Shown here: positions 1-34,422 of the stretch, piece after piece
How the letters are laid out: each line of letters opens with the position of its first letter
How positions within the stretch are numbered: position 1 is the stretch's first letter
Origin: a bacterium TMED144
GTDB taxonomy: Bacteria > Fidelibacterota > Marinisomatia > Marinisomatales > TCS55
Direction of reading: 5' to 3'
Assembly: GCA_002170005.2 (NCBI GenBank)
Contig: NHGT02000026.1
Coordinates: 41,463-75,884, forward strand
Length of the DNA: 34,422 bases
The notes under the pieces: model-generated
Seen by the model: the letters and a program-made list of their open reading frames with translations, nothing else
The model's database searches: none
What the model was told of the DNA's origin: nothing
Made by a program: the position numbers and the translations under genes

Positions 1-194
1 CCACGATCTTCTGTTTGCTCAATAACAAATCTATGACGATTTAATATTCTATTTGCAAGTGTGACAAAATCTTCATTGGTAGCCAGACCAATGGATACTC
101 TATGGTCTCTTACTTTTGGACCGTTGCTACTTGTACCAGCACAATTGATCAAAAACAAAGACAGCATAAATGTTAAAATAATTTTTCTGTTCAT
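1..194 (-). CDS. Putative lipoprotein, 3' end outside window
   Basis: The minus-strand ATG at 194-192 opens a reading frame that runs off the left edge; 64 residues are visible. The N-terminus has two basic residues (N-R-K) and a hydrophobic stretch ending L-F-L-I-N-C at residues 13-18, which reads as a lipoprotein signal peptide with Cys18 as the lipidated residue, although Asn at -1 is unusual for signal peptidase II. The visible mature part (G-P-K-V-R-D-H-R-V-S-I-G-L-A-T then E-D-F-V) is not one I recognise. It follows the SusD-like gene on the same strand, but a strong terminator lies between them, so it is probably a separate transcription unit or is reached only by read-through. Function unknown. 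Confidence 0.6.
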   Translation of the reverse strand, partial: MNRKIILTFMLSLFLINCAGTSSNGPKVRDHRVSIGLATNEDFVTLANRILNRHRFVIEQTEDR

Positions 195-211
195 AATTGT
201 AGTTCCTTAGC

Positions 212-245
212 AAAAAAAAAGGCCCTAATAAATAGGGCCTTTTTT
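212..245. terminator. Bidirectional intrinsic terminator after the SusD-like gene
   Basis: A 7-bp perfect stem (GGCCCTA at 221-227 with TAGGGCC at 233-239, loop ATAAA) is flanked by an A-tract at 212-220 and a T-tract at 240-245 that extend the pairing. On the minus strand the stem is followed by a run of U, as expected for Rho-independent termination of the SusC/SusD transcript, whose last stop is about 20 bases upstream. The symmetry would also let it work on the plus strand. Confidence 0.85.
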
Positions 246-265
246 ATATAATATAAACCGATAGT

Positions 266-1924
266 TTACTTATGAGCGCTGTCTGTTAAAGGTGTTACTT
301 TATCCCACTCAATAACAAAACCGCGAGTTCTAAATCCACCATTACCATCAAATGGTGATATTTTTCTTCCTGCTGTACCATCTGTCCCAATAGCATCTTG
401 ACCACCAAAAGAGTAAGAATCCATCAATAGAATTTCTAACTCTTTACCTGGAATTGGTAAATGTTCAGCTGTACCTTTAACAAGATCGCCATGACCTCTT
501 CTATGATAAAATGGTACGAACGGATTAGTTTGAGTTGATTCTATAATTTGCTCGTACTTTAGCATAGCCCAAAGTGATGCATCATCAAGTGCGCTTGGCG
601 CATCTGATGGTGATCCTACTGGTGTCGAAGCAGTTGCAGCTGACAGACCTCCAATAGTTACACGACTATTGTTAATAAAGGTCGCAGCATTTGCAGCATC
701 ACTGCCACGAAGTGCTGCTTCTGCTCTATAAAGATCAAGTTCTGATTGAACTACATCGTGCATAGGGCCAACTAAGGTTGTTGCATAAGCTGATTGCCTA
801 TTCCAAAAGTAATAAGTTTGGTGATACGTTCCTCTGGAAGCAATCAAACGAGTGCGATACTCATTTAGACCGTACAAGCCAGCTGCCTGTGTACCATCGC
901 CTGCATCGCCAGCTGATATTCTTTTATCATCAGTTACAATTGAGAAAGCTTTACGTCCAGCAACAGTAGCATCACTGCCATCACCTAACCAATTCTTATA
1001 ACCATCTGATTTATCAGCAGGGCCGATCATCTTGTAATCTGCTCTACCCCAACTTCTAGAAACAGCTGAATAATACTGGGTTCTTGTCCACCAAAAATCA
1101 CCATCACCAACAGGAGCAAAAGTGCCACCTTTGGTAGCATGTGATGCAATGTCAGCCCAATCAGCTGAAGCTCTTTCACTAGCATCTCTACCTACAGCAG
1201 CCTTATAACGTGCGAGCATACTGTGACCAACTGCAGCAAGATCTGCCATGGTCATGCCAGGAATTTGCATCCAATCTTCAGGTACAGATACGGTACTATT
1301 AGCTTCTGCATCAGATACGACTGCTTCAAGCGCAGTTAGTGCACTTGACATCAGAGTTTTGTAATCAACTGTTTCAATCTTCTGAGAAAAGTCAGTGTCC
1401 CCATCTACGTAAAAGCCCTTGTCGTACCATGATGCAACTTGAGCGTTAGATATTGCTAGAATGAACTTTGCAAATACTTCTGCTCTTTTGTCATCTTCAG
1501 CAGTAGCTAAAAAGTTTTTACCACCCTCTTGACCTGCTTTTAATGAAGCTAATCCATCTTTAGCAGATGAAATAGCACCATATAAGTCATACCATGGATC
1601 CTCAATATAAAATGCATATCCCCATGCAGGACTATTGTTAATAGCGGCCCTAGGCTCACTTGACATTTCACGCATTCCATAGTTACCCCATGAAGAAGAC
1701 TGTGAGTCTCCCATAACCATAGGCTGGAAACCTGATCCTGTCACGTGGACGCCTTGCCACCAGGTTAAAAATGTACTCTTAATCAAAGATTCTACATCTG
1801 CTGGAGATGCTAGAGCACGAGACTGGTCAGGAGCATTGGTATTGGTAACATCCAAATCAGCACAAGCTGTCATAAACATTACGAACGATAATGCTAGACC
1901 AGTTATTTTATTAGTTATTTTCAT
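266..1924 (-). CDS. SusD/RagB-family outer-membrane nutrient-binding lipoprotein
   Basis: This 552-residue protein has a basic start, a hydrophobic core and a lipobox ending M-T-A-C, with Cys21 as lipidation site. It is then followed by the L-D-V-T-N-T-N-A-P segment typical just inside mature SusD/RagB proteins. Near the C-terminus H-R-R-G-H-G-D-L then P-I-P-G-K-E-L is the characteristic end of the family, which folds from TPR-like helices. SusD proteins sit on the cell surface as a lid on the SusC porin and bind the ligand. The SusC-like receptor gene lies 17 bases upstream on the same strand, which confirms the pair. No glycoside hydrolase, peptidase or sensor is adjacent, so the ligand (glycan, peptide or other) cannot be told from this window. 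Confidence 0.9.
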   Translation of the reverse strand: MKITNKITGLALSFVMFMTACADLDVTNTNAPDQSRALASPADVESLIKSTFLTWWQGVHVTGSGFQPMVMGDSQSSSWGNYGMREMSSEPRAAINNSPAWGYAFYIEDPWYDLYGAISSAKDGLASLKAGQEGGKNFLATAEDDKRAEVFAKFILAISNAQVASWYDKGFYVDGDTDFSQKIETVDYKTLMSSALTALEAVVSDAEANSTVSVPEDWMQIPGMTMADLAAVGHSMLARYKAAVGRDASERASADWADIASHATKGGTFAPVGDGDFWWTRTQYYSAVSRSWGRADYKMIGPADKSDGYKNWLGDGSDATVAGRKAFSIVTDDKRISAGDAGDGTQAAGLYGLNEYRTRLIASRGTYHQTYYFWNRQSAYATTLVGPMHDVVQSELDLYRAEAALRGSDAANAATFINNSRVTIGGLSAATASTPVGSPSDAPSALDDASLWAMLKYEQIIESTQTNPFVPFYHRRGHGDLVKGTAEHLPIPGKELEILLMDSYSFGGQDAIGTDGTAGRKISPFDGNGGFRTRGFVIEWDKVTPLTDSAHK

Positions 1925-1941
1925 ATTTTCTTCTCCTACTC

Positions 1942-4900
1942 TTAAAAGTCTACATCTAATGTAAACGAGAAAGTTCTGTAGTTTGGATAGCCGTATGAGT
2001 CTACACGAGCATTTACTGCTGAACCTAATGTTCCACCTCCGTAGCCTACTTCAGGATCATATCCTTGGTAGTCAGTCCAGGTGATGAGGTTGCGTCCAAC
2101 AATACCAACTTGTAAGCCATTTATACCGACCGATCTTAAATCAACGAGACTACTTACGTTATACTTAACAGAAAGTTCCCGTAGCTTCATATATGATGCA
2201 TCTTCAACGTAATAGTCGTTAGCTGCGTTCACATGGTAAAGATCGCGATAGTAAATAGTTGGCTTCATTTCAGCTTCTGACTTTCCATACTGATCTACGT
2301 CACCAGTAGCAGCTTCTCTAGCTCCCCACTGTCTAGTGTGATTATAGATATTACCACCGCTTTGACCATCAAACATCGCATAAACTGATAGTCCTTGGAA
2401 TCTGAAGTTTGCGTTAAAAGAGTATCCAAAATCAGGCACTGATGTACCAATTTGATGAAGGGAATTTCCTGTTTCATCAACAAACTGAATTGGACGTCCC
2501 CAATTATAGGTTTGACTTAAACCGGTTGAGGTTCTTCCCCATAAGGTTTTAGAAATACCTTCAGTAACTTTATTACCATCACCAACCCAAACTAAATAGC
2601 CATCGCTATTTGTAGCAAATTGGCTAATGCTAGCTTGATCTGCTGCTGGAAGATGAGCAGCGCCAGTAGCCCACTTGGTTCCCCAGAATGATGCATACTG
2701 TGTGTTGTTCTTCATGTAAAAAACAGTCTGACCACTACCACTACTTGTAAGGTAAGCAGGCATATTAAATGAGGTTAATTGTTGATCATAAGTATCATAA
2801 TTAAAACCTAAAGATAATGACATATCTCTAGTGTTAAGAACGTAACCATTAACTGATAGCTCTAGAGCATCAGCTTCCAATGTTCCAGCATTCTGCCACT
2901 GACTGCTATAGCCATAAAAACCAGCCAATGGTACTGGTAATAACTGATCTTCGTTCAAAGTGCTTGAAGAAGTAAGTTCAACTGAAACACGATCTAGTAT
3001 ACTAAAATCAACACCAAATTCTGTTTCGGTTGTTGTTTGTGGCTTAAGATCTTTGTTTCCTAAAGCACCCTTTGAAATATTACCACCAGCTACTGACCAG
3101 GTCTCATATTGCTGAGAAAATGCAGGTCTAACACCAGCAGTACCACTACTGAACCTGAACTTAAATTCTGGCAATAGACCCTTTAGAGGTCCCCAGTATG
3201 ATTCTTCACTCAAACGATAAGCTCCACTGAATTTGTAGTAGCTATTTTCACGATTTTGTGGACCGAACAAAGAGCTACGATCTTGTCTCAAACTCAAGTC
3301 GATGATGTATCTGTCAAGAAGATCGATTTGACCGCCGATATTGAAACCGTCAGAGTTTACAGTTTGATTTGAAGAGCTTACAGTTTTGTCAGCTCCAGTT
3401 TCTAGCTGAGGGACATCGCCAACAGCTAAGTTCCAAGCATTGCCACTGCGATATACATAGTCATAAGCTTCATAGTTGTAACGACCTCTTACTATAATAT
3501 CTGCTTCACCTACCTGGGTAGCATAATTAACACCAACATCACCATTGATAGATTGCTCATTGGTATTAGACTTTGTGAGGTTACCATCATTAAAATTAGG
3601 ACTAGGAGTAATTGTTAACCAACCCTTAGGATATGAGTTACTCCATAGCCTTGCTGAACGATCATAGCTTAATGAACCAACTGCTTTCAGTGATGGTGTT
3701 AGTGACCAGCTAAAGTTGGTTCCCAATAAAACTCTATCACGTGTACTTAAACGATCGTTATAAGCAATTTGATAAACAGGATTTGCTTCTTCTTCATTGC
3801 GAGGGTCAGGTTGAATATAATAGTCACCATCGGCATTCTTAGCTAGAATATCAACATCCCATGGAAAGAATGTTACATCAAAGAAAGCAGCAGCGCTTGC
3901 TTCTTCTTTTAATGAACGAGAAAGAAGTGAGCTAAAACCAAGCTTGATACCAGCTGGTAAGCTAACATCAGTATTTAAACGAAATGTATTTCTTGTAAAA
4001 CCATCGATGAAATCACCAAATACACCGTCTTCTCCTTGGCTAGAAAGTCCAACAAAAACATTGAAGGATTCTGCATTTCTACTCATTGAGAAAGTATGCT
4101 TTGTGTAATCACCATCAGAGTACATACGCTGAACATGATCATATCCAGGTCTTCCACCATTATCTGGTAGTAATTTTGGACTACCATCTGTTGGATCACC
4201 AGTAGCTACATATTTGTAAGGTTTAGTCGCGAAATAATAACCAGCAGCATACGAACTATCAGTGTTATATGCTTCTGGAATAGGGCTTTTAGTGTTATCA
4301 CGAGGATCAAATGGCAAACCGGAATCATTGTCAATCATATAGCCTGTAGCAGGATCTATTTGAAAGAAGTGTGACCCATTAGTTTGAATTGAACCTTGAA
4401 GCTGATTATAGCCTTGTTCCATTTTATAGTTAAATCTGGTTTGTCCTAGTCCAAGTTCGGAACCGCGCTTAGTTGTAATAGCAATAACACCATTAGCTGC
4501 ACGTGCACCATACTCGGAAGCTCCGGAAGCGCCTTTAATGATCTCAATACTTTGAACATCATCAGGGCTAATATCACCCATAGGACTTCCTGAAACAGAA
4601 GGATCAATGATAATTCCATCAACAATGTATAAAGGAGCTTGTGAACGTCCACTAGCATTAATGCTGGTAGCGCCTCTTAATTGTACTGAAGCTGCATAGC
4701 CTGGCTCTCCAGAACCTTTTACAACTTTAACACCTGCTGATTTACCTCTAATCATTGATTCGACGGTAGTTGATGGAGCAAGCTCAAGAACATCAGAATC
4801 GATTTTATCGATAGCAAAAGGTGTCTTGGTCTTTGTTAATTCTCCAGCAACACCAGTAACCATGACTGCATCCATCTTCAAAACGTCTTCTTGAAGATTG

Positions 4901-5184
4901 AAATCAGTAGTTCCTGATTCACTAACAGTCACTGTGGATTGCTTATATCCAATGTAACGTGCTGTTAACTTTGCCGATGTTAAACCGGCTGGGACAGTAA
5001 CAGAATAGTTACCATCAACGTCTGTAGATGTACCTGTATCGGTTCCCTCTACAATGACGTTTGCTCCAACAAGCTTGTCACCTGTTTGAGCGTCAGTTAC
5101 AGTTCCAGATACTTGTATTTGCGCAAGCAAAAAACCAGGTATCATAAGAAAAGTAGCTGCTATTAAGGCAAATGATTTTCTCAT
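1942..5184 (-). CDS. SusC/RagA-family TonB-dependent outer-membrane receptor
   Basis: 1080 residues. A signal peptide (about 1-21, ending F-L-L-A-Q) precedes a carboxypeptidase-regulatory-like beta-sandwich (about 23-100, with V-S-G-T-V-T-D and the D-V-D-G-N-Y-S-V turn). Next come a TonB-box-like segment (A-V-M-V-T-G), the plug domain (about 115-240, including V-Q-L-R-G, P-L-Y-I-V-D-G and the S-I-E-I-I-K-G-A-S block) and a long beta-barrel. The protein ends in Phe (D-V-D-F), the usual outer-membrane insertion signal. It imports ligand captured by the downstream SusD partner, using the proton-motive force through TonB-ExbBD. The pair forms a two-gene operon closed by the hairpin at 212-245. 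Base composition looks somewhat less AT-rich than the flanking genes, which could reflect high expression. Confidence 0.93.
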   Translation of the reverse strand: MRKSFALIAATFLMIPGFLLAQIQVSGTVTDAQTGDKLVGANVIVEGTDTGTSTDVDGNYSVTVPAGLTSAKLTARYIGYKQSTVTVSESGTTDFNLQEDVLKMDAVMVTGVAGELTKTKTPFAIDKIDSDVLELAPSTTVESMIRGKSAGVKVVKGSGEPGYAASVQLRGATSINASGRSQAPLYIVDGIIIDPSVSGSPMGDISPDDVQSIEIIKGASGASEYGARAANGVIAITTKRGSELGLGQTRFNYKMEQGYNQLQGSIQTNGSHFFQIDPATGYMIDNDSGLPFDPRDNTKSPIPEAYNTDSSYAAGYYFATKPYKYVATGDPTDGSPKLLPDNGGRPGYDHVQRMYSDGDYTKHTFSMSRNAESFNVFVGLSSQGEDGVFGDFIDGFTRNTFRLNTDVSLPAGIKLGFSSLLSRSLKEEASAAAFFDVTFFPWDVDILAKNADGDYYIQPDPRNEEEANPVYQIAYNDRLSTRDRVLLGTNFSWSLTPSLKAVGSLSYDRSARLWSNSYPKGWLTITPSPNFNDGNLTKSNTNEQSINGDVGVNYATQVGEADIIVRGRYNYEAYDYVYRSGNAWNLAVGDVPQLETGADKTVSSSNQTVNSDGFNIGGQIDLLDRYIIDLSLRQDRSSLFGPQNRENSYYKFSGAYRLSEESYWGPLKGLLPEFKFRFSSGTAGVRPAFSQQYETWSVAGGNISKGALGNKDLKPQTTTETEFGVDFSILDRVSVELTSSSTLNEDQLLPVPLAGFYGYSSQWQNAGTLEADALELSVNGYVLNTRDMSLSLGFNYDTYDQQLTSFNMPAYLTSSGSGQTVFYMKNNTQYASFWGTKWATGAAHLPAADQASISQFATNSDGYLVWVGDGNKVTEGISKTLWGRTSTGLSQTYNWGRPIQFVDETGNSLHQIGTSVPDFGYSFNANFRFQGLSVYAMFDGQSGGNIYNHTRQWGAREAATGDVDQYGKSEAEMKPTIYYRDLYHVNAANDYYVEDASYMKLRELSVKYNVSSLVDLRSVGINGLQVGIVGRNLITWTDYQGYDPEVGYGGGTLGSAVNARVDSYGYPNYRTFSFTLDVDF

Positions 5185-5371
5185 TTATTAGTGCCCTCCA
5201 CTGTTTTAATATCAAAAATGTACATAAAAAGCCTATCTTACCTCGGCTTTAGTAAGTCTTTTGTCAAAGACATTAAACCAAAAATAAACTAAGAATCAAC
5301 GTTTTTTTAAAAAAAACAAATTTTTTTTATTTAATGAAATCAAAAAGATTTATTAGCATTATTATAAATAC

Positions 5372-6355
5372 ATGAAAAATGCATTCATTACTGGTGCTTC
5401 AGGCCATTTGGGGTCCTGCTTAGTTCGCTATCTATTAAAAGATAATTGGATTGTAAAATGTTTAATTAATAAGGATACTAAATCAATTGATGATTTAAAT
5501 GTTGAGAAAATTTACGAAAGTATATTTGACGAGCAAGCTTTAGCAAAAAATATGATCGATTGCGATGTTGTTTTTCACCTTGCAGCGATTGTTGCTCAAG
5601 AGAAAGTTGATTATAAAAACATGATAAAAGTAAATGTTGGTGGAACTAAATCCATTTGCAATGCTGCTTTAAAATCCAAAATAAATAAACTTATCTATTT
5701 TTCTAGCATTCACGCTTTTAATCAATCCCCTTATCAATCTGTTCTAAATGAAAAAAGACAGCTTGTAGATACCCAATCAGCATCACCCTATGATTTTACT
5801 AAGGCATTGGCTCAAAAAGAAGTTTACAAAGCTATTGAAAAAGGGCTAGATGCTAGCATCTTACACCCAACTGGCGTCATTGGACCCTATGATTACAAAC
5901 CCAGTAGAATGGGTCAAATGATTTTAGATATAAAAAATAAGAGAATGCCTCTTGCTATTAAAACAGGTTACAATTGGGTCGATGTAAGGGATGTATGTTC
6001 TGCTGCCATAAAATGTGTGAAGCATGGCAAAAAAGGACAAAACTATATAGTATCAGGAGACTGGCGATCTTTCAAGGATTTATCAATTTTAATTCAAGAA
6101 AAGGTTAATAAAAAAATATACTATGGTGAAATACCATTTCTTTTTTTGTACATTATCCTTCCATTCTCAAAGTTGTGGTCCTTGTTATCAAAAAAAAGGG
6201 AGCTAATAAATTTGGGGAGTATTTACACACTTAAAAATCAGTGCTCAAAAATTAGTTACGATCTAGCTAAAAATAAGTTAAATCACAACCCTCGCAGTAT
6301 TGATTCAACAATCACTGATACATTATCCTGGTTTGATTCTGAATATGATATTTGA
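5372..6355 (+). CDS. NAD(P)-dependent extended SDR (epimerase / 3-beta-HSD / DFR-like)
   Basis: 327 residues. The N-terminal dinucleotide-binding motif G-A-S-G-H-L-G (residues 8-14) and the V-F-H-L-A-A-I segment mark an extended short-chain dehydrogenase. The catalytic Y-x-x-x-K is present as Y-D-F-T-K, with an upstream F-S-S-I-H-A serine. The H-P-T-G-V-I-G-P-Y block is typical of the 3-beta-hydroxysteroid dehydrogenase / dihydroflavonol reductase / NAD-epimerase branch. A hydrophobic segment in the C-terminal third (F-L-F-L-Y-I-I-L-P-F) suggests membrane association, as in 3-beta-HSD-like enzymes. It overlaps the start of the steroid 5-alpha-reductase-like gene by 11 bp, so the two are translationally coupled and may act on the same polycyclic or isoprenoid lipid. 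The substrate is inferred from context only; a sugar-nucleotide substrate is not excluded. Confidence 0.75.
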   Translation: MKNAFITGASGHLGSCLVRYLLKDNWIVKCLINKDTKSIDDLNVEKIYESIFDEQALAKNMIDCDVVFHLAAIVAQEKVDYKNMIKVNVGGTKSICNAALKSKINKLIYFSSIHAFNQSPYQSVLNEKRQLVDTQSASPYDFTKALAQKEVYKAIEKGLDASILHPTGVIGPYDYKPSRMGQMILDIKNKRMPLAIKTGYNWVDVRDVCSAAIKCVKHGKKGQNYIVSGDWRSFKDLSILIQEKVNKKIYYGEIPFLFLYIILPFSKLWSLLSKKRELINLGSIYTLKNQCSKISYDLAKNKLNHNPRSIDSTITDTLSWFDSEYDI

Positions 6356-7112
6356 TTATTCAAATTTCAATGTAATTATTACAGCTTGGACTCTTCTATC
6401 TTTCTTGGTTTTTGTTATTTTATATTTCGTTAAAGCACCATATGGTAAACACGATCAAGAAGGATGGGGAATAAGAATTCCCGCTAGACTGGGATGGATT
6501 GCTATGGAAATGCCAAGCTGGATTTTAATGATAATATTTGCTTTGTTATCATTGAAAAATGGGTTTAGAACAGTGAGCTTGATAATGGCATGTTTTTGGA
6601 TTTTACACTACTTTCATAGAAGCATGATCTGGCCATTTAGGGCAAAGATTTCGCACAAGAAGATGCCGCTTTCTATCGCGTTTTTAGCCGGGGGATTTAA
6701 TATTATAAATACTTCTATAAATGCCGAATGGATTTTTTTTTTAAGAGAACCTTACCCACTTTCCTGGCTCTATTCTATTCAATTTGTTGGTGGTATGATA
6801 ATTTTTTTTACTGGGTTCATCATCAATATATCATCTGATAATATTTTATTTAGACTAAGAAAAGGTGGAAAAGGTGAGTACAGCATTCCATATGGAAAGC
6901 TTTTTAATCGCATATCATGCCCAAATTATCTTGGTGAAATACTAGAATGGTTAGGTTGGGCAATTATGGTATTATCATTTGCTGGGTTTTCGTTTTTTGT
7001 GTGGACTTTAGCAAATCTAATACCAAGAGCGCTGTCAACCCATAAATGGTACAATGAGAATTTTCAAGATTACCCTAGGGATAGAAAAGCCCTAGTGCCT
7101 TACCTTTTTTAA
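6345..7112 (+). CDS. 3-oxo-5-alpha-steroid 4-dehydrogenase (SRD5A)-family membrane reductase
   Basis: With the ATG at 6345 the protein is 255 residues, the usual size for SRD5A1/2-like enzymes; an in-frame ATG at 6300 would add residues that only overlap the SDR gene. Several transmembrane segments are evident. The family signatures are clear: H-Y-F-H-R-S-M-I-W-P-F in the middle (compare H-Y-V-H-R-A-L-I-Y-P-F), and a C-terminal run with S-C-P-N-Y-L-G-E-I-L-E-W, then N-L-I-P-R-A-L, H-K-W-Y and D-Y-P-R-D-R-K-A-L-V-P, where the NADPH-binding part of the enzyme lies. Family members reduce the C4=C5 double bond of 3-oxo-steroids or related polyprenyl/enone lipids with NADPH. Bacterial members exist, but few have known substrates. 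It is coupled to the preceding SDR by an 11-bp overlap. Confidence 0.88.
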   Translation: MIFDYSNFNVIITAWTLLSFLVFVILYFVKAPYGKHDQEGWGIRIPARLGWIAMEMPSWILMIIFALLSLKNGFRTVSLIMACFWILHYFHRSMIWPFRAKISHKKMPLSIAFLAGGFNIINTSINAEWIFFLREPYPLSWLYSIQFVGGMIIFFTGFIINISSDNILFRLRKGGKGEYSIPYGKLFNRISCPNYLGEILEWLGWAIMVLSFAGFSFFVWTLANLIPRALSTHKWYNENFQDYPRDRKALVPYLF

Positions 7113-7128
7113 TTCTAATTTTTTAAAA

Positions 7129-7156
7129 TTGATATAGCGACATGATACATTAAATT
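7129..7156 (+). promoter_or_regulatory. Possible sigma-70-type promoter for ssb
   Basis: TTGATA at 7129-7134, a 16-bp spacer and TAAATT at 7151-7156 sit in the 83-bp AT-rich gap between the reductase and ssb. The gap is longer than most in this run, so an internal promoter here is plausible. The match is modest in very AT-rich DNA. Confidence 0.3.
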
Positions 7157-7195
7157 TTAAATTGTATTCTTAGATTTAAACATGTGAGGATTAAA

Positions 7196-7621
7196 ATGCA
7201 AAAAGGTAGTATTAACAAAGTTGTATTGATTGGTCACTTAGGTGGAAACCCTGAGTCAAGATTCACCCCATCAGGTGCTGCAGTAGCAAACTTTACTCTA
7301 GCCACTAATGAATCCTGGAAAGACTCTAATGGAGAAATTCAAGATAAAACTGAATGGCATCGCTGTGTTATGTTCGGAAAACCTGCTGAATTAGCCGGTG
7401 ATCTATTGAAGAAGGGCCAATTAATATATACTGAGGGCAAGCTCCAAACAAGAAACTGGGAAGACAACAACGGAGTCAAACGATATACAACAGAAGTTGT
7501 ATGTGAACAATTTACAATGCTCGGCAGAAAGATGGAATCAAACAATTCACCATCACAAGCTGTGAATCAACAAAATGTTGAGCCATCTAATGAAGAAATT
7601 GATGATGACCTTCCTTTCTAA
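7196..7621 (+). CDS. ssb: Single-stranded DNA-binding protein
   Basis: 141 residues from the ATG at 7196. I prefer this start to the GTG at 7184 because a GAGGA Shine-Dalgarno lies at 7186-7190, five bases before it. The OB-fold core is typical of bacterial SSB: N-K-V-V-L-I-G-H-L-G near the start, P-E-S-R-F-T-P-S-G-A-A-V-A-N-F-T-L-A-T, the W-H-R-C-V-M-F-G strand, and the K-G-Q-L-I-Y-T-E-G-K-L-Q-T-R segment. After a polar linker it ends in the acidic tip D-D-D-L-P-F, which recruits replication and repair proteins. It coats single-stranded DNA as a tetramer. The usual rpsF/rpsR neighbours are absent. Confidence 0.97.
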   Translation: MQKGSINKVVLIGHLGGNPESRFTPSGAAVANFTLATNESWKDSNGEIQDKTEWHRCVMFGKPAELAGDLLKKGQLIYTEGKLQTRNWEDNNGVKRYTTEVVCEQFTMLGRKMESNNSPSQAVNQQNVEPSNEEIDDDLPF

Positions 7622-7634
7622 GCCCAAATTTTAG

Positions 7635-9050
7635 ATGAAAAAATCTCATATATCTTCAGAAATATCATCATATATAGACAATTTTTGGAATGATGAAATA
7701 ATACCAGAGCTCGTTGAATATATCAAGATACCCAATAAATCACCCGCTTTTGATAAAAATTGGGAAGAAAATGGATATATGGAAGAGGTGCTACAGAATG
7801 CAATCAAATGGGCAAAAGAGCATGCGCCTGAAAAAAGTGAATTTCATATAAAAAAAGCGAATGGTAAAACACCTCTTATATTAATTGACATTCCTGGTAA
7901 TAAAGAAGGCGATATTCTAATGTACGGACACTTAGATAAACAACCTGAAATGGATGGATGGAGAGATGATCTCGGACCGTGGAAACCAGTTATCCAAGAT
8001 GATAAACTATACGGGAGAGGTGGCGCTGATGATGGGTATGCTCTGTTTGCTTGTATTGCTGCTGTGAATTCTTTAATCAAGCAAGGAGTATCACTTCCAA
8101 GAATAATTATTTTAATAGAATTTTGCGAAGAAAGCGGATCACCAGACCTTCCCTATTATATGGAGAGTTGTAAAGATATTATAGGGAATATAGATCTTGT
8201 TATATGTTTGGATTCGGGTGCCGGCAATTATGAACAATTTTGGACAACCGTTTCTCTAAGAGGAATGATAGCATGTAAGCTTAAAGTTAATGTACTAAAG
8301 GAAGGAGTTCATTCTGGTAGTGCAAGTGGAGTAGTTCCTTCTCCATTCAGACTTTTAAATAAATTAATAAATAGATTAGAAGATTCCGATTCTGGTAAAA
8401 TACATCTTGAAAGTTTGAATGTAGAAATACCAGATGAACGTAAAGCCCAAGCTTTGGAAATGGTTGATTGCCTTGGTAATTGGGAAGAAGAATTTCCATG
8501 GTATGGCAACACTAAACCATCAACATCTGATTCGTATGAGTCCATGCTAAACAGAACTTGGAGACCTACCATGACTGTCATAGGTATTGATGGAATACCA
8601 CCAATAAAAAATGGAGGAAACGTTTTATTGCCATTCTCTGCTGCAAATCTTTCCTTCAGATTGCCTCCGACAGCTGAATCCAAAAAAGCAATGCAAGAAG
8701 TTGAAAAAACTTTACTCAGCGACCCACCGAATAGTTGTGAAGTATCAATAAAATGGGAAAAAGCTGCTAACGGTTGGAACGCTCCTTCTTGTAAGTCTTG
8801 GCTAAATGATGCAATAAATGAATCATCTGAAAAAATATTTGGCAAACCAGCTAGAGCTATGGGTGAAGGGGGAACAATACCTTTTATGGCTATGCTTGGA
8901 GAAAGATACCCCCAAGCGCAATTTGTAATTACTGGAGTACTTGGGCCAAATTCAAATGCACATGGTCCAAATGAATTCATTCACATCCCTTTTGCTAAAA
9001 GATTAAATACCTGTATCGCTTTAATTTTATCAAATTATCAAAATAACTAA
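7635..9050 (+). CDS. M20-family metallopeptidase (dipeptidase-like)
   Basis: 471 residues, no signal peptide, so cytoplasmic. Zinc-site motifs are in order: M-Y-G-H-L-D (His99, with Asp101), G-R-G-G-A-D-D-G (Asp132), C-E-E-S-G-S (Glu165 as general base, Glu166 as ligand), L-D-S-G (Asp193), and a C-terminal N-A-H-G-P-N-E-F carrying the last histidine. A lid/dimerisation domain separates the two catalytic halves (about residues 205-380). Length and motif wording resemble the CNDP/PepV-like group that cleaves dipeptides, more than the acetylornithine deacetylases. It starts 14 bases after ssb and is followed after 9 bases by an acyltransferase. Its exact substrate is not evident. Confidence 0.9.
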   Translation: MKKSHISSEISSYIDNFWNDEIIPELVEYIKIPNKSPAFDKNWEENGYMEEVLQNAIKWAKEHAPEKSEFHIKKANGKTPLILIDIPGNKEGDILMYGHLDKQPEMDGWRDDLGPWKPVIQDDKLYGRGGADDGYALFACIAAVNSLIKQGVSLPRIIILIEFCEESGSPDLPYYMESCKDIIGNIDLVICLDSGAGNYEQFWTTVSLRGMIACKLKVNVLKEGVHSGSASGVVPSPFRLLNKLINRLEDSDSGKIHLESLNVEIPDERKAQALEMVDCLGNWEEEFPWYGNTKPSTSDSYESMLNRTWRPTMTVIGIDGIPPIKNGGNVLLPFSAANLSFRLPPTAESKKAMQEVEKTLLSDPPNSCEVSIKWEKAANGWNAPSCKSWLNDAINESSEKIFGKPARAMGEGGTIPFMAMLGERYPQAQFVITGVLGPNSNAHGPNEFIHIPFAKRLNTCIALILSNYQNN

Positions 9051-9059
9051 AAAATTATA

Positions 9060-9776
9060 ATGTCTCCAAAAAGAGGATTGGACAAATATAAACCAAGGCC
9101 TGAATGGATTCGATATTTACTTAGCTATATTGCACTTTTTTTGGGTAGAGTTATCTTTAAAATCACTATCACGGGTCAAGAGAACATCCCCAAAAAAGGA
9201 CCTTACATCATTGCTGGAAATCATTTTACCGTATTTGATCCACCTTTAGTTATATTAGCTGTAAAAAAGCCTATTTCTTTCTTGGCTGCAAGCGACATGG
9301 AGGTAAATTGGTATGAAAATTTAGGATTATGGCTTTATGGTTTTATTCCAACAAATAGAGCTCAACTAGCACCTTCTACAATTAAAAAGGCTAGAAAAGT
9401 GTTAAAACAAAATAAGATACTAGGAATATTTCCTGAAGGTAACACTGAATCAAGCAGACTAAGAAAGGCAAAACCTGGAGTTGTTTATTTGTCAACTATG
9501 GAAAAAGTTAAAATCTTACCAATTGGTATTTACGGTTTAAAGAAGAATCCTATTAATTATATCTTAAGGGGTATAAGGCCCAAGATTTCTATAAAAATCG
9601 GAAAGCCTTTTGGTCCTTTAAAACTTCCAATTAATAAATCTGAAAGAAATATGGCCCTGGAACATATTGGTAAAGAGGTTATGTTAAATATTGCTGCGCT
9701 ACTTCCAGATAAGTGCCATGGAGAATACTCTGGAGATAATATAATTTATAATATCAGAAAAAATATTAAATCATAA
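9060..9776 (+). CDS. PlsC-family 1-acylglycerol-3-phosphate acyltransferase
   Basis: 238 residues. The catalytic N-H-x4-D motif is N-H-F-T-V-F-D (His55, Asp60). The second signature F-P-E-G-N-T-E (124-130) binds the glycerol-phosphate headgroup, and a hydrophobic segment at about 19-35 probably anchors the enzyme to the inner face of the membrane. The likely reaction transfers an acyl group to lysophosphatidate to give phosphatidate in phospholipid synthesis. It is one of two PlsC-type genes in the window and, being outside the ether-lipid run, is the better candidate for the housekeeping enzyme. Its TAA stop overlaps the ATG of the next small gene (TAATG). Confidence 0.9.
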   Translation: MSPKRGLDKYKPRPEWIRYLLSYIALFLGRVIFKITITGQENIPKKGPYIIAGNHFTVFDPPLVILAVKKPISFLAASDMEVNWYENLGLWLYGFIPTNRAQLAPSTIKKARKVLKQNKILGIFPEGNTESSRLRKAKPGVVYLSTMEKVKILPIGIYGLKKNPINYILRGIRPKISIKIGKPFGPLKLPINKSERNMALEHIGKEVMLNIAALLPDKCHGEYSGDNIIYNIRKNIKS

Positions 9777-9925
9777 TGAATCAAGAAAATAAAAGTGAGC
9801 CAAAGAAGATTCACTATATTATTGTGATAAGTATAACTATTCTTTTTTTAGTTTTTCTTAGATTAAGAGCTCTTGAAAGAGAAAATATGATTAAAAACAA
9901 AGTTGAAGAGACCATTATAAATTGA
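9776..9925 (+). CDS. Small single-pass membrane protein, 49 residues
   Basis: The ATG at 9776 shares an A with the acyltransferase stop (TAATG), and the TGA at 9923-9925 overlaps the TTG start of the transglycosylase gene (ATTGA). The 49 residues form a polar basic head (M-N-Q-E-N-K-S-E-P-K-K), a hydrophobic helix of about 20 residues (Y-I-I-V-I-S-I-T-I-L-F-L-V-F-L) and a charged tail. The tight coupling on both sides is the main evidence that it is translated. I do not recognise a family. Roles such as a membrane tether or regulator for its neighbours are guesses. Confidence 0.6.
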   Translation: MNQENKSEPKKIHYIIVISITILFLVFLRLRALERENMIKNKVEETIIN

Positions 9926-10704
9926 AACTATTTATATTATTTTTTTCACTTATTGTTGGGATGCAACCAAAAGATTCTGTTTATGCTTTGATTAGAAATG
10001 AAGCCATCAATGCAGGCATTGATAAAACCTTCCTGGATAAAACATTTAATCATAAGGATATAAAGGTTCACTCTAAAATCAAGGAACTATTTGAAAAACC
10101 TTATGAAAAGAAAAGTTGGGCAGAATATAGAAAAATATTTGTAACAAAAAAAAGAGTGAACTCGGGAGCAAAATTCTACTCTGGCCAATACAACTTGCTA
10201 GATAGCACTTCAACTTCAATGAATATTGACCCTCTATTGATATTAAGTATTATTGGAGTCGAAACTAATTATGGAACTCAAAGAGGTAGTTACAATGTTT
10301 TTAATGCTCTTTATACTCAAATTAAAATTATGCCTGGAAAGCGCTCAAGATGGGCAAAGAAAGAACTCATTTCATTCTTAGAATATTGTTATAATGATAA
10401 TATTTCTCCACATTCGATTAAGGGATCTTACGCTGGAGCATTTGGTTATGGGCAATTTATACCAACTAGCTTTGTTAATTATTCTGTTGACGGAAATAAG
10501 AATGGAAAAAGAGAACCTTATGCTTGGGGGGATGTTTTTTCTAGCATTGCAAACTATTTAATCAAAAATGGCTACCCAACATCAGAAATCAAGGACCCAA
10601 AAGAGGTTTATGATTCAATATTTAGCTATAATCATTCTGATAATTACGTTAGAGTAGTTCTGGAACTAAGAAACGAAATAGAAAAAGAACTTAGTTTAAA
10701 TTAA
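9922..10704 (+). CDS. MltB-type lytic murein transglycosylase (GH103)
   Basis: 260 residues from a TTG at 9922 that overlaps the preceding stop; the reading starts directly with a signal-peptide-like K-L-F-I-L-F-F-S-L-I-V-G. The catalytic block S-I-I-G-V-E-T-N-Y-G contains the acid Glu114. The second block G-A-F-G-Y-G-Q-F-I-P-T-S-F and the D-G-N-K-N-G-K and W-G-D-V-F-S-S-I-A-N-Y motifs are those of MltB (SLT_2). It cleaves the glycan strand of peptidoglycan, leaving 1,6-anhydro-MurNAc, in the periplasm. It is shorter than E. coli MltB and has no lipobox, so it is probably soluble or held by an uncleaved signal. Its stop overlaps the ApaG start (TAATG). Confidence 0.88.
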   Translation: MKLFILFFSLIVGMQPKDSVYALIRNEAINAGIDKTFLDKTFNHKDIKVHSKIKELFEKPYEKKSWAEYRKIFVTKKRVNSGAKFYSGQYNLLDSTSTSMNIDPLLILSIIGVETNYGTQRGSYNVFNALYTQIKIMPGKRSRWAKKELISFLEYCYNDNISPHSIKGSYAGAFGYGQFIPTSFVNYSVDGNKNGKREPYAWGDVFSSIANYLIKNGYPTSEIKDPKEVYDSIFSYNHSDNYVRVVLELRNEIEKELSLN

Positions 10705-11078
10705 TGTCAAATGAAAAGATAGAGATAATCGTTTCTACTAAATTTTTACCTGAGAGATCTGATCCTACAAAATCATTATTTCTTTTTTCATATGATGTTA
10801 AAATTATGAATAATGGAAAAGATAGTGTCCAATTAAAAGATCGTTACTGGAATATAACTGATGCTAAAAACAATACAGAAGAAATTAGAGGACCTGGGGT
10901 CATCGGTAACCAACCTGTAATTAAACCTGGCCAATCATACGAATATAAAAGCTTTTGCCCATTAAAGACAGAGTTTGGAGTAATGCATGGTCATTTTGGC
11001 ATGAAAACTAGCAATGGAAAAAAATTTAATGCTAAAATTAACCCTTTTAGGTTAACCATCCCCTTTTCTGTAAATTAG
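10704..11078 (+). CDS. apaG: ApaG-domain protein
   Basis: 124 residues, the family's usual length, forming a fibronectin-III-like beta-sandwich. Conserved ApaG strings are visible: F-S-Y-D-V-K-I-M-N-N-G, V-Q-L-K-D-R-Y-W-N-I-T-D-A, the G-x-G-V-I-G-N-Q-P-V-I-K-P-G glycine-rich loop and Y-E-Y-K-S-F-C-P-L-K-T, ending with a G-x-M-H-G-H-F-G-M strand. ApaG has been linked genetically to Ap4A hydrolase and cobalt/magnesium efflux in enterobacteria, but its molecular function is not settled. The start overlaps the transglycosylase stop by one base, and pyruvate kinase follows after 8 bases, so it lies in a run of co-transcribed genes of mixed function. Confidence 0.92.
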   Translation: MSNEKIEIIVSTKFLPERSDPTKSLFLFSYDVKIMNNGKDSVQLKDRYWNITDAKNNTEEIRGPGVIGNQPVIKPGQSYEYKSFCPLKTEFGVMHGHFGMKTSNGKKFNAKINPFRLTIPFSVN

Positions 11079-11086
11079 GACTATTA

Positions 11087-12493
11087 ATGAAAACAAATAC
11101 GAAAATAATAGCGACACTGGGCCCCTCATGTAGCGATCCAGAAATCATAAACCAAATGATAAATAATGGGGCTAACATATTTAGATTAAATATGTCTCAT
11201 GGTAGCAGAGATTCGAAGATTGAACTTTATGATCTTTTAAAAGGGTTCAAATTAAAAGACGGAGAAAGACCTACCATCTTAACAGATCTATGCGGACCAA
11301 AAGTAAGAATCAATAGTAAGTTTAAAACTTTAGACATTTCTAAAGATGAAACTGTAATACTATCAAGCAAAGATTCTTTAGATGGGGAAATATTAATAAC
11401 TGAAAATATATCACTTTCAAATATTGATCTAAAATCTGAAATCCTAATTAACGATGGTAAGATAAAATTATTAGTTCAAAAAAAGATTTCAAAATTCAAA
11501 TTAGAATGTAAAGTATTAATTAGTGGCAAGGTTGAGCCAAGCAAAGGTGTAAATTTTCCAAATTCAACCTTAGATCTACCATCATTAACTATTCAAGATG
11601 TAGAAGATTTAGAACTTGCGCTTGAAAAAGGCGCAGATTTAATTGCACTGTCTTTTGTTAGAAATCATAAAGATATAAACGAAATAAAAAGAATTATGAA
11701 AAAGAATAATTCTTTTTTGCCCGTTATAGCAAAAATTGAAAAATGGGAAGCGCTCGATGATATAGATAATATTATAAGTAACTTTGATGGTGTTATGGTT
11801 GCAAGAGGCGACCTAGGAGTTGAAATTCCATCTGCAAAAGTGCCTATAGCTCAAAAAAAGATTGCTAAACTTGCCAACAAGCATGGTAAACCAGTTATAA
11901 TTGCTACACAGATGCTTGAATCAATGATAACTAATCAAGTTCCCACAAGAGCAGAAGTAAGTGATATTGCTAATTCAATTTTTGATAGCGTCGACGCATT
12001 AATGGTAACTGGAGAGACTGCAATTGGAAATTATCCTATTGAGGTTGTAAAGACTTTAAAAGATGTTATTCGCTTAACTGAAAAATCATTAGTACAAGAA
12101 AAAGTTTTCAACCCTGATGAAATAAATAAAACTGGCGATGCAATAAGCCATGCTGTCTGTCAAATAACTAAAGATTTGAATATTAACATTATCATGACAA
12201 TGACGCACAGTGGTGGCACCGCTAGAATGATATCAAAATATAGACCTCCTTCAAATGTTATTGCTCTTACCCCATTTAATTCTATCATCAGACAACTAAG
12301 ATTAATTTGGGGGATCACTCCTATAAAAGTCGATAAATATGACGATATAGATTTAATACCAGACCTTTGCAAAAGAGTAATTGATACCAACAAATTGTTG
12401 GGTAAGGGTGAAAAATTTATAATAACCGGTGGTGTTCCTATGGGCGTTTCTGGAACAACTAATTATTTATCAGTTCAAACAAACGATAATTGA
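11087..12493 (+). CDS. pyk: Pyruvate kinase
   Basis: 468 residues, full length. It converts phosphoenolpyruvate and ADP to pyruvate and ATP, the last step of glycolysis. Motifs in order: T-L-G-P-S-C near the start, F-R-L-N-M-S-H-G, D-L-C-G-P-K-V-R-I, the catalytic-lysine block A-K-I-E-K-W-E-A, M-V-A-R-G-D-L-G-V-E-I-P, A-T-Q-M-L-E-S-M, and T-R-A-E-V-S-D-I-A-N then D-A-L-M-V-T-G-E-T-A. The B-domain insertion (about residues 70-165) and a C-terminal alpha/beta effector domain are both present, so the enzyme is complete. A small variation is V-T-G-E-T-A where V/L-S-G-E-T-A is more usual. Six bases separate its stop from the next gene. Confidence 0.97.
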   Translation: MKTNTKIIATLGPSCSDPEIINQMINNGANIFRLNMSHGSRDSKIELYDLLKGFKLKDGERPTILTDLCGPKVRINSKFKTLDISKDETVILSSKDSLDGEILITENISLSNIDLKSEILINDGKIKLLVQKKISKFKLECKVLISGKVEPSKGVNFPNSTLDLPSLTIQDVEDLELALEKGADLIALSFVRNHKDINEIKRIMKKNNSFLPVIAKIEKWEALDDIDNIISNFDGVMVARGDLGVEIPSAKVPIAQKKIAKLANKHGKPVIIATQMLESMITNQVPTRAEVSDIANSIFDSVDALMVTGETAIGNYPIEVVKTLKDVIRLTEKSLVQEKVFNPDEINKTGDAISHAVCQITKDLNINIIMTMTHSGGTARMISKYRPPSNVIALTPFNSIIRQLRLIWGITPIKVDKYDDIDLIPDLCKRVIDTNKLLGKGEKFIITGGVPMGVSGTTNYLSVQTNDN

Positions 12494-12499
12494 GAGTTT

Positions 12500-13696
12500 A
12501 TGAGAAAATTATTCTTATTAGTAACAATTTTTTTATCAGTATTTTTATCATCGTGTGATAATGATGCAGCGCTAATGGAATTAGCAAATGAATTGTCTAA
12601 AAAATTTATAATTACAGATGGTCATATTGATTTACCATACAGATTAGATGGTAGATACCAAGATATATCAGGCTTGTTTGAAGGTGGAGATTTTGACTAT
12701 CTAAGAGCTAAAAAAGGGGGCCTTGATGTTCCATTTTTGGCAATATACGTTTCCGCATCATATCAAGAAACGGGTGGGGCCAAAGAAAGAGCAGATTCAT
12801 TAATTGATTTAGTAAATGAAATAGCTAACAGAGATCCTGATAAATTTGAAATTGCAAATAACGTAGAAGATGCTGAAAGAATATTTTCCCAAGGAAAAAT
12901 CGCTCTACCGATGGGTATCGAAAATGGTGCTGCCATTGAAAAAGATTTATCAAATCTTAAGCATTTTTATGATAGGGGTATTAGATACATTACTCTAACT
13001 CACTCAAAAGATAATTTAATTTGTGATTCTTCCTATGACACTACACGCACCTGGGGAGGTTTAAGCTCTTTTGGTAAAAAAGTCGTTGGCGAAATGAACA
13101 GGCTTGGGATAATGGTAGATATTTCACATGTTACTGATGAAGTAATAAATCAAATATTTGACATGACTAATGTACCAGTAATTGCATCTCATTCATCGTG
13201 CAGAAAATTTACTCCTGGTTGGGAAAGAAACATGGGAGATAAAGAAATAATACGATTAAAAGAAAATGGAGGCGTGATTCAAATTAATTTTGGTTCAGCT
13301 TTCTTGACTCAGGAATCACAAGACAAAAGAAATGAAAATAATAAAAAAGTAGAGGCTTATAAAAATCAATACAATTTGAATGATGAAGATGAAAAGTTGT
13401 TAGCCTTTAGAGAAAAAATCTTTAAAAGAAATCCCATATACGCAGATGTAAAAGACGTAGTTAAGCATATTGATCATGTCGTTGATATTGCAGGTATTGA
13501 TCACGTTGGTCTTGGGTCTGATTATGACGGCGTAGGAGATTCACTCCCTTATGGGCTCAAAGATGTTTCATTCTACCCGAATCTTATTTTTCACTTATTA
13601 AAAAGTGGTTACAGCGAAGAACAGATTGAAAAAATATGTTATAAAAATATATGGAGAGTTTGGAAAGCTGTTGAAAATACAGCAGTAAGATCATAA
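12500..13696 (+). CDS. Membrane dipeptidase, peptidase family M19 (lipoprotein)
   Basis: 398 residues. The N-terminus is a lipoprotein signal ending F-L-S-S-C with Cys19. The catalytic domain shows M19/renal-dipeptidase zinc motifs: D-G-H-I-D-L-P (His42, Asp44), M-G-I-E-N-G for the bridging glutamate, V-D-I-S-H-V-T, I-A-S-H-S-S-C-R and the late G-L-G-S-D-Y-D-G-V metal-proximal block. The enzyme hydrolyses dipeptides, including those with a D-residue at the C-terminal side, at the cell envelope. Together with the D-aminoacylase-like gene at 31121 this suggests an ability to use D-amino-acid-containing peptides, for example from peptidoglycan. It is the last plus-strand gene before the convergent ether-lipid run. 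Confidence 0.92.
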   Translation: MRKLFLLVTIFLSVFLSSCDNDAALMELANELSKKFIITDGHIDLPYRLDGRYQDISGLFEGGDFDYLRAKKGGLDVPFLAIYVSASYQETGGAKERADSLIDLVNEIANRDPDKFEIANNVEDAERIFSQGKIALPMGIENGAAIEKDLSNLKHFYDRGIRYITLTHSKDNLICDSSYDTTRTWGGLSSFGKKVVGEMNRLGIMVDISHVTDEVINQIFDMTNVPVIASHSSCRKFTPGWERNMGDKEIIRLKENGGVIQINFGSAFLTQESQDKRNENNKKVEAYKNQYNLNDEDEKLLAFREKIFKRNPIYADVKDVVKHIDHVVDIAGIDHVGLGSDYDGVGDSLPYGLKDVSFYPNLIFHLLKSGYSEEQIEKICYKNIWRVWKAVENTAVRS

Positions 13697-13723
13697 TTTT
13701 TTTTTAACATAAAATATTAAATC

Positions 13724-14545
13724 TTATGTATTTTCTAATTCTTCTGAATCTACTGCTTTTGATATTTTTTCAAATAACCATTTATTAAAAAAGATTTTTA
13801 CAAAAGGAATGTATTTTAAATAGTTGGGGATAAAGATATTTTTCTTTTTTAGCTTGATTCCTTTAATTATTAAATCTGTACAAACATCTAATTCAATTGC
13901 CTTGTTACTATGCTTTAGATGGCTATCTCCAATTTTTTCTCCGTTTGGTCCGATTGCATTTGCTCGTAAGCTTGTATTTTTTATCCAGCCCAAGTAAACA
14001 TTTATAAACTGAATTTTACCTTTGGTCTCCAATTCAAGACCTTCTAAAAATCCTTTCAGTGCATGTTTGGATGCAGAATAAAAAGTAGCTTTAGGAAACC
14101 CTATAAATGCTTGAGCTGTAGTAATGGAAACAATTGTACCGCTTGATTCTTTCAAGCTTTTAAGTGAGCAGTGTATACTGTTGACAGAACCATTAAAATT
14201 CACATTAGCCAATTCATTAAACTTTGAAATATCTTTGATTTCATCAAAACGCGACCACATGCTTAAACCTGCATTTAATATTAAATAATCAATTTGGCCA
14301 AATTCATTTATTGTCTTTGAGATTAAATTTTGACAGGACTGGATATCTGTGATATCAGTTTTAACAGAAAGAGCTGTTCCCTTAGACAAATTGATTTCTT
14401 CAGCGATTTTTTTTAATTGATTGAAATTTCTTGAAGCTAAAACAATATTAAAATTTTCTTTAGCTAATTTAAAAGATAATGACTTTCCAATTCCTGAGGA
14501 AGCGCCAGTAATGATGGCTGTTTTTTTTAAGATTTTATAGCCGAT
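13724..14545 (-). CDS. Classical SDR oxidoreductase, DHRS7-like; likely ATC start
   Basis: Read from an ATC at 14545 the protein has 273 residues and an intact Rossmann motif T-G-A-S-S-G-I-G with L-A-S-R-N following; starting at the first TTG (14389) would delete it. In-frame stop TAG at 14558-14560 and the absence of any NTG codon before the motif leave ATC at 14545 or 14533 as the only AT-type initiators. Catalytic Y-S-A-S-K is present, N-A-G is present, and the usual serine 13 residues before Tyr appears to be Thr. It overlaps no gene but starts 4 bases after the alkyl-DHAP synthase stop. The Y-S-A-S-K-H-A-L-x-G-F block resembles DHRS7/DHRS7B, the mammalian acyl/alkyl-DHAP reductase, which would be the step after the synthase. 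Confidence 0.78.
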   Translation of the reverse strand: MGYKILKKTAIITGASSGIGKSLSFKLAKENFNIVLASRNFNQLKKIAEEINLSKGTALSVKTDITDIQSCQNLISKTINEFGQIDYLILNAGLSMWSRFDEIKDISKFNELANVNFNGSVNSIHCSLKSLKESSGTIVSITTAQAFIGFPKATFYSASKHALKGFLEGLELETKGKIQFINVYLGWIKNTSLRANAIGPNGEKIGDSHLKHSNKAIELDVCTDLIIKGIKLKKKNIFIPNYLKYIPFVKIFFNKWLFEKISKAVDSEELENT

Positions 14546-14549
14546 ATTG

Positions 14550-16298
14550 TTATTTTGCTAAAATACCGTTTTTTGCGCCAAATATATTTTGTGGATCATG
14601 CGCCAATTTTAGTTCTTGAACTAGTTGCATACTGGTTTCAGATAAGGTATTTGGTAAAAAGTCTTTTCTAAGCTTACCTACGCCATGGTGATGGGATATT
14701 GAACCTCCATTTTTAATTATAACCTCTCTAAGTGTATGCTCAATTTTACTAAATTTCTCTTCCGGATCCTCTATTCCTTTCACGCTCATTCCAAGCATAA
14801 AATAAATGCACACTCCAGTGTGATAAATTTGAGGAATGCGATACGATACATAAGGTTTGCCTGGCATTTTATATAAACTATGCAATTCATTCAATTTCTC
14901 AGATACTGCATTAATTACATTTTGAATATTTGACCATGAAACTGTAGTCTCCATAGTCTCACCCATAATTTGATAATCAGAAACAAAATCTCTAACGTAG
15001 GCGATAGCATAGGTTAACATAAATCCACGTTTGCCATTGCCAGATCCACCGATCATACCCTTACATGATTTTGCTAGTTTATTTATTTTTTTCTTTTGAT
15101 AGGACACTTCTTCGCTAGTTCCTTCCATGACAATCGTCAAGGCGCACATTTTATCAGGGTCAAAACCTTTAACATTTGTGACTAAAAATTTTTCAATTTT
15201 GCTTTTTATTTTTTTTAACCCTCCTGCTCTTGGCTTCAAAGCTTGGCCAAAACGAAATTGAATGTTGTCCACTAATCTTACGCTAGCTGGTATATAATTC
15301 GTTTTAGATAATTTTTTTAAAAATGTTACTCCTTCGCCCCAACTTTTAAATAAAACTGAGTTGTATTCCTGAGCTTCAGGCCTTTCATGGATTTTTAGAA
15401 TAGCTTTTGTAATGATTCCAAGATTACCTTCTGAACCAAATAACATATTCTGAGGCTTAAATCCTATGGATCCCCTAGATATCGGTTTTATTTGATTTAT
15501 TTCACCTTTTGGGGTAACTAAATGAACATTTTCAACAATATCCTCTATGTTGCCATACTTATTCTTTTTCATGCCGCTAGCATTGGTAGCAATCCAACCG
15601 CCGATAGTTGAAAGCTCAACACTATCTGGTTCATGTCCAATCATAAAGCCTTCTTTTTCTAGCAATTCATCTAGGTTTTTTCCAGTTATACCAGCCTCAA
15701 CACATACTCTTCTGTCTTCTTTATTTATCCATTCAATTTTTGACAGTCTTCTTGTGTCAATAGAAACAACAGTTCTTTTTTCATTTTCAGGGACAGATAG
15801 TGCACGTGTTACATTGGTTCCTCCACCATAAGGGATGAGACAAACATTGTGTTTTAAGGCAACTTCAATAATTTTTCTTACGTCTTCTTCAGATTCTGGA
15901 TAAAACACTAAGTCAACTAATCGATCTATAGATTTATACAAGACTTTATATATATCTTTGAATGTTTCTTGGCCGTGACTGTGAATCAAACGTTCAGTGT
16001 TTTCAATGGTATACTTGTCATTTTCAAAAACTTTTTCTAACTCTTGATAGAATTTTTCATCAACCCTGGAGGGCGAAACAAACTTTTCATCAACTTCTTT
16101 TAATTTGTCCTTATCTTCGATTTCAATATTTAGCATTTTTTCAATGTAGGGTATAAAATCAGGCATCTCTGTTCCACTGACTTCATAACGATCACCTGAA
16201 AATTTAACAACTTTATCACCAATGGACTTAAAACCTGAATCCTTAAAACCCCATTTGTGTAAGTGTTTGTTTGATTTGCTAGCTAAAAATTTACTCAT
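14550..16298 (-). CDS. agpS: Alkyldihydroxyacetonephosphate synthase-like FAD enzyme
   Basis: 582 residues from the ATG at 16298, which overlaps the acyltransferase stop by 8 bases; an in-frame ATG at 16319 gives 589. The match to eukaryotic AGPS is close throughout: N-terminal H-K-W-G-F-K-D-S, then R-L-I-H-S-H-G-Q, the FAD pyrophosphate loop I-P-Y-G-G-G-T-N-V-T, H-E-P-D-S-V-E-L-S-T-I-G-G-W, N-A-S-G-M-K-K-N-K-Y-G-N-I-E-D, G-S-E-G-N-L-G-I-I-T, and the C-terminal S-H-H-H-G-V-G-K-L-R-K catalytic histidine block. AGPS swaps the acyl chain of acyl-DHAP for a fatty alcohol, creating the ether bond of ether lipids and plasmalogens. There is no peroxisomal targeting extension, as expected in bacteria. 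A generic FAD-linked D-lactate/glycolate oxidase is less likely given these matches. Confidence 0.9.
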   Translation of the reverse strand: MSKFLASKSNKHLHKWGFKDSGFKSIGDKVVKFSGDRYEVSGTEMPDFIPYIEKMLNIEIEDKDKLKEVDEKFVSPSRVDEKFYQELEKVFENDKYTIENTERLIHSHGQETFKDIYKVLYKSIDRLVDLVFYPESEEDVRKIIEVALKHNVCLIPYGGGTNVTRALSVPENEKRTVVSIDTRRLSKIEWINKEDRRVCVEAGITGKNLDELLEKEGFMIGHEPDSVELSTIGGWIATNASGMKKNKYGNIEDIVENVHLVTPKGEINQIKPISRGSIGFKPQNMLFGSEGNLGIITKAILKIHERPEAQEYNSVLFKSWGEGVTFLKKLSKTNYIPASVRLVDNIQFRFGQALKPRAGGLKKIKSKIEKFLVTNVKGFDPDKMCALTIVMEGTSEEVSYQKKKINKLAKSCKGMIGGSGNGKRGFMLTYAIAYVRDFVSDYQIMGETMETTVSWSNIQNVINAVSEKLNELHSLYKMPGKPYVSYRIPQIYHTGVCIYFMLGMSVKGIEDPEEKFSKIEHTLREVIIKNGGSISHHHGVGKLRKDFLPNTLSETSMQLVQELKLAHDPQNIFGAKNGILAK

Positions 16299-17013
16299 TG
16301 ATGTGCTTCTTGCTTTCATTCATAATTTTTTCTTCTAGTGATTTAGTTAATTGCTTTGCATTTAGAACATTGTCATTTTGATTAGAAATGTAATCATTAG
16401 GATCAATCGGCTCAAGAATATTTATTGTAATTTTACACGGTCTCATAAAAATTTTACCTTTTGGCCATGAATTTGATGATCCGTCGATATACATAGGAAC
16501 TATGGGCTTATTTAAGGCTAATGAAAATCTAGCAGCACCCTTCCTAAAGCTCTTCATTACATTTGGCTTTCCTCTCGATCCTTCTGGGAAAATAATTAGA
16601 TTTCTTTTGTCCAGTTCCATAAATGAATTACAGAGTGCGACTGTTTCATCAAAACTAATTGCATCGGTTCTATTTTCAGACTTCCTTGAAATTGGAATTA
16701 AGTTCATTATTAAGTTTGTCAAAACTCTTTTAATTGAACTATCAAACCAATAATCCACTGCGGCTAACATTCCGAAATGATTAAAACTTTTCCTTGCCGC
16801 ATGAGCTATCAAAGCAACATCCATATGACTATTGTGGTTGCTGCAAAAAATTGAGGGTTCATTTGGAATATTATTTCTTCCAAATACCTTAACAGGGGTG
16901 TATACAAAGAAAACAGCTTTACAATAATAATAGAAAATTATTTTCCAAATACGAAAAAAGAAGGATTGTTTTTCTGTTAAATAACTATATTGAGATTTAT
17001 CTAGGACTGACAT
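16291..17013 (-). CDS. PlsC-type acyltransferase in the ether-lipid run
   Basis: 240 residues. The acyltransferase motif is N-H-N-S-H-M-D (His60, Asp65), the second signature is F-P-E-G-S-R-G (142-148), and V-P-M-Y-I-D-G at about 172-178 is the fourth block. A hydrophobic segment at about 18-40 should hold it at the membrane. Since it overlaps alkyl-DHAP synthase by 8 bases and that enzyme needs acyl-DHAP, the acceptor here may be dihydroxyacetone phosphate (the role of GNPAT in animals) rather than lysophosphatidate. Sequence alone does not decide this: it looks like ordinary PlsC rather than like GNPAT or PlsB. A role in adding the second chain to the 1-alkyl lipid is the alternative. Confidence 0.85.
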   Translation of the reverse strand: MSVLDKSQYSYLTEKQSFFFRIWKIIFYYYCKAVFFVYTPVKVFGRNNIPNEPSIFCSNHNSHMDVALIAHAARKSFNHFGMLAAVDYWFDSSIKRVLTNLIMNLIPISRKSENRTDAISFDETVALCNSFMELDKRNLIIFPEGSRGKPNVMKSFRKGAARFSLALNKPIVPMYIDGSSNSWPKGKIFMRPCKITINILEPIDPNDYISNQNDNVLNAKQLTKSLEEKIMNESKKHINE

Positions 17014-17024
17014 CGGAAAAACAT

Positions 17025-18176
17025 CTATCTACCATATTTCATATGAGCCTTGGTAAATGTATCCGAAGCTAAAGCTGATAAAAGCGATGTCTCGAGTGCA
17101 AGAGCAGAAGCACAAATAATTTCAGCTAGTTTTTTGGATGAATTCTCACCTTCATGGCATCCTAAAAGCTTAAGATTTTGCTGTTGAGCCAAAAGACGAG
17201 TACCACCTCCTACAGTGCCTACAGTCATACTAGGCATTGTTAATCTAAATTTAACACCTTCATTAACTGATTCTATTTGAAAGTGGCCAATTGAATTCTC
17301 AGCTACACAAGCAGTGTCTTGTCCAGTAGCTAAATAAATTGCTGTTAAGGCATTTGAAATATGTAAATGTGTACCTTGTGTACCAGCTAACCGAGAAGTT
17401 GTGGGTCCAAGCTCCTGATACTTTTCAAGCTCAGATATATCGACATTAAGTATTCTTTGGACAATAGAGCTTTTTATGGTTGTTTCAGCGATGACACTAT
17501 GCCCTCTGCCCATAATCATGTTTCTAGCTGAAGCTTTTTTATCACTATTGAAACCTGACTCTAAAAAGAAATCCGCTCCAGTTTTTTCTTTTATATAATC
17601 ACATGCAACTTTAGCTGCTAATGTCACCATATTTTGCCCAGCAGCATTACCTGTATCTAAAACAAAATCCAATATTACATAGTTTTGAATTGGGTATTGA
17701 TCAATTCTTAACAACTTTCCATAATTTGATGTAGAGTCTGAGACATTTTTTATATCTTGGTGGTGCTTGTTAACCCATTGTATAAAATCAGAAGATCTAT
17801 TCAAATCTTCAAAAATAAAAACTGGGGCTCTTGAGAGTTCTTGCTTTATGTGCTTAACTGTGACACCTCCACACCGTTGAGCTGCCATCATGCCTCTATT
17901 CATTGATAATGCAAGAGTCCCCTCGAGAGTACATATTGGTACATGAAATTCGCCTTGAGCATAATCACCATTTATATCTAATGGGCCTGCAATTGCCATT
18001 GGAATATTCATAAATCCGATATGATTTTCTATAATACCTTTTAAATCTTCCGGCTCATTTTGAAGATTTGAAGAATATTTAAAGTTGATTTTAGAATTTA
18101 ACCAATCTAAACGATCTTGCGTATCCTTGCTATCATACCCGCTAGGAATTTTTGTCTGTTGTTGCTTCTCAGGCAT
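17025..18176 (-). CDS. HMG-CoA reductase-like protein, class I type, altered active site
   Basis: 383 residues, catalytic domain only, with no membrane anchor. The fold and substrate motifs are those of class I HMG-CoA reductase: E-N-H-I-G-F then A-G-P-L, T-L-E-G with the catalytic Glu85, S-R-A-P-V (Arg116), S-D-K-K (212-214) with the catalytic lysine, G-R-G-H-S-V, His272, G-Q-D with Asp287 and G-T-V-G-G-G-T. Two sites deviate. The cofactor motif D-A-M-G-M-N-M reads N-A-A-G-Q-N-M (177-183). In a gapless alignment with the human C-terminus, the catalytic histidine of A-A-G-H-L-V-K-S-H-M falls on Thr373 in A-S-D-T-F-T-K-A-H-M. It is the first gene of the four-gene ether-lipid run (11 bases before the acyltransferase). 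It may make mevalonate or reduce another acyl-CoA. Confidence 0.8.
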   Translation of the reverse strand: MPEKQQQTKIPSGYDSKDTQDRLDWLNSKINFKYSSNLQNEPEDLKGIIENHIGFMNIPMAIAGPLDINGDYAQGEFHVPICTLEGTLALSMNRGMMAAQRCGGVTVKHIKQELSRAPVFIFEDLNRSSDFIQWVNKHHQDIKNVSDSTSNYGKLLRIDQYPIQNYVILDFVLDTGNAAGQNMVTLAAKVACDYIKEKTGADFFLESGFNSDKKASARNMIMGRGHSVIAETTIKSSIVQRILNVDISELEKYQELGPTTSRLAGTQGTHLHISNALTAIYLATGQDTACVAENSIGHFQIESVNEGVKFRLTMPSMTVGTVGGGTRLLAQQQNLKLLGCHEGENSSKKLAEIICASALALETSLLSALASDTFTKAHMKYGR

Positions 18177-18252
18177 TTATTTCTATTCTTTCTAAAGTAT
18201 TAAAATAATATAAGATGAATTTAACAGATAAAAGTTAAAGGTTCCATTGGAA

Positions 18253-19227
18253 CTATTTTAAGTGATTCATTCTGTAAAGATTTTTTACCCAGTCTGAATC
18301 TTCTTTTGACAAAGCATCCCCGAGAGTTTTTGCAACCCCAACTTGCTTTGTGTTTCTTTGCCCAAGCAAAACACAACCCGTTGGTGAATCTTCTAATAGA
18401 GGTCCAATTAGTCCATGCAATACAGGATTTGGATGATAAGAAAATTTTCTTACTAACTCTTTTTTATTTTCTAGCATACAGTTAAGAATTTTTTGATCAA
18501 AAAAATCTTTAATTTTTAGTCTATGGTCACCTTTTTGAAACGTTGGAGGAGTTAAGTATTTACCTGTTAAAAGGCCGTGTTTTATTGGTGAAAAAAAGCA
18601 AACTCCTAAATTATTTAACGATATATATTGCTTAAGACCGCTAGATTTATAATCGCTATCCATTACATTGCGATAAGGTTGCACAACATCAAAATTGTAT
18701 TTGTCTATGTATTTCATTATCTTTATACAATCCCAGTCTGAAATCCCTAAAAATCGAATTTTTCCATTTTTTTGATAACCATCAATTATTTTAATTGCAT
18801 CAAAAAAATGTTTTTCCTCTTTGAAATTGCAATGATGCAAATATAACAAATCAATATAATCTGTATTTAAGTTTTTAAACGATCTATCAATATTTTTTTT
18901 TATGAGTTTAGGATGATAGAAATGTTCATATTCACCCATATCCCAACCAACCTTGGTTGCTAAAAAAATACTTGATCTTGATATATCTTTCCAAACCTCA
19001 CCAATAATTTTTTCAGATATACCATCTCCATACACATCAGCAGTATCCCAGTGATTTATACCTGCATCAAAAGCTTTTCTCAGAACATTAATGCTATCGT
19101 CTTTGCTCTGATTTGCCCATCCAACCGGAATATTTTTTCCTACAGTTCCTGGGCCCCCAAAAGCCCAAGTGCCTAGGCTAATAGTCGAAACTGTTTCATC
19201 TGTCTTACCTAATTTGATATATTTCAT
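18253..19227 (-). CDS. Aldo/keto reductase
   Basis: 324 residues. A TIM-barrel NADPH enzyme with the full AKR tetrad: Asp61 and Tyr66 in W-D-T-A-D-V-Y-G, Lys92 in L-A-T-K-V-G-W, and His131 in L-L-Y-L-H-H. The N-terminal L-G-T-W-A-F-G-G and the C-terminal G-C-V-L-L-G-Q-R-N cofactor loop are typical of the AKR11/12 / YghZ-like group. It reduces aldehydes or ketones to alcohols; the substrate is not evident. It lies 76 bases upstream of the HMG-CoA-reductase-like gene on the same strand, so it might be part of that transcript. Its start is only 27 bases from the divergent Smr gene, so promoters for the two must overlap. Confidence 0.9.
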   Translation of the reverse strand: MKYIKLGKTDETVSTISLGTWAFGGPGTVGKNIPVGWANQSKDDSINVLRKAFDAGINHWDTADVYGDGISEKIIGEVWKDISRSSIFLATKVGWDMGEYEHFYHPKLIKKNIDRSFKNLNTDYIDLLYLHHCNFKEEKHFFDAIKIIDGYQKNGKIRFLGISDWDCIKIMKYIDKYNFDVVQPYRNVMDSDYKSSGLKQYISLNNLGVCFFSPIKHGLLTGKYLTPPTFQKGDHRLKIKDFFDQKILNCMLENKKELVRKFSYHPNPVLHGLIGPLLEDSPTGCVLLGQRNTKQVGVAKTLGDALSKEDSDWVKNLYRMNHLK

Positions 19228-19254
19228 TAGAAAAATTATAATTTAAAAACTTAA

Positions 19255-19587
19255 ATGCAAAGTAGACTTAAAATAATTGATATAGGGCACAGTGGATACA
19301 GTTTAGATAGAGCAATTTCTGAGCTTGAATACAATGTCAATCTATGCTTAGAAAATGGTAATTTTAGAGCTATTAAGATTATCCATGGCCATGGAACTGG
19401 TGCTTTAAGAAAAGAGGTCCGAGAGTGGTGCAATTACAATGAAGGAAGATTTCAATCCATTGTATATGGAGAAGACTATGATCTTTTTGACAAAAATTCA
19501 GTTGAAATGAGAGCAGACTGTGGTTCTCCCTATGATAATGATTTAGGGATGAAAAATAGCGCAGTAACATATATTTGGCTACGTTAA
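19255..19587 (+). CDS. Stand-alone Smr-domain protein
   Basis: 110 residues that consist almost entirely of the Smr (small MutS-related) domain: I-D-I-G-H-S-G-Y-S at the start, in place of the usual D-L-R/H-G, the A-I-S-E-L-E helix, and the signature I-K-I-I-H-G-H-G-T-G-A-L-R-K (40-53). In MutS2 this domain has endonuclease activity on branched DNA or acts on collided ribosomes. Here there is no MutS2 ATPase, so it is a free-standing Smr protein. The polar C-terminus contains a Y-G-E-D-Y-D strand. It is divergent from the aldo/keto reductase and 38 bases upstream of the hydroxylase. Confidence 0.85.
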   Translation: MQSRLKIIDIGHSGYSLDRAISELEYNVNLCLENGNFRAIKIIHGHGTGALRKEVREWCNYNEGRFQSIVYGEDYDLFDKNSVEMRADCGSPYDNDLGMKNSAVTYIWLR

Positions 19588-19625
19588 TTTGAAATTTTAA
19601 ATCTTTAATTTAAATTATAATTCAA

Positions 19626-20534
19626 ATGAATAATAAATACGATATACTATTCAAACATCAAGTACCTAACTCAATGGATGGAATAATTATTTTTGGAAAG
19701 GATGATAATTATTTAAAGCCTCAGCAATATAATAAAATAACAGATTTAGAAAATGAAATTTGGGCTGAATTATATAATAACGTTTCAGAACTACAGAAAA
19801 AATATGCATCTAAAGAATTTTTAGATGGATTGAAAAAACTTTCTATACCAAAAGATAATTTTCCAGATTTTAAATTAATATCAAAGGAGCTTTTTAATGC
19901 ATCCAAATGGGAACTTATTTCAGTAGCTGGTTTTTTAACAGAAGAGCTTTTCTTCGACCTGAATTCGCAGAGAAAATTCCCAGTAACGGATATCATAAGA
20001 AAATCCCCACGATTTGACGAAAAATACTATGGAGAAGATATTGTTAATGATGAAGGTTATACACCTGAGCCAGATATTTTTCATGATGTACAGGGTCATA
20101 TTCCTTTACTAGCAAACACAGAATATTCTAACTTTTTACATAAAGTTGGTATTCTTGGTGACAAAATCATAAAAAATGAGCTTGGCTTATCAAAAGATTT
20201 GATAGATCACAATCTAAAGCGCTTACAAAATTTTGCATGGTGGACATATGAATTTGGACTTTTAAAAAAACAAAATTTAAATTCAGTTAATGACATTGAC
20301 TATGAAATCTACGGATCTGGAATTTTATCATCGCAATCAGAAATATTAAATATTGTTAATTGTGCTAAAGATAAATCTTACCAATCAGTTTTCCTGCCCT
20401 ATGATATAGATGAAATTGTATTGACAAGTTTTAACTACTCTAACATTCAAGATAGATATTATGTCATTGATTCAATGAGTTCACTGTATCAATCGTTTGA
20501 TGACAACCAGAACTTGTTTTTTTACCAAGGTTAG
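19626..20534 (+). CDS. Pterin-dependent aromatic amino acid hydroxylase (phenylalanine 4-monooxygenase-like)
   Basis: 302 residues, the size of bacterial PhhA. The non-haem iron site is complete: P-E-P-D-I-F-H-D-V-Q-G-H-I-P-L-L supplies His153 and His158, and W-W-T-Y-E-F-G-L supplies Glu209. D-I-I-R and the C-terminal S-F-N-Y-S region also fit. With tetrahydropterin and O2 it would hydroxylate phenylalanine to tyrosine; tyrosine or tryptophan as substrate cannot be excluded. No ACT regulatory domain precedes the catalytic domain, as in bacterial enzymes. No pterin-4a-carbinolamine dehydratase (phhB) is adjacent. Its TAG stop is followed in the same frame, two codons later, by the putative ATC start of the next gene. 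Confidence 0.9.
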   Translation: MNNKYDILFKHQVPNSMDGIIIFGKDDNYLKPQQYNKITDLENEIWAELYNNVSELQKKYASKEFLDGLKKLSIPKDNFPDFKLISKELFNASKWELISVAGFLTEELFFDLNSQRKFPVTDIIRKSPRFDEKYYGEDIVNDEGYTPEPDIFHDVQGHIPLLANTEYSNFLHKVGILGDKIIKNELGLSKDLIDHNLKRLQNFAWWTYEFGLLKKQNLNSVNDIDYEIYGSGILSSQSEILNIVNCAKDKSYQSVFLPYDIDEIVLTSFNYSNIQDRYYVIDSMSSLYQSFDDNQNLFFYQG

Positions 20535-20537
20535 AAT

Positions 20538-21089
20538 ATCAAAAAATTTATTCTTAAAATTTTTTTTATAAGCGCTGTTAGCTATTTTTACAACTGCTCA
20601 AATAATTCATTGTCTAATTATAATAATGATGATCTTATTTTTAAATCTGATTCATTATTGAAAGCACATTCAAACGATGAACAAGTAAAAAAACTTATTC
20701 TAGCTGCTAAAGTTAAAGAGTTAAAAAAAAATTTAAATTCAAATCTGTATATTGAAATTTTGAAAATAGATCCCAAAAATCCTATTGCATTGTATGTATT
20801 TCATATGCAAGCGGGAAAATTGCATCATCAGAAAAGCTACAAAAATGGCCAATGGGATGCCATACAATCATTTCATAAAGCTGCAGCACAAATAGATACC
20901 CTTGGAGAGCCGTATTTTTGGATAGGTAAATCCTATGAAAAAAAAGATGAAATGGATTTCGATTCGGCTTTAGAATCTTATGATAAAGCATTAGACTTAT
21001 TTTTAGCTGATTCTACTAGAAAAATGGTAGAAACTGCATTAAAAGAGCTAACTAAGAAAAAAACAATCTATAAAAATTTCTGGAAATGA
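20538..21089 (+). CDS. TPR-containing lipoprotein; likely ATC start
   Basis: Read from the ATC at 20538 the protein has 183 residues and begins with a textbook lipoprotein signal peptide: K-K-F-I-L-K, a hydrophobic core, and F-Y-N-C with Cys20. The first conventional initiator, TTG at 20610, lies after that cysteine and would destroy the export signal. An in-frame TAG at 20532-20534 blocks any earlier start. The mature part is helical. Residues in Y-F-W-I-G-K-S-Y and D-S-A-L-E-S-Y-D-K-A-L match tetratricopeptide repeats, so it is probably a periplasm-facing protein-binding module. Asn at -1 of the lipobox is unusual, but the same is seen in the lipoprotein at 1-194. Partner unknown; the motor operon begins 148 bases downstream on the same strand. 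Confidence 0.7.
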   Translation: MKKFILKIFFISAVSYFYNCSNNSLSNYNNDDLIFKSDSLLKAHSNDEQVKKLILAAKVKELKKNLNSNLYIEILKIDPKNPIALYVFHMQAGKLHHQKSYKNGQWDAIQSFHKAAAQIDTLGEPYFWIGKSYEKKDEMDFDSALESYDKALDLFLADSTRKMVETALKELTKKKTIYKNFWK

Positions 21090-21148
21090 TTGTGGCATGA
21101 TTTTTGTTTAAAAAAATGCAGTAAATAGTTAAAAATGTTTTATCATTT

Positions 21149-21177
21149 TTGACTTGGTTTAGTTAACAATATATTGT
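21149..21177 (+). promoter_or_regulatory. Likely promoter of the motor operon
   Basis: TTGACT at 21149-21154, a 17-bp spacer, and TATTGT at 21172-21177 as -10 element lie about 60 bases before the first start codon. The -35 element is good and the -10 element is weak. A weak -10 overlapped by a palindrome would suit a regulated promoter. The 148-bp gap is the largest on this strand after 7 kb and a transcription start is expected here. Confidence 0.45.
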
Positions 21178-21180
21178 TAA
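21163..21180. promoter_or_regulatory. 18-bp perfect palindrome, candidate operator
   Basis: TTAACAATATATTGTTAA is its own reverse complement over all 18 bases. It overlaps the predicted -10 element of the motor operon, which is where a dimeric repressor would block polymerase. It lacks a G/C-rich stem and a following T-run, so it does not look like a terminator. Short palindromes do occur by chance in AT-rich DNA, but this length at this position is uncommon. Confidence 0.5.
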
Positions 21181-21237
21181 ACTTAGCTACTAAAGATAAA
21201 TTTCTTTTAAATGCCACTAAATCCGAGGTAAAGATAA

Positions 21238-22467
21238 ATGGCAAAAAAAATAAGAATGTATTTCTCGTTCTCTAGAGCGACGTACATATTCTTTGCGTCT
21301 GCATTGTTTGCGCAAGAACCACAAACCATAAGCGGTACTTTAACAGATACCAATAACGAGCCAGTAGTTCAAAGCACAATTCTACTTTTGAAGCCTGATG
21401 GCACTGAGCACAAACGAACCGAAACCTCTAAAAAAAGACTTGGCAGAGGGGGTGGTAAATTTGAATTTAAAGATGTTGAGCCAGGCAATTATACTTTACA
21501 ATCTGATGGTGGTGAATTAGGCAGCCTCAATTTTGAACTGGAAGTAATAGATGCTGAAATTAAACTTGGTGATATCAAACTTTCTTTATCGGATGCCTCA
21601 TCGGAAAACACCAATTCTCAAAATCAAGAAATGCTACCTGAAATGGTTAGTACTAGTGACCCAACTGAATCAAATAATCAAGAAAATAGCGAACAAACCA
21701 ATGGCATCAATGAAAACAATATCACAAATGCTTTCACTCCAGATCCCAACAAAGACTACATATTAAATGAACTAAGCTTTGAGATAAAGAAAATGACAGC
21801 TGAAGTTAAATATTTAAACGAAGAATTAGAGGACCTCAAAGCTCTGAGCAAAATGTGGGTCAATCCATTGGCTATATATTCGAAAGAAATTATCATGAAA
21901 AATGGGTCGACAGTTTTTGGAAAAATTGTGTACCAAGACGAAGAACAGCTAAAGGTAGAATCTCTTGTCGGTTATCTTATTATTAATAGAAGCGATGTTG
22001 TAAGAATTGTTGATAACGTTGTAACTGAAGAACAGGCAGAATATGTCCCGGAGCAAGTTAGAGATAGCTATACTCCACCTCCTATGCCAAAACTTGCTCA
22101 ACCACAGTACACCTCTGCAGAAAGAAGCAACGATAAAAAATACTCTGCAAATTGTGTTCTTTTAGGAAATATAACAGAAAAAAAAGATGCACAAGGAAAC
22201 ATAGTTTTCAATGGTGAGATAAAAAATATTGGAGGAAGAAGATCGGACTTTGTTAAAGTAGATTTTGTTTTTAGAAAAAATTGGAGTGGAGAAACAAAGA
22301 CGCTGACAACATTTGTTAGAGGAGGTTATCATACTTTTGATTCAGGCATAACAACTGATGCTACATTATTACCTGGCGCTACTGGTGCATTCGAATTGTA
22401 TGTGCCCAATGATTTTGGATCATTCATTGGTTACTCATATGTAATTGATTGGGAAGAATATGAATAA
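21238..22467 (+). CDS. Exported regulatory-like/FxLYD-type protein, first gene of motor operon
   Basis: 409 residues, with a GAGG Shine-Dalgarno at 21225-21228. A signal peptide ends near F-A-Q-E (about residue 26). A carboxypeptidase-regulatory-like beta-sandwich follows at about 29-118 (I-S-G-T-L-T-D, then F-E-F-K-D-V-E-P-G-N-Y-T-L). A low-complexity Asn/Gln/Ser/Glu linker covers 119-168, a coiled coil about 172-206, a small SH3-like beta-barrel about 217-258 (N-G-S-T-V-F-G-K-I-V), a Pro-rich linker 270-292, and a C-terminal sandwich 300-409 with I-K-N-I-G-G and L-P-G-A-T-G-A-F, resembling FxLYD domains. This reads as a multi-domain periplasmic scaffold. It overlaps the next gene by 8 bp. 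No known flagellar protein has this architecture. Confidence 0.7.
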   Translation: MAKKIRMYFSFSRATYIFFASALFAQEPQTISGTLTDTNNEPVVQSTILLLKPDGTEHKRTETSKKRLGRGGGKFEFKDVEPGNYTLQSDGGELGSLNFELEVIDAEIKLGDIKLSLSDASSENTNSQNQEMLPEMVSTSDPTESNNQENSEQTNGINENNITNAFTPDPNKDYILNELSFEIKKMTAEVKYLNEELEDLKALSKMWVNPLAIYSKEIIMKNGSTVFGKIVYQDEEQLKVESLVGYLIINRSDVVRIVDNVVTEEQAEYVPEQVRDSYTPPPMPKLAQPQYTSAERSNDKKYSANCVLLGNITEKKDAQGNIVFNGEIKNIGGRRSDFVKVDFVFRKNWSGETKTLTTFVRGGYHTFDSGITTDATLLPGATGAFELYVPNDFGSFIGYSYVIDWEEYE

Positions 22468-23302
22468 AAAATTAATTAAGTTTTTTTCACACATTTCATT
22501 TATCGCGGCGGTTGCAAACAGCAGTAGTTATGCACAGGAAACTCCGCTCTCTGAAATCTTTTTTCTAGATTTAGGTATTGTAATTGAGCCTTCCAAAGGA
22601 GATGAATCGTATACTAGAAAAATAGACAAACCCTCTGAGGAGGTAAGCTTTAAAATAAAGAAAGTTGAAAGCGGAAGTGTAATGATGGCCTCATCTAAGG
22701 AATTATTATCAACTTTAGATAGAGTCAATGAGAGATTAAATAATTTAGAAAAATCTTTTCAAACTGAAATGCGGGCTCTCCATGACAAAAATGCTGAACT
22801 TGCAACTGCTTTAGATAATATTAATAATTTTAACTTTTACGAGGATGAACCAGGCCTTGTAGAAAAAAATATTTTACTACCTAACAAACAAAAAAACACT
22901 AATAAAATAGTTGAGAAAGTTAAAATGCCAATTTTCAATAAAGCAGTTTATATGACTGGAGTCTTTGCTTATCAAAGAGAGGACTATGAGGATGCACTTG
23001 AATATTTTTCAAGATTGAACACTTCAATTGCTAGCAACGAAGACAAAGAAAATATTTTTTACTGGATGGCAGACTCTTATCAGCGATTAGGTCAATATGA
23101 TGATGCACTTAACCTCCTAGAGAAAATCATGGAATTTGGCGATTTAAGAATCGATGATGCTCTTATTAAAAAAGGATTGCTTCATAGAAAATTAGGCGAT
23201 GAAGATTTAGCGCTAGCAGCATTCAATGACGTAGTTTTGGGACATCCTAACAGTGAATATTTACGACTTGCTCAAATGGAATTAAAAAAAATAGATAAGT
23301 AA
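22460..23302 (+). CDS. CpoB/YbgF-like coiled-coil and TPR periplasmic protein
   Basis: 280 residues from the ATG at 22460, chosen because it starts the signal peptide M-N-K-K-L-I-K-F-F and overlaps the previous stop (ATGAATAA); an ATG at 22445 is possible. Cleavage is probably after S-Y-A-Q (about residue 26). A coiled coil covers about 80-122 (L-D-R-V-N-E-R-L-N-N-L-E), and the C-terminal 120 residues carry three TPRs, e.g. G-V-F-A-Y-Q-R-E-D-Y-E-D-A-L-E-Y-F and D-S-Y-Q-R-L-G-Q-Y-D-D-A-L. This order, coiled coil then TPR, is that of CpoB/YbgF in the Tol-Pal system, where it links to peptidoglycan synthesis and outer-membrane constriction. Here it accompanies MotA/MotB, so it may play an analogous envelope-linking role. 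Confidence 0.75.
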   Translation: MNKKLIKFFSHISFIAAVANSSSYAQETPLSEIFFLDLGIVIEPSKGDESYTRKIDKPSEEVSFKIKKVESGSVMMASSKELLSTLDRVNERLNNLEKSFQTEMRALHDKNAELATALDNINNFNFYEDEPGLVEKNILLPNKQKNTNKIVEKVKMPIFNKAVYMTGVFAYQREDYEDALEYFSRLNTSIASNEDKENIFYWMADSYQRLGQYDDALNLLEKIMEFGDLRIDDALIKKGLLHRKLGDEDLALAAFNDVVLGHPNSEYLRLAQMELKKIDK

Positions 23303-23303
23303 T

Positions 23304-24647
23304 ATGCTAAAGCTCATCAGGTATATAATTGCTATTACTATTATCATAAATAGTTCTTATAGTGCAACCAGGATTGCTTATTTAAGACCTGGTCCAATGA
23401 TGAAAATTCCTTTTTCTATGATTGGTACATCCCCTTATCTTTTTACAGCAGGTTTTGGGACAGAATTCCATAACTTGGCACCTATTAATACAGCAAAAGG
23501 ATTTTATTATAATATGCAAGCTGGGGGCTGGCTTTTAGGTTTTTCAACTGGCTCTGCTGGAGATACGACTAATATAGCAAATTTAGACGTTAGCACGTAT
23601 AGGGCCCCTGTAGAGTTTGGCTTTCATCTTCAGAGGCAATTATACTCAAAAGATAACATATCATTTTCGCTAGGGTTACAAGATATTGTATTTGAAAACA
23701 AGACTAGCGGATTAAACTTGGACCCCAATGAATTATCATTTTTCGGGGTTATAAGTAGCGAACAAATGATACGCGACTTCAAAGTTAATACATTTCTTGG
23801 CTTTGGAACTGGGGGATTTGGAGCTATCGATACAATTGAAGTCGATTCTCTAAAAACTTCGGGCACCTCTGCAGGTGTTTTTATGGGATTAATTTTCAAT
23901 ACTCCTTATCTTGATAAATGGGGAGGAATAGATATTGTGGGTGAATTCGATGGTAATGGCATCAATGTGGGACTCCGCATCCCCCTTACCTCGGATTATC
24001 GCCTGAACCTAGGATTCACCCACATAGAAAAATTACCAAATTGGAAAGATAGATACTGGGAAGGACACGCGGCGTTTACATTGGGTTTTGAGATTTCAGC
24101 TGCGCGAAGCTCTGGGGTAAAAATTCCAGGAGGAGGGCCCTCTCCAAATCTTTTACCTAACGATAAAATTTCTCAATCTAATGTTGATACAACACTAATG
24201 ATAGCTGATTACGCGGTAAATACACTAAGAGATTCAATGGGAATGATGAATAATGAAATGCGCAACTTAATGATTAGACTTGCCGCAATGGAACAACACT
24301 CAAAATTTTTAGAGGATTCTTTAAAAGCTGTTAAATTAAACAATAATGTAAGTGAACAAAAAATGAATGATGCAATGCGTCATTTATCTAGATCATTAAG
24401 GTATTTTTACGCTGGAAATTACAGATCATCGTTGCAAGAAGTAGAATCTGCCTTAGAATTAAACCCTAATCTTGCACTAGCATATGCAAGAAGAGGGTCC
24501 ATATATTATAAATTGGGAGATGTTCAAAGAGCGACTATCAATTGGAATCTTGCTCTAAGAATGGACCCTGAATACGATGACGTGAGAAATGTTTTAAAAG
24601 CCTTGCATGAAAATAGGCTTAAATCCACAACAATGATTGAGGAATAA
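23304..24647 (+). CDS. Predicted outer-membrane beta-barrel protein with C-terminal coiled coil and TPR
   Basis: 447 residues with a signal peptide ending near S-Y-S-A (about residue 21). Residues about 22-275 alternate short amphipathic strands rich in Gly and aromatic residues (F-T-A-G-F-G-T-E-F, G-G-W-L-L-G-F-S-T, F-L-G-F-G-T-G-G-F), consistent with an 8-12-strand outer-membrane barrel. A coiled coil lies at about 300-350, and the last 90 residues form two or more TPRs (Y-F-Y-A-G-N-Y-R-S-S-L, then A-L-A-Y-A-R-R-G-S-I-Y-Y-K-L-G-D). The stop is 2 bases before motA. A barrel with a periplasmic coiled-coil/TPR arm could connect the outer membrane to the inner-membrane motor; this is inference. 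No named family recognised. Confidence 0.65.
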   Translation: MLKLIRYIIAITIIINSSYSATRIAYLRPGPMMKIPFSMIGTSPYLFTAGFGTEFHNLAPINTAKGFYYNMQAGGWLLGFSTGSAGDTTNIANLDVSTYRAPVEFGFHLQRQLYSKDNISFSLGLQDIVFENKTSGLNLDPNELSFFGVISSEQMIRDFKVNTFLGFGTGGFGAIDTIEVDSLKTSGTSAGVFMGLIFNTPYLDKWGGIDIVGEFDGNGINVGLRIPLTSDYRLNLGFTHIEKLPNWKDRYWEGHAAFTLGFEISAARSSGVKIPGGGPSPNLLPNDKISQSNVDTTLMIADYAVNTLRDSMGMMNNEMRNLMIRLAAMEQHSKFLEDSLKAVKLNNNVSEQKMNDAMRHLSRSLRYFYAGNYRSSLQEVESALELNPNLALAYARRGSIYYKLGDVQRATINWNLALRMDPEYDDVRNVLKALHENRLKSTTMIEE

Positions 24648-24649
24648 AT

Positions 24650-25426
24650 ATGGATTTTGCTACCCTTATTGGAATTTTACTTGGATTAGGTGCGATCTTA
24701 GGAAGTATATTTTTAATGACACCAGACATTGGTATGTTTGGATCTCTATCAAGCTTTGGTATTGTTTTTGGAGGCATGATAGCATCGGTGTCAGTTGCTT
24801 TCCCTTTAAAAGATGTTTTGCAACTTGGTGCAGCTATGGGAGCCGTTTTCAAGGGTGGTGGTGATGCCCTTGGTGGATATGTTGAAGAAGCAGTTGAAGC
24901 AGCTGAGGTAGGTAGAAAGGGGACTGCTGATTTAGAAAAACATATTGACAGTGTTAAAAGTTATTTTTTTAAAGATGGACTCCAAATGGTAATTGACGGT
25001 TATTCATTAGATGAATTATCAGAAATTTTAAATACTAGAATTGATTATAGAGAACTTCGTGAAAATACACAGGCTGGTTTATTTAAATCGATGGGTGTTA
25101 TGTCACCAGCATGGGGCATGGTTGGAACCCTGATTGGTCTGGTAGTTATGCTATCGGGATTTGGCGGTGAAGGTGGTGGAACAGAAACGCTTGGTGCAGG
25201 TATGTCAGCTGCGCTTATTACAACATTTTATGGTGCTGTATTTGCAAATTTATTTTTTCTACCTATGGCTGATAAAATCAAAACAAGAATTACTTTTTCA
25301 AGCACATTACAAAATTTACAATTAGAGGCCGCTAGATTAATCCACCAGAAAAAACACCCGATAATTGTTAGGGAAAAACTAAATTCATTTATTCCTCCTA
25401 AAGAGTGGAAAAAAGAAGAAGGTTAA
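24650..25426 (+). CDS. motA: MotA-like stator proton/sodium channel subunit
   Basis: 258 residues, the full MotA/PomA length with four transmembrane helices (about 3-22, 31-50, 153-170 and 184-206). The large cytoplasmic loop carries G-R-K-G-T-A-D-L-E (Arg89, Glu96), matching the Arg90/Glu98 charges that push on FliG in E. coli. The helix-3 proline is in S-P-A-W-G-M-V-G-T (Pro153) and the helix-4 proline in F-F-L-P-M (Pro205). With MotB it forms the 5:2 ion channel that turns the rotor. Presence of the loop charges and a FliG gene in the same operon separates it from TolQ/ExbB and from the ZorA defence protein. The ion (H+ or Na+) is not decided by the sequence. Confidence 0.93.
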   Translation: MDFATLIGILLGLGAILGSIFLMTPDIGMFGSLSSFGIVFGGMIASVSVAFPLKDVLQLGAAMGAVFKGGGDALGGYVEEAVEAAEVGRKGTADLEKHIDSVKSYFFKDGLQMVIDGYSLDELSEILNTRIDYRELRENTQAGLFKSMGVMSPAWGMVGTLIGLVVMLSGFGGEGGGTETLGAGMSAALITTFYGAVFANLFFLPMADKIKTRITFSSTLQNLQLEAARLIHQKKHPIIVREKLNSFIPPKEWKKEEG

Positions 25427-25429
25427 TAA

Positions 25430-26218
25430 GTGGCTGCTACCCCCCAAGAAATTAAAAAATTTGAAGCCAAAGGAAGAGAGCAAGTTGACGAGGGCCTTCC
25501 TGGCTGGTTTGGAACCTTTGCTGACATGATGACGCTTCTATTTGCTTTTTTCGTTTTACTGGCTGCTATTTCTACCATTGACCCAGTAAAACTTCAGAAC
25601 ATGGCTGACGGAATGGGGAAATCTGTTGGCAAAAAGGAAGAGCTTGATAATCAAGCAATGTCATTAGGTGATATTCATAAAGCTGCAACTAAAATGGTTG
25701 AAGAGATGGCAAAGGATTCAGAGAACGGTGAAACGCCTGTTGAGGTCACAACAAGCCCTAAGGGTGTTACTATTGGCATTTCATCAGATATTAGCTTTGA
25801 ATCTGGATCAGCAACAACCAAAGCAGGATTTTTAGAAATTTTAAAAAAAATATTACCAACTATTCAAGAATCATATTTTAAAATAGCTGTTGAAGGCCAT
25901 ACTGATAGTGATCAACTTCCAAAATCATTAAGAAGATTCTATCCAAGCAATTGGGAATTATCTAGTGCAAGAGCTTCCGCAGTTGTTAGGCTCCTTATAG
26001 GTCTTCAAGTCGATCCAACCAGATTAGAAGCAGTAGGTTATGGTGAATTTGTACCTAGGGATAAAAACACTGCAGAGATTATTACCACAGAATTAATACA
26101 AAAGTATAATTCCACACCCCAACAAAAAGCTAGAAATAGAAGAGTGGAGATTACATTTCTTGCGCCTCGCGGTGGACCAGTAGCTAAGTCGATGGATATG
26201 ACTGAAAATGAAGAATAA
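25430..26218 (+). CDS. motB: MotB-like stator subunit with OmpA peptidoglycan-binding domain
   Basis: 262 residues from a GTG start 3 bases after motA. A short cytoplasmic head is followed by one transmembrane helix, W-F-G-T-F-A-D-M-M-T-L-L-F-A-F-F, in which Asp32 is the ion-carrying residue of all MotB proteins. A plug-like amphipathic stretch follows (about 51-68). The C-terminal OmpA/MotB domain (about 112-246) includes I-S-F-E-S-G-S-A, V-E-G-H-T-D-S-D, S-N-W-E-L-S-S-A-R-A and a closing R-N-R-R-V-E-I, the peptidoglycan-binding signature. All parts needed for an anchored, working stator are therefore present. It overlaps no gene; the FliF-like gene starts 25 bases later with its own Shine-Dalgarno. 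Confidence 0.94.
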   Translation: MAATPQEIKKFEAKGREQVDEGLPGWFGTFADMMTLLFAFFVLLAAISTIDPVKLQNMADGMGKSVGKKEELDNQAMSLGDIHKAATKMVEEMAKDSENGETPVEVTTSPKGVTIGISSDISFESGSATTKAGFLEILKKILPTIQESYFKIAVEGHTDSDQLPKSLRRFYPSNWELSSARASAVVRLLIGLQVDPTRLEAVGYGEFVPRDKNTAEIITTELIQKYNSTPQQKARNRRVEITFLAPRGGPVAKSMDMTENEE

Positions 26219-26243
26219 ATTTTATATGAATAAGGGAGTTACC

Positions 26244-27743
26244 ATGAAAAAATGGACTAGAACTGCATTCAAATATACTATACAATTATCAATGACTGGA
26301 TTATTGTTCGGTCAAGCAAGCAGCGGGTATCTAGCTCAAAAATTGATGATAGAAAATAGCTTAAGAACACGAATTTCAGACGCACTAGAAAAAGTCATTG
26401 AAAATAGAAAATATGTTATTGATGTTAGTGTTGATCTCGAACTTAGTAGTGCTGTAGAAAATCAAACTACGTACTCTCCAAATGGTAATTCTTTTGAATC
26501 TTTACAGTCAGTTGATGGTTCGCTGAGCAGAGATGAAATGGCAAACCCAGGTAGCGTTGGATTGCCTATACCGGGATTTGATTTTACAGGGGAAAATCAA
26601 CAGGCAAACACTAGTGCAGCTCAAGAAACTTCAATGGATTCACAACAAAGCGAGAATGTTGTTTCAAGGACTCAAACTGAAATGAGGCCTTCAATGGCAA
26701 GTGTCAGCAATATGGAGATTAGTATCATTTTACAGGAGGGCGCTGCGCCTGAATTAATAGAAAACATTCGCCAGGTTGTTATGGTAGCATCCAGATTTAA
26801 CCGTACGAGAGGTGATGTTTTAAGCATTATGACAGCTAGCTTTAGGGAAAGAAGGGATGAAAAATCTGCAGAGACAGTATTGCTAAAAAATATTGCTGAA
26901 AAATTGGAGTCACTTGAAAGCCAGAGAGAAAGACTTGGTGAAGTAGATTGGAAGCAAGAATTAGATAATTATAAACAAAATGAGGAGGAGAGAAGACAAG
27001 AGGACAGATTGTATTTCCAATCTCAATTAGCTGAATTAGAGAGTTCTGCTCGTGACGAGTCTTACAATCAAGAAAGGCAAGCGATGCTGAGGCAAGACTC
27101 GGTCAGATTGCAAACCTTGAATGAAGAAATTCAAAATCTTAAGTCTTTTTTAGGCGCAGATAATATTTCTGAATCTGAGATGGCTGAAGCCCAAAATACT
27201 GTTCAAGAAAAATTAGTAGAAAAAAACAGTCTTGATGCTCAAATAGAAGAAAAGCTTGCTATGTTAAACCAAGTTCAATCAGAATTAGACACAGCTCCTA
27301 GAGCTGGTATCATGAGCACTAACCCTGGTTTGGTCATCATTTTATCAATACTTGGTGCCTTAGTTCTTATTCTTGGTGTTATATTAATTGTTATACTTAT
27401 GAATAGACCAAAACAACCAAATTTACCGCCTTGGATGATGTACCCGCCAAGACGGCCAAAAAAAAAAGCCAACGCTAGCGGATCACCACAACCAATAATG
27501 ACACAAAATCAACAAGCTCCAACACAGCAGCCATCACCAGCTGAAGATATTCCAGTATTGCAAAGCGAAGTTAACGATATGAAACAAGCCGTTGTATCCA
27601 TGAGCGTTGGGCAACCACAAGCTGCAAACAAAATAGTAAAAGATTGGATTCTCGAGGAGGCCCCTCCTGAACCAGAACCTGCTCCAGTCCCAGAGCCTGA
27701 TGAAGATGAAGGAAAAGGAAAAAAGAAAAGAAAGAAAAAATAA
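26244..27743 (+). CDS. Reduced FliF-like MS-ring protein (RBM3, coiled coil, TM, FliG-binding tail)
   Basis: 499 residues from the ATG at 26244, which has GGGAG 5-10 bases before it; ATGs at 26208 and 26226 are less likely. Residues 9-24 form a signal peptide or membrane anchor. Residues about 33-200 match the third ring-building domain of FliF: V-S-V-D-L-E-L, T-T-Y-S-P-N-G, N-P-G-S-V-G-L-P-I-P-G, then V-S-N-M-E-I-S-I-I-L and R-T-R-G-D-V-L, with the usual disordered Gln/Ser loop between. RBM1 and RBM2 of normal FliF are missing. A coiled coil (205-350) is inserted before the C-terminal helix (360-386). The tail has Q-P-Q-A-A-N-K-I-V-K-D-W-I-L (457-470), resembling the FliF segment that docks on FliG, followed by a Pro/Glu then Lys-rich end. 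Confidence 0.85.
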   Translation: MKKWTRTAFKYTIQLSMTGLLFGQASSGYLAQKLMIENSLRTRISDALEKVIENRKYVIDVSVDLELSSAVENQTTYSPNGNSFESLQSVDGSLSRDEMANPGSVGLPIPGFDFTGENQQANTSAAQETSMDSQQSENVVSRTQTEMRPSMASVSNMEISIILQEGAAPELIENIRQVVMVASRFNRTRGDVLSIMTASFRERRDEKSAETVLLKNIAEKLESLESQRERLGEVDWKQELDNYKQNEEERRQEDRLYFQSQLAELESSARDESYNQERQAMLRQDSVRLQTLNEEIQNLKSFLGADNISESEMAEAQNTVQEKLVEKNSLDAQIEEKLAMLNQVQSELDTAPRAGIMSTNPGLVIILSILGALVLILGVILIVILMNRPKQPNLPPWMMYPPRRPKKKANASGSPQPIMTQNQQAPTQQPSPAEDIPVLQSEVNDMKQAVVSMSVGQPQAANKIVKDWILEEAPPEPEPAPVPEPDEDEGKGKKKRKKK

Positions 27744-27752
27744 GAGGTAGAT

Positions 27753-28688
27753 ATGATCACAGAATACAGCAGATTGTCTGGCCTTCAAAAAGTAGCTATA
27801 CTTTTTTCAATACTTGGAGAAAGTTTAGCACTAAATCTTGTAAATGATCTTGATCAAACTGAAATAAGAAAAATCAGAGCCGCTATGCGAGGAGTAGGAA
27901 ATGTTTCTTTCGCTGTAAAGAAACAAGTTATGGAGGAATTTTATTTCTCCTTTGTAAGTGAAAAATTTCAACCACAAGAAGAAGATAATGAACCAAAAAA
28001 ACCATTTTTATTCTTGAGTGACATTACCGATGAACAGTTAGTAGCTATGCTTTCCAATGAGGATTCTAAAGTCATAGCGATAACCTTAGCACAAGTTGAT
28101 AGCAAAAAAAGGATGATGGTGCTAGACAGAATTGGTGAAGACGAAAAAAATGAAGTTTTATTAAGTATTGGAAACCTTGATGGCGTACCACTTGAAGCTG
28201 TTGTTCAAATTGCCCATCGATTACAAAAGAAGGCCAAAGGACTGCCCAAAACCGTTGCTTTTTCAAGAGGCGGTGGAAAAGATTTGGCTGATTTACTAGG
28301 AGAAATGAATGCTCAAGAAGAAGAGCTATTTATGGCTAATCTTGAGCAAAATGACCCTGATTTAGCTAGTGAAGTTAAAAAATACAGGATAACCTTTGAA
28401 TCAATTTTTGAAATCTTTCCTGACAATCTCCTTCGAGATTTAATGAATGCTGTAGATCTTGATGCTGTAGCGATGGCTTTAAAAGGCATGGATCAGGTAA
28501 TCACAGATAAAGTTCTCGGTGTTCTTCCAAAGAAAAAACAAGCTATGTTTGAGCCCGTAGAGGGAGCTGTACCAAAGAGAGATGTTGATACGGCTCGTAA
28601 GAATGTAGTTTCTGCTGCCAAACAAATGGAAAAAGATGGTGCGTTTAAGCTTGAAGATCTTTTGGGTGGTGGCGACACAGTTGAATAA
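27753..28688 (+). CDS. fliG: FliG-like rotor protein lacking the FliM-binding EHPQ motif
   Basis: 311 residues with a GAGG site before the ATG. All three FliG domains are visible. The N domain (L-Q-K-V-A-I-L-F-S-I-L-G-E) binds FliF. The middle domain spans about 92-162. The C domain (about 198-300) has R-I-T-F-E-S-I-F-E, R-D-L-M-N-A-V-D, M-A-L-K-G-M and A-V-P-K-R-D-V-D, where MotA touches FliG in flagella. Normal FliG is about 330-345 residues. The middle-domain E-H-P-Q, which contacts FliM, reads E-D-S-K here (103-106). In the torque helix, the conserved Arg falls on a Lys of the K-K-K run at 260-262 and the Asp pair is largely lost. So MotA contact is plausible while the C-ring switch contact is not. 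A terminator follows. Confidence 0.93.
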   Translation: MITEYSRLSGLQKVAILFSILGESLALNLVNDLDQTEIRKIRAAMRGVGNVSFAVKKQVMEEFYFSFVSEKFQPQEEDNEPKKPFLFLSDITDEQLVAMLSNEDSKVIAITLAQVDSKKRMMVLDRIGEDEKNEVLLSIGNLDGVPLEAVVQIAHRLQKKAKGLPKTVAFSRGGGKDLADLLGEMNAQEEELFMANLEQNDPDLASEVKKYRITFESIFEIFPDNLLRDLMNAVDLDAVAMALKGMDQVITDKVLGVLPKKKQAMFEPVEGAVPKRDVDTARKNVVSAAKQMEKDGAFKLEDLLGGGDTVE

Positions 28689-28718
28689 GTTTTTTAATCC
28701 AAATTAAACTTTTTTATT

Positions 28719-28743
28719 AACCCTCAAACTATTGGGGGGTTTT
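28719..28743 (+). terminator. Intrinsic terminator at the end of the motor operon
   Basis: AACCCTC (28719-28725) can pair with GGGGGTT (28735-28741), using one G-U pair, around a nine-base loop, followed by a short T-run to 28743. It lies 30 bases after the fliG stop, which fits the end of the seven-gene unit. Confidence 0.6.
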
Positions 28744-28771
28744 ATATGGTCTTTTCTTTAATTTTGTAAGA

Positions 28772-29335
28772 ATGAAAAACAAAGTTTTTAAGAAAGTCTT
28801 ACATAACAAACTAATCAATTATTTAAAAAGATATCCTAACGAAAAAGAAAAGGTAACAAAAACACTTCATCTTTTAGTTAATGATCATCATTGTTTTAAG
28901 CGTACTAACTGGGATGGACATTTCACTGCTTCAGCTTGGGTTGTCGATAAAAGTCGAAAATGGATTCTTATGACACATCATAAACAACTTAATATCTGGC
29001 TTCAGCTTGGTGGCCATGCTGAAGACAATAACAATTTGTTAGAAGTCGCTTTAAAAGAAGCCAAAGAAGAATCAGGAATAAATAATTTTAATATAATTAG
29101 TGAAGAAATATTTGATCTCGACATTCACAAAATACCAAAATATGGTTCTAATCCTGAGCACCTACACTACGATGTAAGATTTATACTCCAAGCAGATAAA
29201 CTAGAAGAGCTTTCAATCAGTAATGAATCTAATGATTTGGCATGGATTGAAATTGAAGATGTATTAAACCTAAACCCTAAAAAATCAATAGAGAGAATGA
29301 TGCATAAATTTGTTAATCAATTTTCACAAGCATGA
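28772..29335 (+). CDS. Nudix hydrolase
   Basis: 187 residues. The Nudix box runs G-G-H-A-E-D-N-N-N-L-L-E-V-A-L-K-E-A-K-E-E-S-G-I: the metal-binding E-x-x-E-E core is intact, while the upstream Glu is Asn and the Arg is Lys. The preceding strand W-L-Q-L-G-G-H and the early S-A-W-V-V-D-K-S-R segment fit Nudix proteins that handle nucleoside diphosphate derivatives. An N-terminal helical extension of about 45 residues precedes the domain. Its substrate cannot be told. The stop overlaps the ATG of the glutamate-cysteine ligase gene by 4 bases (ATGA), so the two are co-translated. Confidence 0.88.
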   Translation: MKNKVFKKVLHNKLINYLKRYPNEKEKVTKTLHLLVNDHHCFKRTNWDGHFTASAWVVDKSRKWILMTHHKQLNIWLQLGGHAEDNNNLLEVALKEAKEESGINNFNIISEEIFDLDIHKIPKYGSNPEHLHYDVRFILQADKLEELSISNESNDLAWIEIEDVLNLNPKKSIERMMHKFVNQFSQA

Positions 29336-30606
29336 AAATTAAGAATAAGCTTAAGGAATTTATTTTAAGCAAGATTGTCAATGGCAATGATCGAAAAATA
29401 GGGCTTGAACTAGAAACATTTTATTATAATGAAGATCTTAAGCGAATTCAAGTAAACACAGTAGAAGATTTTTCAGCATTGCAATTTTTAGATGAAATAC
29501 GCAAAAGAAACACTGAAAGTTCATACTCGCTTGAACCGGGAGGACAACTTGAATGGGCTTCAAAGCCATGCAAAGACCTCTGGAGGATAGAATTAGAATT
29601 TAAAAAACATCAAAAGATTGAGGATGAAATTCTGACTCAAAATAGTATAAATAAACTTCAGGTTAGTGTAGACCCTTTACATGATGCTAACACTATAGAT
29701 TTAATAAAAGCTCCTAAATATGAGATAATGGCAAATCATTTAAAAAAAGGGGGGGGATTAAGTAGCTGGATGATGAGGAATACCACTAGCGTACAAGTCA
29801 ATATTGATTACACATCTGAAGATGATGCTAACCAAATGGCTTATATTGCCGACAATGTTCAACCTATTTATAGCATAATTTTTTCGAATTCTCCATTTAT
29901 AAACGGCAAGCTAGCGAAAGAGAGAAACTTAAGATGGGAAATATGGGAAAATACAGATCCTGATAGGTGCGGGTCTCTTTTTAACCATGGAATTAAAAAC
30001 ATTAATACTTTTATAGACGACTATATAGATTGGTTATTAGGTCAGCCATCAATGTATAAGGTTAATCAAAAAGGCCATTATTCAAAATTTCATGGCACAA
30101 TATTAGAATCTATAGATGAATCAGATGATATTTTTAATCAAATTGATATAATGCTTCACCAATCATTTACCAATGTTAGGTTCAAACCTTTTTTAGAGAT
30201 AAGATCGCCTGATCGTCCTATGAAGAATAATGAAATATCTCCTGGAGCTTTCATAACAGGAATTTTAGTCTCTCCGACTTCAAGAGAAAAGATGCTCAAA
30301 ATGATACATGAATGGTCGGATTCCGATAAGTTTAAACTAATAGAAAGCGCGTTTAGCTTATCCTATTCTAATCCTGGTCCAAAAGGAAAAATGATAGGTT
30401 ATTATATAGAAAAGATATCTGAGATAGCTTTAGAAGGGCTAGATGAACGATCAAAATTATATAATATAAAAAACGAAAAATCTATGCTCGAAGATTTTTT
30501 AAACAATGTAATATCTTATGGCCCAAAAACAATCCAACTGCAAAATGAATTCAAAGAGTCAGGAATGTCTATAGAAAACTTTATTAAAGAAATACTAATT
30601 TATTAG
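29332..30606 (+). CDS. gshA: Glutamate-cysteine ligase, GCS2 (plant/proteobacterial) type
   Basis: 424 residues. It would form gamma-glutamylcysteine from glutamate and cysteine with ATP, the first step to glutathione or related thiols. Signature blocks: I-G-L-E-L-E-T-F near the N-terminus, S-L-E-P-G-G-Q-L-E-W, W-M-M-R-N-T-T-S-V-Q-V-N-I-D-Y, N-S-P-F-I-N-G-K, and W-E-N-T-D-P-D-R-C-G. This is the GCS2/EgtA-like branch found in plants and alphaproteobacteria rather than the E. coli type. No glutathione synthetase (gshB) is next to it, so the product may be gamma-glutamylcysteine itself or the second gene may lie elsewhere. It is coupled to the Nudix gene and followed directly by a small membrane protein. 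Confidence 0.87.
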   Translation: MKIKNKLKEFILSKIVNGNDRKIGLELETFYYNEDLKRIQVNTVEDFSALQFLDEIRKRNTESSYSLEPGGQLEWASKPCKDLWRIELEFKKHQKIEDEILTQNSINKLQVSVDPLHDANTIDLIKAPKYEIMANHLKKGGGLSSWMMRNTTSVQVNIDYTSEDDANQMAYIADNVQPIYSIIFSNSPFINGKLAKERNLRWEIWENTDPDRCGSLFNHGIKNINTFIDDYIDWLLGQPSMYKVNQKGHYSKFHGTILESIDESDDIFNQIDIMLHQSFTNVRFKPFLEIRSPDRPMKNNEISPGAFITGILVSPTSREKMLKMIHEWSDSDKFKLIESAFSLSYSNPGPKGKMIGYYIEKISEIALEGLDERSKLYNIKNEKSMLEDFLNNVISYGPKTIQLQNEFKESGMSIENFIKEILIY

Positions 30607-31065
30607 ATGAATCCTAAAGTACTACATAACTTAACCATGATTCCCTTTTTTCTTTTTGGTATCATTGCATTGACTGTGGGTATTAGGTGGCTCTCTCATC
30701 CTGAGCCCTGGCTTTTAGATAAGATAGCCAATGAAACAATTTTAAAAGAATCATTCCAAGATCTATTTAAAAGAGAAGGAAACGACAATTTGCCTTTTTA
30801 TCTCACCAACATATATAGATTCTTTGGTCTGTGGGTAAGCTCAACTGGGGCACTGACACTTGTATTTACCTATTTAACTCGACTTGGTACACGTTTATCA
30901 AGGGCGCTAATTCAAAGTGTGTATTTATTTCTATTGGTTGGTGCTACTTACTTATTATATGTCTACATACCCAACTCACATTTTAAGTATCTTGCAGGTG
31001 CCTTTTGGGTTTTGTATGCTATTAGTTTTTGGAGTGGAATTCAACTAAATAAATTTGATAATTAA
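30607..31065 (+). CDS. Four-helix membrane protein of unknown function
   Basis: 152 residues. The ATG follows the ligase stop with no gap (TAGATG), so it is translated from the same message. Four hydrophobic helices are apparent: about 8-26 (M-I-P-F-F-L-F-G-I-I-A-L), 70-90 (F-G-L-W-V-S-S-T-G-A), 100-120 (Y-L-F-L-L-V-G-A-T) and 126-146. A polar periplasmic or cytoplasmic stretch separates helices 1 and 2. The layout resembles small DUF-type integral membrane proteins such as the DUF4345 group, but I cannot assign a family with confidence. No catalytic motif visible. Confidence 0.75.
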   Translation: MNPKVLHNLTMIPFFLFGIIALTVGIRWLSHPEPWLLDKIANETILKESFQDLFKREGNDNLPFYLTNIYRFFGLWVSSTGALTLVFTYLTRLGTRLSRALIQSVYLFLLVGATYLLYVYIPNSHFKYLAGAFWVLYAISFWSGIQLNKFDN

Positions 31066-31120
31066 ATCGATTTAAAAAAGGTTATACATTATAAAAAATT
31101 TTAAACTTAAGATATTTATT

Positions 31121-32632
31121 ATGAAAAATTTTATATTAATTAAGTTAGCTATTGTTACTTTTGGTCTATCGCAACCCTATGATATTGTTATTAAGCAGGG
31201 TAGAGTAATTGATCCTGAGACAAATTTAGATCAAATTTGCAATATTGGTATAATAGGAAATCAGATATCAGATATTACCAAAAACTCTATAAACGGAAAA
31301 ATTGCGATAAATGCAAAAGGCTTGGTTGTATCACCTGGCTTCATTGACCTTCACGCACATGGACAAACAAATTCTGCACATCGCTATCAGGTAAAAGACG
31401 GAGTCACAACTGCCTTAGAAATGGAGAGCGGAGTAGCATTTATTGAACGTTGGATTGAAGCAAAAAAGGGAAGATCTCTTGTCAACTTTGGAGCAACGGC
31501 ACCTCACGGGTTTTTGCGCTCTATTTCGATGGTTAAAAATAAAAGTACAGCTAATAAGTTGATTAATCATTTTAGCAAAAATGAAATGAAAATAGAAGAT
31601 TCAACCCAAAATAAAGTTAAATCTTCTGAAGAGGACGAAAAGTTAAAAAAACTATATAGCAGTTTATCATCTTCAAATTATCAGTCACAATCGCCCAACG
31701 AAATAGAAGAAACAAAAAAATTAATCAAAGATTACATCGATAAAGGAGCATTGGGCATAGGTCTTCCAGTTGGATATTACCTTGGAGCATCTGCGGGTGA
31801 GGTTTTTGAAATTTATAAGTTCGCAAAAACTTTAAATGTAACAGTATATACCCATACAAGGGGTTTTGGAATGCCTGGCATTCAAGAAGCAATGGCTGCG
31901 GCAACTACGGCAGGCGCATCAGTTCACATTGTTCATGCTAACAGCATGTCTCTTGGAGAAATAGAAACAACTCTATCAATGGTTGAGTCAGCACAAAAGA
32001 ATGGTCTTGATATTACAACTGAAGTTTATCCATACACAGCAGCTTCAACATCATTAGAGTCCATTCTTTTTGACGAAGGGTGGAAAGAGACTTTGAATAT
32101 AAGTTATAACGATTTACAATGGGAAAAGACGGGTGAGAGACTAAATAAAAAAACATTTTATGAATATCGAAAAAAAGGTGGAGTTGTAATTATTCATATG
32201 ATGAAGCCCGAATGGATAAAAATAGGTGTTTCTCACCCTGTTTCAATCATTGCTTCTGATGGAATGCCTTATGCTCCAGGCGCACACCCTAGAACAGCTG
32301 GGACATTTTCGAGAATTCTTGGCAAATATGTTCGCGAAGAAAAGATTCTAGATCTGATAACAGCATTAAAAAAAATGACAATCATGCCTGCAAAACGCTT
32401 GGAAAAGATAGCCCCTTCAATGGCGCGAAAAGGAAGATTGCAAATTGGCGCTGATGCAGATATAACAATATTTAACCCTAACACAATTATCGATAAAGCT
32501 GATTTCAGCGGCTTAAAGTACTCAGAAGGCGTTGAAACAGTCATAATTGATGGTAAGATAATTATTAAAGAAGGTAGAATTATAGAAAATGTGTTTCCTG
32601 GTAAGCCAATACTAAGCAAATACAAAAAATAA
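31121..32632 (+). CDS. Exported amidohydrolase, N-acyl-D-amino-acid deacylase-like
   Basis: 503 residues with a signal peptide (about 1-18, ending F-G-L-S-Q). The early Y-D-I-V-I-K-Q-G-R-V-I-D-P strand and V-S-P-G-F-I-D-L-H-A-H-G (metal-binding H-x-H) place it in the amidohydrolase superfamily. V-Y-T-H-T-R-G and V-H-I-V-H-A-N supply further metal histidines, and I-I-A-S-D-G-M the late aspartate. A-H-P-R-T-A-G-T-F and G-A-D-A-D-I-T-I-F-N-P are typical of the D-aminoacylase/dihydroorotase-like branch. It would release free D-amino acids from N-acyl-D-amino acids or act on related imides. A long polar insertion with Ser/Lys/Glu occurs at about 145-200. Its pairing in function with the M19 dipeptidase at 12500 is inference. 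Confidence 0.85.
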   Translation: MKNFILIKLAIVTFGLSQPYDIVIKQGRVIDPETNLDQICNIGIIGNQISDITKNSINGKIAINAKGLVVSPGFIDLHAHGQTNSAHRYQVKDGVTTALEMESGVAFIERWIEAKKGRSLVNFGATAPHGFLRSISMVKNKSTANKLINHFSKNEMKIEDSTQNKVKSSEEDEKLKKLYSSLSSSNYQSQSPNEIEETKKLIKDYIDKGALGIGLPVGYYLGASAGEVFEIYKFAKTLNVTVYTHTRGFGMPGIQEAMAAATTAGASVHIVHANSMSLGEIETTLSMVESAQKNGLDITTEVYPYTAASTSLESILFDEGWKETLNISYNDLQWEKTGERLNKKTFYEYRKKGGVVIIHMMKPEWIKIGVSHPVSIIASDGMPYAPGAHPRTAGTFSRILGKYVREEKILDLITALKKMTIMPAKRLEKIAPSMARKGRLQIGADADITIFNPNTIIDKADFSGLKYSEGVETVIIDGKIIIKEGRIIENVFPGKPILSKYKK

Positions 32633-32711
32633 TTATACTATTCACCTTAAAAGATTATTTATTATAAACATGATTATTGTTTAATTTGTTTCTTATAAAA
32701 TTCTTATTATT

Positions 32712-33389
32712 ATGTTATTAAATCAGTTAAAAATTTTTATTAGTTCTACAATAGGCAAAAAAATAGTTGTCGCATCGACCGGTCTTTTGTTCTGTTTATT
32801 TTTACTTGCTCATTTGGCAAACAATTTTGTCATATACACAGGAGCTGAAAATTTTAATTTCTTAGTAAAGAGTTTAGAAAAAATAAAACCCTTGATAAGA
32901 TTAGCCGAAGTAATGCTTGTTCTCATTCTTGGGAGCCACATTTATAATTCTATTACTCTAGCATTAAAATCCAAAAAAGCCAAAGGAATAACTAATCGAT
33001 CAAAAATTGACGTAGCAAACGCATCCTTGTCATCCAGGACAATGGTATTTACAGGATCAATACTTTTTATTTTTCTTACAGTTCACTTATCAACATTTTG
33101 GTATACATTTCAAACTTCAGGACGGCATGATTATTATTTCATGGTTACAAGCGAATCCTTTGGTTTCGGAAATATTTTAATTACATCTTTATACCTTTTG
33201 GCCATGATTATACTAGGTTTTCATTTAAGGCATGGGTTTCAGTCTGCAATTAAAACACTAGGCATAGGAAATACTACTTTAGGGAAACTTTTAAGCTTAT
33301 TAAGCGTAGTATTTTGGTTACTTGTACCTGCAGGGTTTTTTAGTATTGCATTTTGGTTTGGCATAGTTAAACATTTTGGATTAGTATAG
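32712..33389 (+). CDS. sdhC: Succinate dehydrogenase / fumarate reductase cytochrome b subunit (type B, b558)
   Basis: 225 residues with five transmembrane helices. The fold is the single-subunit di-haem type found in Bacteroidota, Bacillus and epsilonproteobacteria. Candidate haem ligands are His34 (L-L-A-H-L-A-N-N), the histidine in I-L-G-S-H-I-Y-N, the one in F-L-T-V-H-L-S-T, and the histidines in G-F-H-L-R-H-G-F. The N-terminus [14 protein letters not shown] is the usual start of this family. It passes electrons between the flavoprotein/iron-sulfur head and menaquinone. The sdhA gene begins 11 bases downstream, and sdhB is expected beyond the window. Confidence 0.94.
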
Positions 33390-33400
33390 AAAGATTACAT

Positions 33401-34422
33401 ATGAAGTTAGACGCAAAAATACCATCAGGTGATCTTAGTAATAAATGGGTTAACTATAGATCAAGCCTCCCTCTTGTCAGTCCTGCAAATAAGCAAAAGC
33501 AAGATGTAATAATTGTTGGTACAGGTCTGGCCGGAGCATCAGCAGCAGCTTCAATGGCAGAGATGGGGTACAATGTTAAAGCTTTTTGCTTTCAGGATAG
33601 CCCTAGAAGAGCGCACTCAATTGCTGCGCAAGGCGGGATTAACGCAGCCAAAAATTACCAAAATGATGGTGATAGTATTTACAGACTATTTTATGATACT
33701 ATTAAAGGTGGTGATTATCGATCTAGAGAAGCTAATGTTTATAGATTAGCTGAAGTTAGTGGTAACATAATTGACCAATGCGTTGCACAAGGGGTACCAT
33801 TCGCTAGGGAATATGGTGGAACTCTTGATAACAGATCCTTTGGTGGAGTACAGGTTTCAAGAACTTTTTATGCGAGAGGACAAACCGGGCAACAGCTTTT
33901 ATTAGGTGCTTATAGTGCTTTAAGTAGACAGATCAATCTTGGTAAAGTTGAAATGTATACCAAGCATGAGATGGTAGACCTGGTGTTAATTGATGGCCAC
34001 GCTAAAGGCATTATAGCGAGAAACCTAATAAATGGCAATATAGAGAAATATGCTGCAAATGCAGTTGTGCTTGCTACAGGTGGATATGGTAATGTTTATT
34101 ATCTGTCAACGAACGCTATGGGGAGCAATGTCACTGCTTCTTGGAAAGCTCATAAAAAAGGAGCAATGTTTAGCAACCCATGCTTTACACAAATTCATCC
34201 CACATGTATTCCAGTATCAGGTGAATACCAATCCAAACTTACTTTAATGTCTGAATCATTACGAAATGATGGTAGAATTTGGGTATCATCAATAAAAGGT
34301 GATACTAGACTACCATCTGAAATACCTGAAAATGAGAGAGATTATTATTTAGAAAGAAGATACCCAGCGTTTGGTAATCTAGTTCCAAGAGATATTGCTT
34401 CAAGAGCCGCTAAAGAAAGATG
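33401..34422 (+). CDS. sdhA: Succinate dehydrogenase flavoprotein subunit, 3' end outside window
   Basis: The ATG at 33401 opens a frame that is uninterrupted to the end of the window (340 residues). The FAD-binding [14 protein letters not shown] motif lies at about residues 38-51. The flavinylation site [17 protein letters not shown] contains the histidine to which FAD is covalently bound. [10 protein letters not shown] is the second FAD contact and F-T-Q-I-H-P-T-C the substrate-site block. P-R-D-I-A-S-R-A appears at the right edge and carries the catalytic arginine region. The enzyme oxidises succinate to fumarate in the TCA cycle. Order C-A-(B) fits type B complexes. Confidence 0.97.

Follow-up and report, generated by a model that had tools for sequence, protein, structure and literature searches.

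The window analysed here, a stretch of 34,422 nucleotides from contig NHGT02000026.1 of the bacterium TMED144 (Fidelibacterota; assembly GCA_002170005.2), contains an operon of seven genes (positions 21238-28688) in a recurrent order, encoding a lipoprotein with a CarboxypepD_reg-like domain, a YbgF-like TPR protein, a predicted barrel-TPR protein, MotA, MotB, a short FliF (nFliF), and a FliG-like protein that we name nFliG, for the window-type, non-flagellar FliG paralogue (Table 1). No export, rod, hook, filament, fliM, or fliN gene was found in the operon of the window. Gene content was counted across 50 loci whose sequence reaches at least 7.9 kb upstream of nFliG, where fliF, motB, and motA are invariably present (50/50), the barrel-TPR and lipoprotein genes occur in 49 loci each, and the TPR protein gene in 43; the flank downstream of nFliG is variable. 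A lipoprotein-type signal on the first protein is seen in deep-branching relatives. The structural model of the barrel-TPR protein, which is of modest confidence (mean pLDDT 72), comprises 13 strands, a long helix, and TPR helices, and Foldseek searches with this model matched OmpG/FapF-type barrels and TPRs.

Table 1. Genes and features of the nFliG operon, in positions of the window.
Feature	Position	Strand	Basis
Exported protein, CarboxypepD_reg-like with conserved C-terminal domain	21238..22467	+	Family comparison; 49/50 operons
Periplasmic TPR protein, YbgF/CpoB- or BamD-like	22445..23302	+	TPR families, weak YbgF/BamD matches; 43/50 operons
Predicted outer-membrane β-barrel with periplasmic coiled coil and C-terminal TPR	23304..24647	+	TPR in 32/32 members
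MotA-like stator subunit	24650..25426	+	PF01618
MotB-like stator subunit, Asp32 ion site and OmpA peptidoglycan-binding domain	25430..26218	+	PF13677, PF00691
Short FliF (nFliF), 511 aa	26208..27743	+	YscJ_FliF_C (PF08345), 54.2 bits
RBM3/β-collar ring domain of nFliF	26322..26837	+	AlphaFold model and structure matches
Long helical (coiled-coil) stalk of nFliF, ring domain to membrane helix	26859..27308	+	Predicted helices 218-243, 248-316, 322-367
Inner-membrane helix of nFliF	27324..27401	+	Predicted helix 373-398, hydrophobic
Predicted FliG-binding cytoplasmic tail of nFliF (AVVSMSVGQPQAANKIVKDWILEE)	27549..27656	+	Conservation; predicted helices 448-465, 470-483
nFliG, 311 aa, FliG_N + FliG_M + FliG_C	27753..28688	+	Pfam, TIGR00207, tree
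E-D-S-K replacing EHPQ (FliM docking motif)	28059..28070	+	Codons, alignment, 0/80 orthologues with EHPQ
Ser138 replacing Arg160 (R of the EHPQR FliM-binding surface)	28164..28166	+	Residue comparison
Gly-Gly-Gly hinge at the FliG_M/FliG_C junction (FSRGGGK)	28269..28277	+	GG in 78/80 nFliG
Torque-helix region LPKKKQAMFEPVEGAVPKR, K261 for R281, D288/D289 turn shortened, E267 close by	28524..28580	+	Residue comparison

The nFliG protein matches FliG_N (54.2 bits), FliG_M (46.4 bits), and FliG_C (69.7 bits), in this order and all above their cut-offs, and scores 114.3 bits against TIGR00207, the fliG equivalog model, which is below the cut-off of 226.7 bits for a flagellar equivalog. The EHPQR motif of FliG constitutes the FliM-binding surface, with R160 as its fifth residue (PMC6290876). 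At the place of EHPQ, nFliG has E103, D104, S105, and K106, encoded by GAG GAT TCT AAA, and the EHPQ of the FliG proteins of T. maritima and A. aeolicus falls exactly on these four residues in an alignment that is gap-free there, which bears out the substitution reported by the sequence-only reading. A shifted alignment concealing an intact motif can be ruled out, since a sequence search found neither EHPQ nor HPQ anywhere in the nFliG of the window or in its 80 orthologues. Position-by-position comparison of 80 nFliG with nine flagellar FliGs (E. coli and eight from the same phylum) showed that EHPQ and R160 are both kept in 9/9 flagellar FliGs, whereas neither is present in any of the 80 nFliG, where the residue corresponding to R160 is mostly Glu; E125 is retained in 80/80, and none of the 80 combines H, P, and Q. 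The FliM docking surface proposed to be missing from this protein is thus indeed lost, its non-EHPQ replacement is fixed in the lineage, and the loss extends to every nFliG examined, including deep families. Mean column identity across nFliG is 72%, which is indicative of strong selection.

The operon occurs throughout the Neomarinimicrobiota (Fidelibacterota, SAR406), a mostly uncultured, marine phylum. Relatives of the window's organism encode the window-type FliG (∼310 aa) alone or, in few genomes, together with a canonical FliG (∼340 aa), and EHPQ is found in all flagellar FliG copies of these relatives but never in the window type. All 80 nFliG form one group in the FliG tree, which a long branch separates from the flagellar FliGs, and the chromosomes CP070787.1 and CP070638.1 encode one flagellar FliG and one nFliG each. 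nFliG is a second, non-flagellar FliG paralogue. A sequence-pattern scan returned named records nearly all from Neomarinimicrobiota, with patterns (FSRGGGK among them) that are specific to this family. A contig with nFliG and nFliF (L133) was also found in a metagenome-assembled genome labelled SAR86, and is probably a mis-binned Neomarinimicrobiota contig. More than one FliG in a genome has precedent in the spirochaetes, which have two or four FliG homologues (PMC1586193); these are attributed to flagella, whereas nFliG is encoded in an operon of its own and persists in the absence of flagellar genes.

The relationship between nFliG and flagella was surveyed in 175 genomes of the phylum, each at least 80% complete. 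The nFliG profile matched 132 of these, and six were dropped owing to a match of flagellar-FliG strength or a fragmentary sequence, leaving 126. FliMN was detected in 34 of the 175 genomes and FlhA above its cut-off in 36. Among the 126 nFliG genomes, 28 have FliMN, one more has FlhA, and 97 have neither, where the presence of FliM/FliN was judged by sequence search and a strongly diverged FliM could escape; the lack of association with fliM raised by the sequence-only reading accordingly holds for most of the lineage. One genome assembled as a single contig of 2,788,509 bases (G072) contains the whole operon and neither FliMN nor FlhA. The nFliG operon is independent of FliM and FlhA, although flagellar genes accompany nFliG in 29 of the 126 genomes, where a shared or accessory flagellar role is therefore possible. 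Genomes of at most 1 Mb from one genus (G050, G060, G089-G100) have no nFliG, and nearly all of them keep SprA.

The absence of fliM and fliN after nFliG had been read as a sign of a flagellar rotor without a switch complex. Locally the observation is correct, but it does not extend to the genome (1.57 Mb, 32 contigs), in which both genes lie in a flagellar operon on contig C22; a genome wholly without fliM is thereby ruled out. From their translations we take the genes of C22 to be fliM, fliN, fliO, fliP, fliR, flhB, flhA, flhF, motA, motB, and flg, and the translated FliM retains a GGTG motif. Contamination does not account for this contig, as its flagellar locus recurs in the congener G001, with identities mostly of 80-99%. 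A flagellar motor devoid of its switch complex is hence not what the evidence describes, since the organism has a flagellar operon with fliM and fliN, and the closed genomes carry nFliG and an EHPQ-containing FliG separately. It could still be argued that nFliG is the organism's own flagellar FliG with an altered FliM interface, because nFliG is the only FliG in the window's assembly beside FliM and FliN, as it is in G001. However, C22 and the matching contig of G001 both end inside fliK, where fliE-fliJ would come, so the flagellar fliF and fliG of this genus should lie on sequence that neither assembly contains, and in G009 a canonical fliF-fliG pair stands on the fliM contig at the place where C22 breaks off. 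Complete flagellar loci come with a separate EHPQ FliG besides nFliG, and the 97 nFliG genomes without FliMN or FlhA argue against this explanation as well, which we regard as highly improbable. The flagellar MotA, MotB, and FliL of two species of one genus (L004:8720-11046 and L069:3676-5996) share 62%, 71%, and 45% identity, respectively, and the flagellar genes near them are mostly 80-99% identical.

The protein encoded directly upstream of nFliG is a shortened FliF. The only FliF family matched in nFliF is PF08345, which was found in 30 of 34 orthologues, while RBM1/RBM2 (YscJ_FliF, PF01514) were found neither in the nFliF of the window nor among the Pfam matches listed for the 34 orthologues; the genomes in which PF01514 is present (4 of 18) all have a canonical flagellar FliG. 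The AlphaFold model of nFliF is of modest confidence (mean pLDDT 68), and its 15 PDB matches with E ≤ 0.001 are without exception structures of the FliF MS-ring. As modelled, nFliF contains an RBM3/collar fold and lacks RBM1/RBM2, and its ring domain and membrane helix are predicted to be separated by ∼150 helical residues. In flagella, RBM1 and RBM2 encircle the export gate. An operon without export, rod, hook, or filament genes, with a FliF devoid of these gate-encircling domains, is at odds with the view of this gene cluster as a flagellar rotor. The cytoplasmic tail (VVSMSVGQP..AT.IVKEWL) is conserved and corresponds to the tail with which flagellar FliFs of the same phylum bind FliG, and on these grounds nFliG is proposed to bind the C-terminal tail of nFliF.

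A 518-aa protein of G049 (C18, L068:8098-9654) combines an N-terminal half resembling FliF RBM3 with a membrane helix and FliG_M/FliG_C, and is followed by genes for two TPR proteins that match the barrel-TPR profile; it looks like a natural FliF-like/FliG fusion, with a weak profile match for its FliF-like half (E 0.0006, probability 29%). Weak FliG_C matches in G048 and G059 were rejected as further fusions, there being no operon gene at these loci and the proteins reading as MgtE-like from sequence. Rings made by a FliF-FliG fusion protein have been reported from a non-motile host, in a study that judged the FliG ring not to need FliM contacts (PMC6079021).

The residues by which a stator is expected to work are well preserved. 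The operon MotA scores 151 bits against the NCBIfam MotP model and 147 bits against PomA, versus 11 bits against TolQ, and its R89 and E96 correspond to R90 and E98 of E. coli. R90, E98, P173, and P222 are present in 68/68 MotA sequences of the main set, two deep sequences (G137 and G142) deviating at R90 or E98, and D32 is conserved in 70/70 operon MotB. The operon stator retains its ion-path and torque residues. A second MotA-like gene and two MotB-like genes lie ∼7 kb downstream of the operon in G072 (L200:17148-19001). In the stator-facing helix of nFliG, K264 is retained in 80/80 and R281 replaced by Lys in 80/80, and the D288/D289 turn is deleted in the main 80 nFliG, a three-residue shortening of the torque helix that leaves a glutamate nearby. 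As the helix is shortened in most members, the stator contact would be remodelled and not identical to that of flagella. Deep families (f20, f21, f22, f23, f24, f26, and f27) keep R/K281 and D288/E289 but have already lost EHPQ and R160, and therefore the FliM surface is lost in all nFliG, whereas the stator-facing helix is altered only in some lineages.

The loss of the docking motif and of RBM1/2, together with the shortened torque helix of most members, could also be taken to mean that the operon is a degenerate flagellar remnant or encodes a motor-less paralogue, for example a scaffold. This we consider quite unlikely, given that no sequence of the main set departs from the ion-path and stator residues (68/68 for MotA, 70/70 for MotB), that the operon has been kept together across the phylum, and that the column identity of nFliG points to strong selection.

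We propose instead that nFliG is part of a flagellum-independent, switchless FliF-FliG-MotAB rotary machine that spans the envelope and is encoded by the operon described here, a reading to which we assign a probability of roughly 80%. In this machine, MotA5-MotB2 stators anchored to peptidoglycan through MotB would admit ions and exert force on nFliG at its C-terminal domain, while the N-terminal domain of nFliG would hold the C-terminal tail of nFliF. The RBM3/collar ring of nFliF would be raised off the inner membrane by the long helical stalk, and torque may be handed from nFliF to the periplasmic TPR proteins and the outer-membrane barrel-TPR protein. With EHPQ and R160 both lost, no FliM/FliN switch ring would dock, and the nFliG motor probably turns one way, a reasonable inference from these substitutions and in keeping with the single direction that the sequence-only reading suggested as one option. 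Likewise, because the domains around the type III export gate are lost, nothing would be exported through nFliF. Ring assembly, rotation, its single direction, and the mechanical link to the outer membrane are what we infer from the components. A cut-down rotor and stator of this kind probably form a rotary machine with a job other than that of the flagellum, given that the docking site is lost and the operon persists where there is no flagellum.

The resemblance of this machine to the flagellar FliF-FliG-MotA-MotB motor lies in the three-domain FliG, the RBM3/collar and FliG-binding tail of FliF, the conserved R90, E98, P173, and P222 of MotA, and the D32 and OmpA domain of MotB. It differs in that nFliG has no FliM docking surface, nFliF has no RBM1/2, and the operon adds TPR, barrel, and lipoprotein partners and, in the window, has no gene for FliM/FliN or for the export gate, rod, hook, or filament; unlike a flagellar motor, it is found in genomes without FliM and FlhA. 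Tol-Pal, ExbBD-TonB, AglRQS, and Zorya are similar in having a MotAB-related ion-driven unit that energizes a non-flagellar process, though we know of no FliF or FliG in any of these, and the MotA of the window is set apart from Tol-Pal by its TolQ score of 11 bits. Identity with Zorya was ruled out, as ZorB-type matches were obtained for MotB alone and no ZorA match was found at E ≤ 0.01. To our knowledge, FliG and the FliF-FliG rotor have been treated as exclusive to flagella. In a recent survey, MotAB stators of the flagellar type group together and apart from their non-flagellar homologues (PMC12505986). Literature searches for non-flagellar FliGs and for SAR406 motility genes revealed no description of this system or of any non-flagellar FliG, in a body of work that covers few subscription papers and preprints. 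The components belong to known families, and it is their combination and independence from flagella that appear to be new. We lean, with less assurance than for the machine itself, towards the view that this is the first rotary machine outside flagella with a true FliF-FliG rotor ring, being switchless, export-free, connected to both membranes, and phylum-wide, and having a task outside the flagellum, for example in type IX secretion or in remodelling the outer membrane. A rotor ring with a flagellar-type stator but without switch, export apparatus, or filament, spread through a phylum widespread in the ocean, would show torque generation uncoupled from switching and secretion, inform our view of how parts of the flagellum were reused or arose, and offer a natural test of the contribution of FliM.

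The leading guesses for the use of this torque are the powering of type IX secretion and outer-membrane or envelope work. GldL/GldM (PorL/PorM), which drive gliding and the type IX secretion system of the Bacteroidota, form a 5:2-type motor in the inner membrane that is powered by ions and coupled to outer-membrane work. The machine proposed here would resemble GldLM in this role only, since GldLM has no FliF/FliG ring, the stator of the window scores as flagellar MotP/PomA type, and no GldM (PF12081) match was found among the operon proteins of the window. Under one explanation, the machine takes the place of GldL/GldM as the power source of the SprA translocon, perhaps along with movement over surfaces. 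SprA is above its cut-off in 169 of the 175 genomes and GldM was matched in one, though none of the control genomes yielded a GldM match, and sorting-domain proteins of the Por system are numerous in SAR406 genomes (PMC5596340). With SprA nearly universal and GldM nearly absent, the usual motor of type IX secretion may be missing from this lineage, and the operon, which has outer-membrane and periplasmic partners, may explain what powers such secretion, though the machine as power source is a guess. Set against this, whole families without nFliG still have SprA (for instance the genomes of at most 1 Mb G050, G060, and G099), so the motor is not obligatory for SprA, and no T9SS gene was recognized around the operon loci. 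Strict dependence of type IX secretion on the nFliG motor is ruled out, as SprA does not track nFliG, and the looser form of this explanation is possible but rather unlikely. The sole GldM among the 175 genomes (G135:C9:12514-13230, L193) is presumably due to transfer or contamination.

A second explanation, which we hold to be just as tentative, is that of an envelope-maintenance motor with a Tol-Pal-like role that pulls or organizes the outer membrane via the TPR and barrel proteins. It agrees with an operon that holds a YbgF/CpoB-like TPR protein, a peptidoglycan-binding MotB, a barrel-TPR protein, and a lipoprotein, although the YbgF similarity is generic TPR similarity and no TolA-, TolB-, or Pal-like protein was recognized in the operon. 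The cultured Fidelibacter multiformis is described as non-motile (PMC11652737), which would suit such a role if this species has the operon.

Some genomes encode nFliG twice. Both nFliG loci of G105 (L198 and L199) lie in copies of the operon, one of which is cut by a contig end, and this arrangement suggests two versions of the machine in one organism; two nFliG loci in a single genome were seen again in L201 and G116 C25.
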